Positions 1-64,000 of a DNA stretch of 64,000 bases are shown piece by piece. The stretch covers positions 1 through 64,000 of the forward strand of contig NC_015474.1 in assembly GCF_000211475.1 (NCBI RefSeq). The letters run 5' to 3'. The notes beneath the pieces were generated by a model. It ran no database searches. It saw nothing but the letters and a program-made list of their open reading frames with translations, and was not told where the DNA came from. The DNA comes from Pyrococcus sp. NA2. Lineage in GTDB: Archaea > Methanobacteriota_B > Thermococci > Thermococcales > Thermococcaceae. Each line of letters opens with the position of its first letter. The first letter of the stretch is position 1. The position numbers were made by a program, and so were the translations under genes.

Positions 1-1
1 G

Positions 2-1366
2 AAGGAAGAAACCAAAGAAGTTACACCCGACCTAGCGGTGGCTTGGGCTCACAATAAGGAGGGTACTGAGTGGTACTTTGTGATTAGGGGTGGTGTGAAG
101 GCTTATGATCCATGGCATGACAAGACTTATCCGATTGATGCTGTTGACGTCCTCTTCAGCTTCTGGCGCGTTGCCAGATTAGGACACTCCGTCAGCTGGA
201 TGGTCAAGACCTTCATGAATGTGTCAGCCTCACAAGCCTTGACAGAGGAGGAGTTTGATGAATACTTAAAGAGCCACCCACTCATTGCAGAATACCACGG
301 GAAGACTAAAGAAGTCAAATCCCTACAAGAACTACTAGACTTCTTCGGATACAAAGGAAAAACAGCAGGAGTATTCAAACTAGTACTACCACATCCATAC
401 GCTGCAATCCTCAACGTAGTAGCTGACCCATTCCTTAGCGTAGTCCCTATGGAGTATTTGCTTGGTGATAAGTATGAGGAGGCTTTGAGGGCTAGTGATT
501 ATGGTAAGAATCCTGATGCTTGGAAGGCTTATGTTCAGAAGGGTTCTACTGATGCGACGCACCAGTTAATGCACAAGTACCCAGTTGGAACAGGACCATT
601 CTACGTGAAGGACTACCAAGAGAACTCCTACATAGTCCTAGAATACAACCCACACTACTGGAACGCAACAAACAACCCAGGACACAAGAGAGTTATCTAC
701 ATAATCAACAGTGATGCAGTTTCAAGAGTACAGTTGCTACTAACCGGAACCGCTGATGTCGCTGCCATACCAACTGACAAGATAGAGGACGTTAAGGGCA
801 AGACCCTAGGAAACTACCAGGTCATAGTCAAGACAGACATTCTACTTCCAGTGCTAACATTCATAGTGTTCAACACCCAGAAGGAGCCATTCAACGATGT
901 TAAGGTTAGGCAAGCGTTAGCTTATGCAATACCATACGATCAAATAGCTAAGGTCGTTTACAACAACTTACTAGAGCCCAACTGGGGTCCAATACCGAAG
1001 CCATGGCCTGGTTACACTGAATATGGAATAATCAAGTATACCTACAATATAGCAAAGGCCAGACAAATGCTACAAGAAGCTGGGGTTGATCCAAGCAAGT
1101 ACTCAATTAAACTGATCTACAACGCAGGTAACACCCAGCGTGAGAAGATAATGACACTTATTCAGAACATCTGGAGCCAGCTAGGATTCCAAGTTACCGT
1201 TGAGAGTTATGAATGGCCAGTATACCTATCGAAGACCGAGCATGGAGACTTCGATGTATATGTTGTAGGATGGGTACCAGACTACCTAGATTCAGATAAC
1301 TGGGTCGGACCATTCCTCTACGGTGCCACAGAATTCAAGGAGATAAACATTGAGGTATCTGGCTGA
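2..1366 (+). CDS. ABC peptide importer solute-binding protein (5' cut by window, 3' short)
   Basis: The reading frame is open from base 2, so the start lies upstream of the window. The visible 454 residues match SBP_bac_5 (DppA/OppA) proteins: YPIDAVDVLFSF, the family motif PVGTGPFYVKDY, FNDVKVRQALAYAI and a GWVPDYLDSDNW segment. It would bind a peptide (or, in some archaeal members, an oligosaccharide) outside the cell and pass it to the permeases encoded immediately downstream. The protein stops about 25 residues after the GWVPDYLD region, where family members usually continue for roughly 100 more residues. No continuation is visible in other frames before dppB. Codon style switches between T/G-ending and A/C-ending stretches. 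Truncated or pseudogene status is possible. Family assignment is firm, substrate unknown. Confidence 0.85.
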   Translation, partial: KEETKEVTPDLAVAWAHNKEGTEWYFVIRGGVKAYDPWHDKTYPIDAVDVLFSFWRVARLGHSVSWMVKTFMNVSASQALTEEEFDEYLKSHPLIAEYHGKTKEVKSLQELLDFFGYKGKTAGVFKLVLPHPYAAILNVVADPFLSVVPMEYLLGDKYEEALRASDYGKNPDAWKAYVQKGSTDATHQLMHKYPVGTGPFYVKDYQENSYIVLEYNPHYWNATNNPGHKRVIYIINSDAVSRVQLLLTGTADVAAIPTDKIEDVKGKTLGNYQVIVKTDILLPVLTFIVFNTQKEPFNDVKVRQALAYAIPYDQIAKVVYNNLLEPNWGPIPKPWPGYTEYGIIKYTYNIAKARQMLQEAGVDPSKYSIKLIYNAGNTQREKIMTLIQNIWSQLGFQVTVESYEWPVYLSKTEHGDFDVYVVGWVPDYLDSDNWVGPFLYGATEFKEINIEVSG

Positions 1367-1367
1367 T

Positions 1368-1383
1368 TTCTCCACTTTTCTTT
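1368..1383 (+). terminator. T-rich terminator after binding-protein gene
   Basis: Two T-runs follow the stop codon directly (ccacttttctttttga). Archaeal termination typically uses such T-tracts without a hairpin. This suggests that the binding-protein transcript ends or attenuates here, before the permease genes. Inference from composition only. Confidence 0.35.
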
Positions 1384-1473
1384 TTGATTTATTCTTGACC
1401 AAAATTTTTATTTAGATCCTACTCTAACATTCAGACGATATTATGGCACAACAATGTACATGGAGGGACAGAA

Positions 1474-2472
1474 ATGGCTAATTTAAAGAAGTTTTTAATA
1501 AGGAGAATTTTAACATTTATTCCAACAATAATTGGAGTTACCCTAATAGTGTTCCTAATTGCATATAAGATTCCAGCGGATCCAGCAAAAGCATGGGCTG
1601 GAGGAGAGAAAGCTACGCCAGAAGCAATAAAGATGATCAGAGAAATGTACCACTTGGACAAGCCTTGGTATGATCAATATGTGTTCCTCGTTAAGGGACT
1701 TATAACGAATACCATAATAGATCCAAGAACGTCAAATCCCGTAATGTACGATGTTGGAAAGAGATTTCCTGTAACGTTTCAGCTAGCAGTGATAGCTTTT
1801 CTCTTCATTATAATAATAGGAATACCCTTAGGTATAATCTCGGCCCTGAAGAGAAACACATGGATAGATACCGTTGTTAGAATATTTGCATTGCTCGGTG
1901 TCTCAACGCCAGCATTCTGGTTGGGCTACCTAATGATATACATCTTCTTCGTGAAATACAGGGTAACTACAATTGCTGGAGTCCCACCATTTCCAGAACC
2001 AATAACTCGCATTCCCATGATAGATGCCCTGCTTAGAGGTGATTTTGACTTATTCAAGCAACATCTAGCAAGGTTCTGGCTCCCTGGACTAACTTTGGGA
2101 TTCCTTGGAATGGGTGTTACGGCAAGATTCGTCAGGAATAGCTTCCTAGAGGCTTTGAGCTCAGACTATGTCCTCTTCTTAAAAGCCAAAGGTGCTCCAA
2201 AGTTAAGAGTGTATAAGCATGCACTGAAGAATGCACTCGTTCCAATAGTCACAGTTCTTGGCCTACAGTTTGGAGGACTTTTGGGAGGAACACCAATTAC
2301 GGAAACAGTCTTTGGATTACCTGGAATGGGTAGCTATGCGGTTCAATCAATTCAGAACCTCGACTTCCCAGTTGTTGTGGCAATAACATTCATCTACGCA
2401 ATAATCTACGTTACGATAAACCTGATAGTTGACATACTATACGCGATTATAGATCCAAGGGTGAGATACTGA
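1474..2472 (+). CDS. dppB: Peptide ABC transporter permease, DppB type
   Basis: Inner-membrane permease of the peptide importer, 332 aa. It shows an N-terminal membrane anchor (residues ~10-30), a periplasmic-side segment, and a block of five further hydrophobic helices. The EAA-type coupling loop is visible around SSDYVLFLKAKGAPKLRVY, and ETVFGLPGMGSYAVQSI is characteristic of the DppB/OppB family. The start ATG is preceded by the ribosome-binding sequence ggaggga. dppC follows after 15 bases. It would form a heterodimer with DppC and receive energy from the two ATPases downstream. Confidence 0.92.
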   Translation: MANLKKFLIRRILTFIPTIIGVTLIVFLIAYKIPADPAKAWAGGEKATPEAIKMIREMYHLDKPWYDQYVFLVKGLITNTIIDPRTSNPVMYDVGKRFPVTFQLAVIAFLFIIIIGIPLGIISALKRNTWIDTVVRIFALLGVSTPAFWLGYLMIYIFFVKYRVTTIAGVPPFPEPITRIPMIDALLRGDFDLFKQHLARFWLPGLTLGFLGMGVTARFVRNSFLEALSSDYVLFLKAKGAPKLRVYKHALKNALVPIVTVLGLQFGGLLGGTPITETVFGLPGMGSYAVQSIQNLDFPVVVAITFIYAIIYVTINLIVDILYAIIDPRVRY

Positions 2473-2487
2473 ACTGGGGTGATAATA

Positions 2488-3645
2488 ATGCAAGAGGAAT
2501 ATAAGAAGAACATATTCGATAAAATCGCAGATAAATTGGTCTATGGATTAGGTAAGTTCATCAGCCTGTTTAAGAAGGACTGGATGGAGAAAAACAGATC
2601 AAGGCTTGAAGAATGGAGATTAATGCTCTATGCTTTAAATAGATCGCCTCCAGCGTTAATAGGGCTCTTCATAGTCATAATCTACATCTTCGTTGGAATC
2701 TTTGGACCCTATCTAGCACCATGGCCCTACAACTTCTTCCCAACATTATATACCTCAAACTATGATCAAGTATACCTAGTTCCTCCAGGTAGTAAAGCCG
2801 TTCTTGACTTCTACAATAACACCGTGATAAATTACCCCCTAGGTTCAGACCACTATGGAAGGGATCTCCTCAGTCTTCTACTCCAAGGTGCAAGAACAAG
2901 CTTTGTAATTTCAATAATAGTCATAGCCCTCGGGGTTCCCCTCGGTATAATACTTGGACTGATAGCTGGATACTATGGAGGAAAGATTGACGAATTAATA
3001 ATGCGTATAACGGACATGTTCCTCTCATTCCCAGCATTAATACTTGCAATAGCATTCTCAGCGGTACTACCAGACAGACTGCAGGCATTCATTTCAAGTC
3101 ACGAGACCATAGAGAAGATCGTTCTTGCGGTATTTGCATTGCATGAGAGAGAAGCCGGTAACCTCGGGAGACTCCTCGCTGTTATAGTTGCAATGATCAT
3201 AGTATGGTGGCCCGGCTACGCGAGAATAACTAGAGGTTCAACTCTAACGGAGAGAGAAAAGCTTTATGTTGAAGCTGCTAGAGCCATAGGTCTACCTACG
3301 AGAACTATATTGTTTAGGCACATACTGCCAAACATAATAGGACCCATTCTCGTTTACATAACCCTTGACTTCGGTGGAGTTGTGCTAATGGAGGCTGGAC
3401 TTAGCTTCCTGGGATTAGGTGCAGTCCCACCGATAGCTGATTGGGGTAGAATAGTCTACGACGGAGCCCAGTACTTCCCGAGATGCTGGTGGCTGGTATT
3501 CTATCCAGGACTTGTGGTACTACTAACGGCCCTCGGTTGGAACCTCCTTGGAGATGGACTTAGAGATATTCTAGATCCAAAGACGAGAAGAAGTATAGAG
3601 TTCAAGGTTAAGAAGCAAAAGAAGGAGGGTGAGGAAAGTGCCTGA
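2488..3645 (+). CDS. dppC: Peptide ABC transporter permease, DppC type
   Basis: Second permease subunit, 385 aa from the ATG at 2488. That ATG is preferred over GTG 2479 because the ribosome-binding site ggggtgat overlaps the earlier codon. Features include a long N-terminal cytoplasmic segment, the OppC-type sequence NYPLGSDHYGRDLLSLLLQG, membrane helices, and the coupling loop EREKLYVEAARAIGLPTRTI. A 30-residue insert near residues 190-225 (ALHEREAGNLG) separates helices and is longer than in bacterial relatives. The C-terminus is lysine-rich. The next gene overlaps its 3' end by 8 bases, so the two are translationally coupled. Confidence 0.9.
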   Translation: MQEEYKKNIFDKIADKLVYGLGKFISLFKKDWMEKNRSRLEEWRLMLYALNRSPPALIGLFIVIIYIFVGIFGPYLAPWPYNFFPTLYTSNYDQVYLVPPGSKAVLDFYNNTVINYPLGSDHYGRDLLSLLLQGARTSFVISIIVIALGVPLGIILGLIAGYYGGKIDELIMRITDMFLSFPALILAIAFSAVLPDRLQAFISSHETIEKIVLAVFALHEREAGNLGRLLAVIVAMIIVWWPGYARITRGSTLTEREKLYVEAARAIGLPTRTILFRHILPNIIGPILVYITLDFGGVVLMEAGLSFLGLGAVPPIADWGRIVYDGAQYFPRCWWLVFYPGLVVLLTALGWNLLGDGLRDILDPKTRRSIEFKVKKQKKEGEESA

Positions 3646-4618
3646 ACCCATCTTACAGGTTAGAGATCTCACCGTTCACTTTTACACTTATGCAGGTATA
3701 GTTAAAGCCATAGAGAAGGTTTCATTTGACGTCTACAAAGGGGAAACGTTTGCATTGGTAGGTGAAACTGGATGTGGAAAGAGTGTCACTTCAAGGGCAA
3801 TAACCCAACTCATTGAGAGTCCAGGAAGAATAGTAGAGGGTAAGGTACTTTACTATAGAGAGGATGGCAGTGTAGTTGACCTATTAAAGCTAAGCGAGGA
3901 AGAGATTAGAAAAATAAGAGGAAACGAGATAGCTTACATATTCCAGGATCCACATGCTTCCCTGGATCCTCTTTATACCGTTGGTTATCAGATAGCTGAG
4001 GCAATGGAAGTTCATGGAAAGATTAAGAGCATAAAGGAAGGAATAAGGAAGGCAGTTGACATACTAAAGTCCGTCCTAATTCCAGACCCCGAAAGAAGAG
4101 TTCAAAATTATCCCCACGAACTCTCAGGTGGAATGAAGCAGAGAGTTGTAATAGGTATTGGAATGTCGAATAATCCAAGGATACTCATCGCTGATGAACC
4201 AACTACGGCACTTGACGTTACGATCCAGGCCCAAATATTGGAACTACTTGAGAGAATGAAGGAGAAGTACAAGGCAACCGTAATATTGATAACACATAAC
4301 CTGGGTGTCGTGGCTGAGACAGCAGATAGAGTCGCCGTTATGTACGCTGGAAAGATAGTCGAGATAGGTTCAGTGGATCAGATCTTCAAGAATCCACTAC
4401 ATCCATACACCCAGGGACTCCTCAAAGCTGTTCCAAATCCATTGACAAAGATAGAGAGACTCGAGGCAATCCCAGGAACGGTTCCAAATCTAATCAATCC
4501 ACCCAGTGGATGTAGGTTCCATCCAAGGTGTCCCAAGGTTATGGAGATATGCAAGCAAAAGGTCCCAGAGTTGAAAGAAATTGAACCAGGACACTTTGTA
4601 GCTTGCCACCTCTATTGA
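3638..4618 (+). CDS. dppD: Peptide ABC transporter ATP-binding protein, DppD type
   Basis: Cytoplasmic ATPase of the importer, 326 aa. Walker A GETGCGKS lies near residue 43, the signature LSGGMKQR near 162, and Walker B ILIADEPTTALDV near 184. The C-terminal oligo_HPY domain has cysteines in CRFHPRCP...C...ACHLY, the arrangement that binds a [4Fe-4S] cluster in characterised DppD. GTG 3638 is chosen as start because ggagggtgagg precedes it at proper spacing; GTG 3629 would place the start inside that site. It pairs with DppF downstream. Confidence 0.92.
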   Translation: MPEPILQVRDLTVHFYTYAGIVKAIEKVSFDVYKGETFALVGETGCGKSVTSRAITQLIESPGRIVEGKVLYYREDGSVVDLLKLSEEEIRKIRGNEIAYIFQDPHASLDPLYTVGYQIAEAMEVHGKIKSIKEGIRKAVDILKSVLIPDPERRVQNYPHELSGGMKQRVVIGIGMSNNPRILIADEPTTALDVTIQAQILELLERMKEKYKATVILITHNLGVVAETADRVAVMYAGKIVEIGSVDQIFKNPLHPYTQGLLKAVPNPLTKIERLEAIPGTVPNLINPPSGCRFHPRCPKVMEICKQKVPELKEIEPGHFVACHLY

Positions 4619-4629
4619 GGTGAGTGAAG

Positions 4630-5613
4630 ATGAGTGACGATGTCGTCCTTAAGGTTGAGAACCTTAAGAAGTATTTTCCTGTAAGGGGATTATTTAGAAC
4701 AATTGGATGGGTTAAAGCAGTAGACGGGGTAAGCTTTGAGATAAGAAGGGGCGAGACGTTTGGACTTGTTGGAGAAAGCGGTTGTGGAAAGACAACAACT
4801 GGTAGGACAATACTGAGACTGATAGAGCCAACCGATGGAAGGATAATATTCATGGGCAAGGATGTCACAAAACTCAAGGGAGAAGAACTAAAGTGGTTTA
4901 GGAGAAAAGCACAGATAATGTTCCAGGACCCCTACTCCTCCCTGGATCCAAGGCAAACAGTGTTCCAGATAATAATGGAGCCTGTGAAGTTCCATGGAAT
5001 CCAAGTAGATGATCCAGAGGAGTTCGTAATCAGGTTACTGGAGAGTGTTGGACTTAATGAGATGCACCTCTACAGATACCCCCATGAGTTCTCAGGTGGT
5101 CAGAGACAGAGAATAGCCCTAGCTAGAATTTTGGCCCTAAGGCCTGAATTCATAGTCCTGGATGAGCCAACTTCAGCTTTAGATGTCTCAGTTCAGGCAA
5201 ACATATTGAACACACTGAAAGAGCTTCAAGAGAAGCACGGCTTCACTTATCTCTTTATAAGTCACGATCTAGGAGTTGTTAAGTATATGAGTGACAGAAT
5301 TGGAGTGATGTACCTAGGAAAGTTAGTCGAAGTCGGACCTGCTGACAGGATATTCGAGAATCCGTTGCATCCATATACACAGATGCTGTTCTCAGCAATT
5401 CCAATTCCAGATCCAGATATAGCAAGAGAGATGAAGAAAAAGAGGATAAAAGTAACCGGTGAACCACCAAGTCCAATTAATCCACCAGAGGGTTGTAGGT
5501 TCCATCCAAGATGTCCCTATGCTAAAGCTGGACTCTGCGACAAGAAGGAACCACCCTTAGTGGAAGTTGAGAAGGATCATTACGTGGCCTGCTGGCTGTA
5601 CGCTAAGGCTTAA
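4630..5613 (+). CDS. dppF: Peptide ABC transporter ATP-binding protein, DppF type
   Basis: Second ATPase of the importer, 327 aa, expected to heterodimerise with DppD. Walker A GESGCGKTT lies near residue 48, the signature FSGGQRQRIALARIL near 156, and Walker B FIVLDEPTSALDV near 176. The H-loop is in LFISHDLGVV. The C-terminal CRFHPRCPYAKAGLCDKKE...ACWLY again carries four cysteines. ATG 4630 follows gaggtga at seven bases; the upstream GTG 4624 is less likely. It closes the dpp operon. The substrate cannot be read from sequence. Confidence 0.92.
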   Translation: MSDDVVLKVENLKKYFPVRGLFRTIGWVKAVDGVSFEIRRGETFGLVGESGCGKTTTGRTILRLIEPTDGRIIFMGKDVTKLKGEELKWFRRKAQIMFQDPYSSLDPRQTVFQIIMEPVKFHGIQVDDPEEFVIRLLESVGLNEMHLYRYPHEFSGGQRQRIALARILALRPEFIVLDEPTSALDVSVQANILNTLKELQEKHGFTYLFISHDLGVVKYMSDRIGVMYLGKLVEVGPADRIFENPLHPYTQMLFSAIPIPDPDIAREMKKKRIKVTGEPPSPINPPEGCRFHPRCPYAKAGLCDKKEPPLVEVEKDHYVACWLYAKA

Positions 5614-5639
5614 ATACTTCTTTCTTTCTCCAATTTTTG

Positions 5640-6017
5640 ATGGAGAAAGTGACTGGGATTTTAGATACGATATTCAACATTATAGCCTGGATACTTGAGG
5701 TCATAATAATTGCCCTAATAGGAATGTCCATCTACAAAACAATTTCCTATCTAATAGGCTTTAACCTTGAAAGCACCCTTGAGGAGTTCCTTTTCGTACT
5801 TATCCTCTTAGAAATATATGAGCTCCTTTACCTCTATCTTAGGCAACACCATGTAAGTATGAGGAGGATAGTTGAACTAGGTGTCATAGCAATAGTAAGG
5901 AAGCTGATGGTGGTAAAGGATTACAGGGACATGAATCCGTTCACTTTAATAGGTCTAGCTTCGGTTATACTCGCCTTAGGTTGGATTTACGTAAACCTAA
6001 AGCAACAAGAGGAATGA
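5640..6017 (+). CDS. PsiE-family small membrane protein
   Basis: A 125-residue integral membrane protein with four hydrophobic helices and the conserved central block EIYELLYLYLRQHHVSMRRI, typical of the phosphate-starvation-inducible E (PsiE) family. The molecular function of the family is not established. The TATA-like element cttaaatac (5606-5614) lies about 25 bases before ATG 5640, so the mRNA is probably leaderless and transcribed separately from dpp. Confidence 0.75.
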   Translation: MEKVTGILDTIFNIIAWILEVIIIALIGMSIYKTISYLIGFNLESTLEEFLFVLILLEIYELLYLYLRQHHVSMRRIVELGVIAIVRKLMVVKDYRDMNPFTLIGLASVILALGWIYVNLKQQEE

Positions 6018-6030
6018 AAATATATAAGTC
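6017..6030 (+). promoter_or_regulatory. TATA promoter for the C/D sRNA and fen
   Basis: The A/T block aaaatatataagtc resembles the archaeal TATA box and lies 20-33 bases before the sRNA C box. Transcription would begin near 6045-6050, so the sRNA sits at the 5' end of the fen leader. Confidence 0.6.
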
Positions 6031-6046
6031 TGGAACATAGACCCAA

Positions 6047-6104
6047 ATTGATGATGAACCTTCCCCTCATCTGAGGGGTGATGAGCACACCGGTAGGCTG
6101 AGAG
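6047..6104 (+). ncRNA. Box C/D sRNA (2'-O-methylation guide)
   Basis: Canonical order of boxes: C ATGATGA (6051-6057), 13-nt guide, D' CTGA (6071-6074), 3-nt spacer, C' GTGATGA (6078-6084), 13-nt guide gcacaccggtagg, D CTGA (6098-6101). Spacing fits archaeal double-guide sRNAs that assemble with L7Ae, Nop5 and fibrillarin. A strong TATA box lies just upstream. The D guide would direct methylation of the C paired five nucleotides from box D in a target containing CCUAC. The target was not identified. The fen ribosome-binding site starts within a few bases of the D box. Confidence 0.88.
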
Positions 6105-6113
6105 GGTGAGAAC

Positions 6114-7142
6114 ATGGGAGTTCCTATAGGCGAACTTATCCCTAGGAAAGAAATTGAACTTGAAAACCTTTATGGGAAGAAGATCGCAATAGATGCCCTA
6201 AATGCAATTTATCAGTTTCTCTCAACGATAAGGCAGAGAGATGGAACTCCTCTAATGGACTCCAAGGGTAGAATGACGTCACATTTGAGTGGATTATTTT
6301 ATAGGACAATAAATCTCATGGAAGCTGGAATAAAGCCCGTCTACGTTTTTGATGGAAAACCGCCAGAGTTTAAGAAGAAAGAGCTCGAGAAGAGAAGAGA
6401 AGCCAGAGAAGAGGCAGAAGTTAAGTGGAGGGAAGCTCTAGCTAGAGGAGACATAGAGGAAGCGAGAAAGTACGCACAGAGGGCAACTAAGGTTAATGAG
6501 ATGCTCATCGAAGATGCAAAACAGTTATTACAGCTAATGGGCATCCCTATAGTTCAGGCTCCAAGCGAGGGAGAGGCACAAGCAGCTTATATGGCAATGA
6601 AAGGTGATGTCTATGCTTCTGCCAGCCAGGATTATGATTCATTACTCTTTGGGGCACCTAGGCTGGTTAGAAACTTGACGATAACTGGAAAAAGAAAAAT
6701 GCCAGGGAAAGATGTGTACGTTGAAGTCAAACCCGAACTAATAATCCTAGAGGATGTTCTAAACCAGCTAAAGATAACGAGGGAGAAGCTCATAGAGTTG
6801 GCAATTTTAGTTGGAACAGATTACAATCCCGGAGGAATAAAGGGAATAGGGCCGAAGAAGGCCCTCGAAATAGTGAAGTACTCGAAAGATCCCTTAGCGA
6901 AGTTCCAAAAGCAGAGTGATGTTGACCTTTATCAGATAAAGGAGTTCTTCCTAAATCCTCCAGTGACGGATGAGTACTCACTTACATGGAAGGAGCCTGA
7001 TGAAGAAGGTATCATAAGGTTCCTATGCGATGAGCACGACTTCAGTGAGGAAAGGGTTAAGAATGGAATTGAAAGGCTGAAGAAAGCGATTAAAGCAGGA
7101 AAACAGTCAACGCTAGAAAGCTGGTTTATGAAGAAACGCTAA
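6114..7142 (+). CDS. fen: Flap endonuclease 1
   Basis: Structure-specific 5' nuclease that removes RNA-DNA flaps during lagging-strand maturation and repair, 342 aa. The XPG-N and XPG-I domains carry the expected acidic metal ligands in [43 protein letters not shown] and [11 protein letters not shown] helix-hairpin-helix [11 protein letters not shown] follows. The C-terminal PCNA-binding PIP box is QSTLESWF near residue 332. ATG 6114 follows gagggtgag. The 3' end overlaps convergent trm5b by 17 bases. Confidence 0.97.
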
Positions 7143-8118
7143 AGTCAATTGCTATGTTGTACTGTCTCGGTGCGTAATTCCTAATTATTCTCTTTCCAAG
7201 TATCTTCACTTTTAGCCCGAGCTTATTTCCAACCTCAATTATTCTTGTTATGTGTTCAGCGTAGGGATCATTCTCCGGACCAAAACCATAGTAGTGAATT
7301 ACCCCTCCATTCTTTACACATTTCATTGCATGCTCAAGGAAGAGGTGAGAATACTTTGGAAGATTCATTATTATTCTGTCAGCCTTTATGCAGATTCTCT
7401 TTGCGTCTGAAAGTATTGGAATGACGTTCTTTACTTTATTGAGCCTCATATTTTCCTCGAGATATCTTATCGCCCAGGGGTTTAAGTCAGAAGCAAAAAC
7501 AAGCCTAACTTTTTTCGCAAGGAGTATCGAAAAGGGCCCAATGCCAGCGAACATGTCAAATACAACTTCACCTTCCTTAGCCATTCTGAAGATTCTCATC
7601 CTTTCGGTGGCCAACCTTGGAGAGAAGTAGACCTTTGTTATATCTAGCTTCAACCTTATCCCATTTTCCCTGTGAATTGTCTCCGTAATTTTCTCACCTG
7701 CTATATGAATGAAGCTTCTAACCCTGTATTCTCCTTCTACCTTACCTCCCTTCATGTATACGGCCTTTACGTTCTTGTGAACCTTAATTATCGCTTCCCC
7801 AATTTCCCTTGAATATTCCTTTAAAACATCAGGTATCTCAATTATAGCTATGTTCCCTATGACATCAAAGGAAGTGGGAAGGTACCTCCTAAGATTTTCT
7901 GGAACGTCAACGACCTCTTTATAGCTGTGGGGCTTCCTCATAGCCTTTTCAAGATGAACATCAACTAACTCAAGCCCTTCAACTGGTTTCTTTACGGGTA
8001 TAAATAGAAAATCCCCTTCTCTTTTTATTTTATAATCACTATTAAGTAAGCCAGACTCAACTAACTTCCTCCTAATTTCCTCCCCAAGTTTGAGGGGAAC
8101 TTTTACCGCCAATACCAT
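7126..8118 (-). CDS. trm5b: tRNA (guanine-37-N1) methyltransferase Trm5b
   Basis: Modifies G37 next to the anticodon using S-adenosylmethionine, preventing +1 frameshifts. The 330-aa protein has an N-terminal D1-type domain ([14 protein letters not shown]), a middle tRNA-binding part ([29 protein letters not shown]) and a Rossmann domain with SAM motif [10 protein letters not shown] near residue 190. The catalytic motif is NLPKYSH near 252, close to the Methanocaldococcus Trm5 pattern. The full-length D1 domain and NLPK motif favour Trm5b over the wyosine-linked Trm5a. It is the last gene of a four-gene minus-strand set. Confidence 0.9.
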
Positions 8119-8121
8119 CGC

Positions 8122-8514
8122 TCATAAATTTAGGTAATATCTTAATAACTTTTCAATTTCCTCAAAGTCTCTCTGCGGTAGATTCATGATTTCCCTCAAT
8201 CTCCTATTTTCGGCAATTAATCCTGAAACCTGGATGGCTAGATTTCTATTGTCCAGAGATAGTTGGTAAGCTCTAAACCTTAGAGAGGACCATTTCCCCT
8301 CCAATTCATATAGTTTTTCCTCGAGTTCTTTGATCTGTTTCTCCATTAGTTTAATTTCATCCATAGAAACTTCTTCAAGGGTAATTCCTTCCTTGAATAA
8401 CTGCTTCATGACTTCTATCGGATCAAAGTTAAACCTCTTACAAGCATCAATAAAGTGATCGGGTATATCTATTACAATCTTGCTCCATCTAGTTCTTTTG
8501 AAAGACACTTTCAT
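8122..8514 (-). CDS. Conserved coiled-coil protein, unknown function
   Basis: A 130-aa protein with a basic N-terminus (KVSFKRTRWSKIVIDIPDHF), a short ribbon-helix-helix-like or arginine-rich opening, then a long heptad-like helix spanning about residues 55-115. I recognise no enzymatic motif. Its start overlaps the upstream 104-aa coiled-coil gene by 26 bases and its stop is three bases from trm5b, so translation is coupled. The two coiled-coil proteins could heterodimerise (inference). The N-terminus might contact DNA or RNA. Confidence 0.75.
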   Translation of the reverse strand: MKVSFKRTRWSKIVIDIPDHFIDACKRFNFDPIEVMKQLFKEGITLEEVSMDEIKLMEKQIKELEEKLYELEGKWSSLRFRAYQLSLDNRNLAIQVSGLIAENRRLREIMNLPQRDFEEIEKLLRYYLNL

Positions 8515-8803
8515 TCTTTAATCCCTCTCTAAGTTTTGAGTTCTCTTTAGATAACTCCAACCTCACTTTCTTTAATGTCTCTTTATCTTTGATTGCCCTT
8601 CTTTCAAACTCCAGAAGCTCCGTGTATTCTTTTTCTATACGTTTGAGGTTATCCTGGAGTTCCGCTAGTTTTCTCCTCAAAAATTGGTAATATAAGGAGA
8701 GAAGCAACTTCTCGGAGGCCTCTCTTTCTCGTAATATTTTCAATACTTCATCTTTATTCTTCTTTATCAACTCAAATTCGTCGTCACTAACCCATATCTC
8801 CAT
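8489..8803 (-). CDS. Small coiled-coil protein, unknown function
   Basis: A 104-aa, highly charged, almost wholly helical protein (EYTELLEFERRAIKDKETL) with heptad periodicity and no signal peptide. It begins one base after the toroid-protein gene ends and overlaps the 130-aa gene downstream. No family was recognised. Its placement between an alpha/alpha-toroid protein and another coiled coil suggests a shared complex, which is inference only. Confidence 0.72.
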   Translation of the reverse strand: MEIWVSDDEFELIKKNKDEVLKILREREASEKLLLSLYYQFLRRKLAELQDNLKRIEKEYTELLEFERRAIKDKETLKKVRLELSKENSKLREGLKNESVFQKN

Positions 8804-9661
8804 TTAGAGCCACCTTATTAGGATATCAAGGGAAGCAAGTGCCCTGTACGTATTCTGAAACGTGGATATTCCAAGTTCATAACTCCTTCTGAACCCTCCA
8901 TTGGGGTTTTGTAGGGATCTTATGAATTTTATATGAGCTTTAATGCATGAAGCCCTTTTTCCAAGCAACTGTAGTCCTCTTAGTGCATAGAACGTTGGCT
9001 CTATGTAGGGAGGTAAAGAGTTTGGAACCTCTGTAAATCCTCCCCAGTCTCCACATACCTCGCATAACTCAAAGTACCTTGTATCCTCTTTAATTCCAAG
9101 TGATGCTAGCGTATACAGGGCTTGATAGGTCATTGTAGTCGTTGGATGTGTCACACCATATGCATCGCCAATCCTGAACTTCCTGACAAATTCAATTATT
9201 CTCTCAACACTTTCCCTGTCTAATCTGTAGCCTGTAGCATTTATCGCTCTCATTGCCCAGTATGTAGCTTCCAATGGTGTTGCAGTTCCAAATTCCTCAC
9301 TACCTCCAAGTCCTACGGCAAATTTACCTTCCACTGGATTGTACTTCTTGAATAGGAGTGATTCAAGCTTTTCCTGGGCTAAATCTCTAGCTCCAAGGAT
9401 CATTAGACCCTCTATTGCCATTGCAACGCCAACTGTAGCAGTCTGCATTTGAGCCGAGTTATAAAGGAATTCAATTGTCTTCTCCTTCTCTGGAACCTCC
9501 AGCTCTAATAGGTCGTATATCTTAATTGCATAGTATGTGTCAGCTATATTCGTATCAGCTAGCTGTGACACGAAACAATAACCACCATCCTCATGTCTCC
9601 TTCTTTCAATATATTCAAGCACCTTCTCTATATTTACGAACCTAGAGAGCTTCGAGCCCAT
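8804..9661 (-). CDS. Prenyltransferase/squalene-cyclase-repeat (alpha/alpha toroid) protein
   Basis: A 285-aa protein with repeats of the prenyltransferase beta-subunit type: EDGGYCFVSQLADTNIADTY near the N-terminus, CGDWGGFTEVPNSLP in the middle, and NPNGGFRRSYELGISTFQNTY at the C-terminus. These QW/GGF-type repeats form an alpha/alpha toroid. I do not see the zinc-ligand set (D, C, H in the usual spacing) of protein prenyltransferase beta subunits, so catalysis is uncertain; it may be a binding scaffold. ATG 9661 follows ggaggtgg. It heads a four-gene operon ending in trm5b. Confidence 0.75.
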   Translation of the reverse strand: MGSKLSRFVNIEKVLEYIERRRHEDGGYCFVSQLADTNIADTYYAIKIYDLLELEVPEKEKTIEFLYNSAQMQTATVGVAMAIEGLMILGARDLAQEKLESLLFKKYNPVEGKFAVGLGGSEEFGTATPLEATYWAMRAINATGYRLDRESVERIIEFVRKFRIGDAYGVTHPTTTMTYQALYTLASLGIKEDTRYFELCEVCGDWGGFTEVPNSLPPYIEPTFYALRGLQLLGKRASCIKAHIKFIRSLQNPNGGFRRSYELGISTFQNTYRALASLDILIRWL

Positions 9662-9679
9662 AATACCACCTCCCTAAGA

Positions 9680-9818
9680 TCTCGAGAACAGGCGCCATCA
9701 GCCTCCCAACGGGAGGCGGTTCGGGCTCGAAGCCCCGGGCGGGCGCCATCGCCCAAGAGAACCGTGGCCTAGCCTACTCCCGTTGCCGGTTTCGGCTCAT
9801 CAACCACGGTTCCCAGCT
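9680..9818 (-). ncRNA. GC-rich structured RNA candidate (Hgc-like)
   Basis: This strongly GC-rich block lies between two AT-rich promoters and contains no plausible ORF. Nested complementarity is evident: GGCGCC 9691-9696 with 9742-9747 enclosing hairpins 9701-9707/9711-9717 and 9723-9727/9731-9735. A second stem, 9759-9767 with 9804-9812, encloses 9785-9788/9793-9796. High GC in an AT-rich hyperthermophile genome is the classical sign of a stable RNA. The minus strand is favoured because a TATA-like ttatatttttaaaat lies just upstream on that strand (about 9838-9854). I could not match it to H/ACA, RNase P or 7S RNA. The strand is not certain. Confidence 0.6.
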
Positions 9819-9833
9819 TTCATTACTAACTTA

Positions 9834-9850
9834 GGATTTTAAAAATATAA
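9834..9850 (+). promoter_or_regulatory. Shared AT-rich divergent promoter
   Basis: The sequence attttaaaaatataac contains TATA-like elements readable on both strands. Plus would serve the phosphatase gene starting about 25-40 bases downstream. Minus would serve the structured RNA and possibly the toroid-trm5b operon beyond it. Confidence 0.45.
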
Positions 9851-9875
9851 CTCCTATAGAAAAGCGGTGAGGAAG

Positions 9876-10574
9876 TTGAAGATAAAAGCGATTTCCATCG
9901 ATATAGACGGAACAATAACGTATCCCAATAGGATGCTTCATGAAGAAGCGTTGAGAGCAATTAGAAGAGCTGAATCGTTGGGAGTCCCAATAATGCTGGT
10001 TACTGGGAACACGGTACAATTTGCAGAAGCTGCAAGCATATTGATTGGCACCTCAGGTCCAGTAGTTGCTGAAGATGGAGGAGCCATATCCTATAATAAG
10101 AAGAGATACTTCTTGACGGGTATGGACGAAGAGTGGATACTTTGGAGTGAGATAAGAAAGAGATTTCCAAATGCAAAAATGAGCCACACAATGCCTGATA
10201 GAAGGGCAGGATTGGTTTTAATGAGGGAAACAATAGATGTCGAAACAGTTAGAGAGCTAATTAAAGAATTGAAATTAGAACTAGTTGCCGTTGATTCTGG
10301 ATTTGCAATCCATGTTAAAAAACCCTGGATAAACAAGGGAAGTGGTATTGAAAAGGCCTGCGAACTTCTGGGAATAAGTCCCAGAGAAGTCGCTCACATA
10401 GGGGATGGTGAAAATGATTTAGACGCATTTAAGGTTGTTGGATATAGAATCGCTGTTGCTCAGGCTCCAGATGTTTTAAAGAGAAATGCAGATTACGTAA
10501 CAGAAAAGAGTTATGGAGAGGGTGGTGCCGAAGCTGTTTACCATGTTCTTGAGAAGTTTGGATATTTAAAATAA
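9876..10574 (+). CDS. pgp: Phosphoglycolate phosphatase (HAD superfamily, archaeal type)
   Basis: HAD hydrolase of 232 aa resembling archaeal phosphoglycolate phosphatases such as the P. horikoshii enzyme. HAD motif I is [11 protein letters not shown] near residue 8, motif II is MLVTGNT, motif III is the lysine in KPWINKGSG, and motif IV is [12 protein letters not shown]. The cap domain between motifs II and III is the Cof/TA0175 C2 type. It would dephosphorylate 2-phosphoglycolate or related small phosphates. TTG 9876 is favoured because ggtgagg precedes it and homologues begin MKIKAIS; GTG 9867 is the alternative. Confidence 0.88.
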
Positions 10575-10583
10575 AGGAAAAGA

Positions 10584-11984
<1,401 letters not shown>

Positions 11985-12043
11985 TTAACTTTAAGTTCGA
12001 AAACGATCATTCTTGCTCGAAAAATTTTCAAAAAAGAATGAAG

Positions 12044-13036
12044 TTACTCAATTGTCTTTCCGTTCCAGCTTTCTATGAATTCTTTAGCCGAGTTTGCAGC
12101 TATTGCTCCTTGACCTACCGCAACTGCAATCTGCTTGAACACATTTGTTATATCCCCAGCTGCAAATATCCCTGGAACCTTCGTTCTCATGTACATATCC
12201 ACCTTTATGTAACCGTATTCATCGGTTATGCCAAGGTGCTTTACGAAGTCTGTCTTTGGCTCGTATCCTATGAATATGAACACGCCATCTACCTTCTTCT
12301 CAAATGTTTCTCCCGTCTTAACGTTCTTGAGAACAACACTTTCGACCTTGTTGGTTCCCCTAATTTCTGTGACAACTGTATTCAATATCGTCGGTATGCC
12401 AGCCTCCTTAAGTCTATCTTGGAGTATCTTGTCGGCCCTGAATTTGTCCCTTCTATGAACTAGGGTAACCTTAACTCCTATGCTGTGTAGATAGAGTGCT
12501 TCTTGAAGAGCCGTATTTCCACCACCAACAACTATAACCTCTTTACCAACGAAGAGAGGGCCATCACATGTTGCACAGTAACTGACTCCTCTTCCAGTAA
12601 ATTCCTTCTCTCCAGGAACATTAAGCTTTCTTGGTTCAGCACCTACCGCTATTATTATTGTCTTCGACTTATACTCTTTTCCGTTTGCTGTTTTTACGGT
12701 GAATTGACAGGGACCTTCATAGTAGGCACACTCAGCTGGATCAATCCTAACAACTTCATCTATTATGACATCCACACCATACTTTCTAACTTGCTCATAC
12801 ATCCTTTTACTTAATTCAGAACCGCTGATGCCCTCTGGAAATCCAGGATAATTCTCTATTAGATCTGTTATTGCCATGTTCCCACCGAGATCCTTTGTTA
12901 TAATTATCGTGTCAAGTCCAAATCTCGCTGCGTAGATTGCAGCTGTATAACCAGCTGGCCCCGCTCCAATGATTATCACGTCCCAAACTTTACTCTCATC
13001 AACCGTGCTTCTACCCAATCCTCCCAGGCTGAACAT
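12044..13036 (-). CDS. trxB: Thioredoxin reductase
   Basis: FAD-dependent NAD(P)H:disulfide oxidoreductase, 330 aa. It has the N-terminal FAD motif IIGAGPAGYTAAIYAARFGL, the redox-active CATC pair in SYCATCDGPLF near residue 150, the nucleotide motif VVGGGNTALQEA, and the C-terminal FAD motif GIFAAGDITN. ATG 13036 is preferred because aggtggtg sits just upstream; the run of GTG codons to 13048 overlaps it. It is divergent from mbh, the arrangement I recall from P. furiosus, where TrxR can act on the SurR disulfide switch. Confidence 0.93.
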   Translation of the reverse strand: MFSLGGLGRSTVDESKVWDVIIIGAGPAGYTAAIYAARFGLDTIIITKDLGGNMAITDLIENYPGFPEGISGSELSKRMYEQVRKYGVDVIIDEVVRIDPAECAYYEGPCQFTVKTANGKEYKSKTIIIAVGAEPRKLNVPGEKEFTGRGVSYCATCDGPLFVGKEVIVVGGGNTALQEALYLHSIGVKVTLVHRRDKFRADKILQDRLKEAGIPTILNTVVTEIRGTNKVESVVLKNVKTGETFEKKVDGVFIFIGYEPKTDFVKHLGITDEYGYIKVDMYMRTKVPGIFAAGDITNVFKQIAVAVGQGAIAANSAKEFIESWNGKTIE

Positions 13037-13119
13037 TTTCACCACCACCTATCCACTTCCAGTGACTACTTAAAAGCATTTTGGGTCATAAGTGTGTATC
13101 CTTAAAACTTTAAATGATA

Positions 13120-13136
13120 AACCAAAGGTTGAACAC
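13120..13136 (-). promoter_or_regulatory. SurR-type site, upstream half of trxB-mbh intergenic region
   Basis: Read on plus it is AACn5GTTn3CAC, the reverse complement of the SurR consensus GTTn3AACn5GTT with one mismatch. It lies upstream of the A/T-rich elements (13152-13182) that could be the mbh TATA region, the position expected for activation. Confidence 0.55.
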
Positions 13137-13227
13137 TTTTATTTTCAACTCTAAGCTTTAAAAAACTCTTTTAAAATTTCTAGGCGATCTAAACTTTGAA
13201 GAGAGGAAAATGAGGTGGTAAAATAGC

Positions 13228-13244
13228 GTTTTAAACCAATGGTT
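13228..13244 (+). promoter_or_regulatory. Perfect extended SurR motif before mbhA
   Basis: The bases GTTTTAAAC, five spacer bases and GTT match the extended SurR consensus GTTn3AACn5GTT at every defined position. It ends 14 bases before the mbhA start codon and overlaps a TTTTAAA element. SurR is the redox-responsive regulator known to activate mbh without sulfur in P. furiosus. Whether this copy activates or blocks is not visible. Confidence 0.72.
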
Positions 13245-13258
13245 TGGGAGGTTCGGAG

Positions 13259-13762
13259 ATGTCATTCATTGCAGCATTTGTATGGTCATATTTCCTCTGG
13301 CTCGTACTCACGGCCGGAAGTAAGGGCATGCTATGGAGTCCCCAGGAACTAATAGCTGGACTATTGTTCTCTGCAATAGTAGGATATGCAACGAGGAACA
13401 TAATTGGAGAGAAGGCCAGCAGGTTCCTAAATCCAGTAAAATGGGTGTTATTCATTGCTTACGCTCCTGTCCTGTTCTGGGGAATGACCAGGGCAAATCT
13501 AGATGTAGCCTATAGAGTCATAACTGGGAAGATAAGACCAGGTATAGTAAGAGTTCCAGTGAACCTTGACAATGACGCTCAATATACAATTCTAGGAAAC
13601 TCAATAACATTGACTCCTGGAACGCTGACTATTGAGGCGTGTCCAGAAGAAAAGGCTCTTTATGTTCACTGGATCAACATTCCCGAAGGTTTAGAATGGC
13701 CTGAAAGTTCTGAACCAGTTTCAGGACCCTTTGAAAAATGGGCGAGGAGGTTAGGAGAATGA
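13259..13762 (+). CDS. mbhA: Mbh hydrogenase subunit A (MrpE-like)
   Basis: First gene of the 14-gene membrane-bound hydrogenase operon, 167 aa. MrpE/MnhE family: two or three N-terminal membrane helices, then a soluble C-terminal part with NSITLTPGTLTIEAC, the hallmark of the family. It belongs to the Na+/H+ antiporter module of Mbh. ATG 13259 follows gggagg; the reading frame extends upstream only through the SurR site. The stop overlaps the next start (ATGA). Confidence 0.93.
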   Translation: MSFIAAFVWSYFLWLVLTAGSKGMLWSPQELIAGLLFSAIVGYATRNIIGEKASRFLNPVKWVLFIAYAPVLFWGMTRANLDVAYRVITGKIRPGIVRVPVNLDNDAQYTILGNSITLTPGTLTIEACPEEKALYVHWINIPEGLEWPESSEPVSGPFEKWARRLGE

Positions 13763-14013
13763 TGTTCTTATACGCCACAATCCTAATAGGTATAGCCGGA
13801 TTAATAGTTTTGCTCAGATTACTACTAGGGCCAACGGTTTCAGATAGAGTTGTGGCCCTCGATACTTTAAACACTCTAGTAGTTGCTGCAATGCTTCTTC
13901 TTGGTGCTTACTATGAAAGGGCAATCTACATAGACATTGCAATAGTTTATGCTCTGCTCAGTTACATAGGAACACTTATCATAGCCAAATACCTCCAGGG
14001 GGGATTAACGTGA
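13759..14013 (+). CDS. mbhB: Mbh subunit B (MrpF-like)
   Basis: An 84-aa MrpF-type protein with three membrane helices and the conserved LLLGPTVSDRVVALDTL segment near residue 20. It forms part of the antiporter module linking H2 evolution to Na+ export. Start ATG 13759 overlaps the mbhA stop and follows gttaggag. It ends in a GTGA overlap with mbhC. Confidence 0.92.
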   Translation: MMFLYATILIGIAGLIVLLRLLLGPTVSDRVVALDTLNTLVVAAMLLLGAYYERAIYIDIAIVYALLSYIGTLIIAKYLQGGLT

Positions 14014-14378
14014 TAGAATACGTGATCATGATATTCCTGGCGATCAGTGTGACCTTTAACATGCTCGGTAGCATAGCTCTTCACAGGTTCCCTGATGTGT
14101 ATACAAGGCTTCACGGGGCAACTAAATGTACAACATTTGGAACAATATTTGCAACCTTTGCAGTCATACTTCACGCAATAGTGAGGTTGAAAGAGACAGG
14201 AAACCCAAAGTATCTCCAGATGGCCCTCCATTCAGCAGTAGCCCTTCTTGCGTTGTTATTAACGAATCCCGTGGGTGCTCATGCAATTGCTAAGGCTTCT
14301 CACATGAGCGGTTATCTTCCAAAGAGAGCTGTTGTTGATGCATATTTGGAGAAGAGGAGGGAGAAGAGAAATGAATGA
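14010..14378 (+). CDS. mbhC: Mbh subunit C (MrpG-like)
   Basis: A 122-aa MrpG/MnhG-family membrane protein starting at GTG 14010 after ggggga. Three helices and the family motif ALHRFPDVYTRLHGATKCTT are visible. NPVGAHAIAKASHMSG near residue 90 is also typical. Antiporter module subunit of Mbh. Confidence 0.92.
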   Translation: MIEYVIMIFLAISVTFNMLGSIALHRFPDVYTRLHGATKCTTFGTIFATFAVILHAIVRLKETGNPKYLQMALHSAVALLALLLTNPVGAHAIAKASHMSGYLPKRAVVDAYLEKRREKRNE

Positions 14379-14625
14379 CATGATAGTTCACTTTATAATT
14401 CTCATTGGGATAATCGTCAGCTCAGCACTGATGATAACGCTCAGGGATTTACTTGCAGCAGCTGTAGCCTCTGCAGCCATGAGTTTACTCTTGAGCTTAG
14501 AATTCTACCTTCTACACGCACCTGATGTGGCAATAGCCGAGGCGGCAGTTGGCGCTGGAGTTGTTACTGCAATCGTTGTTTATGCTATAGCCAAAACTGA
14601 AAGATGGGAGCGTGATGTGCCATGA
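14371..14625 (+). CDS. mbhD: Mbh subunit D (MrpB/A-C-terminal-like)
   Basis: An 84-aa membrane protein with three helices and the conserved acidic motif HAPDVAIAEAAVGAG, corresponding to the C-terminal extension of MrpA. ATG 14371 lies in the mbhC 3' end (8-base overlap). The glutamates in this motif are part of the ion path in Mrp-type antiporters. Confidence 0.9.
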   Translation: MNDMIVHFIILIGIIVSSALMITLRDLLAAAVASAAMSLLLSLEFYLLHAPDVAIAEAAVGAGVVTAIVVYAIAKTERWERDVP

Positions 14626-14921
14626 AGAGAGCTCTAGCGTTCTTATCCTTAGTGGTTATATTTGCGGCTTTGTTAATGGCTCTCAGCCCCGAATATGGAA
14701 TCAAGTTTGGACTTGGAGGTGAGGATTGGAAGAAGTATCGTTACACTGATGATTATTACATAAAGCATGGCGTCGAGGAAGTCGGAGGAATGAACATCGT
14801 TACCGACATAGTATTCGATTACAGAGGATATGATACACTTGGAGAGGCTACAGTTTTATTCACAGCTATCGCTGGAGCGGTTGCACTTCTAAGGCCCTGG
14901 AGGAGGGAGAAGCATGAGTGA
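14622..14921 (+). CDS. mbhE: Mbh subunit E (MrpB N-terminal-like)
   Basis: A 99-aa protein with one N-terminal helix, a polar extracytoplasmic loop (KKYRYTDDYYIKHGVEEVGG) and the motif VFDYRGYDTLGEATVLF of MrpA/MrpB C-terminal parts. Start overlaps the mbhD stop. In the sister mbx operon the equivalent segment is fused to subunit F. Confidence 0.9.
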   Translation: MKRALAFLSLVVIFAALLMALSPEYGIKFGLGGEDWKKYRYTDDYYIKHGVEEVGGMNIVTDIVFDYRGYDTLGEATVLFTAIAGAVALLRPWRREKHE

Positions 14922-15360
14922 TGATATGGGAGTTATAGTGAAGACAAATGCAAGAGCGTTAATCCCGTTAATTGGAATATTCGGAGCTTACATAGTGCTT
15001 CATGGTCATCTAACTCCTGGAGGTGGATTCCAGGGAGGTGCAACGATCGTTGGAACCGGATTATTATTCCTCATTGCATTTGGCGTTGAGGAAGCTAAGA
15101 AGGTAATAAACAAGGATTTGTATTCAGCCCTTGAAGGAGTTGGAGGGCTGATATTCCTAGGAGCAGCAATGCTAGGGTTAAGTATAGCATTCTTCTATAA
15201 CGTTCTCTGGCACAAAGGGCCGATATTCAATGGAAAACCAGGAACATTACTTTCTGCTGGATTTCTCCCGATAATGAACCTTGGAGTTGGACTAAAGGTC
15301 TTCACAGGTCTAGTTTCTGCGGTCTTTGCATTAAGCTTGTTTAGGAGGTGGAAAAAGTGA
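14914..15360 (+). CDS. mbhF: Mbh subunit F (MrpB-like)
   Basis: A 148-aa MrpB/MnhB-family membrane protein with four helices and the family sequence LHGHLTPGGGFQGGATIVGT near residue 30. The start ATG overlaps the mbhE 3' end by 8 bases. Antiporter module. Confidence 0.92.
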   Translation: MSDDMGVIVKTNARALIPLIGIFGAYIVLHGHLTPGGGFQGGATIVGTGLLFLIAFGVEEAKKVINKDLYSALEGVGGLIFLGAAMLGLSIAFFYNVLWHKGPIFNGKPGTLLSAGFLPIMNLGVGLKVFTGLVSAVFALSLFRRWKK

Positions 15361-15710
15361 TAGCATTCCAATACTTAACAGCAATAATTATGGTCGCCCT
15401 AGGAATTTATGCCCTGCTGTACAAGCGTAATTTAATCAAGCTAATCCTCGCTCTTAATCTTATTGATTCAGGAATTCACCTCCTCCTAATAAGCGAAGGA
15501 TACAGGATCGAAGCGGGACTTCCAACCACAGCTCCAATCTACACAGGATACGAAGGAGGAGCAATGGTCGCTCCGATTCCTCAAGCTCTCGTTCTTACAA
15601 GCATAGTGATTGGAGTTTGTGTCCTATCCTTGGCTGTTGCATTAACAGTTAACGCATACAGGCACTACGGAACCCTCGACCTAACAAAGCTTAGGAGGTT
15701 GAGGGGATGA
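15357..15710 (+). CDS. mbhG: Mbh subunit G (MrpC-like)
   Basis: A 117-aa MrpC/NuoK-type subunit with three helices and the motif DPIPQALVLT-like APIPQALVLTSIVIGVCVL. The start is GTG 15357, overlapping the mbhF stop (GTGA) after aggaggtgg; the upstream GTG 15348 lies inside that ribosome-binding site. NuoK-type glutamates are in the ALNLIDSGIHLL helix region. Confidence 0.92.
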   Translation: MIAFQYLTAIIMVALGIYALLYKRNLIKLILALNLIDSGIHLLLISEGYRIEAGLPTTAPIYTGYEGGAMVAPIPQALVLTSIVIGVCVLSLAVALTVNAYRHYGTLDLTKLRRLRG

Positions 15711-17239
15711 CGTGGTTGCCATTCATCATAATAATCCCCCTATTTGGAGCATTCTCAATGCCAATCGTGAGCCTGCTTAAAGGAAAGGCAAAAGAAATTT
15801 GGGCAACTATAATAAGCCTTGCAACGCTCATAGTTGGAATTGAGGTGTTTAGAGAAGTATGGACAGGGGGGACTATAGTCTACGCATTAGGTTCAGAAAC
15901 GCCATTTGGAAAGGCAAACTTCCCAATTAGAATAGTGTGGGAAGTTGATAAGTTTGGAGCAATTATGGTCTTAATAATAACATTCGTTAGTTTCCTGGCG
16001 ATTCTTTATTCCATAGAATACATGAAGCATGACACTGGGCTTGAGAAGTACTATACCCTGATCCTGATACTTGAACTTGGAATGCTTGGAATAGCCATAA
16101 CTGGGGATATATTCAACTTCTACGTCTTCCTTGAGATCATGAGCATAGCGAGCTATGCCCTTGTAGCCTTCAGAAATGACACATGGGAGGGGATTGAAGC
16201 GGGAATTAAGTACATGTTCGTAGGTTCCCTCGCAAGTAGCTTCGTTCTCCTCGGAATAGCACTACTATATGGCCAATATGGAACATTAACAATTGGATAC
16301 TTGGCACTAAAGATGAGCCAGAATCCAACGATAGTCGCAAAGGTTGCCCTGGCATTATTCCTTGGTGGTCTGCTCTTCAAGAGCGGTGCGGCTCCAGTTC
16401 ACATGTGGTTAGCGGATGCACATCCAGCAGCACCAAGCTCGATTTCAGCAATGCTATCAGGTCTCGTGATAAAGATAGGTGGAATCTACGCAATTGCAAG
16501 GGTAGTCTTCAGCATGTTCCTTCCAGCCGTAAATTTAGCCACAGTCGGATGGATAGTGATAATCTTCGCGTGTATAACCCTAATAGTAGGAAATGCAATG
16601 GCAGTTGTCCAAGAGGACATGAAGAGACTTCTTGCGTATTCTTCAGTGGGGCAGATAGGTTACATTCTCCTTGGCCTTGGAATTGGAATGGTTGCCTATG
16701 GAAGTAGGGTTGGTGAGATAGCATTGGCTGGAGCCATATACCACACCGTAAATCATGCAATAATGAAGGCCCTCCTCTTCCTTGTTGCCGGAGCGGTATT
16801 GCATGAGCTTGGAACCAGGAACTTGAACGAGTTAAGCGGTCTAGCAAGGACAATGCCAAAGACGACATTTGCATTCTTAATAGGGGCTGCGGCAATAGTT
16901 GGAATGCCACCACTCAACGGTTTTGCAAGCAAATGGCTAATCTATGAAAGTTCAGCATTGTTCAATCCAATAATTGGTGCAATAGCGATAATAGGAACCG
17001 CATTCTGTACTGCAGCTTACATTAGAGTTCTCTTCACGTTCTTCGGTAGACCAAGTGAGAAAGTCATGAAGGCAAAGGATCCAGGAATTGCAATGCTACT
17101 TCCAATGATGATCCTTGTGATTGCAATAATTGGAATGGGATTGTTCCCATGGCAGATAAGTGATAAATTCATGATTCCAGCGGCAAGAACACTGTGGGAC
17201 ATAGCAAACTATGTAGCATCGCTAATGGGAGGTGGTTGA
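15707..17239 (+). CDS. mbhH: Mbh subunit H (MrpD/NuoL-N-M-like ion pump)
   Basis: A 510-aa polytopic protein (about 14 helices), the antiporter-like subunit of Mbh. The conserved ion-path residues appear in FEIMSIASYALVAF-type (LEIMSIASYALVAFRND), LLFKSGAAPVHMWLADAHP, and AVVQEDMKRLLAYSSVGQIG. It sits at the interface with MbhM. ATG 15707 overlaps the mbhG stop. Confidence 0.95.
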   Translation: MTWLPFIIIIPLFGAFSMPIVSLLKGKAKEIWATIISLATLIVGIEVFREVWTGGTIVYALGSETPFGKANFPIRIVWEVDKFGAIMVLIITFVSFLAILYSIEYMKHDTGLEKYYTLILILELGMLGIAITGDIFNFYVFLEIMSIASYALVAFRNDTWEGIEAGIKYMFVGSLASSFVLLGIALLYGQYGTLTIGYLALKMSQNPTIVAKVALALFLGGLLFKSGAAPVHMWLADAHPAAPSSISAMLSGLVIKIGGIYAIARVVFSMFLPAVNLATVGWIVIIFACITLIVGNAMAVVQEDMKRLLAYSSVGQIGYILLGLGIGMVAYGSRVGEIALAGAIYHTVNHAIMKALLFLVAGAVLHELGTRNLNELSGLARTMPKTTFAFLIGAAAIVGMPPLNGFASKWLIYESSALFNPIIGAIAIIGTAFCTAAYIRVLFTFFGRPSEKVMKAKDPGIAMLLPMMILVIAIIGMGLFPWQISDKFMIPAARTLWDIANYVASLMGGG

Positions 17240-17240
17240 A

Positions 17241-17588
17241 ATGTTCGGTTATTGGGATGCCCTATACTTCGTCCTAGTGTTCATAATCGGGCTGATACTT
17301 GCCTATCTCTTAAACGAGTGGGCAAAGAAGTCTGGAACAGGAACGAGAGAAGTGGGTGACGGAACCAAGATATTCATAAGTGGAGAGGATCCAGAAAAGG
17401 TTATTCCTGGATTTGAGCATTTGGTCGGATATTACACAGGAAGAAATGTGATGTGGGGTTTAATCCATGGAGTCAAGAGATTCTTTAGTGCATTGAAAAG
17501 TGACCACACTGGATTGCTTACTGATTATGTCAGTTATCTCCTAATGACTACGGCCTTCATCCTTATCCTCATCTTAATTAGGGGGTGA
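17241..17588 (+). CDS. mbhI: Mbh subunit I
   Basis: A 115-aa protein with an N-terminal helix, a polar stretch (ISGEDPEKVIPGFEHLVGYY) and a C-terminal membrane segment LLMTTAFILILILI. In the P. furiosus Mbh structure this subunit bridges the antiporter and hydrogenase modules. ATG 17241 follows ggaggtgg; GTG 17232 is inside that site. Confidence 0.9.
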   Translation: MFGYWDALYFVLVFIIGLILAYLLNEWAKKSGTGTREVGDGTKIFISGEDPEKVIPGFEHLVGYYTGRNVMWGLIHGVKRFFSALKSDHTGLLTDYVSYLLMTTAFILILILIRG

Positions 17589-17592
17589 TCTC

Positions 17593-18111
17593 ATGAGCAT
17601 TAAGGTTCCAGTTCAGAACTCAAATCAGGAAGAGAGAAGAAAATTAGAGAGAAGGATCTCTCAGTTATGTAGGTTCATAGGTAGATCTCCCTGGGTATTC
17701 CATGTCAACTCAGGCTCATGCAACGGATGTGACATAGAGATAATAGCAGCACTAACTCCCAGGTACGATGCAGAGAGATTTGGAGTCAAGCTTGTTGGCT
17801 CTCCAAGACATGCAGACATATTATTAGTTACAGGCCCGGTCACCAATCAAAGCCTCGAGAGAGTGAAACTAGTTTATGAACAAACTCCAGATCCAAAGAT
17901 AGTGATTGCCGTCGGCTCCTGTCCAACGGGAGGTAGCGTTTTCTATGAAAGCCCCTTCACAAATGCACCTTTAGATAATGTCATTCCAGTAGATGTCTTC
18001 GTTCCAGGGTGTCCTCCGAGGCCTGAGGCAATTCTATATGGAGTTGTGCTCGCCCTTGAAAAGTTAGCTAAAATCTTAAAAGGTGAAGTTCCGCCAGAGG
18101 AGGGAGAATAA
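17593..18111 (+). CDS. mbhJ: Mbh subunit J ([NiFe] small subunit, NuoB-like)
   Basis: A 172-aa cytoplasm-facing subunit carrying the proximal [4Fe-4S] cluster. Cysteine ligands are in SGSCNGCDIE (residues ~36-40), VGSCPTGG and VPGCPPRPEA. It passes electrons from MbhN to the NiFe site in MbhL. It starts five bases after mbhI and shares a base with the mbhK start. Confidence 0.95.
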   Translation: MSIKVPVQNSNQEERRKLERRISQLCRFIGRSPWVFHVNSGSCNGCDIEIIAALTPRYDAERFGVKLVGSPRHADILLVTGPVTNQSLERVKLVYEQTPDPKIVIAVGSCPTGGSVFYESPFTNAPLDNVIPVDVFVPGCPPRPEAILYGVVLALEKLAKILKGEVPPEEGE

Positions 18112-18635
18112 TGGGCGAGAAGGAGGAAATTGTTCTTAACGCGATAAGAGATAGATTCCCTGACGTTGAAGTTAACGTAAAGGAGAACAAATGGGGTAGG
18201 AAGAGGATATGGGTAAATGTTCCAAGGGAAAAATTTAGGGAATTCATAAAGTTCCTAAAAGAGCTCGATGAGGATGCCCATTACTCAATTGGAATAGAGG
18301 AAGATGCAGGAGAAACACTCGACTTCAGCATCCATTTCCTGCTTTTCTATGATACCTCTCCGGGAGTTTCAATGATAGTTAAAACGAGCGTTCCTAAGAA
18401 CGATCCTACATTGCCAGACATAAGTGACATATTCCCAATTTCCCTTCAGTTTGAGAGGGAAGCAATGGAGATGGTGGGGATTGACTTCAAAGGAGCTCCC
18501 GACAAGAGGAGGCTATTCTTGCCCGATGACTTCCCCGAAGGTATATATCCACTAAGACACGATGAGAAAGGAATCCCAGAGAATATGGTGAAGAATGCTG
18601 GCCATCCTTATCTCTTGAGGAGGGAGGGTAAATGA
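18111..18635 (+). CDS. mbhK: Mbh subunit K (NuoC-like)
   Basis: A 174-aa soluble subunit of the 30-kDa complex I family. PISLQFEREAMEMVGIDFKG and RLFLPDDFPEGIYPLRHDE are the family signature in its C-terminal half. It supports the J-L catalytic core. ATG shares its A with the last base of the mbhJ stop. Confidence 0.93.
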   Translation: MGEKEEIVLNAIRDRFPDVEVNVKENKWGRKRIWVNVPREKFREFIKFLKELDEDAHYSIGIEEDAGETLDFSIHFLLFYDTSPGVSMIVKTSVPKNDPTLPDISDIFPISLQFEREAMEMVGIDFKGAPDKRRLFLPDDFPEGIYPLRHDEKGIPENMVKNAGHPYLLRREGK

Positions 18636-19912
18636 GTAAGGTTGAATACTGGGTTAAGATACCATTCGGACCCATTCATCCAGGATTAGAGGAACCCGAA
18701 AAGTTCATTCTCACCTTAGATGGGGAGAGAATTGTTAACGTTGATGTTAAGCTCGGCTATAACCTTCGTGGAATTCAGTGGATAGCCTTTAGGAGAAACT
18801 ACGTTCAGCTAATGTACGTTGCCGAGAGGATTTGTGGAATCTGTTCCTTTTCCCATAACCACACCTACGTCAGGGCTGTAGAGGAGATGGCAGGCATAGA
18901 AGTTCCGGAGAGGGCTGAGTACATAAGGGTGATAATTGGAGAGCTTGAGAGAATACACTCTCACCTTCTCAACCTTGGAGTCATAGGACATGATATAGGA
19001 TACGACACCGTCCTTCACCTCACGTGGTTAGCTAGGGAGAGGGTAATGGATGTTCTTGAGGCAATAAGCGGTAATAGAGTAAACTACAGTATGATGACAA
19101 TAGGAGGAGTTAGAAGAGACATAGAGGAGAAGCACAAGAGATTGATACTTGACATGATAAAGTACTACAGAGAGATAATGCCACAGATAGAAGATGTATT
19201 CCTCCACGATTCAACGATAGAGGCAAGGCTTAGAGATTGTGCCACAATTCCCAGAAAACTCGCCATTGAAATGGGGGCCGTTGGTCCAACTGGGAGAGGT
19301 TCAGGAGTTAAAGATGATGCTAGATGGAGTGAGAAGCTTGGGGTTTATCCAGACCTCGGAATAAAGCCAGTAATGCCAGAGGATGTTACGGGAGAGAAAG
19401 CGAGAGGAGATGTATATGACAGGGTGGCCGTGAGAATAGGGGAGATATGGCAGAGTTTAGATTTACTTGAGCATGCATTGGATCAGATGCCAGAAGGCAA
19501 GATAAAAACATTCCCCAAGGACAACGTTCTAGTTGCAAAGCTCAAGTTGCTTGGAGATGGGGAGGGAATAGGAAGGTACGAAGCTCCAAGAGGGGAGCTC
19601 GTTCATTATGTAAAAGGAAAGAAGGGAAGAGATGGTCCAGTAAGGTGGAAGATGAGAGAACCAACGTTTCCAAATCTCTTCGCGATAGCCAAAGGTCTCG
19701 AGGGGAATCAACTCGCCGACGTTGTCGTTGCAATTGCCTCAATAGATCCCTGTTTGAGCTGTACGGATAGAGTCGCAGTAATTAGGGATGGAAAGAAGGT
19801 GATCTTGAGTGAAAGGGATCTTCTTAGACTTTCAATAGAGAAGACAAGGGAAATTAATCCAGAAGTAAAGGGGGATCCAACTCCTGCAGGAATTGGATGC
19901 GTGAGGGGGTGA
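18632..19912 (+). CDS. mbhL: Mbh subunit L ([NiFe] hydrogenase large subunit)
   Basis: Catalytic subunit for H2 evolution, 426 aa. Both NiFe ligand pairs are intact: L1 RICGIC near residue 68 and L2 DPCLSC near 374. The L2 motif is followed by TDR and a 46-residue tail. In group-4 enzymes such a tail is removed after the Arg by a HycI-type protease once the metal site is loaded, so the mature protein should be about 380 aa (inference). No maturation genes are in the window. Confidence 0.95.
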   Translation: MSKVEYWVKIPFGPIHPGLEEPEKFILTLDGERIVNVDVKLGYNLRGIQWIAFRRNYVQLMYVAERICGICSFSHNHTYVRAVEEMAGIEVPERAEYIRVIIGELERIHSHLLNLGVIGHDIGYDTVLHLTWLARERVMDVLEAISGNRVNYSMMTIGGVRRDIEEKHKRLILDMIKYYREIMPQIEDVFLHDSTIEARLRDCATIPRKLAIEMGAVGPTGRGSGVKDDARWSEKLGVYPDLGIKPVMPEDVTGEKARGDVYDRVAVRIGEIWQSLDLLEHALDQMPEGKIKTFPKDNVLVAKLKLLGDGEGIGRYEAPRGELVHYVKGKKGRDGPVRWKMREPTFPNLFAIAKGLEGNQLADVVVAIASIDPCLSCTDRVAVIRDGKKVILSERDLLRLSIEKTREINPEVKGDPTPAGIGCVRG

Positions 19913-19916
19913 TGGC

Positions 19917-20882
19917 ATGAAAATAGCTTATGCTCTCCTGGGGTTAATATTGCTGTATATATATGTCTCCATAATCTCACTATTATTCAGCGGTATAGAC
20001 AGGAAACTCGTTGCAAGGATGCAAAGGAGGATAGGACCCCCGATACTTCAGCCATTCTATGACTTTCTGAAACTGATGAGCAAGGAAACTATCATTCCAA
20101 GCACAGCCAACTTCATGTTCAAGGCAGCTCCAGTTCTAATGCTCGCAACGGTGATAGCACTACTCGCATACACCCCAGTAGGATTCCCACCACTCTTCGC
20201 AACTAAAGGTGACATAATAGTATTCATATACCTGCTAACCTTGGCTGACTTCTTCCTAATCTTGGGTATCATAAGCTCAGGGAACCCCTACGGAAGGATA
20301 GGAGCTGCAAGAGAGGTTGCGATGTTAGTGTCCAGAGAACCGGCAATGATGCTCGGTGTCTTTGCCGTGATGTGGGGCATTTCAAAGTTAAATGTTGAAA
20401 AACCCTTCAGCCTTTCAAGCTTGTATGAACACAATATATGGGAATTAGGACCAATGGCCTGGATAGCTGCAGTAGTGCTCATCTACGTTTTCTTAGCATG
20501 GCTTGCAAGTGAAATTGAGGTTGGATTCTTCAACATTCCAGAGGCTGAGGAGGAGATTGCAGAAGGAACGCTTGTGGAGTACAGTGGGAGATACCTTGGA
20601 ATAATAAAGCTCGCTGAATCTATAAAAGAGTTCATTGCCGCATCATTGGTTGTGGCGGTTCTGTTCCCATGGCAACTCAATATGAGTGGAATAGAGGGGT
20701 ACATATTGAACCTTGTCATTCACACCCTAAAGGTGTTCGTAGTTCTCCTGGTCTCAAAGACGATCTTCAGAACTGTGACGGGAAGATTAAGGATAACCCA
20801 AGCAATCAACGTTCTCTGGACTAGGGTGTTTGCAGCAAGCGTTGTTGGAGCACTCCTTCTTGCAATGGGGGTGATGCTATGA
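19917..20882 (+). CDS. mbhM: Mbh subunit M (NuoH-like membrane anchor)
   Basis: A 321-aa membrane protein with eight helices. RMQRRIGPPILQPFYDFLKL near residue 40 and FNIPEAEEEIAEGTLVEYSG near 205 are signatures of NuoH/HycD proteins. It anchors the J-K-L-N peripheral arm and faces MbhH. It starts four bases after mbhL. Confidence 0.94.
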   Translation: MKIAYALLGLILLYIYVSIISLLFSGIDRKLVARMQRRIGPPILQPFYDFLKLMSKETIIPSTANFMFKAAPVLMLATVIALLAYTPVGFPPLFATKGDIIVFIYLLTLADFFLILGIISSGNPYGRIGAAREVAMLVSREPAMMLGVFAVMWGISKLNVEKPFSLSSLYEHNIWELGPMAWIAAVVLIYVFLAWLASEIEVGFFNIPEAEEEIAEGTLVEYSGRYLGIIKLAESIKEFIAASLVVAVLFPWQLNMSGIEGYILNLVIHTLKVFVVLLVSKTIFRTVTGRLRITQAINVLWTRVFAASVVGALLLAMGVML

Positions 20883-21289
20883 TAAGGCTTCCACTCTTGC
20901 CAACCGTCATAAAGAACCTGTTTAAGCGACCTGCCACAAATCCATTTCCTAAGACGGAACCAGTGCCAACGCCAGAGGGATTCAGGGGAAAAATAGTTTA
21001 TAACGTTGAAAAGTGCGTCGGCTGTAGGATGTGCGTAACTGTCTGTCCAGCGGGTGTCTTCATATACCTACCGGAGATAAGGAAGGTAACGCTTTGGACC
21101 GGAAGATGTGTATTCTGCAAGCAGTGCGTAGATGTATGCCCAACGGGTGCACTTCAGATGAGCGACGAATTTCTCCTTGCCAGTTATGACAAGTATGATG
21201 GTAAGTTCATCTACTTAACTCCGGAGGAGGCTGAGGAAATTAAGAAGAAGCAGGAGGAACTTAAGAAGGCTAAGAAAAAATCTCAGTGA
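20879..21289 (+). CDS. mbhN: Mbh subunit N (NuoI-like ferredoxin-type)
   Basis: A 136-aa polyferredoxin subunit with two [4Fe-4S] motifs, CVGCRMCVTVCPAG and CVFCKQCVDVCPTG (residues ~48-95), the entry point for electrons from reduced ferredoxin. The lysine-rich C-terminus ends inside the antisense C/D sRNA. Last gene of mbh. Confidence 0.94.
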   Translation: MIRLPLLPTVIKNLFKRPATNPFPKTEPVPTPEGFRGKIVYNVEKCVGCRMCVTVCPAGVFIYLPEIRKVTLWTGRCVFCKQCVDVCPTGALQMSDEFLLASYDKYDGKFIYLTPEEAEEIKKKQEELKKAKKKSQ

Positions 21290-21334
21290 ACCGGTCTTCA
21301 TCACCACTCAGGTCAGGGAGTTCTCATCATTGAA
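21279..21334 (-). ncRNA. Box C/D sRNA antisense to the mbhN 3' end
   Basis: Read on minus: C ATGATGA (21324-21330), guide gaactccctgac, D' CTGA (21308-21311), C' GTGATGA (21298-21304), guide agaccggttca, D CTGA (21283-21286). All four boxes match consensus and both guides are 11-12 nt. An alternative D' CTGA sits at 21313-21316. The D box overlaps the last codons of mbhN on the opposite strand. Targets were not identified. Confidence 0.85.
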
Positions 21335-21340
21335 GCTCAA

Positions 21341-21350
21341 CGTTATAAAC
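21341..21350 (+). promoter_or_regulatory. TATA-like element for the 21374 gene
   Basis: The element cgttataaac lies about 25-30 bases before ATG 21374, which fits a leaderless mRNA. No ribosome-binding sequence precedes that start. Confidence 0.45.
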
Positions 21351-21373
21351 CCTCACTTTTCTTTTAACTTTTG

Positions 21374-22657
21374 ATGTTCAACATAATAGTTAGGGCAAGG
21401 AAAGATGCAAAGGCAATACAATACATAAATGAGAGGAATTATGGGGGCTACTTCAAAGTTTCAAGCCTAGGAGGAGGTCGAAAATTCAGTGAAGTAGAGG
21501 ATAACCTACGTGAGGCTCTTGATCATCCGTACATTCCAATATTCTTATTTGGAGAAAAAGAGAAGGAGCTTGCTGATGACATAGGTAGAGAAATCAGTAG
21601 ACCATTCTTCATTAGAGTCTTGAGGACAAAGAGAGTCAGAAACATGAGAGTTGATGAATTGTATCAGAACATTGAGGAGATAAAGGCAAGATTTAGGTTA
21701 GGAGTAAAATGGGATGATAGCTCTTACATTTTCACTCCTGAAAATCCTCTTGGATTGGAGATTAATCCCGACTATGATATATACTTCGCCTTTGGCGAGG
21801 GATTTAGAAAGAACATGATCGAGATTCTCGATATAGATCCCGGTGAATTATCTCTTGTCTTAAGGAAAACAATGAATATAGAGGAGTACTATTCTGGAAG
21901 CTATAAAATAGCTGAGATAAGCAAGATGATCGGAAGGCCAACAGAAGTTAAATTTAGAATTCGATCAACGGAGAATGTATCGCTAGAAAAAACAATTAAT
22001 AACAATGTTGAGTACATAGAGGCCTTCGAAAAGGCAAGTATGAAGTTCCTCGAACAATTCCAAGATAAGACAGCAATAGTTCCATGGAGTGGAGGAAAGG
22101 ATTCTACCGCAGCATTAATCTTAGCAAGCAAGGTCTTTGACGAAGTTACAGCAGTATACGTAAAGATGGAATATGAAATGCCCCTAACAGAAGAGTACAT
22201 AGAGAGGGTTGCCAGTAAGCTTGGTATAGACTTAATAAAAGTTGAAGTTCCCATGCCCATAGAAAAATACGGCCTACCAACGCATTCAAATAGATGGTGC
22301 ACCAGAATGAAAGTTGAGGCCCTTTACAATTCAATAAAGGACTTTGAAAATCCAGTACTGGTCGTCGGTGACAGGGATTCGGAGAGCGCAAGGAGAAGAC
22401 TTAAACCACCGGTTATTGAGAGAAGAACCCCATTTGGAAGAATCTTGGAGATCATGCCAATAAAGTTCTGGAGTGGGGCAATGGTTCAGTTATACATACT
22501 AATGAACAAACTTGATTTGCACCCACTCTATTATCAGGGCTTCTACAGACTTGGATGCACAGTTTGTCCAAGTTTAGCTGATTGGGAGATAGAACTGCTA
22601 GATAGACTCAATTACCTTCCAGAAATAATGAAGAAAAGAAAGGTTAGCGACGCTTAA
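21374..22657 (+). CDS. PAPS-reductase-like PP-loop protein with N-terminal extension
   Basis: A 427-aa protein. The C-terminal half is an adenine-nucleotide alpha-hydrolase domain with PP-loop IVPWSGGKDSTAAL near residue 240, RWCTRMKVEALYNSI and GCTVCPSL near 395, as in phosphoadenosine phosphosulfate reductases. About 200 N-terminal residues have no motif I can name and include a FLFGEKEKELADDIG segment. Archaeal proteins of this kind are often annotated as PAPS sulfurtransferases, but the substrate is unproven and PP-loop sulfur/tRNA chemistry is equally possible. TATA suggests leaderless ATG 21374. It converges with the Lon-like gene (14-base overlap). Confidence 0.75.
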   Translation: MFNIIVRARKDAKAIQYINERNYGGYFKVSSLGGGRKFSEVEDNLREALDHPYIPIFLFGEKEKELADDIGREISRPFFIRVLRTKRVRNMRVDELYQNIEEIKARFRLGVKWDDSSYIFTPENPLGLEINPDYDIYFAFGEGFRKNMIEILDIDPGELSLVLRKTMNIEEYYSGSYKIAEISKMIGRPTEVKFRIRSTENVSLEKTINNNVEYIEAFEKASMKFLEQFQDKTAIVPWSGGKDSTAALILASKVFDEVTAVYVKMEYEMPLTEEYIERVASKLGIDLIKVEVPMPIEKYGLPTHSNRWCTRMKVEALYNSIKDFENPVLVVGDRDSESARRRLKPPVIERRTPFGRILEIMPIKFWSGAMVQLYILMNKLDLHPLYYQGFYRLGCTVCPSLADWEIELLDRLNYLPEIMKKRKVSDA

Positions 22658-24560
22658 TTAAAACTAATAGGGCCAACAAGGCTAGTATCCCAGGGCCACA
22701 AATAGAGGATGAAGCTGTTGTTTGCGTTGTTGTGCTTTTCGCCTTACTTGAAGTTTCAGTAGGAGTTGGAGTTGAACTTGAGGGAACTTGAATTGGAGAG
22801 GGTATCATGCTCGTTTCAGATGTTACATTTGCCTTCCATTTTTGGAATACAAGTGCCGTTTCTTTGGCATATTGATAGAACACCATAGCAGTGATTATAT
22901 CCTCTAATGTCCCTTTTGCTTCATAGCTTTCAGCAAACTCATAGTAGGCTATTGAAAGTAGGGGTAACTCTCCACCTTCCTGAGCCAATCCTATTGCATC
23001 CTTTGCATCTTCCTTCATCATTTCGAGCTTATCCTTAAGAACGGAAACATTTTGGATACCTATTGTATCAAGTATGACTTCTCCCCTTATCCTAGCCTCC
23101 ATTGCTGAGAATAATGCCGCTGAATATTTGCCATCCTCGTAATACTTCTCTCCTTTTTCAAGAAGATCCATTAGATCCTTTAAATTCTCCTCCCTAAACA
23201 TTGAGGTTATGTACATGACTATCAACTTCGCATTGTCCAATTGTTCTCTAGCAGCTTTCTTTATGGCATCCCTTGAAATAACATTACCCCTTGCATACTT
23301 CTCTCCTAACTTTGCCCAAAGTTCAGCTGTCTTTGCCCTTTCATATGAGTAGGCCGCATTCCCTATCGCATCCCAATAGTCCTGATTATAGTAGGATGCC
23401 TCAGCCTGCTTAAGATATTCCTTTGCCTCCTCTATTCTCTCTTCTCCAGCAGCCACTGCCTGAAGCATTGTGACTCCTCTTATCGTTAGATTGGCTATAT
23501 ACTCCTCCACTGAGCTTATCTCTTTCTTAACTTCTGAGAATATCTCATCTATTTCTCTTCCTTCATAGACATCTATGTACCAATCAACATGCCTGATTAT
23601 TATTCTGGCCTGAAAATCTAAGCTCATTGCGGTGTAGTATTCCCCACTATCAAGAGCTTGTTTTGCAGAATTCAGAGTCTTGGAAGCATCATCAAGTGCC
23701 GCCTTTAGATAACTATAAGTGGAATAACTGACATCGCTCTCGTCTAACTTCTCCTTAACCTTTTCAAAATACATCTCTGTCTCAGAGTAATCTTTCTTAG
23801 CTTCTCCTTCTAGAAAGCCCGTGCTTATGATGACCTTTGTCTTTGGTTTAGGTTTTTCAAGCCTATGACCTGTGAAGTAGTATATTGCATCGTATATATC
23901 CTTCACCTCAATTACCTTTAATCCCCACCTTTCTTCTGCATATTTTGCAACATCAACTCTCCTCTGGGTGGTAGTTATCTGAGTTATTGGACCAATTTGC
24001 CTTGACTTAGTCTCACTGACTACCTGAATCCTTTGGCCCTCCGGAATTAAGAATATCTTTGCTCCAGCTTGATGTGCAGCCGATGCCTTCTCAAGGATTC
24101 CACCTACTGGTCCTATGCTACCGTCAGGGTTTATCATTCCCGTCATCATCACATCCTTTCTAATTTCCCACCCCATTATCGCAGCTATTATTCCTACTGT
24201 CATTGTCCCTCCAGCTGATGGCCCTCCAATGATGGGGGCATCTGCTTTTACTTGAATAAAAACATCATATTTACTCATGTCAACTCCAAGAACCCTACCA
24301 GCTACTTCCGCAGCCAACCTTGCTGATGCCTGCATGTCAACTTGAGTTAGAGGCCAGGTTTCAACGTAGACGTGTCCACTTCCTGGGGCAACTGTGATTA
24401 TGAATTCCGTGGGAACGCCAACTAGCTCACCTGTGGAAGTCATTGAAACTGCAGGAGCTTTGAGAATAACTGTCCTTCCTTCGCATGGACATTGAGCGGA
24501 AGCTGGGAACGCTAATCCAAGCACCAGGGAAATTAAAAGGATTAAAGCAATCCTCTTCAT
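22644..24560 (-). CDS. Secreted Lon-type (S16) serine protease with CGPG-CTERM anchor
   Basis: A 638-aa exported protein. A signal peptide (MKRIALILLISLVLGLAFPASA) precedes an S16 proteolytic domain lacking any AAA+ ATPase. The catalytic dyad is Ser in IIGGPSAGGTM (residue ~106) and Lys in GPVGGILEKASAAHQAG (~150). Residues 240-590 form helical repeats rich in Y/A/E (TPR-like), then a Ser/Thr/Pro linker and the C-terminal CGPGILALLALLVLIKRR. The Cys-Gly-Pro-Gly plus helix plus Arg tail is the Thermococcales CGPG-CTERM sorting signal. ATG 24560 follows ggtgg. Confidence 0.88.
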   Translation of the reverse strand: MKRIALILLISLVLGLAFPASAQCPCEGRTVILKAPAVSMTSTGELVGVPTEFIITVAPGSGHVYVETWPLTQVDMQASARLAAEVAGRVLGVDMSKYDVFIQVKADAPIIGGPSAGGTMTVGIIAAIMGWEIRKDVMMTGMINPDGSIGPVGGILEKASAAHQAGAKIFLIPEGQRIQVVSETKSRQIGPITQITTTQRRVDVAKYAEERWGLKVIEVKDIYDAIYYFTGHRLEKPKPKTKVIISTGFLEGEAKKDYSETEMYFEKVKEKLDESDVSYSTYSYLKAALDDASKTLNSAKQALDSGEYYTAMSLDFQARIIIRHVDWYIDVYEGREIDEIFSEVKKEISSVEEYIANLTIRGVTMLQAVAAGEERIEEAKEYLKQAEASYYNQDYWDAIGNAAYSYERAKTAELWAKLGEKYARGNVISRDAIKKAAREQLDNAKLIVMYITSMFREENLKDLMDLLEKGEKYYEDGKYSAALFSAMEARIRGEVILDTIGIQNVSVLKDKLEMMKEDAKDAIGLAQEGGELPLLSIAYYEFAESYEAKGTLEDIITAMVFYQYAKETALVFQKWKANVTSETSMIPSPIQVPSSSTPTPTETSSKAKSTTTQTTASSSICGPGILALLALLVLIKRR

Positions 24561-24586
24561 TCTAACCACCGACACAACTAAAAACA

Positions 24587-24612
24587 AATTACAAACTTAT
24601 ATATTTATCCAA
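24587..24612. promoter_or_regulatory. Divergent AT-rich promoter between the secreted protease and coaBC
   Basis: The bases acttatatatttatcc carry TATA-like elements on both strands, about 30-40 bases from each start codon. Transcription could diverge from this 75-base intergenic region. Confidence 0.45.
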
Positions 24613-24634
24613 CCTTTTAGAAGTTGGTGATAGT

Positions 24635-25840
24635 ATGCTGAGTCATATCAAGCTTATCTATGCCACCAAGAGCAGAAAACTTGTTGGCAAAAAAATTATT
24701 TTGGCAATTCCTGGAAGCATAGCTGCAGTAGAGTGCGTTAAGCTTGCCAGGGAATTAATTAGGCATGGAGCTGAAGTTCATGCGGTAATGAGTCCCAGTG
24801 CAACCAAGATAATTCATCCATATGCCATGGAATTCGCAACTGGCAATCCAGTTATTACTGAGATAACAGGGTTCATAGAGCACGTTGAACTCGCTGGAGA
24901 ACATGAGAACAAAGCTGATTTAGTGTTGGTTTGTCCAGCAACTGCTAACACCATAAGCAAGATAGCATGTGGAATCGATGATACCCCAGTAACAACAGTT
25001 GTGACTACGGCATTTCCGCACATTCCTATAATGATAGCCCCGGCGATGCATGAGAGCATGTACAAGCATCCAATAGTCAGGGAGAACATAGAGAAGTTGA
25101 AGAAGCTTGGTGTTGAATTCATAGGGCCTAGGATAGAAGAAGGAAAGGCAAAGGTCGCAACCATAGATGAGATAGTTTACAGAGTGATAAAGAAGCTTCA
25201 TCCGAAGACCCTCAAGGGTAAAAAGGTATTAGTTACGGCCGGAGCCACTAGGGAGTATATAGATCCGATTAGGTTTATAACAAATGCAAGTAGCGGAAAA
25301 ATGGGAGTTGCACTTGCCGAGGAAGCTGACTTTAGAGGTGCTGATGTAACGCTGATAAGGACAAGAGGAAGCGTTAACAGCTTCGTTGAGAAGCAGATAA
25401 TAGTTGAAACGGTTGAGGAGATGCTCAAGGCCATAGAGAGGGAACTTACAAAGGAGAAATATGACGTTGTGATAATGGCCGCTGCTGTGAGCGACTTTAG
25501 GCCAAAAGTGAAGGTAAAAGATAAAATTAAGAGCGACAAGCCACTGACACTTGAACTCGTGCCAAATCCAAAGATAATAGATAGGATAAAGGAGCTACAG
25601 CCAGATGTATTCCTAGTCGGTTTTAAGGCTGAAACATCAATGGAAAGACTAATTGAAAATGCAAAGAAACAAATTGAGAGAGCAAAAAGTGATCTAGTTG
25701 TAGGGAATACGCTTGAAGCCTTCGGAAGTGATGAGAGCAAAGTTATTCTAATTACCAAGGACTTCATAAAGGAGCTTCCAAAAATGAAGAAGAGAGAGCT
25801 GGCAGAAAGGATATGGGATGAGATCGAAAAGATGCTTTAG
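24635..25840 (+). CDS. coaBC: Bifunctional phosphopantothenoylcysteine decarboxylase / ligase
   Basis: A 401-aa CoA biosynthesis enzyme. The N-terminal flavoprotein (CoaC) domain has PGSIAAVECVKLARELI and the substrate clamp PAMHESMYKHP. The C-terminal CoaB domain has VLVTAGATREYIDPIRFITN and NASSGKMG, with KIKSD near residue 305. It makes phosphopantothenoylcysteine and decarboxylates it to 4'-phosphopantetheine. Start ATG 24635 follows ggtgat. Phosphopantothenate synthetase, the upstream archaeal step, is encoded at 49642. Confidence 0.93.
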   Translation: MLSHIKLIYATKSRKLVGKKIILAIPGSIAAVECVKLARELIRHGAEVHAVMSPSATKIIHPYAMEFATGNPVITEITGFIEHVELAGEHENKADLVLVCPATANTISKIACGIDDTPVTTVVTTAFPHIPIMIAPAMHESMYKHPIVRENIEKLKKLGVEFIGPRIEEGKAKVATIDEIVYRVIKKLHPKTLKGKKVLVTAGATREYIDPIRFITNASSGKMGVALAEEADFRGADVTLIRTRGSVNSFVEKQIIVETVEEMLKAIERELTKEKYDVVIMAAAVSDFRPKVKVKDKIKSDKPLTLELVPNPKIIDRIKELQPDVFLVGFKAETSMERLIENAKKQIERAKSDLVVGNTLEAFGSDESKVILITKDFIKELPKMKKRELAERIWDEIEKML

Positions 25841-26445
25841 CTCTTATTTTCTTCCTTTTTTGGTTGAGGCTTTGCTGGTGGTCTTAGGCCATATCCAACT
25901 ATCTTAAACTTAAAAATCTCCCCATTCCTTAGATGATATGTCATCTCTTTTGTATCCTTGTTGAATTCTATTCTCTCAACGGGAAACCTCCAGTCTCCAA
26001 ATTCCTCCTGTATCTCCTTAAACTTATCTGGAGGTATAGGTACCCAGTCATATAGCTGAAGTTCTTCTTCGTCTCCAGTCGTTGTTAGGATGTAACTCTC
26101 TACGAAGCCCAACGCTCCCGTTGGACAGACATCCACACAGAACTGGCAAAAGGTGCACCTACCATAATCTATCTTCGGATGTGGTCTCTTCTCTAATTTG
26201 CCATCGACTTCTATCCAGGTCATCTCTATTGCCCTTGCAGGGCATATCTGTCCACAGAAGTTACAGCCAATACACTTCTTCCAGTCCAACGTGTGAAATC
26301 CTCTATACTTTGGAGCCGGGTCTATCTTCTCATAAGGTATCTTGATGGTTACGGGCTTTTTAAAGAGGTACTTAAGCCCAAGCCAAGGCTTTACGAAGGA
26401 CGGCTGCTTCTTAACCTTATCTTCACCCACAACCTTAGCTGGCAT
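25837..26445 (-). CDS. mbxN: Mbx/Mbs subunit N (NuoI-like)
   Basis: A 202-aa ferredoxin-type subunit with two [4Fe-4S] motifs, CIGCNFCGQICPA (residues ~47-60) and CTFCQFCVDVCPT (~89-102), plus a longer C-terminal part than MbhN (about 90 residues, EFGDWRFPVERIEFNKDTKE). It would receive electrons from ferredoxin. ATG 26445 fits the ribosome-binding site aggtgat; ATG 26451 is the alternative. Last gene of the mbx operon, converging with coaBC. Confidence 0.92.
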   Translation of the reverse strand: MPAKVVGEDKVKKQPSFVKPWLGLKYLFKKPVTIKIPYEKIDPAPKYRGFHTLDWKKCIGCNFCGQICPARAIEMTWIEVDGKLEKRPHPKIDYGRCTFCQFCVDVCPTGALGFVESYILTTTGDEEELQLYDWVPIPPDKFKEIQEEFGDWRFPVERIEFNKDTKEMTYHLRNGEIFKFKIVGYGLRPPAKPQPKKEENKS

Positions 26446-26450
26446 GAGCA

Positions 26451-27626
26451 TCACCTATCTATATCTGGTGGACAATTATCAAGACTCATCAATATCACGG
26501 GAACATCAGCTATTCTCGCTCCAACCAAGAGTTGTTCAAGGACCCTAATTCCATGAGCTATGCTTGGTCCCCTTATATGAACCCTATAAGGTTTATTACC
26601 GCCATCACTAACCACATAAGCCCCAAAGTCACCTTTAGTAGCTTCCACGTGAGCAAAGGCATCTCCTGGTGGAACCTTGAATCTTGGCAAGTTCTTTAAC
26701 CTCGGATCCTCAACCTTATATGGCCCACTCGGTGGACCCATTTCCAGAAGTTGTTCTATTATGTACAGATCCTGCTCAAGTTCATACCTTCTTATCAAGG
26801 CCCTAGCCAAGGCATCACCTTCTTTTAGCGTTGGAACTTCAAAGTCAAGCTCTGGATATAGCAGGTAGGGATCATCCTTTCTGACGTCATAGGCAACACC
26901 AGTGGCCCTAAGGTTTGGCCCTGTAACTCCTTCGCTTAATGCAAATTTCTTGTCCATGACGCCGATCCCTTCCATTCTCCTGTATGTTATGTAGTTCTCG
27001 AAGACAAGGTTATCAAAGTCAGGTAGCTTTGATTTTATGTATTCTACCGTGTCCTTCACTTGTCTAAGCCATTTATCCCCCGGAATATCTCTTCTAACAC
27101 CACCAGGGATCGTGTATATGTGGTAAACCCTAGCTCCCGTTAGTTCCTCAAATATTCTCATTATTCTCTCTCTATAAGCTGCCGCCCATTGTCCTGCTGT
27201 GTAAACTCCGAGTTTGAAGCTCAATCCCATGATCCAGAATAGATAAGCTGAAACCCTTGCAAGCTCTAGTACTAACGTCCTAATCCACTGAGCTCTCTCA
27301 GGCACTTCCCAACCAATTATTTCATCAACGGCCATGGAATAAATTGCCTCAGGGACATCAGGTTCCGGCACGCATATTCTCAACAGTAATGCTATATTTG
27401 TGTACCAAGGTCTGTACTCCGCTAACTTCTCAAATCCCCTATGGAGAAATCCGGGATTAGCTATTGCCTTAACCACTCTGTTTCCATCCATCTTGAGGAT
27501 TATGCTGAAGTTCTCTGTGGCCATGTGTTGGGGGCCAAAGAATAGCTCATACGTGTCCTTATCTATTGGATAAAGTTCCATGCCATTTTCTCTCGCTTCC
27601 CTAATTAACTCTTCCTGGGTGACCAT
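26451..27626 (-). CDS. mbxL: Mbx/Mbs subunit L (NuoD-like, no NiFe site)
   Basis: A 391-aa homologue of the [NiFe] large subunit. L1 reads RICVPEPD instead of RICGIC, and L2 reads LDNCPPDIDR instead of DPCLSCTDR, so each pair keeps one cysteine only. The protein ends exactly at that Arg, with no maturation tail. Thus it cannot hold a NiFe centre. In P. furiosus the complex reduces polysulfide (MBS). Start ATG 27626 follows ggtgg. Confidence 0.93.
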   Translation of the reverse strand: MVTQEELIREARENGMELYPIDKDTYELFFGPQHMATENFSIILKMDGNRVVKAIANPGFLHRGFEKLAEYRPWYTNIALLLRICVPEPDVPEAIYSMAVDEIIGWEVPERAQWIRTLVLELARVSAYLFWIMGLSFKLGVYTAGQWAAAYRERIMRIFEELTGARVYHIYTIPGGVRRDIPGDKWLRQVKDTVEYIKSKLPDFDNLVFENYITYRRMEGIGVMDKKFALSEGVTGPNLRATGVAYDVRKDDPYLLYPELDFEVPTLKEGDALARALIRRYELEQDLYIIEQLLEMGPPSGPYKVEDPRLKNLPRFKVPPGDAFAHVEATKGDFGAYVVSDGGNKPYRVHIRGPSIAHGIRVLEQLLVGARIADVPVILMSLDNCPPDIDR

Positions 27627-27635
27627 AATACCACC

Positions 27636-28160
27636 TCATATTACGTACTTGTCTTTATCCTCGTCAAACCTGTCAAGGATCTTATACTTCCTCTTAACGT
27701 ATTCAAGCATGTTGAAATCTTTCCTGTGTGGATACAATCCCCTCTCTGGGTCATCTAAAATCCATGGCATATCAATTTTCTCATTTCCTTCAAATACAAC
27801 TCCAAAGAAGTCGTGGACATCCCTTTCATAGGTCTCTGCAGCTGGGTATATATCTCTGACGGTTGGAATCCTAGCCTTATCAAGATCCCTGGGTATCCTA
27901 GTTTTTACCATCGCATGAGTTCCAAGTTCAACGTTCATTAAATGGTAGACCAGCTCTATCTCTCCATCCTTAAGCCAGTCAACTGCTGTTATCTGGAGCA
28001 TTAGTGGGAAATTATTTTCCTTCATTACCATTAAGAACTCCCTTATCCTCTCAGCGGGAACCTTAAACTCAAGACGTCTCTCCCTTCTGACCTTACCTTC
28101 AGCATATGGAGCCTTCTCAAGAATTCTTTTAACAAGTTCCTCCCCGATCTCCCAGCTCAT
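27636..28160 (-). CDS. mbxK: Mbx/Mbs subunit K (NuoC-like)
   Basis: A 174-aa subunit of the 30-kDa family with RDIYPAAETYERDVHDFFGV and the C-terminal YPHRKDF. It pairs with MbxL. Start ATG 28160 overlaps the mbxJ stop by four bases. The last 30 residues (KRKYKILDRFDEDKDKYVI) are more charged than in MbhK. Confidence 0.92.
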   Translation of the reverse strand: MSWEIGEELVKRILEKAPYAEGKVRRERRLEFKVPAERIREFLMVMKENNFPLMLQITAVDWLKDGEIELVYHLMNVELGTHAMVKTRIPRDLDKARIPTVRDIYPAAETYERDVHDFFGVVFEGNEKIDMPWILDDPERGLYPHRKDFNMLEYVKRKYKILDRFDEDKDKYVI

Positions 28161-28735
28161 TTCTTAACCTCCTTTCTCTTGTCCATCAGCCAAGGTATCC
28201 ATTTCTTTGCCTCTTTCTCCCTCCAACCCTCGCCAAGCAGTTCGTCTTGATTCTTTCTATACCATTCATAATTCTCCTTGTACCTCTTCCATCCATCCGC
28301 CTCTCCGTTCTCGATCATTTCCATGAGTTTGTATATACCATCCATGACGGCCTCTGGTCTTGGCATACAACCCGCTATGAAGACATCCACTGGAATGTAC
28401 TTATCAAGGTGTTTAATTGCATTATATGAATCCCAGTATATGCCACCGTTGAGTGGACAAGAACCATGAGCTAGCACATACTTTGGATCTGGTGAAAGCT
28501 CGTAAGTTATTATTATCCTCTTTAATGTCTTTGGAGTTACGTAACCGGTTATCAAGAATAAATCATACTGTCTTGGGCTAGGATCTGGCATTATACCGAA
28601 CCTTTCTATGTCATATCTAGCCGTCATTAAAGGAGGCATCTCTATTCCACCACATCCAGTACAGAATGCAACAATCCAAAGACTCTTCTTTCTCGCCCAG
28701 TTAAATAAAGGCTCAAATAATCTCCAATCAACCAT
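28157..28735 (-). CDS. mbxJ: Mbx/Mbs subunit J (NuoB-like)
   Basis: A 192-aa subunit with cluster cysteines in FCTGCGGIE, HGSCPLNGG and IAGCMPRPEA. It carries a [4Fe-4S] cluster next to the MbxL active site. ATG 28735 is preferred because gaggtgg precedes it by five bases; GTG 28744 lies in that site. The C-terminus extends about 50 residues beyond MbhJ. Confidence 0.92.
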   Translation of the reverse strand: MVDWRLFEPLFNWARKKSLWIVAFCTGCGGIEMPPLMTARYDIERFGIMPDPSPRQYDLFLITGYVTPKTLKRIIITYELSPDPKYVLAHGSCPLNGGIYWDSYNAIKHLDKYIPVDVFIAGCMPRPEAVMDGIYKLMEMIENGEADGWKRYKENYEWYRKNQDELLGEGWREKEAKKWIPWLMDKRKEVKK

Positions 28736-28745
28736 GGCAACCACC

Positions 28746-29675
28746 TCACAAACTTGCTAGTATTGCACCTAAGGCTGCAATTATCGTAGGCCACTTCCAG
28801 TAGAACTTTGCAGCCTGGTCTATTGTGAATCTTGGGAATATAGTGCTTATGAATATTGCAAGCAATAGAACTGCCAGTTGCTTGATCAATAGCACCACTA
28901 GAGTCGCAAGGGTGTTGAGTATTGGGTTGGAGAACGTTGTTATCACGGCCCCTCCCAGGAATATGTTTGCGAAGAATAGTGTTTCTGCAAAGAGCCCTAT
29001 AGCGTGCTGAACCTGTAGAATGCCTAAGTGCTTACCACCGAACTCAACCATCGGACCCAGGGATATTTCACCGGGAGCTATCATTATGTCAAAGGGTTCC
29101 TTTCCAAACATCGCCTGTAAGACTATGTCATAAGCTATCGCGGCTAAGAGTAGAGGAAGATGGAAGATACTCCAGCCGTGAATTTGCTGGGCCATCACTA
29201 TCTCATATGTGCTGAACGTTCCATAATATTCGGCTAGAGTTATTATTGCAAAGCCTAGAGGAACTTGAATTGCAAGCAAAGTTAGGAGAGCTCTCTGTGC
29301 ACCGATTCCGGCATAGGGATTACCAGAGCTCATTGCCGCGAACATTATTCCAAGCATTGGTATCTCCAACAGGAAGGTGATCAATATTAGGTCTCCATAC
29401 GCCCTGAGAACACTTATGTTGCCGAGAGGAATGAACATTAAGGCTAGTATCGTTGCACCTAATGCGAACACTATACCAAAGTCATAGATTAGTCCATGGG
29501 TTATGTTTTCCTTCTTTCCAAATAGCTTGAGTGTGTCTATTATTGGCTGGTATATAGGAGGACCTATCCTCCTATGTATCCTTGCCGTTACCTTTCTTAT
29601 AATACCCATGAACATGAAGCCTACAAACGTTGCATAAATTAATATCAGTAAGGCGTTAATGACCACCCTAAACAT
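28746..29675 (-). CDS. mbxM: Mbx/Mbs subunit M (NuoH-like)
   Basis: A 309-aa, eight-helix membrane subunit with RIHRRIGPPIYQPIIDTLKL and FDIMIAPGEISLGPMVEFGG, the NuoH/HycD signatures. It anchors the peripheral arm. The acidic cluster EEEIAEG of MbhM is replaced by APGEISLG here. Confidence 0.92.
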   Translation of the reverse strand: MFRVVINALLILIYATFVGFMFMGIIRKVTARIHRRIGPPIYQPIIDTLKLFGKKENITHGLIYDFGIVFALGATILALMFIPLGNISVLRAYGDLILITFLLEIPMLGIMFAAMSSGNPYAGIGAQRALLTLLAIQVPLGFAIITLAEYYGTFSTYEIVMAQQIHGWSIFHLPLLLAAIAYDIVLQAMFGKEPFDIMIAPGEISLGPMVEFGGKHLGILQVQHAIGLFAETLFFANIFLGGAVITTFSNPILNTLATLVVLLIKQLAVLLLAIFISTIFPRFTIDQAAKFYWKWPTIIAALGAILASL

Positions 29676-29678
29676 CCC

Positions 29679-31532
29679 TCACACCCCCATAATTGCTAGT
29701 ATAAGCAAGATTATCGCGAGGTACCATGCATAGGCCTGAACATTTCCATTGTAAATGTAATTCCTTGCCGTTTCGGCAAAGTCTTCAATTGATTTCCAAA
29801 CATCCCTGTAAAGCTTATCGAAGCTTATCCTAAGCCAGAACTCAACTGCCTCCTTCAGGGGTAGGAAGAAGTTTCTCCTGATCGTTAGGTTGTAGTCCAT
29901 TGTAACTGGATTTCCTGACTGATAAGTGTCTGTAACCGGAACCTTCCTAACGCTAGCCCCCAGGAAGTATAAGATTGCCGCAATTAAGAGGCCAATAACC
30001 AACCATATCGTTACCAATAGAGCGTTGTACCTTCCAAAGCCCAAGTCAAGCTCCCAAATATTTCCTCCTATTACCTGGCTGTTGAATAGCTTATTTAGTT
30101 CTCTAGCAACAATTCCTGGGGCAATTCCGAATATCACGTTGAGCGCGCCAAGGATTCCCATCGCTATCGCGAGGGGTAGTGGAGCATCTTTTGTATTCTC
30201 GATGTCGCTGGGCCTCTGACCAAACCAAACTGCATATGTAAATCTTATTAGGTAAACGAATCCTATTGCACTACCGAAGAATACCATGCCTCCAAGTATT
30301 GGGAGGTTCTGACTTATCACAGCCTCAAATATCAACCACTTACTCGCGAATCCCACTAAGGGAGGAATACCAGCCAAGCTAAGTATCGCTATGAAGGCCA
30401 TGGCAAACGTATATGGCATCTTCTCGGCTAAGCCTCCAAAGTCCTTGAACTCAGTCTTCCCAGTTCTGTAGATTAGGGTTGCAACGATCAGGAAGAACAG
30501 CCCCTTGAAGAGAGCGTGGCTTATTGCATGATATATTGCCGCTTCAATTCCAAGGGATGTTCCTATTCCCAGGCCAACCAATATGTAGCCTAATTGGCTT
30601 ATGCTTGAGTAAGCAAATAGCTTTCTTATATCCTCTTGCAACGCAGCAAGTACGCCACCAACCATTATCGTTAGGCCACCCAAGAATGCAATTATATAGC
30701 CAAAGAGAGGAGCTCCTCTGAATTGGCCAAGACTAACCATCAGCTTGCCATACATTAGGATATACAAGAGTATGAATCCATAAACTCCGGCCTTACTGAG
30801 GACTCCACTGAACATTGCAGTATAACTTTGGTCAGTCTCTGAGTATGCATCGGGGGCCCAAACATGCAGAGGAAACATTCCCGCCTTAACCCCAAACGCT
30901 ACAAGGAATAACAGGTAAACGAGGGCGGTGTCAAACCTAGAGAACGCTGGCTGTCCTCCAAGCATTGCCATCATCGCATCCTTCCTGAAGAATGCTGATA
31001 TCTCCGAGAATGCAAAGCTTCCCGTTTTCGCATATATTACTCCTATGGCGATGAGCATTGCATAAGCTCCAATTATGCTAAGTAGGAAGTACTTGAGTGA
31101 AGCCTGCCTGTTGAACTTGAAAACCATCATGAAACTTGCAAATGTCATTATCTCCCAGGAGATGAAGAACGTCACAAGATCTTGAGCGAGAAAGACTCCG
31201 AGAACCCCAGTTAAACTCATCAATGCGAATAGCCATTCATAGTTATCCCTGGCCGTGGTGACCATTCCAAGGGTAGCTGAGAATCCAACAACCACAGCTA
31301 TCATCGAGAATACCCAGCTCATGTGGGACAACAGAAAGCCTATTTCAAAGCCTCCAACTGTAATTGTTGCTTTGATTCCATGATCCAAGCTAGGATATGC
31401 CTTTATTAATCCTAGTAAAGGTATAAGTGCTCCTAATATACCAATGCCTTCCCTCACTCCCCTTATCCTTATTACCCATGCAATGACGCCCGCTATAAGA
31501 GGTGAAAAGACTATAAGTAGTAGCTCATTCAT
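29679..31532 (-). CDS. mbxH': Mbx/Mbs subunit H' (NuoL-like ion pump)
   Basis: A 617-aa antiporter-like protein, the additional pump subunit that mbx has over mbh. Conserved helices include FISWEIMTFASFMMVFK, LVAFGVKAGMFPLHVWAPDAY and ALQEDIRKLFAYSSISQLGYI. A C-terminal extension (residues ~500-617) ends with one or two more membrane helices, recalling the lateral helix end of NuoL. It starts six bases after mbxH stops. Confidence 0.92.
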   Translation of the reverse strand: MNELLLIVFSPLIAGVIAWVIRIRGVREGIGILGALIPLLGLIKAYPSLDHGIKATITVGGFEIGFLLSHMSWVFSMIAVVVGFSATLGMVTTARDNYEWLFALMSLTGVLGVFLAQDLVTFFISWEIMTFASFMMVFKFNRQASLKYFLLSIIGAYAMLIAIGVIYAKTGSFAFSEISAFFRKDAMMAMLGGQPAFSRFDTALVYLLFLVAFGVKAGMFPLHVWAPDAYSETDQSYTAMFSGVLSKAGVYGFILLYILMYGKLMVSLGQFRGAPLFGYIIAFLGGLTIMVGGVLAALQEDIRKLFAYSSISQLGYILVGLGIGTSLGIEAAIYHAISHALFKGLFFLIVATLIYRTGKTEFKDFGGLAEKMPYTFAMAFIAILSLAGIPPLVGFASKWLIFEAVISQNLPILGGMVFFGSAIGFVYLIRFTYAVWFGQRPSDIENTKDAPLPLAIAMGILGALNVIFGIAPGIVARELNKLFNSQVIGGNIWELDLGFGRYNALLVTIWLVIGLLIAAILYFLGASVRKVPVTDTYQSGNPVTMDYNLTIRRNFFLPLKEAVEFWLRISFDKLYRDVWKSIEDFAETARNYIYNGNVQAYAWYLAIILLILAIMGV

Positions 31533-31538
31533 TTCCCA

Positions 31539-33023
31539 TCACCCCAACCTAATTAGTGGGACATTCTTGATGTAGTTAGCAACAGCAAATATGTCCGAGC
31601 CAGCCCTCTTTGCAATTTCCCATGCTGGTGTTGGATAAACTCCTATCGCTATTATAAGGAGTGCGAGGATTATCAGAAACACAACGAACCAACTCTCCCT
31701 GACTCTTTCTCCCTCTCCTGAGAACCAAATTAGATGGAGCAACCTGAAGTAATAGACGGCTTCCACAACGCTGGCGAAGAGTACTAGAGCAGCTGGCCAC
31801 ACATGTCCAGCTTGCAATGTTGCCACTATTATCCTGAATTTACTCCAGAATACGTTGAACAATGGCACTCCAACCGTTGAAACTGCTCCCACGCTGAGTG
31901 CAAATGCCGTTAGTGGCATTTTCTTTCCTAATCCCTCAAAGTTCTCCAATCTAGTTCCCCCCAAGGTTACTCCAACGTATCCAATAGCGAGGAACATGAG
32001 GGCCTTCACTATGGCATGATTGAGCATGTGGAATACACCGGCACTAACACCAGCCTCAGTGCCTAGGGAGAATGCTAAAGCTATCAGTCCTATCTGCCCA
32101 ATACTTGAGTAAGCTATCATCCTCTTCACATCTTTCTGCCTCAATGCAGAGAGCTCAGCGAAGATAACAGTTAGAGTTGCCATTATTAGGAGCAATTTAA
32201 GGACAGAGCTCCATCCCTGAGCATCCTGGAGAAGATAAAGTATCCTAGCCATTGCGTAAAGACCAGCCTTAACTACGAATGCTGAAAACATTGCAGTTAT
32301 TGGGTGAGGGGCAGCTTGATAAGCATCTGGAGCCCAAGCGTTAAGCGGGAACAGTTCAGCTTCGACTGCCAAACCAAAGATTACGAGAGCTAAACCTACC
32401 TGAGCAACTACTGGAGCTATGTTACCTTCGCTTGCGAACTCAGCTAATTGTGCCATGTTAAGTGTTCCAGTTGCACCATAGAGCAAGGCAACACCAACAA
32501 GGAAGAAACTCGAGCCTATGCCACCAAGCACAATGTACTTCATCGAGGCCTCAGCAGCCTCACCCGTCTTATTATAGGCTGTTAAGGCATAAGCTGTGAT
32601 AGCCGTTATCTCCATGAAAACGAAGAGGTTAAAGATGTCCCCAGTTGCTATCATCCCAGTGGCACCAAGCATGAGAAGGAGGAACAACATTGCATATTTA
32701 TCTACTGGCTCCACATTTATCGCCTTAAAACTGAATAATGCCGTTAGGAAGCTAACTATGGCTATTACCAAAGCGAATAAAGCGGCAAAGTGCCCGATGT
32801 ATAGGTTTATTCCAACGGGAGGCTTCCAGCCACCAGCGTATATTAGTATTGGCTTACCCGTTGTGTAAACTTCATAGAAGACCCATCCGGCAATTCCAGT
32901 TTGGATAAGCGTTATTATAACTAGATATGGAAATATCAGAGACTTTCTTATCTGCTTTAGGACGGGAACAAAGAATGCACTAATGAGTGGTAATGCTATT
33001 AACAGTGAAGCAACCTGACTCAT
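31539..33023 (-). CDS. mbxH: Mbx/Mbs subunit H (MrpD-like ion pump)
   Basis: A 494-aa polytopic antiporter-like subunit closely resembling MbhH. Key segments are FVFMEITAITAYALTAYNK, AELFPLNAWAPDAYQAAPHP and ALRQKDVKRMIAYSSIGQIG. The lysine and glutamate of the ion path are present. Start overlaps the mbxG stop by four bases. Confidence 0.93.
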   Translation of the reverse strand: MSQVASLLIALPLISAFFVPVLKQIRKSLIFPYLVIITLIQTGIAGWVFYEVYTTGKPILIYAGGWKPPVGINLYIGHFAALFALVIAIVSFLTALFSFKAINVEPVDKYAMLFLLLMLGATGMIATGDIFNLFVFMEITAITAYALTAYNKTGEAAEASMKYIVLGGIGSSFFLVGVALLYGATGTLNMAQLAEFASEGNIAPVVAQVGLALVIFGLAVEAELFPLNAWAPDAYQAAPHPITAMFSAFVVKAGLYAMARILYLLQDAQGWSSVLKLLLIMATLTVIFAELSALRQKDVKRMIAYSSIGQIGLIALAFSLGTEAGVSAGVFHMLNHAIVKALMFLAIGYVGVTLGGTRLENFEGLGKKMPLTAFALSVGAVSTVGVPLFNVFWSKFRIIVATLQAGHVWPAALVLFASVVEAVYYFRLLHLIWFSGEGERVRESWFVVFLIILALLIIAIGVYPTPAWEIAKRAGSDIFAVANYIKNVPLIRLG

Positions 33024-33364
33024 CCTCTCAACCTCCTTATCTCTTCTATGTTTAGAGTTCCATACTTCTCGTACAGGATTATGGCAACACTAAGGGCCAT
33101 GGCAGTAGTTGCAACACCTATAACTATCGCAGTTAGAACGAGGGCTTGGGGAATTGGGTCGACGGCCTGAAGTGGGCCTATACCTTCACTAAGGATTGGT
33201 GCCGATCTACCACTTACATAACCTATGCTTATCAGAAGTAAATTTACTCCTGTCTCCATTATGCTCAATCCAATGAGTATCTTTAGGATGTTCTTCTTAA
33301 CGAGAACTGCGTAGAGGCCTATCAGGATTAGACTTATTGCACCAAAGTAATAAGCGGATATCAT
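33020..33364 (-). CDS. mbxG: Mbx/Mbs subunit G (MrpC-like)
   Basis: A 114-aa, three-helix MrpC/NuoK-type protein with LIGLSIMETGVNLLLISIGY and VDPIPQALVLTAIVIGVATT. Overlaps its neighbours on both sides by four bases. Antiporter module. Confidence 0.92.
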   Translation of the reverse strand: MISAYYFGAISLILIGLYAVLVKKNILKILIGLSIMETGVNLLLISIGYVSGRSAPILSEGIGPLQAVDPIPQALVLTAIVIGVATTAMALSVAIILYEKYGTLNIEEIRRLRG

Positions 33365-34065
33365 TCTTTCACCTCCTCCTTGAGCATATTGTCAACTATT
33401 CCACTAAGCTCTGTGGCAACCTTGATCCCTATTATGGTGTAAATAACTGGAATGAATCCCCCGCTGATCAATTTTCCTATCGTTCCAAGCTTCCACGTCT
33501 GCCATATCCAGTCAAAGAGAAAGTATCCGCCTATGACTAGTCCAATGAGACCAACTAATACGTAGCTCATCCCAGCCAATCCTTCAGTTACTTCAAAGCC
33601 CTTATGCGGTATCTCATAAACTATGAAGGCCAAGTACATCAACAGAAAGGCCGTTGCTATCGTTGCCCCTCCAGGGAATCCCCCTCCTGGAGTTAGGTGA
33701 CCATGGATGAAGATGTACATTCCAAATATCATTATGAAGGGGAACAATAGCTTTGATCCCGTTGTTAAAACAACTGATCCCTCCATTTTAGCTGTTCTCT
33801 CTCTTCTCTTTCTCCACAATAGAGCTGCAACCCCAGTAGAGGCTATGAATAGGACTGTAACTTCACCTAGGGTATCAAATCCCCTGTAGTTAACAACGAC
33901 GGCCGTTACTGCATTTATAGCACCAGTTTGATCCTTAACGTGCTCAAGGTAGTATTTACCAACGAGCATCTTATCTGCCCCAAAGGGAATACCACTAAGG
34001 CCCTTTGCAAGCCAGAAACCAATTATGAGGATCATGAAAATTGCCAATATCCTCTTTAGCATCAT
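33361..34065 (-). CDS. mbxF: Mbx/Mbs subunit F (fused MbhE-like + MrpB-like)
   Basis: A 234-aa protein that joins two units that are separate in mbh. Residues 1-90 match MbhE (VVNYRGFDTLGEVTVLFIAS) and 95-234 match MbhF (IHGHLTPGGGFPGGATIATA). The linker LLWRKRRERTAKMEGSVVLT is continuous with no sign of frameshift. The fusion explains why mbx has 13 genes. Start ATG 34065 follows ggtggtga. Confidence 0.92.
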   Translation of the reverse strand: MMLKRILAIFMILIIGFWLAKGLSGIPFGADKMLVGKYYLEHVKDQTGAINAVTAVVVNYRGFDTLGEVTVLFIASTGVAALLWRKRRERTAKMEGSVVLTTGSKLLFPFIMIFGMYIFIHGHLTPGGGFPGGATIATAFLLMYLAFIVYEIPHKGFEVTEGLAGMSYVLVGLIGLVIGGYFLFDWIWQTWKLGTIGKLISGGFIPVIYTIIGIKVATELSGIVDNMLKEEVKE

Positions 34066-34350
34066 TCACCACCTCACCCACCAACCAACCTTCTCCTCTT
34101 CTTCCGTCTCATACCTCCTTGTCCTCTTGATTGCGAAGATGAACACTGCACCACTTAACGCTGCACCTATGGCAGCCTCTGTCATTGCAACATCTGGAGC
34201 TTGTAGTAGGAAGAATAGTATTGAGGCAAATAAACTCACAGCCGCCATTCCCACGGTTGCGGCTAATAGATCTCTCCACTCCACGGCCAAAATTGCTGAG
34301 ATTATCATTATTGCCACTATTATGTATTCAATGCATGAGATGCAGTTCAT
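34066..34350 (-). CDS. mbxD: Mbx/Mbs subunit D
   Basis: A 94-aa, three-helix protein with LLQAPDVAMTEAAIGAALSG, equivalent to MbhD and the C-terminal part of MrpA. It has two N-terminal cysteines (MNCISCIEY) absent in MbhD; their role is unknown. The stop abuts the mbxF start. Confidence 0.9.
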   Translation of the reverse strand: MNCISCIEYIIVAIMIISAILAVEWRDLLAATVGMAAVSLFASILFFLLQAPDVAMTEAAIGAALSGAVFIFAIKRTRRYETEEEEKVGWWVRW

Positions 34351-34709
34351 TCTTCTCCCTCCTTCCCCTCTAAATGCTCCTTATACTTGTCAACAACACT
34401 ACCCTCCCATAGAGGAATGCCCGACTTGTATGCTCCCCTTATTAGTGCATGTGCACTGATTGGATTGGTTAGCAGAAGGAACACGGCTATCACTATTGTC
34501 TTTGTCAGCCAAGCTATGCTGAAGCCCTCTCCAACGGCCCAAAGACCCACCCCTATTATTGTGGATAGGGAACCCAAAGTAACTGACTTAGTCGCCGTTT
34601 GCATCCTATTGTAAACGTCAGGCATCCTTATTAGTCCCAAAGTTGAGATGAAGTAGAATACCGTGCCAAAGAGGACTAAAAACTCTCCAATTCCAGTTAG
34701 AACGCTCAT
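34347..34709 (-). CDS. mbxC: Mbx/Mbs subunit C (MrpG-like)
   Basis: A 120-aa MrpG-type membrane protein with GLIRMPDVYNRMQTATKSVT and NPISAHALIRGAYKSG. Four-base overlaps with mbxB and mbxD. Antiporter module. Confidence 0.92.
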   Translation of the reverse strand: MSVLTGIGEFLVLFGTVFYFISTLGLIRMPDVYNRMQTATKSVTLGSLSTIIGVGLWAVGEGFSIAWLTKTIVIAVFLLLTNPISAHALIRGAYKSGIPLWEGSVVDKYKEHLEGKEGEE

Positions 34710-34960
34710 AACCCTCCCTCCAGGTATCTAGCAAATGCTATAACTCCTGCAAACGAGAGCACAGCGTAAACAAGGGCAACATCCAGGAATATCATCCTCT
34801 TGTAATAAAGAGCCAATAGAACCATTAGACCCACTGTTATCGTCGTCATTATATCTACTGCCACTAGTCTATCAACGGTCGTTGGCCCCCTGAAGACTCT
34901 GTACATGCTCAATAGAGTTGCTATAGCGATTAATACGAGGTAAATATTAACGCTGATCAT
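34706..34960 (-). CDS. mbxB: Mbx/Mbs subunit B (MrpF-like)
   Basis: An 84-aa, three-helix MrpF-family protein with RVFRGPTTVDRLVAVDIMTT near residue 20. The start codon overlaps the mbxA stop. Antiporter module. Confidence 0.92.
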   Translation of the reverse strand: MISVNIYLVLIAIATLLSMYRVFRGPTTVDRLVAVDIMTTITVGLMVLLALYYKRMIFLDVALVYAVLSFAGVIAFARYLEGGL

Positions 34961-35463
34961 TCGAAGATCACCTTTAAGAATTTTTCAAAAGGTCTGGTTA
35001 TGTGCTCAGAAGCCCCTTCAACGCTTTTATCCTTAACATCAATCCAATGGATAAAATACCTGTCTCCATCTATATCGAGGGTTATTGTCCCAGGAGTTAA
35101 TGTTATTGAGTTAGCAAGGGCTAGTTTTCCTACCTCGTTCCTTAATGTTGTCTTACACTCGACTATTCCTGGGTTGATTGGTCTCTTAGGATGCAACACC
35201 CTATATGCAACATCAAGGTTCGCCTTTATCATTGCCCAGAGGAAATATGGAACGTAAGCGATAGCGTATGCAACCCTTCTCGGATGAAGGTTTGAGAGTC
35301 CCCGCGTTGTGAATATCTCATATGTAAACGCGGCGACGATCGCGGAGAATATCAAACCCATAGCAAGTTCCTGGGGATCCAAACTTGCCGTCAGAAACAG
35401 CCAGATTATGAAAACGATTATTAAAGTGTACAGATACCTGCTGAGACGGCTTGCTTCTGTCAT
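34957..35463 (-). CDS. mbxA: Mbx/Mbs subunit A (MrpE-like)
   Basis: First gene of the mbx operon, 168 aa. MrpE family: N-terminal helices, then LANSITLTPGTITLDIDGDR in the soluble C-terminal part. ATG 35463 follows ggaggg. Equivalent to MbhA. The ten or so overlapping starts downstream indicate one transcript to mbxN. Confidence 0.93.
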   Translation of the reverse strand: MTEASRLSRYLYTLIIVFIIWLFLTASLDPQELAMGLIFSAIVAAFTYEIFTTRGLSNLHPRRVAYAIAYVPYFLWAMIKANLDVAYRVLHPKRPINPGIVECKTTLRNEVGKLALANSITLTPGTITLDIDGDRYFIHWIDVKDKSVEGASEHITRPFEKFLKVIFE

Positions 35464-35522
35464 CTTGAACCCTCCATGTATGGATTTTTCTTCTAATGTC
35501 CACCCATGGTTTATGACCTATT

Positions 35523-35532
35523 CTTATAAATG
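35523..35532 (-). promoter_or_regulatory. TATA box of the mbx operon
   Basis: On minus the sequence is catttataag, a good archaeal TATA box. Transcription would begin around 35500, leaving a leader of about 35-40 bases before mbxA. Confidence 0.6.
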
Positions 35533-35550
35533 TTTACCTTTGCCCAAAAT

Positions 35551-35559
35551 GTTGAAAAC
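35551..35559 (-). promoter_or_regulatory. SurR-type core site upstream of mbx
   Basis: GTTGAAAAC matches the SurR core GTTn3AAC. It lacks the third GTT half at the expected n5 spacing. It sits about 20 bases upstream of the mbx TATA box on the side away from the gene. Redox control is plausible by analogy to P. furiosus. Confidence 0.5.
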
Positions 35560-35658
35560 CATCTTGTCTGTATATATTTTTGCATATGTATGAAGTCAAT
35601 ATTTCATATATAGGAAAACATTTTTAATGTGCGGCTGAGAAATTTTGATGGTGATTAG

Positions 35659-38600
35659 ATGGCAGAAGCTGTTGGTGAAATTCCCAGTGGAGAGAAGGAG
35701 TTTGAAGAATCAACTAAGCATGTCCGCGAGATAATTGAATTTCCTGAGATAACTGAGGAGGAATTTTATGAGCTCCTAAAGAATGCCAGCAGAGGTTACG
35801 GCTCACCACTACCTCACAGAACGTACTCTTTATGTCCTGAAACTAGGAGAGTAGTTCCAGCCGTTGTTTGGGAGAAAGATGGAAAGGTGTGGATAACCAA
35901 GAAGTGTCCCGAGGGAATGGTAACTGACCTATACTACGAGGACGTTGAGTTGTATTATAGGTTCTCAAGATGGAAGTTCGAGGAGAAAAAGCTCTTCTCA
36001 GTAAACGTAGAGAATACTGGAGTGAACTGTCCCTTCGATTGTGGATTGTGCGCAAGGCACCGCTCCCACACGAGCCTCCTAAACATAGTCTTAACTAATA
36101 GATGTAATTTAAACTGTTGGTACTGCTTCCCTCCAACTGAAGAGGCTGTCTTCAAGTTCGGTGATAAAGTCGAGATAGCAACGTTCGAGGAGGTTGCGAG
36201 GAACTTCAAATTTGAACACAAGGTAGAAATAGATGGATTCAAAGGTGAATATTCAATTCCAAACAATCTATACGTGCTCACGTTTAACGATGGAAAGGCA
36301 GAATGGACGAGGGTAACTAAGTTCCTGAGAAGAAAGCACGAAGGCAAAATAAGAGTCATAAAAACAAAAACCGGAAGGACGATAAGAACTACGCCAGAAC
36401 ATAAGTTCTTCGTGTATAAGGATGGGGAACTCATTAAGAAGAGGGCTGACGAGCTAGAACCAGGAGATGAACTTGTTCTACTCTGGAGATTTGAACCAGA
36501 AGAAACCTTAACAGAAATAAACCTCCTAGAGGCATTCAAGGACTTGCCCCAGGAAGAGAAAGAGAAAATATACGTTAGAGGCATTAAGGATCTTGACTTA
36601 ACACTGCTCAAAGAAAAGTATGGTGACAAGGTTTATCACTGGATTCGCCAAGACTCAATACCACTAAACGTGTTCTATGAGCTTAACGTTGACTTGGAGA
36701 AGGAGTTTAGGCTTGGAAGGGACGCAACTAGTTATGAGTTACCTTCAAAGCTCAAAATCACACCGTCGCTGGCAAAGCTCATAGGTTACTTCGTTTCAGA
36801 TGGTAACTACTCGGATAAAGACCTTAGGATAACGACAGGACATGAAGACGTTGAGAGGGAAATAGTGAGTATCCTAGAAGAACTTGGATTGCCTTACAGC
36901 TACCTTGAGTGGGAAGGAAAGACAAAACAAATAGTCATAGGTAGTAGGCTTCTAAGACTAGTGTTCAAGCACGTCTTCAAGATTCCAGAGGGAGCATCCA
37001 ATAAGAGACTACCAGAAGGATTCTTAAGCTTCCCGTTTGAAGCTAAGGTTGCTCTATTAAGCGGACTCTTTAACGGTGATGGCTACGTTGTCAGGGGAGA
37101 ACGCCACCTTAGCATTGGATACGCCAGCGTATCCAGGGGGCTGATAAGGGACATGATTTACTTACTCGCGTCCCTGGGCATCTTTGCAAGGGTATACAGA
37201 GTTCCCAAGGAGAAGATGAAAGGAGCAAATCATGATTTATATAAGCTGTACATATCGGGAACCGACTTAGTTAAGCTCGTTGAGCTTCTCGAACTAAGGG
37301 AGGGACATAGGGAAAAGCTGGGAGAGGTTGGCAATAGAAAACCAGCAAGAATTAAGAAGATAGCGGACTTCTACATAGATATCGTTGATGAGATATCTGA
37401 AGAGGAGTACTCAGGCTACGTCTATGACCTGGAGGTAGAGAATGACAGCCACTCCTTCGTAGCTGCAGATGGAATCTTGGTTAGCAACTGCTTCTTCTAT
37501 GCCCGTGAAGGAGAACCAATTTACGAACCAACGTTGGAACAAATTAGGATGATGTTAAGGAATGCTAAGAAGCAGCACCCCATAGGAGCAAACGCGGTTC
37601 AGTTCACAGGAGGGGAGCCAACGCTTAGGGATGACCTGGTTGAGATAATAAAGATAGCAAAGGAGGAAGGGTATGATCACATACAGCTAAACACCGACGG
37701 AATAAGGCTTGCATTTGAACCTGAACTTGTGAAGAAGATAAGGGAAGCTGGAGTTAATACCTTGTACCTTAGTTATGATGGAATGACACCACAAACTAAC
37801 TGGAAGAACCACTGGGAGATACCACTAATATTCGAGAATGTGAGGAAAGCTGGAGGCCCAGGAATAGTTTTGGTCCCAACTCTAATAAGAAATGTTAATG
37901 ACCATGAAGCAGGGGCGATAATAAACTTCGGGCTGAATCACCTCGATATAGTAAGGGGAGTCAACTTCCAGCCGATATCACTCGTGGGTAGGGTTCCTAA
38001 AAAGGAGAGACAGAGGTTCAGAATAACGATAGCCGGAGCCATAAAGAAGATAGAGGATCAGACAAATGGCATAATATCAAGGGATGATTGGTATCCAATT
38101 CCAATAGCTGGCCACATAGCGAGATTCTTTGAGGTATTTACCGGAAAGAAATATTATATGACCAGTCACTTTGCCTGTGGAGCTGCAACTTACGTGTTCC
38201 TGGACAGAGAAGAGAAGAAAGTCATCCCAATTCCAAGGTTCCTTGACGTTGAAGGCTTTGTAGAGTTCCTACTTGAGAAAGCCGAAGAAATTGAGAAGGC
38301 AAGGTTCAAAGGATTGGCTAAGTTAAAGGCCATAGGAGAGACCGTATTCATAAAGTTTAAGCAATTCTACGATGAAAAGCATGCTCCAAAGGGCCTAGAC
38401 GTCCTAAGCTTGATAAAGAACGCATTTGTGCATGGAAACTATGATGCTCTTGGAAAGTTCCACCTTAATACGCTCTTCCTCGGAATGATGCACTTCATGG
38501 ACGAGTACAACTACGATGTCGAAAGGGTTGAGCGTTGTGTTATCCACTATGCAATGCCAGACGGAAGAATAGTTCCATTCTGTACTTTCAACGTCATTCC

Positions 38601-38787
38601 AGAAATATACAGGGACAAAGTTCAGAGACAGTTCAGCTACTCCTGGGAGGAGTGGAAGAAGCTTCACCCAGACTGGGACTACAAGAAGGACAAGTACTTC
38701 AGAAGTAAAGAATTTGTGGAGAAGATGAAGAGGAGTGAGCTCTATAGGAAGACGTACATAGACATAATCAATTACTTTGAGGTGTAA
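35659..38787 (+). CDS. tes: Tes-type radical SAM tetraether lipid synthase, intein-containing precursor
   Basis: A 1042-aa precursor. After removal of a 455-residue intein (156-610) the host is 587 aa. The N-terminal part has LCPETRRVVPA...KKCPEG, a rubredoxin-like pair, then CPFDCGLCARHRSHT, an auxiliary Fe-S motif. The radical SAM motif is CNLNCWY|C, completed only after splicing. VQFTGGEPTLRDDL binds SAM. This motif order matches the Methanocaldococcus Mj0619/Tes family, which joins lipid tails to form tetraethers (GDGT). Older 'MoaA-like' labels rest on the radical SAM motif only. The C-terminal half has further cysteines (HFACGAATY, VERCVIHY, PFCTFNV). ATG 35659 follows ggtgat. Confidence 0.85.
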   Translation: MAEAVGEIPSGEKEFEESTKHVREIIEFPEITEEEFYELLKNASRGYGSPLPHRTYSLCPETRRVVPAVVWEKDGKVWITKKCPEGMVTDLYYEDVELYYRFSRWKFEEKKLFSVNVENTGVNCPFDCGLCARHRSHTSLLNIVLTNRCNLNCWYCFPPTEEAVFKFGDKVEIATFEEVARNFKFEHKVEIDGFKGEYSIPNNLYVLTFNDGKAEWTRVTKFLRRKHEGKIRVIKTKTGRTIRTTPEHKFFVYKDGELIKKRADELEPGDELVLLWRFEPEETLTEINLLEAFKDLPQEEKEKIYVRGIKDLDLTLLKEKYGDKVYHWIRQDSIPLNVFYELNVDLEKEFRLGRDATSYELPSKLKITPSLAKLIGYFVSDGNYSDKDLRITTGHEDVEREIVSILEELGLPYSYLEWEGKTKQIVIGSRLLRLVFKHVFKIPEGASNKRLPEGFLSFPFEAKVALLSGLFNGDGYVVRGERHLSIGYASVSRGLIRDMIYLLASLGIFARVYRVPKEKMKGANHDLYKLYISGTDLVKLVELLELREGHREKLGEVGNRKPARIKKIADFYIDIVDEISEEEYSGYVYDLEVENDSHSFVAADGILVSNCFFYAREGEPIYEPTLEQIRMMLRNAKKQHPIGANAVQFTGGEPTLRDDLVEIIKIAKEEGYDHIQLNTDGIRLAFEPELVKKIREAGVNTLYLSYDGMTPQTNWKNHWEIPLIFENVRKAGGPGIVLVPTLIRNVNDHEAGAIINFGLNHLDIVRGVNFQPISLVGRVPKKERQRFRITIAGAIKKIEDQTNGIISRDDWYPIPIAGHIARFFEVFTGKKYYMTSHFACGAATYVFLDREEKKVIPIPRFLDVEGFVEFLLEKAEEIEKARFKGLAKLKAIGETVFIKFKQFYDEKHAPKGLDVLSLIKNAFVHGNYDALGKFHLNTLFLGMMHFMDEYNYDVERVERCVIHYAMPDGRIVPFCTFNVIPEIYRDKVQRQFSYSWEEWKKLHPDWDYKKDKYFRSKEFVEKMKRSELYRKTYIDIINYFEV
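36124..37488 (+). mobile_element. Intein with LAGLIDADG homing endonuclease
   Basis: A 455-residue in-frame intein. It begins with Cys (CFPPTEEAVFKF) and ends ...HSFVAADGILVSN, followed by a +1 Cys of the host. Block B is GRTIRTTPEHKFFVY. The endonuclease dodecapeptides are LIGYFVSDGNY (residue ~220 of the intein) and LLSGLFNGDGYVV (~315), so both LAGLIDADG motifs with acidic residues seem intact. The usual penultimate His before the terminal Asn is Ser. Insertion lies exactly before the third cysteine of the radical SAM CX3CX2C motif. Confidence 0.93.
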
Positions 38788-38790
38788 CCC

Positions 38791-39066
38791 ATGAAGGAGA
38801 TAGTAATGAAATTGAACAACTCAATAACCCACGAGGAGGCAATGGCAGTTCAGTACGAGCTCTCGAAAGAGGATGCCGTGTATAGGGCTTTCATAAATCC
38901 GTATGCAAGGATGGCAAAGATAATCTTTGATGAAAATAAAAAGGAAACCAAGGACTTGCTGAGTCTACTTGAGAAGTTTAAACCCGAGATAATTGAAGAG
39001 AGGAGTATAACCGTTGATGATGTGATAGAGAGGAGCCTAAGCTGGAAGAACATTATTAAGAGGTGA
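38791..39066 (+). CDS. Small conserved protein downstream of tes
   Basis: A 91-aa soluble protein starting three bases after tes (MKEIVMKLNNSITHEEAMAV). Its order of beta-strand, helix and strand (KEIVMKLN, HEEAMAVQYELS, AVYRAFINPYARMAKIIFD) suggests a ferredoxin-like (HMA/ACT-type) fold, but there is no CxxC metal motif. Likely cotranscribed with tes. Function unknown. Its 3' end overlaps the convergent ABC gene by 11 bases. Confidence 0.7.
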   Translation: MKEIVMKLNNSITHEEAMAVQYELSKEDAVYRAFINPYARMAKIIFDENKKETKDLLSLLEKFKPEIIEERSITVDDVIERSLSWKNIIKR

Positions 39067-40789
39067 GGGCCTGAGAAACATAGAGTCTGTAGAAGTACCC
39101 CTTCCTTTCAAGTAAACTCTCTGGTCTTCCCTCCTCCACTATCCTCCCATCTTCTATAACTATTACCCTGTCAACAAACCTCGTTATTGAAAGTCTATGA
39201 GCGATTATTATGCTTGTCCTTCCTTCCATAAGCTTAAGCATTGCATCTTGAACGAGCCTTTCCGTCTTTGGATCAACGCTTGATAGAGCTTCATCTAAAA
39301 TAACTATATCAGGGTTCTTGAGAAGAGCCCTTGCGAGGGATATTAGCTGTCTTTCACCAACTGAGAGTAGTTTTCCAGCTTCACCTGCGGGAGTCTCGTA
39401 ACCCTTTGGAAGCTTCATTATGAAGTCATGTATACCGAGCTCCTTACAGACCCTTATAACGTCCTCTTCCCTTGCCTTTGGATTGGCTATAAGTATGTTC
39501 TCCATTATGGTTCCAGGGAAAAGATAAGTTTCCTGAGGTACATAACCAATTCTTGCCCTCAAGCTCCTTCTACTTATCTTCCTTCCATCAATACCGTCAT
39601 ACAGTATCACTCCCTTAGTTGGATCATAGAATCTCATTATAAGGTTCGCAAGGGTTGTCTTACCAGCTCCCGTCTTCCCAACTATTGCTATTTTAGAGCC
39701 GGGGGGAATCACCAGATTTATGTCCTTAAGTACTGGTCTTCCCTCTTCGTACTCGAACCATACATTTCTGAACTCTATTTCCCCACTTAATTTGTTAACT
39801 TCAATTCCACTGTAGTCCTCAACCTTTTCATCCTCAAGCACCTCATATATCCTCTCCAAGGCTGCCAATGCTGATTGTAAGCTGTCATACATACTTACAA
39901 CGTTGTTTATTGGTCCCCTGAAGCGTTGTGCATATTGGATGAAGGCTACAACAACACCTATGCTGACAATCCCCTTGTAGGCTAGGTAACCTCCATAGGC
40001 TATTACAACTATTACAGAGATGAGACTCGTTATGTTCATCAGAGGCCAAAATATCCCCATGTAAATTGCAACCCTAAGATAGGCCCTTATTGTATCCATT
40101 GAGACTTTCGAAAATTCTCTTTCAACGTCTCTTTCTTTTCCAAAGGCTCTTATAGTCTCTATCCCGGCAACGCTCTCTTCAACTACGCTAGATATCTTCG
40201 CTATCTTCTGTCTAGTCTCCCTATATGCTCTTCTCATCTTCCCACCAAAGTAGAGAGCCACTATTACCATAAGGGGGACACTGGAAAGTGTAACTAAGGT
40301 CAGCTTAACATTAAGTAGGAACATTGCGACCATTATACCTCCAAGGCTGAGAAGACTACTTAATCCGCCCAATAATCCCGAGACTAGAACGTCATTCACT
40401 ATATTTGTGTCATTTATCAACCTGGAAACAAGATCTCCCGTCGATTTCTCCTTAAAGAAATCCAGATTCGACTCAAGAATTTTCCTATGTAACTTCTCTC
40501 TCAAGTTTCTGAGAACCTTCTGTCCAAAGACTTCAGTATAATACGTTTGTAGAGTTGCAAAGAACCACTGAGCCACCAAAGAGAGGAGATACAGGGAAGT
40601 TATCAAGCCTAATTCTTTAAATTTCCTTGGAATTATGTAATTATCGATTGCTATTCTAAGAAGGTAGGGGGACATGAGGGTGGCTATGGTTGAGCCTATA
40701 ATACTAACTACAACTATCACAAGTGTTCTCTTCTCAGACAAGGCCTCACTAAGAAATCTCTTGAGTAATGAGAGCGATGATCTATTCAT
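39056..40789 (-). CDS. ABC exporter half-transporter (consensus Walker, degenerate signature)
   Basis: A 577-aa half-transporter: six membrane helices (residues 20-310), then the nucleotide-binding domain. Walker A is GKTGAGKTT near 375, the signature is LLSVGERQLISLARALL, and Walker B with catalytic Glu is DIVILDEALSS. The signature deviates from LSGGQ. Its partner, encoded just upstream with an eight-base overlap, has the complementary defects, so the two form a heterodimer. The exported substrate is unknown (lipid, drug or peptide). Confidence 0.88.
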   Translation of the reverse strand: MNRSSLSLLKRFLSEALSEKRTLVIVVVSIIGSTIATLMSPYLLRIAIDNYIIPRKFKELGLITSLYLLSLVAQWFFATLQTYYTEVFGQKVLRNLREKLHRKILESNLDFFKEKSTGDLVSRLINDTNIVNDVLVSGLLGGLSSLLSLGGIMVAMFLLNVKLTLVTLSSVPLMVIVALYFGGKMRRAYRETRQKIAKISSVVEESVAGIETIRAFGKERDVEREFSKVSMDTIRAYLRVAIYMGIFWPLMNITSLISVIVVIAYGGYLAYKGIVSIGVVVAFIQYAQRFRGPINNVVSMYDSLQSALAALERIYEVLEDEKVEDYSGIEVNKLSGEIEFRNVWFEYEEGRPVLKDINLVIPPGSKIAIVGKTGAGKTTLANLIMRFYDPTKGVILYDGIDGRKISRRSLRARIGYVPQETYLFPGTIMENILIANPKAREEDVIRVCKELGIHDFIMKLPKGYETPAGEAGKLLSVGERQLISLARALLKNPDIVILDEALSSVDPKTERLVQDAMLKLMEGRTSIIIAHRLSITRFVDRVIVIEDGRIVEEGRPESLLERKGYFYRLYVSQALTS

Positions 40790-42503
40790 TTCTGCTCACC
40801 TTCATCATCTCGCTGAAGATACCTCTTCTTTTCACGAGCTCCTCAGGCTTTCCCTCTTCCACTATTTTGCCATCTTTTAGAACAATGACCCTATCAACCA
40901 ATTTAACAAGGGAAAGTCTCTGGGACACTATTATGGCGGTCTTATTCTTCAGTATTTCCTTCAAATCCTCAACAAGTCTTTTTTCAGTTTCGGCATCGAG
41001 GTTAGATACGGGGTCATCAAGGAGAATAATCTTAGGATTCAAAAGTAGTGCTCTTGCCAAGGCTATCCTCTGTCTCTGCCCTCCAGAAAGAGTTATTCCC
41101 TTTTCTCCAACGATAGTTTCGTATCCATTCGGTAGAGAGGATATGAAATCATGAATCTTTGCAATCCTTGCAGCCTTCACAATTTCTTCAAGGCTCGCAT
41201 CAGGTTTTGCTAAGGCTATGTTCTCCTTTATACTCCTATTAAATATGAAAGGCTCTTGAGGGACATAGGCCACAATCCTCCTTATGCTTTCAGTCTTTAT
41301 CTTCCTGACATCGATCCCATCTATGAGAACTTTACCTTTATCAGGTTCATAGAACTTTGCAATTAGCTTGAGAATACTGCTCTTTCCAGAACCTGGAGGA
41401 CCGGTTATGAGAACTTTCTCCCCGGGATTAACTTTGAAGCTTACACCCTTTAACACAGTTCTACCAGTGTGATAAGTGAACCACACATCTCTAAACTCTA
41501 TTTCTCCTCTCGGGTTCTCTATTTCAATTGCATCTGGAGGATCAATAACCTTTGGTGCTGAATCTATAACTTCAAACAACCTTGATGCTGCTGCTAAACT
41601 CCTCTGTATATCCCCTATCGTGAAACCAAGAGCCCTGAGTGGCCACATCATTGTGAGCATGTAGGTTAGGAAGGCCACCAATTCACCAACAGTCAATGTG
41701 TTCTCTATTATTGCCCTTCCTCCGTAGTAGAGCATGGCACTCATGGCTAATCCTAGAACGAGGAAAGACGCGTTCCCATAAAGAGCCGTTATCCTAACAG
41801 CATCCACGTTGAATGAGTATAACTTATCATTCTCCCTGGAAAACTTATCTTGAATTGAATCTTCAATTGAAAGAGCTTTTATCGTCTTTATCCCAGCTAT
41901 ACTTCCCGTGGTTATTGAGGCTATGACTCCAGTTTGATGCCTAATTTTATCATAGATTGGCCTGACCTTCATGGCATAGGTTGTGTTTAATGCAACTACT
42001 ATGCCTATTGTTCCTAGTGCAACAAGGGTTAAAATTGCATTCATCCTTGCCATGTAATAGAGGGAGACGATGATTAGAAATATTGAATAGACGAGCATCC
42101 TTATCCTGAAAGATAGGAACCTTGTTATCCTCTCGGTATCATTTGTTATTCTACTTATTATTTGTCCAGAAAATGTCCTGTCAAAGAACTCCATCTTATG
42201 TCTCTGAATTGCCCTAAATGCGTCCATCCTTATGTGATAAACAGCGTACTGGGCAGCTTTTACAAGGGCGTATCTTCCTGTAAAGCTGAATATTCCATTA
42301 AGAACTGCGACTAAGAGTATTAATAAGCCATAGTGTACTGCAACCATGTATTTGCCCGAGGAAATTCCCCTATCTATTGCTTCCCTTATTAGAACTGGAA
42401 TTATTCCGTTTGTGTATGACATTAAGATAACTAGCACTAACCCAACAAGGAAATGGAGTGCATGGCCTCTCAAGTATTTTAACAATCTCACCATTTGTTC
42501 CAT
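40782..42503 (-). CDS. ABC exporter half-transporter (consensus signature, degenerate Walker B)
   Basis: A 573-aa half-transporter with six membrane helices and a nucleotide-binding domain. Walker A is GPPGSGKSS, the signature is LSGGQRQRIALARALL (consensus), and Walker B is KIILLDDPVSN, with Asp in place of the catalytic Glu. ATG 42503 is chosen because gaggag precedes it; ATG 42515 lies upstream of that site. First gene of the two-gene operon, divergent from gatD. Confidence 0.88.
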   Translation of the reverse strand: MEQMVRLLKYLRGHALHFLVGLVLVILMSYTNGIIPVLIREAIDRGISSGKYMVAVHYGLLILLVAVLNGIFSFTGRYALVKAAQYAVYHIRMDAFRAIQRHKMEFFDRTFSGQIISRITNDTERITRFLSFRIRMLVYSIFLIIVSLYYMARMNAILTLVALGTIGIVVALNTTYAMKVRPIYDKIRHQTGVIASITTGSIAGIKTIKALSIEDSIQDKFSRENDKLYSFNVDAVRITALYGNASFLVLGLAMSAMLYYGGRAIIENTLTVGELVAFLTYMLTMMWPLRALGFTIGDIQRSLAAASRLFEVIDSAPKVIDPPDAIEIENPRGEIEFRDVWFTYHTGRTVLKGVSFKVNPGEKVLITGPPGSGKSSILKLIAKFYEPDKGKVLIDGIDVRKIKTESIRRIVAYVPQEPFIFNRSIKENIALAKPDASLEEIVKAARIAKIHDFISSLPNGYETIVGEKGITLSGGQRQRIALARALLLNPKIILLDDPVSNLDAETEKRLVEDLKEILKNKTAIIVSQRLSLVKLVDRVIVLKDGKIVEEGKPEELVKRRGIFSEMMKVSRNE

Positions 42504-42576
42504 GGAACTCCTCATATCATTAATACTGGAACTCCATTACTATAAATATTTACCGGCTAAGATGGACATCTACACA

Positions 42577-42588
42577 CTTAACTTTTAT
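42577..42588 (+). promoter_or_regulatory. TATA box of the gatDE operon
   Basis: The sequence taacttttatat lies about 40 bases before the gatD start codon, a plausible distance for a short leader with the ribosome-binding site ggaggga. Confidence 0.5.
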
Positions 42589-42624
42589 ATCCACGCCCAA
42601 GATATGATGTCTGGAGGGAAAGCC

Positions 42625-43941
42625 ATGGAGATTAAGAAATTTCTAGAGGAGAAAAATTTGAACATTGGAGACTACGTTGAAGTAACGAAGATCGAAGATG
42701 GAGATCTTGTAAAGTATAAAGGGATAATAATGCCCCCATATGAGCTCTCCGAGGGAGATACTCTCGTTCTAAAGCTTGATAATGGATACAACATTGGAAT
42801 CTCAATAGAGAAAATCAAAGACGTAAGAGTCATTGAGAGGGCAAAGGCTAAACCTGAAGTTCATTTTAAGGCCGAGCTCGAGAAGAAGGAAGAACTGCCA
42901 GATGTAACGATAATAGGGACAGGAGGTACAATTGCGAGCAGAATTGACTATGAAACTGGAGCTGTATATCCAGCATTTACCGCTGAAGAGCTTGCCAAGG
43001 CTGTTCCCGAGATATTTGAGATAGCAAACGTCAAGACGAAATTATTGTTCAACATATTTAGCGAGGACATGAAGCCAAAGCACTGGATTAAAATTGCCCA
43101 CGAAGTTGCCAAGCATCTCAACTCGGGAGATGAGGGGGTCATAATAGCCCATGGAACTGATACGATGGGATACACCTCAGCGGCTCTGAGTTTCATGCTT
43201 AGAAATCTCGGAAAACCCGTCATTCTTGTTGGAGCTCAGAGAAGCAGTGACAGGCCAAGCAGCGATGCGGCAATGAACTTGATTTGTGCCACTAGAATGG
43301 CCGTAAGTGAGGCCGCGGAAGTAATGGTCGTCATGCATGGAGAAACAGGAGATACATACTGCCTAGCACATAGGGGAACGAAGGTCAGAAAGATGCACAC
43401 GAGCAGAAGGGATGCGTTTAGAAGCATAAATGATATTCCCATAGCAAAGATTTTCCCTGATGGAAGGATAGAATTCTTAAGGAAAGATTTCAGGAAGAGA
43501 AAGAACTCAGAAGTTTGGGTAGACGACAAGCTCGAGGAGAAGGTTGCGTTAGTGAAGATATACCCAGGGATATCCAGCGAAATAATAGACTTCCTCGTTG
43601 ATAGGGGATATAGGGGAATAGTGATAGAGGGAACTGGACTTGGACATGCTCCCAATGACATGATCCCCTCCATACAAAGGGCCATAGAGGAAGGAACAAT
43701 CGTTTGCATGACGAGCCAGTGTCTATATGGAAGGGTTAACATGAACGTTTATGCAACTGGAAGGAGACTTCTGAAGGCTGGAGTTATTCCCTGTGAGGAT
43801 ATGTTGCCAGAAACTGCCTACGTTAAGCTGATGTGGGTTCTGGGACACACTCAAGATCCAAATGAAGTTAGAGAGATGATGCTCAGGAATTATGCCGGGG
43901 AGATAACCCCCTATACAAGGTTTGACACTTACCTAATCTAA
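42625..43941 (+). CDS. gatD: Glutamyl-tRNA(Gln) amidotransferase subunit D
   Basis: A 438-aa archaeal-specific subunit that liberates ammonia from glutamine or asparagine for GatE. The N-terminal 80 residues are the AnsA-like Tudor/SH3 domain (IGDYVEVTKIEDGDLVKYKG). The asparaginase domain has the nucleophile Thr in IIGTGGTIASRIDYETGAVYP, and HGTDTMGYTSAALSFML with QRSSDRPSSDAAMN. ATG 42625 follows ggaggga and gives the usual GatD length. gatE follows four bases later. Confidence 0.95.
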   Translation: MEIKKFLEEKNLNIGDYVEVTKIEDGDLVKYKGIIMPPYELSEGDTLVLKLDNGYNIGISIEKIKDVRVIERAKAKPEVHFKAELEKKEELPDVTIIGTGGTIASRIDYETGAVYPAFTAEELAKAVPEIFEIANVKTKLLFNIFSEDMKPKHWIKIAHEVAKHLNSGDEGVIIAHGTDTMGYTSAALSFMLRNLGKPVILVGAQRSSDRPSSDAAMNLICATRMAVSEAAEVMVVMHGETGDTYCLAHRGTKVRKMHTSRRDAFRSINDIPIAKIFPDGRIEFLRKDFRKRKNSEVWVDDKLEEKVALVKIYPGISSEIIDFLVDRGYRGIVIEGTGLGHAPNDMIPSIQRAIEEGTIVCMTSQCLYGRVNMNVYATGRRLLKAGVIPCEDMLPETAYVKLMWVLGHTQDPNEVREMMLRNYAGEITPYTRFDTYLI

Positions 43942-43953
43942 GGGGTGAGTGAG

Positions 43954-45846
43954 ATGCCGAAGTTTGATTACGAGGCCTTAGGACTTAAGGTCGGTCTTGA
44001 AATTCACAGACAACTCGACACTAAAAAGCTATTCTCTCCCGTGCCAAGCGAACTCAATGACAATGTTGACTTCACTTTTAAGAGAAGACTCAGGCCCACG
44101 ATGAGTGAACTCGGAGAGATCGATCCAGCGGCACTTGAGGAATTCAAGAAGGGAAGAATTTACGTGTATGAGGGCAACTATGAGCTTACAGATCTAGTGT
44201 ACATGGATGAGGAACCCCCAAGGGGTCCTGATAGAGAAGCCTTGGAGGTTGCTCTTCAGATAGCTTACCTCCTGAATGCAAAGCCCGTTGATGAGGTTTA
44301 CTACATGAGAAAAATTGTGATCGATGGTTCAAACGTTTCAGGTTTTCAGAGGACTGCAATAATAGCCACTGATGGAAAGGTTGAGACTCCCTGGGGAACC
44401 GTTGGAATTCCAACGATATGTCTTGAGGAGGATGCCGCAAGGATAATAGAAAGAAAGGATAAAGAGGTCATTTACAGACTAGATAGACTGGGAATCCCCC
44501 TGATTGAAATAAGCACCACTCCAGATATCCATCATCCAGAACAGGCAAAGGTTGTCGCGAAGTTCATAGGAGATGCCCTTAGGGCTACTAGGAAGGTTAA
44601 ACGTGGACTTGGAACAATAAGGCAAGATCTAAACGTTTCTATAAAGGGTGGTGCAAGGATAGAGATTAAGGGTGTGCAGGAGCTCGACCTCATCCCAATA
44701 ATAATCGAGAGGGAGGTGGAGAGACAGCTCAACCTCCTTAAGATAAGGGATGAGTTAAGAAGGAGAGGAGTTAAGCCTGAGGATATTAAGGAAGAATTCT
44801 ATGACGTGACTGACGTATTCCAGAACACCAAATCAAAAATAATTTCAAGAGTCATAAAGAAGGGAGGAAAAGTTCTTGCGATAAAGCTGCCGAAGTTTAG
44901 AGGCTTAATCGGAATGGAAATTCAACCCGGAAGAAGATTAGGGACTGAGTTTGCAGATAGGGCTAAAAAATACGTTCCAGGGATATTCCACATAGACGAG
45001 CTTCCAAACTATGGGATAAGTGAAGAGGAAGTCAAAAAGGTAACAGAAAGGCTCAACTTAGGTGAAGAAGATGCCTTCGTTCTAGTTGCAGCCGAAGAGG
45101 AGAGGGCAAAAAATGCCCTAAGGGAGGTCATTAAGAGAGCGAGAGAGGCAATAGAAGGTGTTCCTGAGGAAACTAGAAGAGCACTTCCTGACGGAAATAC
45201 CGAGTACATGAGGCCTCTTCCTGGGAAGGCGAGGATGTATCCGGAAACTGACATACCTCCAATAAGAATATCCGATGAGCTAAAGAGGAAAATAAAGGAG
45301 AATTTACCAGAATTGCCTCAGGCAAAGGTAGAGAGGTACGTTAGAGAGTACAAGATTGACAGAAGCTTAGCTCAAACTCTCGTTGATGACGAGAGGGATG
45401 AGATATTTGAAGAGCTCGTCAAGATGGGAGTTAAGCCTTCCCTGGCAGCTTCTGTCCTAGTTGTCGTTCTCAAGGGACTTAGAAAGGAAGTTCCAACAGA
45501 GAACATAACTGACGAGCACATAAGGGAAGCCTTCAAGCTGTACTTAGAAGGGAAGATAGCAAAGGAAGCTTTTGAGGAGATATTCAAGGAGTTAGCAAGG
45601 AACCCAGAAAAGAGCGCAAGCCAAATAGCAGAGGAAAAAGGATTAACACTCTTGAGCGAAGAAGAAGTAGAAAAGATAGTTCAGGAAGTGATAACTCAGA
45701 ACATTGAAGTCGTTAAGGCCAAGGGAATGGGGGCGATGGGACTTATAATGGGGAGGGTAATGGCAAAGGTAAGGGGAAAGGCCGATGGAAAGCTCGTGAG
45801 TCAGATAGTTAAAAGGAAGATCCAAGAGATAACCCAGGGAGGATGA
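43954..45846 (+). CDS. gatE: Glutamyl-tRNA(Gln) amidotransferase subunit E
   Basis: A 630-aa GatB-family kinase/transamidase that phosphorylates and amidates Glu on tRNA-Gln. [14 protein letters not shown] marks the N-terminus; [21 protein letters not shown] is the central signature. A GAD insertion (residues ~290-400) and a C-terminal YqeY-like tail ([20 protein letters not shown]) are visible. ATG 43954 fits the site ggggtga better than GTG 43945. Works with GatD to supply Gln-tRNA, in line with archaea lacking a GlnRS. Confidence 0.95.
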
Positions 45847-45848
45847 GG

Positions 45849-47801
45849 ATGAAGGAGGAGATGAGTAGCGTTGACATAAGGTACATAGTCCAAGAGTTAA
45901 AGGAGGAGTTAAAGGGAGCAAGGATAGATAAAGTTTATCACGAAGGAGATGAAGTAAGGATAAAACTGCATAAGACAGGAGAAGGAAGAAGAGACCTGAT
46001 AATCGAGGCAGGTAAGAGATTACACTTAACGACGTACATAAAGGAGTCTTCTTCCTCCCCTTCCTCTTTTGCCATGCTCCTAAGGAAGTACTTAAGTGGG
46101 GCATTTGTCGACGAGATAGAGCAACACGATTTCGATAGGATAGTTAAAATAAGGGTGGGAAAATTCACGATTATAGCTGAACTGTTCAGAAGAGGAAATG
46201 TAATCCTCGTGGATGAGAATAACGTTATCCTAGGTGCGATAAGATATGAGGAATTCAAGGATAGGAGCATAAAGCCAAAGCACGAGTATAAGTTCCCACC
46301 AGCTAGGGAAAATCCGCTAGAGGTATCCTTTGATAAGTTTGTTGAGCTGATTAAAGGTGAAGATACAGAGATAGTAAGAGCACTGGCAAGGAAACTTAAC
46401 ATGGGGGGATTGTACGCAGAAGAAATACTCCTCAGAGCTGAGGTGAACAAGAAAAAGAGAACCAGCGAACTTAGTGAGGAGGAATTAAAGAGGATATACG
46501 AAAAAATGAAGGAAGTTTTTAATGCGCCCAAGAAGCCAAACATAGTCTATAAGGATGGAAGGATGGTTGATGTAGTTCCCATCGACTTAAGATGGTATGA
46601 CGGATATGAGAAGGTATACTTTGATACCTTCAGCAAGGCTCTTGATGAATACTTTGGAAAGCTGACGATAGAAAAGGCCAGAGAAGAGAAAACTAAAAAG
46701 CTCGAAGAAAAGAAGAAACAACTAATTGCCACACTAAAAAGACAAGAAAATATGATAAAGGGCTTTAAGGAAGAAATGAGAAGAAACCAGGAAATAGCAG
46801 ATCTCATATATGCAAATTATCAGCTCGTGGATAATCTCCTCAAAGAACTATCGAAGGCCGTTGAAAGGCTCGGCTGGGAGGAATTAATTAGGAGAGTTGA
46901 AGAGGGTAAAAAGAAGGGAAATAGGATAGCGATGATGATAAAATCGATAAATCCCCAGGAAAATTCTGTAACCATTGAGATTGAGGATAAAAAGGTGAGA
47001 CTATACATAGATAGGGACATAAACGAAAATGCAGAGATATACTATGAGAAGGCCAAAAAAGCAAAACACAAGCTCGAAGGAGCAAAGAAAGCTTACGAAG
47101 AACTAAAGAAAAAGTTAGAGCAGGTGGAAAAGGAGATAGAGGAGGAAGAAAAGAAAGTCCAAGTGAAGAAGATAGAGAGAAGAAAGAAGAAGTGGTTTGA
47201 GAAGTTCAGGTGGTTCATAAGTAGTGAGGGCTTCCTCGTGATTGGGGGCAAAGACGCTACAACAAATGAAATTGTTGTTAGAAAGTACATGGGAGAAAAT
47301 GACATCTATTGTCATGCAGACATTTGGGGAGCACCTCACGTCATAATCAAGGATGGTAGAAGGGCCAGCGAAAAAACGATATTCGAGGCCTGTCAGTTCG
47401 CGGTTTCCATGAGTAGAGCTTGGAGCGAAGGCCTTTATTCAGCAGATGCATACTGGGTTTATCCCGAACAGGTGAAAAAGCAAGCACCTAGTGGGGAATT
47501 TCTACCCAAGGGTGCATTCATGGTTTATGGAAAAAGGAATTGGATGCATGGTATTCCCCTTAAATTGGCCGTGGGAATAATTAGATATGAAGGGGAAGAC
47601 CTTGTGATGTGTGGCCCCGTTGATGCGGTGAGGAAGCATGCAAAAAGATACGTTGTGATTAGACCTGGAGATACAAAGAAGAGCGAGCTAGTAAAGAGGA
47701 TAAAGAAGATATTTGAGAAGTGGGGGTACAAGGTACCTGAAGAGGACATAATGTCTGTCCTACCTCCAGGAGAAGGGGATATAATCGAGGTGGTGGAGTA
47801 A
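45849..47801 (+). CDS. RqcH/NFACT-family ribosome-associated quality-control protein
   Basis: A 650-aa NFACT protein. The NFACT-N domain starts DIRYIVQELKEELKGARIDKVYH; a helix-hairpin-helix region and long coiled coil (residues ~270-460, ELKKKLEQVEKEIEEEEKK) follow. The NFACT-R domain has KWFEKFRWFISSEGFLVIGGKDA and a C-terminal segment. Homologues bind 60S/50S subunits with peptidyl-tRNA and add Ala-type tails. ATG 45849 sits after gggagg at six bases; ATG 45843 and 45861 are possible. Confidence 0.88.
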   Translation: MKEEMSSVDIRYIVQELKEELKGARIDKVYHEGDEVRIKLHKTGEGRRDLIIEAGKRLHLTTYIKESSSSPSSFAMLLRKYLSGAFVDEIEQHDFDRIVKIRVGKFTIIAELFRRGNVILVDENNVILGAIRYEEFKDRSIKPKHEYKFPPARENPLEVSFDKFVELIKGEDTEIVRALARKLNMGGLYAEEILLRAEVNKKKRTSELSEEELKRIYEKMKEVFNAPKKPNIVYKDGRMVDVVPIDLRWYDGYEKVYFDTFSKALDEYFGKLTIEKAREEKTKKLEEKKKQLIATLKRQENMIKGFKEEMRRNQEIADLIYANYQLVDNLLKELSKAVERLGWEELIRRVEEGKKKGNRIAMMIKSINPQENSVTIEIEDKKVRLYIDRDINENAEIYYEKAKKAKHKLEGAKKAYEELKKKLEQVEKEIEEEEKKVQVKKIERRKKKWFEKFRWFISSEGFLVIGGKDATTNEIVVRKYMGENDIYCHADIWGAPHVIIKDGRRASEKTIFEACQFAVSMSRAWSEGLYSADAYWVYPEQVKKQAPSGEFLPKGAFMVYGKRNWMHGIPLKLAVGIIRYEGEDLVMCGPVDAVRKHAKRYVVIRPGDTKKSELVKRIKKIFEKWGYKVPEEDIMSVLPPGEGDIIEVVE

Positions 47802-48247
47802 TGAGAGATATTTTCCCCTTGTACTCCCTTGCTAGAGAGTTAGCTAGGGATCTTGTATTTGAGGTTGACGATGATGTTGTAACGCTATCCGTTAAAGGGG
47901 TTATGATAGCAAAAGTTAACTCCACTTCCTACAATTTCTCGTTCTTTGAAGTCTCCGAGGATGAGATAATTCTCGCCCTTCAAGCTTCTGGCTACATAGT
48001 GTACTTGGGAATAGAGAGTGATAGTGAAATAAACGAAGAGGCACTTCCCTCCATTGGGAAGATACTAATTTCTGAACTCATGCCCCCGGTTAACTTGCTT
48101 ATAGAGAAGGCCAAAGAGCTCGGATACTCGGGGGCAGATATATTGTTGGATGATGACATGTCTCCAACGTTGAAGGAGGCGATGTACGAGATATTGATGA
48201 AGCATAGGAAAGGGAGAACTCCATTTGAGCAGTTTGAAGTAGCTTAG
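47801..48247 (+). CDS. Conserved archaeal protein, unknown function
   Basis: A 148-aa soluble protein (DIFPLYSLARELARDLVFEV) with mixed alpha/beta pattern. No named motif. Starts in a TAATG overlap with the RqcH gene, so likely cotranslated, which hints at a role alongside ribosome quality control or translation. The last residues overlap the convergent radical SAM gene by four bases. Confidence 0.72.
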   Translation: MRDIFPLYSLARELARDLVFEVDDDVVTLSVKGVMIAKVNSTSYNFSFFEVSEDEIILALQASGYIVYLGIESDSEINEEALPSIGKILISELMPPVNLLIEKAKELGYSGADILLDDDMSPTLKEAMYEILMKHRKGRTPFEQFEVA

Positions 48248-49077
48248 GGGACTAGATGAGAACCGTCGCAGGTTGGATAAGAGTAGTACCCTTCCCTACA
48301 TGAGCCGAAGGTTATTCCCTTGCTCTCTATAATTCTCCTAGCCTCCTCGAGTATCTTCATTCGAATGTCCTTTTTTAAGTACATATAACCCTCATGTCTT
48401 TCAGTATACAAAGGTTCCAGCCTCCTCATGAGCTCTGGAAACTTAGCTCTCATTCTAGCCCTTATATCTGGCCTAAGTTTCAAGGTTGAGACCGTTATGT
48501 GGCTGACAAAGCTAAGGGCTTTTACAGTTTCCTCAAAGTCTTCCCAAGTATAATAAGGGATTATAGGGTCAATCCTGGCATATACTGGTATTCCTTCCTT
48601 TTTGGCCTTCTTAAGGGCCCTTATCCTATCCCTGGGTGATGGGGCATTTGGTTCTAGCATCTTAGCCTTGCCTTCATCTATCGTGGTAACCGTTACGCCA
48701 ACTGCACACCTCAATTCCTTTAGAATGTCAAGATCTCTCTCAAAGATATTCGATTTCGTCAAAAGTAAACATCTCACGTCATATCTCTTGAAGAGTTCAA
48801 GAACCTTCCTCGTTATTCCCAGTTGCCTCTCTATCGTGGGGTAGGGATCTGAGGAGTAGGACATCGCAATTATGTACCTCTTGTCAAACTTCCTCAACTC
48901 CCTTTCTAATTGAGGAAGGAGATTTTCTTTAACCCTAACTTTGAAAGCCTTTGGAATGTAACCTGTTATGTAACAGTAAATGCAGGCATGATCGCAACCA
49001 GTGTAAGGGTTTAGAGTATATTTAAATGGACATGTACAGAGCTTAGACTTCCAGGGATCAAACGGTCTTATGTACAT
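48244..49077 (-). CDS. SplB/Rv2578c-type radical SAM protein
   Basis: A 277-aa radical SAM enzyme. The SAM cluster motif is GCDHACIYCYI (CX3CX2C) near residue 28. An early CTC pair (KLCTCPFKYTLNPYTG) precedes it, and MSYSSDPYPTIE near 92 is the family's typical TIM-barrel continuation. Family members include the spore photoproduct lyase relatives; the substrate of the archaeal branch is unknown. ATG 49077 is chosen over TTG 49092 for its upstream gagg. Divergent from osmC. Confidence 0.82.
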   Translation of the reverse strand: MYIRPFDPWKSKLCTCPFKYTLNPYTGCDHACIYCYITGYIPKAFKVRVKENLLPQLERELRKFDKRYIIAMSYSSDPYPTIERQLGITRKVLELFKRYDVRCLLLTKSNIFERDLDILKELRCAVGVTVTTIDEGKAKMLEPNAPSPRDRIRALKKAKKEGIPVYARIDPIIPYYTWEDFEETVKALSFVSHITVSTLKLRPDIRARMRAKFPELMRRLEPLYTERHEGYMYLKKDIRMKILEEARRIIESKGITFGSCREGYYSYPTCDGSHLVP

Positions 49078-49095
49078 CTCTATCTGCCTCAACGC

Positions 49096-49106
49096 AAAGG
49101 TATAAG
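49096..49106 (+). promoter_or_regulatory. TATA-like element for osmC
   Basis: The element ataaggtat-like run aaggtataaga lies about 25-30 bases before GTG 49131, consistent with a leaderless osmC mRNA. Confidence 0.4.
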
Positions 49107-49130
49107 AACGTAACCCACATCTTTAAATGG

Positions 49131-49571
49131 GTGAAATTCGTGACAAGTAAAGTCAAGGGAAGGGTAAAGTGGGTAGAAGGGGAACAGTTCATAGGAAGAA
49201 TTGAAGGCGATCAATGCTCCGTAATACTTGGAGAAGGTGGGATAAGTCCAATGAAACTCTTATTGTTAAGCGTTGCTGGATGCACTAGCTACGACGTAGT
49301 CATGATTTTAAAGAAGATGAGGGAACCCATCAAGGGGCTTGAAGTTGAAATCGAGGGTATAAGGAGAGAAGAACATCCGAGAATATATAAAGAGGTTGTG
49401 ATACGCTACAAGATCTATGGGAACGTTGACGAAAAGAAAGCGAGGAGGGCCATAGAACTAAGTCAGGAAAAGTATTGTTCGGCATCAGCTCACCTAAAGC
49501 TTAGCGGAACGGATGTGAAGTACACCCTCGAGATTATAAGGGAGGATGAGCCTCCATCCCAACTGAGTTGA
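49131..49571 (+). CDS. OsmC/Ohr-family protein
   Basis: A 146-aa OsmC-like protein. VAGCTSYDVVMILKKMREPI (Cys near 52) and SQEKYCSASAHLKLSG (Cys near 118) are the two redox cysteines of the family, which reduces organic hydroperoxides. GTG 49131 without a ribosome-binding site suggests a leaderless mRNA. The stop codon lies inside a C/D sRNA. Confidence 0.88.
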   Translation: MKFVTSKVKGRVKWVEGEQFIGRIEGDQCSVILGEGGISPMKLLLLSVAGCTSYDVVMILKKMREPIKGLEVEIEGIRREEHPRIYKEVVIRYKIYGNVDEKKARRAIELSQEKYCSASAHLKLSGTDVKYTLEIIREDEPPSQLS

Positions 49572-49597
49572 TGATGAATGCACATCAGGCTGACACT
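49540..49597 (+). ncRNA. Box C/D sRNA overlapping the osmC 3' end
   Basis: C box AGGATGA (49543-49549, one mismatch), guide gcctccatcccaa, D' CTGA (49563-49566), C' ATGATGA (49571-49577), guide atgcacatcagg, D CTGA (49590-49593). The C'/D half is perfect. The first half runs through the last osmC codons, so the RNA is either processed from the osmC mRNA or has an internal promoter. Targets were not identified. Confidence 0.78.
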
Positions 49598-49600
49598 AAC

Positions 49601-49617
49601 TTTTTACCCATTTTTTC
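49601..49617 (+). terminator. T-rich terminator after osmC/sRNA
   Basis: Two T-runs (tttttaccca, ttttttccc) follow the D box within eight bases, typical of archaeal termination. Confidence 0.45.
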
Positions 49618-49641
49618 CCATCTCATTCCTGGGGATATAAA

Positions 49642-50424
49642 ATGGCAAATATACCAAAGAGCCATCCAAGATATTGGAGCCTTCTGTATAGGGAAAAGAT
49701 AATAGAGGGAATGGAAAAAGGGATAACGGCAAAGGCAGGGCTAATAGCTCACGGAAGAGGGGAGGCTTTTGATTATCTAATTGGAGAAAAGACCATACCT
49801 CCAGCGGAAGAGGCGATGAAAGTCGCAGTTGCCAAGCTGTTGTTAGCTAAACATCCTGTTATATCTGTGAACGGCAATGTTGCAGCCTTGGTTCCTAAAG
49901 AGACAGTTGAACTTGCAAATGTCGTTGGAGCAAAGCTAGAAGTTAACTTATTTTACAGAACGGAGGAGAGGGTGAGAAAGATCGCTGAAGTTCTAAGAGA
50001 AGCTGGAGCAAAGGAGGTTCTAGGATTAAAACCAACGAAAAGAATTCCAGGTCTAGAAAGTGAGAGAGGAAAAGTCGATGAAGAGGGCATATGGAAGGCG
50101 GATGTTGTGCTTGTACCTCTAGAAGATGGTGACAGAACAGAGGCCCTAGTGAGGATGGGGAAGTTCGTGATAACAGTTGACCTAAACCCACTCTCGAGAT
50201 CTGCAAGGATGGCCCACGTTACAATAGTCGACAACATAATAAGGGCATATCCCAAAATGATTGAACTTGCAAAGGAGATGAAGAGACTATCCAGGGAAAA
50301 GCTCGAGGAGATTGTAAAGATGTATGATAACAATAGAATATTGAGCGAAGTTCTCCTTTACATTAGAGATAGGTTAACAAGACTTGCTGAAGAAGGGATT
50401 TGGAAGAGGAAGGAACTTAGTTGA
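49642..50424 (+). CDS. 4-phosphopantoate--beta-alanine ligase (phosphopantothenate synthetase)
   Basis: A 260-aa archaeal enzyme of CoA biosynthesis that joins 4-phosphopantoate with beta-alanine using ATP. The sequence [14 protein letters not shown] near residue 35, [15 protein letters not shown] and [13 protein letters not shown] match the DUF137/COG1701 family. [18 protein letters not shown] closes the domain. ATG 49642 follows ggggat. CoaBC at 24635 carries out the next two steps. Confidence 0.88.
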
Positions 50425-50950
50425 ATGGCTTCCCAAACTCATTATAGCTCACTTTTTCCCACTCAATTTTCGGTTCTTTTGGAGACTTTTTCTCAGCTGG
50501 ATAGCCAATGCCAATTATGCACAGAACCCGATAATTCTTGGGAAGCTTGAGAATTTCTCTAACGTACTCTTCAGCGCTCTTTTCTTCACTATGCATCCTA
50601 TTTCTTATCTGCACCCAAAAGGAACTTAGTCCAAGAGCATAAGAGGCTAAATGGATGTGTTCAGCTACTATGCTTGCATCTTCAATCCAAACATCACTCT
50701 TACTTTCGTCGGCTGTGACGACAATTGCCAAGGGAGCCGTAGCCAGGCCAGCGGCACCAAGTTTTGCTTTTGCCAATGCTTTGAGCTTGTCCTTATCATC
50801 CACGATGATAAAGTGCCAAGGTCTTTTGTTAAAGGAGCTTGGAGATAGAAAAGCCGCTTCAAGCAATTTTTCTATTAACTCCCTGGGAATTTGCTTATCT
50901 TTAAAGCGTCTTATACTTCTTCTCTTTTTGAGAACTTCAAAAAATTCCAC
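50417..50950 (-). CDS. Nitroreductase-family flavoprotein
   Basis: A 177-aa nitroreductase-family protein with [17 protein letters not shown] (FMN-binding RRSIR) at the N-terminus, [19 protein letters not shown] near 45, and [14 protein letters not shown] at the C-terminus. NAD(P)H-dependent reduction of a quinone or nitro-type substrate is expected. GTG 50950 is chosen because ggaggtgag precedes it. Converges with the ligase gene. Confidence 0.85.
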
Positions 50951-50995
50951 AAACTCACCTCCATCCTCTAAATTAGGGAAACACAATGATCGACT

Positions 50996-51130
50996 TCACT
51001 TCAAAAATATCCTCATAAGTAACCTTTTCACCTTGGAGATGACTGACACGCGCTCAATATTCTCTAAATCTTGCCGAGATTCCTTTGCCCATAATTCTGC
51101 CTCTTTCTTCTTCATCTCATAGCGCGACAT
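50996..51130 (-). CDS. Possible small ORF, 44 aa
   Basis: A short minus-strand frame encodes a charged N-terminal half (MSRYEMKKKEAELWAKESRQ) and a basic, hydrophobic end (VISKVKRLLMRIFLK). No good ribosome-binding site precedes ATG 51130, so it may not be translated. The 230-base gap between the nitroreductase and the HTH gene holds nothing else that I can name. Confidence 0.25.
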   Translation of the reverse strand: MSRYEMKKKEAELWAKESRQDLENIERVSVISKVKRLLMRIFLK

Positions 51131-51183
51131 TGGATCTTTTATCGATAAACTCAAATTCGTCACCTCTTAACATGGAAACTTGC

Positions 51184-51903
51184 TCAGAGTGTACTAACAA
51201 GCTTCCTAAGACCAGTTATTAACTCAGTTTCATTCTCCGCCCTTGATACAACTAGAGGAACTCTCTCCTTCTCAGCTATTTTGACCGCTAACTCATCCAA
51301 CCTTTTAACGCCATGAAGAACGACCATTGCAGGCTTAAGCCCCTGAACCCTGACAGCTATCATCGGACTTCTGCCGGTGGTCACCTTCGTGAAAACTAGA
51401 GCTCTCTCAGTTGTCCATCCATAGAGCTTGAGAAACTCTTCAGCCGACATCTCAAGGATTGCCTGTATGCTGTCAACCACGGTGTATCCATAAATTTTCC
51501 TGTCAATTAGGTCTGGATTCGCAACTATCTCACCCTTAACGGCCTCTACTATGTCCTTAACTGTGACTGGAATGTCAAACTCCCTAATGTCCAATATTGC
51601 ATTCGTCGGTATCTCGCTACTTAAAGTCCTGCTAAATGCCTTAATGACGTTTCCACCTCTCTTTTCATCTATTTCTATAAGTGCCTCAACGAACTTCCTT
51701 ATAGTTGAAGCTCCAGGACTCTTCCTTCTTCCCCCCTCATAATCACTAATCACTGAGGAAGAAACTCCCAAATACTCGGCAAGTTCAGTTTGGCTGATTC
51801 CAAATATCTCCCTCCACTTTCTCATGGTTTTCCCCGGGTCAGGAGATAGGACAATCTCACCGGCTATCCTCTTAGCCAATATCTCCTTCTCCTTCTCAAA
51901 CAT
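51184..51903 (-). CDS. Archaeal HTH (XRE-type) transcriptional regulator with C-terminal ligand domain
   Basis: A 239-aa regulator. A helix-turn-helix spans about residues 28-60 (KWREIFGISQTELAEYLGVS and SVISDYEGGRR). The rest is the conserved domain of COG1395 archaeal regulators. The earlier frame to 51960 is less likely: a TATA-like element catttatattc is about 33 bases before ATG 51903 and lies inside the alternative coding region. It partly overlaps the UDG tail, giving it its own promoter. Ligand unknown. Confidence 0.78.
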   Translation of the reverse strand: MFEKEKEILAKRIAGEIVLSPDPGKTMRKWREIFGISQTELAEYLGVSSSVISDYEGGRRKSPGASTIRKFVEALIEIDEKRGGNVIKAFSRTLSSEIPTNAILDIREFDIPVTVKDIVEAVKGEIVANPDLIDRKIYGYTVVDSIQAILEMSAEEFLKLYGWTTERALVFTKVTTGRSPMIAVRVQGLKPAMVVLHGVKRLDELAVKIAEKERVPLVVSRAENETELITGLRKLVSTL

Positions 51904-51929
51904 ATATTTAATTACTACATAGGTTGAAT

Positions 51930-51940
51930 ATAAATGTTTC
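51930..51940 (-). promoter_or_regulatory. TATA box for the HTH regulator
   Basis: On minus the sequence is acatttatatt, at a distance from ATG 51903 that fits a short or absent leader. It lies immediately after the UDG coding region starts to end. Confidence 0.45.
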
Positions 51941-51949
51941 GGCAATTGC

Positions 51950-52543
51950 CTAAATTCCAAGTGATGCGAGAAGGGCCTTTAACTTTTTGAAATCCTCTTC
52001 AAGCTCTTTTCTAAGTTGAGGCCTATACAAGGCTACAGCTGGATGATACATTGGAATTATGTAGAGCTTACCGAACAACGTTCTCGCCTCAAAAACTTTT
52101 CCATGCACCTTGCTTATTGGCTCAACAGCGAATCCATACTTCCTCAGTATGTAACCCATTGAGAATCTTCCAAGGGTCACAATGACCTTGGGCCTTATTA
52201 TATCTATTTGGGCATCCAGATATGGGGAACAGGCCTTAATCTCCTCTTCAGTGGGATCTCTGTTGTTTGGGGGCCTGCACTTAACGATGTTCGTGATGTA
52301 AACTTCATTTCTGCTTAATCCTATGCTTTTCAAGAGTTCATCAAGGACTTTTCCAGCCTTTCCGACAAAAGGTAGACCCATTTGATCCTCCCAATATCCT
52401 GGCGCTTCACCAACGAACATTACCTTAGCATTATAGCTACCATCTCCAGGGACTGGATTAGTTCTGAGTTCCCATAGGGGACATTTTTTGCAGTTCTTTA
52501 TTCTTTCCTCAAGTTTTTTCATCAGTTCCTCTTTTGAAGGCAC
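51950..52543 (-). CDS. udg: Type-4 uracil-DNA glycosylase (Fe-S)
   Basis: A 197-aa family-4 UDG that excises uracil from deaminated cytosine, important at high temperature. Motif A is GEAPGYWEDQMGLPFVG near residue 48, motif B is HPAVALYRP near 170. Four [4Fe-4S] cysteines are C-x2-C in NCKKCPLW near 17-20, KCRPPNNRDPT and KACSPYL. GTG 52543 is preferred because aggtgat precedes it; GTG 52552 lies in that site. Third gene of a three-gene operon. Confidence 0.93.
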   Translation of the reverse strand: MPSKEELMKKLEERIKNCKKCPLWELRTNPVPGDGSYNAKVMFVGEAPGYWEDQMGLPFVGKAGKVLDELLKSIGLSRNEVYITNIVKCRPPNNRDPTEEEIKACSPYLDAQIDIIRPKVIVTLGRFSMGYILRKYGFAVEPISKVHGKVFEARTLFGKLYIIPMYHPAVALYRPQLRKELEEDFKKLKALLASLGI

Positions 52544-52548
52544 AAAAA

Positions 52549-52908
52549 TCACCTTTTAACCGGAAGTCTTGCCTGGGAGAGGTATGCCTGGAGGAGTTCA
52601 ACCCAAGCCGTGTAATAGCCTCTTTCATAGTCATCCCTGAACTCCTGCTCCTTTATCTCTTCAAATCTCCTTAGGAGTGATTCTATTTCCCCAGGATCTG
52701 GATCATTAAGTAACTTAAATATAAGTGAATCAGAGTCATTATCCTTTATTGCACTCATAAACCCATTTATTGCCTTTAAATATCCTCTTCCCCACTCATC
52801 ATCTTTTACAAGCTTAGAAAGCTTTTCTAAGTGAGACTTTGCCTTATCGAAGTCTCTCCTCAACAACGCCCTTAAAAACATCTCCATCCTCATCTCCCTG
52901 GCAGGCAT
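52549..52908 (-). CDS. Helical protein between TIM barrel and UDG, unknown function
   Basis: A 119-aa all-helical protein (MFLRALLRRDFDKAKSHLEK) with two TPR-like helical pairs and aromatic-rich C-terminus (RDDYERGYYTAWVELLQAYL). No catalytic motif. ATG 52908 follows ggaggtgaag and it starts four bases after the TIM-barrel gene. Operon position suggests a partner of UDG or the TIM-barrel protein (inference). Confidence 0.75.
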   Translation of the reverse strand: MPAREMRMEMFLRALLRRDFDKAKSHLEKLSKLVKDDEWGRGYLKAINGFMSAIKDNDSDSLIFKLLNDPDPGEIESLLRRFEEIKEQEFRDDYERGYYTAWVELLQAYLSQARLPVKR

Positions 52909-52912
52909 CTCT

Positions 52913-53716
52913 TCACCTCCTAAGCCTCTCTATTAGATCTTCTTTCGGTGGAAGGTTTGCAAACACTTTCGGATCCTTAACTTTGAGAAGGATTGGAACA
53001 TCATCGAATAATTTTAGAACCTTGCCAAATGGAATTTTCCCCTCACCAGGAAGTAAGTGCAGGTCTCCGACTCCATAAGCCAATGCATCCTCAGGTTCCA
53101 CCTGTGGGAACATCTTTCCAAAGTTGTCATGTACTAAAAGCAATATAGTCTTCTCAACTCCTAATTTAACATCTTCAAGCAATCTGTTTTCGTTTCCTTG
53201 AGCACTGAGAAATGCATGAGCAACATCCAAGGCAAAACCCACATTATCCCTATTAACATTGTCGATTACGTATAGCGTGTCCTTAACGCTAAAAGTGTTT
53301 TCCAGGGCTATCTTTATGTCAAATTTCGCCGCAGTATCTGCCAAATTTCTTATCGCATCTATCTCCAGATCAAGCCTACCGGTCTTCCCACTTTGCATCA
53401 CTATTATCCTTGCCCCTAGCTTTATTGCAACGTCAAGAACTGCCCTTGCCACCCTATAGTGTCTCGTGTAATAAATGCTATCCCTTAAGTTCAGGGAAAC
53501 AGGCATCCTGATTATGTAATCTATTCCAACTCCCTTAAGGACTGTTTCAATTTCCCTAAGTGCAGACTCAATGACGGTTCCATTCCTTATTAATCCAAGA
53601 GCATGGGGGAAGATTTGGACAAAATCATAATTCTTCACCTTTACCTCTGCAAGTATTGAGGGCAAAGTCTTCCCCTCTCTAATTAAATGAGGATATATGC
53701 TTACTCCAACCTTCAT
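52913..53716 (-). CDS. Endonuclease IV / sugar isomerase superfamily TIM-barrel protein
   Basis: A 267-aa AP_endonuc_2-type TIM barrel. Candidate metal ligands occur in the order of the superfamily: Glu in IALENTFSVKD, Asp and His in FALDVAHAFL, His in LLLVHDNFGK, and Asp/His in GDLHLLPGEGKIPF. It is shorter than true endonuclease IV and could be a sugar phosphate isomerase/epimerase or an AP endonuclease. Linkage to UDG favours repair, but this is inference. Confidence 0.8.
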   Translation of the reverse strand: MKVGVSIYPHLIREGKTLPSILAEVKVKNYDFVQIFPHALGLIRNGTVIESALREIETVLKGVGIDYIIRMPVSLNLRDSIYYTRHYRVARAVLDVAIKLGARIIVMQSGKTGRLDLEIDAIRNLADTAAKFDIKIALENTFSVKDTLYVIDNVNRDNVGFALDVAHAFLSAQGNENRLLEDVKLGVEKTILLLVHDNFGKMFPQVEPEDALAYGVGDLHLLPGEGKIPFGKVLKLFDDVPILLKVKDPKVFANLPPKEDLIERLRR

Positions 53717-53748
53717 CCCACATACCTCCTTAAAACCCCCTTAGCCGA

Positions 53749-53764
53749 AAGACTTAAAAGTCTT
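53749..53764. promoter_or_regulatory. Palindromic TATA element before tRNA-Met
   Basis: AAGACTT and AAGTCTT flank a two-base AA centre, making a perfect 16-base dyad whose middle (cttaaaag) is a TATA-like element. It lies about 26-40 bases before the tRNA and 35-50 bases before the TIM-barrel gene start, so it may serve both strands. Confidence 0.45.
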
Positions 53765-53789
53765 CCGTGAATGAGTTATTCCGGGCACT

Positions 53790-53899
53790 GCCGGGGTAGC
53801 TTAGCCTGGTCAAAGCGCCCGGCTCATAGGGCCACTCCCCCGTATGGGGGAGCCTGAGAAACCGGGAGATCCGGGGTTCGAAGCCCCGCCCCGGCACCA
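53790..53899 (+). tRNA. tRNA-Met(CAT), elongator, with intron
   Basis: Acceptor GCCGGGG pairs with CCCCGGC; discriminator A and an encoded CCA follow (53897-53899). Anticodon CAT is at 53825-53827. An intron of about 32 bases (53829-53860) lies after the base 3' to the anticodon. It contains a cccccgtatggggg hairpin and leaves CCGGG to close the anticodon stem. T arm is ggttcgaagcc type. Lack of the initiator-specific start marks it as elongator; Pyrococcus elongator tRNA-Met is known to carry an intron. Confidence 0.95.
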
Positions 53900-53955
53900 T
53901 CTATTCTTGACGCAAGGGATTTTAAGGAGTTCAACGTAAGATGAGGCGAGGAGAG

Positions 53956-54996
53956 ATGCACCTAATGGAATTCCCCAGGGAAGTTATTCTTGGAAAAAAT
54001 CTTATCCCTGAGATTAATAATGTAATTAAGAGGTTGAATCTTGAGGCTCCTGGACTAATAGTTTACGGTCCGATAACTAAGAAAATAGCAGGTTCTGATG
54101 TCGAAAAGACTCTTAAAGAAGATATCGATGTAGTATCAATTACCGTTAGAGAAGCCCACATAAAGGAAGTCGAGAAGGTTATGGATAAAATAATTGATGA
54201 AGGGGTCAAATGGGCAATAGCTGTTGGTGGTGGAAGCATAATCGATGTGACCAAACTTGCAAGCTATAAGACAAACATTCCCTTCATAAGTTTTCCAACG
54301 ACGGCATCTCACGATGGAATAGCAAGTGCAAACGCATCAATTAAGGGGATCGAAGCAAAGACATCAATAAAAGCAAAACCACCAATTGCCGTGGTGGCCG
54401 ATATAAGTATCATAAAAACGGCTCCAAAAAGATACTTAGCCGCGGGAGTCGGAGATGTAATAAGCAACATCACCGCAGTTAGGGACTGGAAGCTTGCACA
54501 TAAACTAAGAGGGGAATACTTCAGCGAGTATGCAGCGGCCCTTAGCCTGATGAGTGCAAAGATGGTCATTAGGGATGCAGAGATAATAAGGATAGGAGAC
54601 GATGAGGGTGTTAGGAAGGTTATAAAAGCACTGATATCCAGCGGTGTTGCCATGAGTATAGCGGGCTCCTCAAGACCTGCAAGTGGAGCCGAACATCTCT
54701 TTAGCCATGCCCTTGACATGCTCCTAGATAAGCCGGCATTACATGGAGAACAGACTGGGATAGGCACCATAATAATGGCCTATCTCCATGGAATAAACTG
54801 GAAAAAGATAAGAGATACACTCAAGCTCGTTGGAGCACCAACGACAGCATATGAGCTTGGAATAGATCCAGAAATTATAATTGAAGCCCTCACGATAGCG
54901 CACACGATAAGGCCCGATAGATACACCATCCTCGGAAAAGAGGGTTTAACAAGAGAAGCCGCTGAAAAAGCCGCTAAAATAACGGGTGTAATTTAA
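53956..54996 (+). CDS. egsA: sn-glycerol-1-phosphate dehydrogenase
   Basis: A 346-aa Zn2+ and NAD(P)H-dependent enzyme that makes the archaeal G1P lipid backbone from dihydroxyacetone phosphate. Nucleotide motif AVGGGSIIDVTKLASYK lies near residue 97. Catalytic and zinc-binding positions are in ASHDGIASANAS, GAEHLFSHALDM and ALHGEQTGIGT. ATG 53956 follows gcgaggag; the longer frame to 53941 is less likely. Cotranscribed with the UPF0179 gene downstream. Confidence 0.93.
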   Translation: MHLMEFPREVILGKNLIPEINNVIKRLNLEAPGLIVYGPITKKIAGSDVEKTLKEDIDVVSITVREAHIKEVEKVMDKIIDEGVKWAIAVGGGSIIDVTKLASYKTNIPFISFPTTASHDGIASANASIKGIEAKTSIKAKPPIAVVADISIIKTAPKRYLAAGVGDVISNITAVRDWKLAHKLRGEYFSEYAAALSLMSAKMVIRDAEIIRIGDDEGVRKVIKALISSGVAMSIAGSSRPASGAEHLFSHALDMLLDKPALHGEQTGIGTIIMAYLHGINWKKIRDTLKLVGAPTTAYELGIDPEIIIEALTIAHTIRPDRYTILGKEGLTREAAEKAAKITGVI

Positions 54997-55008
54997 GGAG
55001 GTGTTGTC

Positions 55009-55437
55009 ATGGTAATTACGCTTGTTGGGGAAAAACTCGCAAAACCCGGATTGGAGTTCGTATATTATGGGCCGGGAGAACCATGTAAGTCCTGTAGATT
55101 GGCCAGGGTCTGCATAGGAAACCTGGAACCAGGAAGAAGGTACAAAATCGTGAGGGTGAGAAACATAGAACATCCATGTCCCCTCCACGAGGGCAAGGTT
55201 AGAGTTGTGGAAGTTGTTGAGCCAGCTATTGAAGTGCTGGTCGAGCCAAGGTATGCCATAGCTGGAAGTAAAATAAAGCTAAGCTTCGTCGAGTGTAACG
55301 ATAAAAACAAAGAAGAGCTTATAAGACCAGAGGGTCTCTTCGAGGGAGATACGGTAAAGATAGTAGAGATAATAGGGGATGTAGAGTGCGAAGGAAGGAA
55401 GTACAAACTTGTAAGGGTCATGAGAGAAAAAGAATGA
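55009..55437 (+). CDS. UPF0179 family protein
   Basis: A 142-aa archaeal protein of the UPF0179 family with cysteines in [14 protein letters not shown] and [10 protein letters not shown], and single cysteines in FVECNDKN and VECEGRK. The pattern suggests metal or Fe-S binding. Function unknown. Starts 12 bases after egsA with gaggtg; ends two bases before convergent argS. Confidence 0.82.
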
Positions 55438-57327
<1,890 letters not shown>

Positions 57328-57340
57328 TTAAAAACCTCCT

Positions 57341-58411
57341 TCACTTTATTCTAAACCTTAAAATTGCAGCTATTCCACCCAAAGCTTTAAGCTTGTCCCC
57401 TCCCTCATGCTCCGAACTTACAACCACGACCTTTGCCCTTAAATTCCTTGCGGTTTCCATCAAATCTTCAATCTTTTCTCTGTTCTCTCCCTTTAGGAGC
57501 TCGTCCAAAACTAGCAACGTTTCAACGGCCCCATAGTTCACGGCCTCTTCAACTTCCTTCAATCCATAAGCTACAGGCTCATTCTTCGGTATTCTTTCTA
57601 TCACTTTCTCCACTAGTCTAATCTCATTTGTGACTCTATTCTCCATGTAAACCTTTTCCACGGTTCCCCTCTTGATAACCTCATAAACTCCAACCCTTCC
57701 ACCCATGCTAGTATCGTCTAGAACAACCCTTGAAGCTAGCTCAGGATAATTCTCCTTTAAAAAGCGGTAAAAATCTTCTTTGTAGAATCCTGGGCCCGCA
57801 ACTATCGCCTTTTCAATATTTTCCCTCTCCATTAAATCTCTCATGGTCTTGGCAACATCATGGAAGAACTTCTTCTCCTCATCTTCTCTTTTCACATTGT
57901 ATCTCTTTCCTCCGAGATTATACCTTATGCTCGCAACGAAATCAAGTCCATATTCCCTAACTATTGCAACCTCTGCTTCCCCATCTTCAATTGCAACTAT
58001 CATAACTTTTGCCCTCCTAGAGGCCTCAACGGCCTCCTTTATCCTTTCTATATGATGGGTTCTCCACCTCTCCTTTTGTATTGTAACAGTCATTCCCGGC
58101 TCAATAGCTATGGTGTGATATTTTCCAAGGGGTACATCATCCCTACTCGTGTAGACTATAGGACCAGTAACTCTAAGCTGATTTGCAAACCTATGGAAGT
58201 TTATCTTCTCTGCTTTCACTCCCAGGAATACTGGGATAACTTCAACTTTCTCAGGCCTGAGAGAATCACTCCTTTGGGCTTGCTTCCTCAGTGTCTTTGC
58301 ATAAACGATATCTCCAGGAGTTACAACATGATAGAGGTGCCAGAGATCATCAAGTGTCTCCACTTTTAGCTTAACTATTCCCTCTTTTGGTTTTTCCTCA
58401 ACGATCTCCAT
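57341..58411 (-). CDS. pelA: Pelota / Dom34 ribosome rescue factor
   Basis: A 356-aa protein related to release factor aRF1 but lacking NIKS/GGQ. N-terminal Sm-fold domain (TLDDLWHLYHVVTPGDIVYA), central domain (DGEAEVAIVREYGLDF) and C-terminal eL30-like domain (GAVETLLVLDELLKGENRE) are visible. It frees stalled ribosomes with ABCE1 or EF-1alpha-type GTPase. The EF-1alpha gene is also in this window. ATG 58411 follows ggtgag. Confidence 0.94.
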   Translation of the reverse strand: MEIVEEKPKEGIVKLKVETLDDLWHLYHVVTPGDIVYAKTLRKQAQRSDSLRPEKVEVIPVFLGVKAEKINFHRFANQLRVTGPIVYTSRDDVPLGKYHTIAIEPGMTVTIQKERWRTHHIERIKEAVEASRRAKVMIVAIEDGEAEVAIVREYGLDFVASIRYNLGGKRYNVKREDEEKKFFHDVAKTMRDLMERENIEKAIVAGPGFYKEDFYRFLKENYPELASRVVLDDTSMGGRVGVYEVIKRGTVEKVYMENRVTNEIRLVEKVIERIPKNEPVAYGLKEVEEAVNYGAVETLLVLDELLKGENREKIEDLMETARNLRAKVVVVSSEHEGGDKLKALGGIAAILRFRIK

Positions 58412-58420
58412 GATCTCACC

Positions 58421-58777
58421 TCATTTCCATCCGTACTGGCTCAAAAACTTCATTTTAAGTCTTCTTATTGTTCCTGAGACTCCCAATGTTCTGAACATTA
58501 ATCTCTTCCCCTTATAGCTTGAAACTAGGAGGAGTGCAAACCTCACATGCTCAACAAACTTCCTGTCACATCTCAATATTCCAGTCTTGGTTTTTGGATC
58601 AAATTTTATTAACCAGGGCTTTGCTAGGGCCGTTCCGACTTCCCCTAACACCTCCAATGAGGCATTCCAGATTATCTCCTTTACTTCATCTTTAGTCATG
58701 TCCCCCTCACATATCACCTCAAATGCAATGTACCTATGCTTATCTCTAAGCGTTGGTGGTAGGGTTTTTAGCTTCAT
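58421..58777 (-). CDS. rnp2: RNase P protein component 2 (Pop5)
   Basis: A 118-aa subunit of archaeal RNase P that aids tRNA 5' maturation. The sequence [20 protein letters not shown] opens the RRM-like fold; [22 protein letters not shown] and [18 protein letters not shown] are conserved. The start is uncertain among ATG 58777, GTG 58780 and an upstream codon; 58777 is adopted. Runs just upstream of pelA with 10 bases between. Confidence 0.88.
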
Positions 58778-58849
58778 CACAATCAAACTCCTGGAAGAGA
58801 ATTAAAAGGTTACAGGAGCTTCATGATTAAAACTCAAGATAGTAACACA

Positions 58850-58867
58850 AAAGGTTTATATACCTTT
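58850..58867. promoter_or_regulatory. Palindromic TATA box of tfb
   Basis: AAAGGT, TTATAT and ACCTTT form a perfect-armed 18-base dyad centred on the TATA box of tfb. Transcription would begin near 58885, leaving about 35 bases of leader. Confidence 0.55.
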
Positions 58868-58920
58868 CGGTATTCGTAGTTATATTGAGGGGGTTTCAGA
58901 CCGCCGGCGGGGGTGTTTCT

Positions 58921-59823
58921 GTGACCAAACAAAGAGTTTGTCCTGTTTGTGGATCAACAGAATTTATTTACGATCCCGAAAGGGGAGAAATAGTTTGCGC
59001 ACGCTGTGGATACGTGATAGAAGAGAACATAGTTGATATGGGTCCAGAATGGCGTGCTTTCGATGCTTCTCAAAGAGAAAAAAGGTCTAGAACGGGTGCT
59101 CCAGAGAGCATATTGCTACATGACAAGGGACTATCAACGGACATAGGAATAGATAGAACCCTAACGGGGCTGATGAGAGAGAAAATGTACAGACTTAGAA
59201 AGTGGCAGTCAAGGCTTAGGGTTAGTGATGCTGCCGAGCGTAATCTAGCATTTGCCCTTAGTGAGTTAGATAGGATAACGGCCCAGCTAAAATTGCCAAA
59301 ACATGTTGAGGAGGAGGCTGCGAGGCTTTATAGGGAGGCTGTTAGGAGGGGTTTGATTAGGGGTAGGAGTATTGAGAGTGTCATTGCTGCCTGCGTCTAC
59401 GCTGCTTGTAGGTTGTTAAAGGTTCCCAGGACTTTGGATGAGATTAGTGATATTGCTAGAGTTGAGAAGAAGGAGATTGGAAGGAGTTACCGCTTCATTG
59501 CGAGGAACTTGAACTTGACTCCAAAGAAGCTCTTCGTAAAACCAACTGACTACGTGAATAAATTTGCCGATGAGTTGGGCTTGAGTGAGAGGGTTAGGAG
59601 GAGGGCCATTGAAATCCTAGAAGAGGCTTACAAGAGGGGCTTGACGAGTGGTAAGAGTCCAGCTGGTCTAGTTGCAGCAGCATTATACATTGCTTCCCTC
59701 TTAGAGGGTGAGAAGAGGACTCAAAGAGAAGTAGCAGAGGTAGCAAGAGTAACAGAAGTAACAGTAAGAAACAGATACAAAGAACTAGTAGAAAAACTAG
59801 GGATCAAGGTTCCCATTACATAA
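58921..59823 (+). CDS. tfb: Transcription initiation factor B
   Basis: A 300-aa TFIIB homologue. An N-terminal zinc ribbon has VCPVCGS and CARCGYV; the B-finger/linker is WRAFDASQREKRSRTGAPES. Two cyclin folds follow (residues ~105-195 and ~205-295), the second with DNA-contact VTEVTVRNRYKELV. GTG 58921 is selected because homologues begin at this point and gggggtg precedes it; the frame can be read back to TTG 58885. Alternating codon styles are noted separately. Confidence 0.96.
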   Translation: MTKQRVCPVCGSTEFIYDPERGEIVCARCGYVIEENIVDMGPEWRAFDASQREKRSRTGAPESILLHDKGLSTDIGIDRTLTGLMREKMYRLRKWQSRLRVSDAAERNLAFALSELDRITAQLKLPKHVEEEAARLYREAVRRGLIRGRSIESVIAACVYAACRLLKVPRTLDEISDIARVEKKEIGRSYRFIARNLNLTPKKLFVKPTDYVNKFADELGLSERVRRRAIEILEEAYKRGLTSGKSPAGLVAAALYIASLLEGEKRTQREVAEVARVTEVTVRNRYKELVEKLGIKVPIT

Positions 59824-59838
59824 ATTTTTTATTATTTT
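59822..59838 (+). terminator. T-rich terminator after tfb
   Basis: aaattttttattattttt follows the tfb stop codon directly and lies before the tRNA, matching an archaeal T-tract terminator. Confidence 0.5.
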
Positions 59839-59925
59839 TGGCGCCGGGGCGGGGATTTGAACCCCGGTGGGCAAACGCCCACGGGCTCTCCAGGCCCGCG
59901 CCTTCCCTGGCTAGGCTACCCCGGC
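59839..59925 (-). tRNA. tRNA-Ser(GGA)
   Basis: Acceptor GCCGGGG pairs with CCCCGGC; discriminator G and encoded CCA are present. The anticodon loop CTGGAGA between CGGGC and GCCCG gives anticodon GGA. A long variable arm (GGGCGTTTGCCC) identifies a class II tRNA. It lies 3' of rpsJ on the same strand, likely in one transcript with tuf. Confidence 0.95.
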
Positions 59926-59964
59926 ACCCTTAATATTATTAAGAAGGTGAGCATATAAGACTTT

Positions 59965-60273
59965 TCATGAGATCAGTTCAATTTCGATTGTAACATCCTC
60001 AGGAACGCGAATTCTCATGATCTGCCTCATAGCTCTCTCATCAGCCTCAATATCGATTAACCTCTTGTGAATCCTAAGCTCCCATCTATCAAAAGTTGCG
60101 GAACCTTCGCCATCAGGGCTCTTCCTGGTGACTATCCTTATCCTTTTGGTTGGAAGTGGAATAGGCCCACTCATCCTAACACCAGTTCTCTCGGCGATCT
60201 GCTTTATCTGATTTGCAACCTCCTCCAGGGATCTAACATTCGTGCTTGCAAGCTTTATTCTTGCTTTTTGCAT
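59965..60273 (-). CDS. rpsJ: 30S ribosomal protein S10 (uS10)
   Basis: A 102-aa protein ([40 protein letters not shown] and [14 protein letters not shown]). Start ATG 60273 follows ggggtgat and gives the canonical length; the longer frame is unlikely. Next to tuf as in many archaea. Confidence 0.95.
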
Positions 60274-60311
60274 GTAAATCACCCCAAGAAGGAATTAAAG
60301 AAGGGAGAGAA

Positions 60312-61598
60312 TCACTCACCCTTCTGGATTGAGATGACCATTCCAGCTGCGATAGTCATACCCATGTCTCTGATTGCGAATCTACCGAGCTGTGGAATCT
60401 CCTTGACTGGTTCGAGTACGACTGGCTTCATTGGCCTTAGCACGACGATAGCTGAATCACCTGTCTTGATGAACTGTGGGTTCTCCTCGGTGATGTTACC
60501 TGTTCTTGGGTCGACCTTAGCAAGGATCTGCTCGAACCTTACTGGAACCTGTGCGGTGTGAGCGTGAAGGACTGGGCTGTAACCAACTGTGATTGCTGTT
60601 GGGTGGTTGAGGACAATGATCTGGGCCTTGAAGGTGTCCTTGGTCCTTACGACTGTTGGTGGCTTGTCTGGATGTCCAGCAACGTCACCTCTCTTGATGT
60701 CGTTCTTGCTGACACCTCTGACGTTGAATCCGATGTTGTCACCTGGAAGAGCCTCTTGTAGTGGCTCGTGGTGCATCTCAATGCTCTTGACTTCACCCTG
60801 GATGGGCTTGTGGAAGATCGTTGATGCTGGCTCGAAGATTACGACGTCACCGACCTTGAGCTTACCTGTCTCAACCCTACCAACTGGAACGGTACCGACA
60901 CCCTTAATTGAATAGACATCCTGAACTGGGATTCTGAGTGGCTTGTCAACTGGCTTCTCAGGCTCTGGGATCTGGTCAAGGGCCTCAATTAGGATTGGCC
61001 CATTGTACCATGGCATCTTGTCGCTTCTCTTGACGATGTTGTCACCGTTCCAAGCGCTCGTTGGGATGACTGGGAAGTCCTTGTAACCGAGGGTTCTGAG
61101 CAACTTCTCAACTTGAGCCTTGACCTTCTCATAGACCTTCTGGTCGTAGTTGACCATATCCATCTTGTTTATCGTGACGATGATGTGCTTGATACCTAGC
61201 GTCCTTGCAAGGAAGGCGTGCTCCTTGGTCTGTGGCATGACACCGTCGGTGGCAGCTACAACCAGAACTGCAGCATCAGCCTGGCTTGCACCGGTGATCA
61301 TGTTCTTAACGAAGTCCCTGTGACCTGGAGCATCGATGATCGTGATGTACCTGTGTGGTGTCTCAAACTTGGTGTGGGCAACGTCAATTGTGATACCTCT
61401 TTCTCTCTCCTCCTTGAGCTTGTCCATGACCCAAGCGAACTTGAATGACTTACCCTTTTCACCCATCTCCTCGAACTTCTTGATGATCGTCTCTGGTATG
61501 TTTCCGGTGTCGTAGAGGAGCCTTCCAATGGTAGTGCTCTTTCCGTGGTCTACGTGTCCGATAAACACGATGTTAACGTGGGGCTTCTCCTTTGGCAT
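60312..61598 (-). CDS. tuf: Translation elongation factor 1-alpha
   Basis: A 428-aa GTPase that brings aminoacyl-tRNA to the ribosome. G motifs: GHVDHGKST (14-21), [12 protein letters not shown] and [17 protein letters not shown] is the switch I threonine region. Domains 2 and 3 contain [20 protein letters not shown] and [21 protein letters not shown] 61598 follows ggaggtgat. Codon use is very biased, as expected for a highly expressed gene. Confidence 0.97.
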
Positions 61599-61639
61599 CC
61601 TGAATCACCTCCAAATTTTTGCCTAACCCTACTTTTGAG

Positions 61640-61656
61640 AGGAGTTTTTAAAATTT
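61640..61656 (-). promoter_or_regulatory. TATA region of tuf
   Basis: On minus, aaaattttaaaaactcc lies about 45 bases before the tuf start codon, allowing a leader of about 20 bases or more. Confidence 0.45.
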
Positions 61657-61657
61657 T

Positions 61658-61712
61658 CGGATCTCGGCTTCCTCCGGCGGGAAACCCGCCAAACTGGAGG
61701 AAGCCTCATCCG
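61658..61712 (-). ncRNA. Stable GC-rich hairpin RNA candidate with tandem-GA junction
   Basis: A 10-bp stem (61666-61675 with 61696-61705) carries an inner 6-bp stem (61676-61681 with 61685-61690) and a one-sided 5-base bulge. Outer CGGAT/ATCCG pairs close it. On minus the junction is ...GAT-GA-GG and CC-GA-GATC, kink-turn-like. A TATA-like element (61733-61748) lies upstream on minus. It could be an RNA of its own or a cis element; strand is inferred. Confidence 0.5.
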
Positions 61713-61760
61713 TCCGGTTTGAAATTAAGGAAGAAGTTTAAAAATTTAACTAATTCGTAA

Positions 61761-61820
61761 GGCTCAGCGGTGACCACTTTCATCACTCCTCAGTCAAGAC
61801 CGATCTCCTCATCGCCTTAT
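61761..61820 (-). ncRNA. Box C/D sRNA upstream of tuf
   Basis: On minus: C GCGATGA (61810-61816, one mismatch), guide ggagatcggtcttga, D' CTGA (61791-61794), C' GTGATGA (61781-61787), guide aagtggtcaccg, D CTGA (61765-61768). Three boxes are perfect. Its D' guide spans about 15 bases. Targets were not identified. Confidence 0.78.
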
Positions 61821-61881
61821 CGACAAAATTTGAAGAGACAACATTTTAAGAATATTCCCAAATCCCAAAATGGTGTTCTGA

Positions 61882-62634
61882 ATGAGGTTCATACCCCTTA
61901 TAGTAGCCAGACCGGAGGTTCAGATGGCCATAGATGAGGCCATACTAATAGCAAGAAGCGAAGGAAAAGTACCAGACACAGTAAGACTATATGTTTTCAA
62001 GCCAAGTTCAGTGACAATAGGAAGATTCCAGAGCATTAGACATGATGTAAACTTGGAGAAGACAAAAGAATTGGGCATTCCAGTAGTGAGAAGGATAACT
62101 GGAGGAGGAAGCGTATTCCATGACGAATTTGGTGAGATAACGTATTCAGTCGTAATAGGAGAGGACTACCACCCAGCTTTAAAGAACATTCAAGAAAGCT
62201 ATAGATTCCTTGCAGCACCACTGGTAGATGCACTAAAGGAGGATCTCGGCTTAAAAGCTGAGTTTTCGGGACTAAATGATATTCTTGTTAATGGAAAGAA
62301 GATAAGTGGTTCCGCTCAAACCAGGAGGAAAGGGGTTATCCTCCAGCATGGAACTCTGATGTACGCTACAAGGCTTGAGATTTTGGCCAGTGTTCTTAAA
62401 GTTTCAAAGGAGAAGCTTAAAGATAAAGGTGTCAAGAGCTTGCTCGAAAGGGTAACAACCTTGGAAAGGGAGGGAATAAAGATAAGTAGGAATGAAATGT
62501 ATGAGATCCTAAAGAATTCATTCTTCAGAGCATTCCCACTAGAAGAGGGAGAACTAACAGAATACGAGCTTAAGTTAGCGGAAAAGCTTGTTGAGGAAAG
62601 ATACGGAAACGAAAAGTGGAACTTTTCTAGATGA
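61882..62634 (+). CDS. lplA: Lipoate-protein ligase A, catalytic (N-terminal) subunit
   Basis: A 250-aa member of the LplA/BirA fold. RRITGGGSVFHDEFGEITYS near residue 72, NDILVNGKKISGSAQTRRKG near 130 and QHGTLMY are the active-site segments that bind lipoyl-AMP. It lacks the C-terminal accessory domain, which in archaea is often a separate gene (LplB); I see none in the window. Start ATG 61882 lacks a strong ribosome-binding site. Confidence 0.88.
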   Translation: MRFIPLIVARPEVQMAIDEAILIARSEGKVPDTVRLYVFKPSSVTIGRFQSIRHDVNLEKTKELGIPVVRRITGGGSVFHDEFGEITYSVVIGEDYHPALKNIQESYRFLAAPLVDALKEDLGLKAEFSGLNDILVNGKKISGSAQTRRKGVILQHGTLMYATRLEILASVLKVSKEKLKDKGVKSLLERVTTLEREGIKISRNEMYEILKNSFFRAFPLEEGELTEYELKLAEKLVEERYGNEKWNFSR

Positions 62635-62664
62635 TTCTCAATTTTTTCCTTTGATAGGGCTCAC

Positions 62665-62712
62665 CAGCCCACGACCTATGAACTGGTGATAGATTTTACT
62701 CTTTTTATGGAG
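62665..62712. other. Hairpin and T-tracts between lplA and 62770 gene
   Basis: TCACCAG and CTGGTGA form a 7-base stem with a 15-base loop (62670-62692), followed by gattttactctttttatgg. It may be a terminator of lplA. No C/D boxes are present. Confidence 0.35.
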
Positions 62713-62715
62713 AGT

Positions 62716-62728
62716 CAAAGTTTTATAT
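62716..62728 (+). promoter_or_regulatory. TATA-like element for the 62770 gene
   Basis: aagttttatatgt lies about 45 bases before ATG 62770. A ribosome-binding site gggtgat follows downstream, implying a short leader. Confidence 0.5.
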
Positions 62729-62769
62729 GTTAGTTTTTGATAATTATTCAATTGATGGGTGATAAAGTC

Positions 62770-63786
62770 ATGAAAAAGATGCTTTGCATCCTGATAATTT
62801 TAAGCCTTACTGGATTTTCACTTGGAACTCCCTATTGGATCGAACCTGGGGTCTACATGAAATATGTTGCATATCAAACTAAGTCAATAGACCCCACCTC
62901 TTCAGGATTTGGAGATGCAACTTTGCAAGTGGTCTACAACTATTCGGGAAAACTGTTCAAGATAGGGGCATTTGGCAATTCAACAGTAACCTTCAGAGTC
63001 GAGTCAATAGTTAACGATACCGCGATAGTATCGGTGGAAATCTCAATGGAGTATCCTAAAATCTTATACTCAACCGAAGGGAAAACTTTAGATTTCTCAC
63101 CATTCTGGGACAACAACTCAGTTATATGGATGGTGCATAATAAGTCCAAGACTACGGGAAAGTACATCTTAGAGATTGTGCTTAGGAACTTAACGCTTAA
63201 AGGGAAATATAAAATCGATTTAAAGACGGGCGATGTATACGATCTACGGGGAAGATATCACGGAAAAACAATTCTCTGGTACGATGTGGCAAATCCATTT
63301 AAGATCAATGAAACAATATGTGTCGATAGTGAAGGTAGGGAGGTAAAAATAGATAGAATTACAGTATCAAATATTTCTTTTCTGACATATTATAAAACAT
63401 TCAAACCACCTATAATCACAATAAAGACGACGATTGGAGTTCTAAAAACTCCCACAAGTAAAGTCATTGGAAGGAACGTCATGATATACGATGGATCATC
63501 GGGGATCTTGATAAGCTTTTTAGCCCCAAATTTTCCGGATGCCAAGGCTGCAGGTTTTCCAGTTTTATATGGCTTTGACATGAAAGGGTTCGAATTAAGT
63601 AGGAAGGAATGGAAAAGGGAAGATATTCAAATTGGAGGGGGACTAGTTCTGCTGGATACAAATGCTGATTTAATCAAAACGAGATTGATTAATTATTCCG
63701 AGAAAACATCAAAGCTCAATTACATCTACTTATTACTCCTCCTACTTTTCATCCTAAGTTTGTTAGTTAAGAGAGGTGAGAGGTAA
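62770..63786 (+). CDS. Exported, membrane-anchored protein of unknown function
   Basis: A 338-aa protein. A signal peptide (MKKMLCILIILSLTGFSLG) and a C-terminal helix with basic tail (YLLLLLLFILSLLVKRGER) bracket an extracytoplasmic domain rich in beta-strand pattern and Asn glycosylation-like sites (NYSGK, NDTAI, NNSV). Many aromatic residues suggest a beta-sandwich. ATG 62770 follows gggtgat. It overlaps the next gene's start and is probably coexpressed with it. Confidence 0.7.
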   Translation: MKKMLCILIILSLTGFSLGTPYWIEPGVYMKYVAYQTKSIDPTSSGFGDATLQVVYNYSGKLFKIGAFGNSTVTFRVESIVNDTAIVSVEISMEYPKILYSTEGKTLDFSPFWDNNSVIWMVHNKSKTTGKYILEIVLRNLTLKGKYKIDLKTGDVYDLRGRYHGKTILWYDVANPFKINETICVDSEGREVKIDRITVSNISFLTYYKTFKPPIITIKTTIGVLKTPTSKVIGRNVMIYDGSSGILISFLAPNFPDAKAAGFPVLYGFDMKGFELSRKEWKREDIQIGGGLVLLDTNADLIKTRLINYSEKTSKLNYIYLLLLLLFILSLLVKRGER

Positions 63787-64000
63787 TGTTGAGAAGATGG
63801 GAGCTTAACGAGCCTACTCGAGTAATGACCCTCCTAATTGGGATGATCCTTAATACGTTTATCTTACATTCTGCGTACCTACGTTTCTTCGTGACCCTTG
63901 GAAGTTATATCTCAACAATTGTGACAACTCCATCTTTTTCTTCACTGTTCCTCGTCAACAAGATGATAGCTGACCTATTGAGCAATGGAAACTTTTGGAT
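63786..64000 (+). CDS. Membrane protein, 3' cut by window
   Basis: The reading frame opens at ATG 63786, sharing its A with the previous stop codon, and runs to the window end without stop (71 residues visible). It begins LRRWELNEPTRVMTLLIGMI and has a hydrophobic stretch that fits a first membrane helix. Function cannot be assigned; pairing with the exported protein suggests a transporter or secretion membrane component. Confidence 0.6.
   Translation, partial: MLRRWELNEPTRVMTLLIGMILNTFILHSAYLRFFVTLGSYISTIVTTPSFSSLFLVNKMIADLLSNGNFW

Follow-up and report, generated by a model that had tools for sequence, protein, structure and literature searches.

A mobile intein interrupting the radical-SAM cluster loop of the tetraether lipid synthase of Pyrococcus sp. 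NA2, with a probably incidental redox sensitivity

An intein that interrupts the catalytic motif of a membrane lipid enzyme raises the question of whether protein splicing controls that enzyme or whether the insertion is a mobile element that the enzyme tolerates. We addressed this question at the tes locus of Pyrococcus sp. NA2, within a window of 64,000 nucleotides (contig NC_015474.1, positions 1 to 64,000). The first-pass annotation of this window had described an intein splitting the radical-SAM motif of a tetraether-lipid-synthase-type enzyme, and had proposed that splicing places a potentially conditional (redox- or temperature-dependent) switch on lipid chemistry. The reading that we favour, with a probability of about 0.8, is that of a known Tes ('MoaA') LAGLIDADG mobile intein, a selfish element residing in a single-copy tes gene, with incidental redox sensitivity.

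The tes open frame (35659-38787, plus strand) encodes 1042 aa without internal stop. Cut at the motif boundaries, it divides into an N-extein of 155, an intein of 455 and a C-extein of 432 residues (Table 1), giving a predicted spliced product of 587 aa (155 + 432). The junctions read CNLNCWY-CFPPTEEA at the upstream end and DGILVSN-CFFYAREGE at the downstream end, and the ligated exteins would carry the junction peptide CNLNCWYCFFYAR. Exteins and intein have the same GC content. The annotated boundaries, with a Cys at the start and another at +1, are correct to the base: the motif-boundary cut and the Pfam and NCBIfam ends agree with them, the NCBIfam N- and C-terminal splicing regions ending exactly at 36124 and 37488. 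Both databases place the radical-SAM halves on either side of the intein.

Table 1. Features of the tes locus (positions in the window)
Feature	Position	Strand	Basis or remark
N-extein of Tes, 155 aa	35659..36123	+	PF23545 and NF045702 matches, 7TOL alignment
CNLNCWY-C, CX3CX2C as in the precursor	36103..36126	+	last Cys is intein Cys1; C153 is Cys-3
Tes intein, 455 aa, class 1 type	36124..37488	+	Pfam, NCBIfam, motif boundaries, homologue alignment
LAGLIDADG motif 1, LIGYFVSDGN	36778..36807	+	intein residues 219-228
LAGLIDADG motif 2, LLSGLFNGDGY	37054..37086	+	intein residues 311-321
C-extein of Tes, 432 aa and stop	37489..38787	+	7TOL alignment
DUF3213 gene	38791..39066	+	PF11491

The host is the tetraether lipid synthase Tes. 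Of the family models, 'tetraether lipid synthase Tes, intein-containing' (NF045703) scores highest, with 2120.6 bits for a cut-off of 1700 over residues 1-1040 of 1040; the protein is a full-length member with no difference found, and it also matches the Tes family NF045702 (688 bits, cut-off 450). With 70 bits it falls far below the cut-off of 325 of the MoaA family TIGR02668, and a separate true MoaA is encoded in the same genome (415.5 bits). The spliced protein aligns with the solved Methanocaldococcus jannaschii enzyme MJ0619/GDGT-MAS (7TOL, 7TOM), whose cluster ligands are named in the structure paper (PMC9433317), with an E-value of 3.5e-138 over 500 residues. The two enzymes share the CX3CX2C cysteines (C149/C153/C156 in NA2), the ligands of the N-terminal (C124/C128/C131) and C-terminal (C385/C505/C520) [4Fe-4S] clusters and the equivalents of Met439, here Met489, and of Tyr459; they differ in that MJ0619, our reference, is uninterrupted. 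The N-extein holds a zinc-ribbon/rubredoxin-like segment, the N-terminal cluster motif and, of the radical-SAM cysteines, the first two (C149 and C153). The C-extein opens with Cys+1, which is Cys156 of the mature enzyme, and carries the GGEP motif, Met489 and the C-terminal cluster cysteines. CNLNCWYC of Tes aligns on CNLNCPIC of 7TOL/7TOM, which makes Cys156 (codon starting at 37489) the third of the radical-SAM cluster ligands. The annotation depended on this cysteine being the radical-SAM ligand; its assignments of host type and of an insertion in the cluster loop both hold. By homology, the predicted activity of NA2 Tes is the formation of GDGT from diether lipid.

The inserted segment has the anatomy of a class 1 intein with a LAGLIDADG homing endonuclease. 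Pfam recognises Intein_splicing (E 1e-21) and LAGLIDADG_3 (PF14528; E 1.9e-19), and the splicing blocks read TTPEH (block B), VYDxEV..H (block F) and, at the end of block G, SN. Twenty homologues are invariant at Cys1, at T90 and H93 (block B), at D435 and H443 (block F), at Asn455 and at Cys+1, which supplies the N-terminal Cys, the TxxH of block B, the C-terminal Asn and the +1 Cys of class 1. The two annotated LAGLIDADG motifs are confirmed, as is the intact frame; their acidic residues D226 and D319 are likewise invariant and, with the constraint described below, assign the segment to the LAGLIDADG homing endonucleases. The penultimate residue is Ser in 20 of the 20 homologues instead of the more usual His. 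This substitution may slow asparagine cyclisation, and splicing could accordingly be slow and conditional; evidently, however, the residue has long been tolerated. Compared with PI-PkoII and other Thermococcales LAGLIDADG inteins (2cw7 and others), the splicing domain and two-motif endonuclease are recognisable (E 4e-24), but the Tes intein is distant (about 30% identity to other Thermococcales inteins), has another host and site, and differs in its penultimate Ser. The same codon boundary is occupied by homologous insertions in 22 recovered cases, far beyond chance. Cys-3 and Cys1 are both present in all 22 intein-bearing loci (20 distinct genomes), and Cys1 is the sole cysteine of the intein in all 18 Thermococcales-type copies, so that within one precursor only host cysteines can be its intramolecular disulfide partners. 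Cysteine counts of other intein-bearing Thermococcales proteins, taken over whole frames, were too coarse to serve as a yardstick for this solitary cysteine. An AlphaFold2 model of the precursor, built with five aligned precursors, had a mean pLDDT of 54, with junction regions mostly below 50.

The proposal that the catalytic cluster can form only after splicing stands in part. In the precursor the CX3CX2C motif is already formally complete, because Cys1 of the intein takes the place of the third cysteine (CNLNCWYC), and binding of a metal or cluster at this place is conceivable in principle. Nevertheless the catalytic barrel would be unassembled and, since it is interrupted by 455 residues, the precursor cannot be a competent enzyme. 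That splicing must precede any working Tes is supported by the single gene above the Tes cut-off in the NA2 genome.

A redox-sensitive intein in this setting has in fact been published under another name. In the P. abyssi MoaA intein, a native disulfide between Cys-3 and Cys1 controls splicing (Callahan et al. 2011, as reported in PMC3922620 and PMC10663303), and reviews treat it as naturally redox-regulated and explain this through the oxygen lability of MoaA. We identified one of our genomes as P. abyssi GE5 from its second contig, which is plasmid pGT5 at 100% identity. Its single tes gene, at about 657.7-660.9 kb of the chromosome, is a 1052-aa frame split by an intein 93% identical to that of NA2, in a host 95% identical, with the same insertion site and the same flanking CWY-C. 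Among its MoaA-like radical-SAM genes only tes has an intein-sized frame, and its true MoaA is an uninterrupted frame of 329 aa (414.5 bits). Because the true MoaA lacks an intein, and because the published partners Cys-3 and Cys1 fit CWY-C of tes, the published 'MoaA' redox-trap intein is almost certainly the Tes intein. The intein itself is thus already known, from the NF045703 model and the P. abyssi copy; what differs is the host, named there as a molybdenum-cofactor enzyme and here as Tes, and it is for the P. abyssi copy that the redox trap is known. Our full-text search found no paper linking the intein to Tes or to tetraethers; three papers mention both inteins and tetraethers, and the titles, abstracts and passages covered do not connect the two. 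Such a paper may exist beyond the literature searched; the link made here is our own. If the host is Tes, the redox switch acts on lipid chemistry rather than on molybdenum-cofactor synthesis. What should then be measured is the membrane tetraether/diether ratio, which is easy to assay, and close intein-free species provide natural controls.

We sampled 94 species-level Thermococcales genomes, 87 of which gave a tes match. Genes were scored by query coverage and frame length, together with an intein search, and two fragments not covering the site left 85 scorable. The intein is present in 17 and the gene uninterrupted in 68. Within the genus Pyrococcus the intein occurs in NA2 and P. abyssi only and is lacking in seven others. 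The empty-site comparison suggested in the annotation gives CNL(S/N)CWYCFFYA in relatives from the genus and from the family. Mapped on a 64-sequence host tree, the intein trait calls for 13 changes, and well-supported branches force no fewer than 10 gains or losses; placing all carriers of the intein in one clade is rejected (p-AU 4e-63). One locus was left out of the final tree, being no empty site but a MAG contig end at which an intein-bearing gene is broken off. GDGT is made by T. kodakarensis KOD1. In one complete Thermococcus-group genome of 2,088,737 bp (G023), neither tes nor any of the three tes-locus neighbours was found; since the neighbours are missing too, a missing or rearranged block is likelier than loss of the gene.

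Pairwise comparisons show that the Tes intein is a mobile element. The inteins of loci L049 and L050 differ at 0 of 1365 nt while their hosts have a dS of 0.37, and the differences begin within 60 nt on either side of the intein; identical inteins in diverged hosts are the signature of recent horizontal homing. In the pair L054 and L055 the intein dS (1.15) exceeds that of the host (0.41), which indicates separate acquisitions. The two Pyrococcus copies look old and constrained: between NA2 and P. abyssi, dN/dS is 0.018 for the host and 0.034 for the intein, and the splicing and endonuclease parts are both under constraint (0.02-0.04; endonuclease part 0.038). Traces of co-conversion were sought in the codons around the site; there are suggestive cases (AGY versus TCN serine) and no clean separation. 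Asn or Ala, as against Ser, at position -4 was considered as a marker of the intein allele, a pattern that first came from the first 30 empty sites, and was dropped when Asn appeared in more Pyrococcus empty sites.

The same tes site is also occupied outside Thermococcales. In two genomes of one other archaeal phylum (loci L082 and L092), Tes lies inside the Thermococcales tree, with one Thermococcales genus, so that gene and intein probably moved together. The DUF3213 gene adjoins tes in these two loci as well, and the whole cassette (tes, intein and DUF3213) has apparently been transferred; alternatively, its presence in that phylum may reflect mis-binning. Two small-genome archaea have the site occupied within a native-looking Tes, with long branches and unsure positions on the Tes tree. 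A third small genome (G100; L090:437-3631) contains a Tes intein of another kind, whose first residue is Ser and whose +1 residue is Thr; it splits the SAM-contacting motif at QF-TGG, and the flanking motif in this protein is GGNP instead of GGEP. Both active-site motifs of Tes are thus hit by inteins, as is usual for homing elements aimed at conserved codons.

The mechanism that we propose for NA2 would follow the class 1 pathway. An N-S acyl shift at Cys1 would be followed by transfer to Cys+1 (mature Cys156), and cyclisation of Asn455 would lead to ligation into CNLNCWY-CFFYA, the spliced 587-aa protein being the only working Tes. Splicing should be efficient enough in reducing, growing cells to sustain normal tetraether levels. 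Oxidation could hold the precursor through a disulfide that joins Cys1 to Cys-3, itself a cluster ligand; such a trap would most simply be a by-product of the homing endonuclease cut site and not a conserved regulator. At optimal growth P. abyssi lipids comprise 83.4% GDGT and 16.5% diether (PMC7137397, Table 1), a GDGT fraction among the highest in that table of 51 strains. With a single, intein-split tes, splicing evidently works and is not limiting in growing P. abyssi; from these lipids and from the constraint on host and intein, we infer that NA2 splices in the same way. These lipids also speak against a dead, non-splicing intein that inactivates Tes in NA2, given the 93% identity of the two inteins. 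To this reading, which nothing was found to favour and which is strained by intact catalytic residues throughout, strongly constrained host exteins and a single Tes in the genome, we give next to no credence.

Another question is whether the intein is kept for its redox response, oxidation trapping the precursor and sparing an oxygen-labile [4Fe-4S] enzyme until reducing conditions allow tetraether synthesis to resume. The published Cys-3/Cys1 control of the P. abyssi copy and the same proposal made in reviews (PMC10663303, PMC3922620) argue for this, as do the occurrence of both cysteines in every intein-bearing Tes seen, the solitary Cys1 of the Thermococcales-type copies and the strong purifying selection on the Pyrococcus intein. 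However, Cys-3 is a cluster ligand and does not vary among Tes proteins, whether they hold an intein or not, so that its conservation says nothing on regulation; the trap, an automatic consequence of the insertion site, requires no selection to explain it. Most relatives make tetraethers without the intein, which renders a switch possible but optional. Sporadic gain and loss with recent homing fit a selfish element, and enzyme already spliced would not respond, the trap touching new synthesis only. We therefore consider this adaptive role unlikely and the trap probably incidental; since a mobile element carries this same trap, caution is due in naming it an adaptation. Temperature-conditional splicing, by which growth temperature would set the tetraether fraction, is more improbable still. 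It has a precedent in the P. horikoshii RadA intein (PMC5790916), and the invariant penultimate Ser may slow Asn cyclisation, but intein-free relatives also have mixed di- and tetraether membranes and the GDGT fraction of P. abyssi is high. A further, rather doubtful idea is that an iron-sulfur cluster or metal binds C149, C153 and Cys1 in the precursor and blocks splicing, much as zinc inhibits the mycobacterial DnaB intein (PMC7360933). If true, the intein would read iron-sulfur or metal status in addition to thiol redox and gate membrane-monolayer synthesis. The conditional switch of the annotation thus survives as the trap published for P. abyssi; as a physiological control point it is not borne out, since about 80% of the tes genes of Thermococcales lack the intein, which is homing-like in its behaviour and compatible with abundant GDGT in P. 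abyssi.

Two further features of the locus deserve mention. The DUF3213 gene (PF11491) starts 3 nt past the tes stop and accompanies tes in all 61 untruncated Thermococcales loci examined. Our literature search found no paper naming this neighbour of tes, and its product is a candidate Tes partner or regulator. The other feature is the rubredoxin-like iron site region (35833-35907, Tes residues 59-83). Two of the four iron ligands of MJ0619, C12 and H36, are missing in NA2 and in all Thermococcales Tes examined, being replaced by Thr or Ser and by Gly or Ser, respectively, while C9 and C33 are retained. The metal site is thus probably absent or altered in Thermococcales Tes; the C..C/C..H pattern is kept in Tes of the other archaea sampled (L083, L090, L091, L109 and L110).
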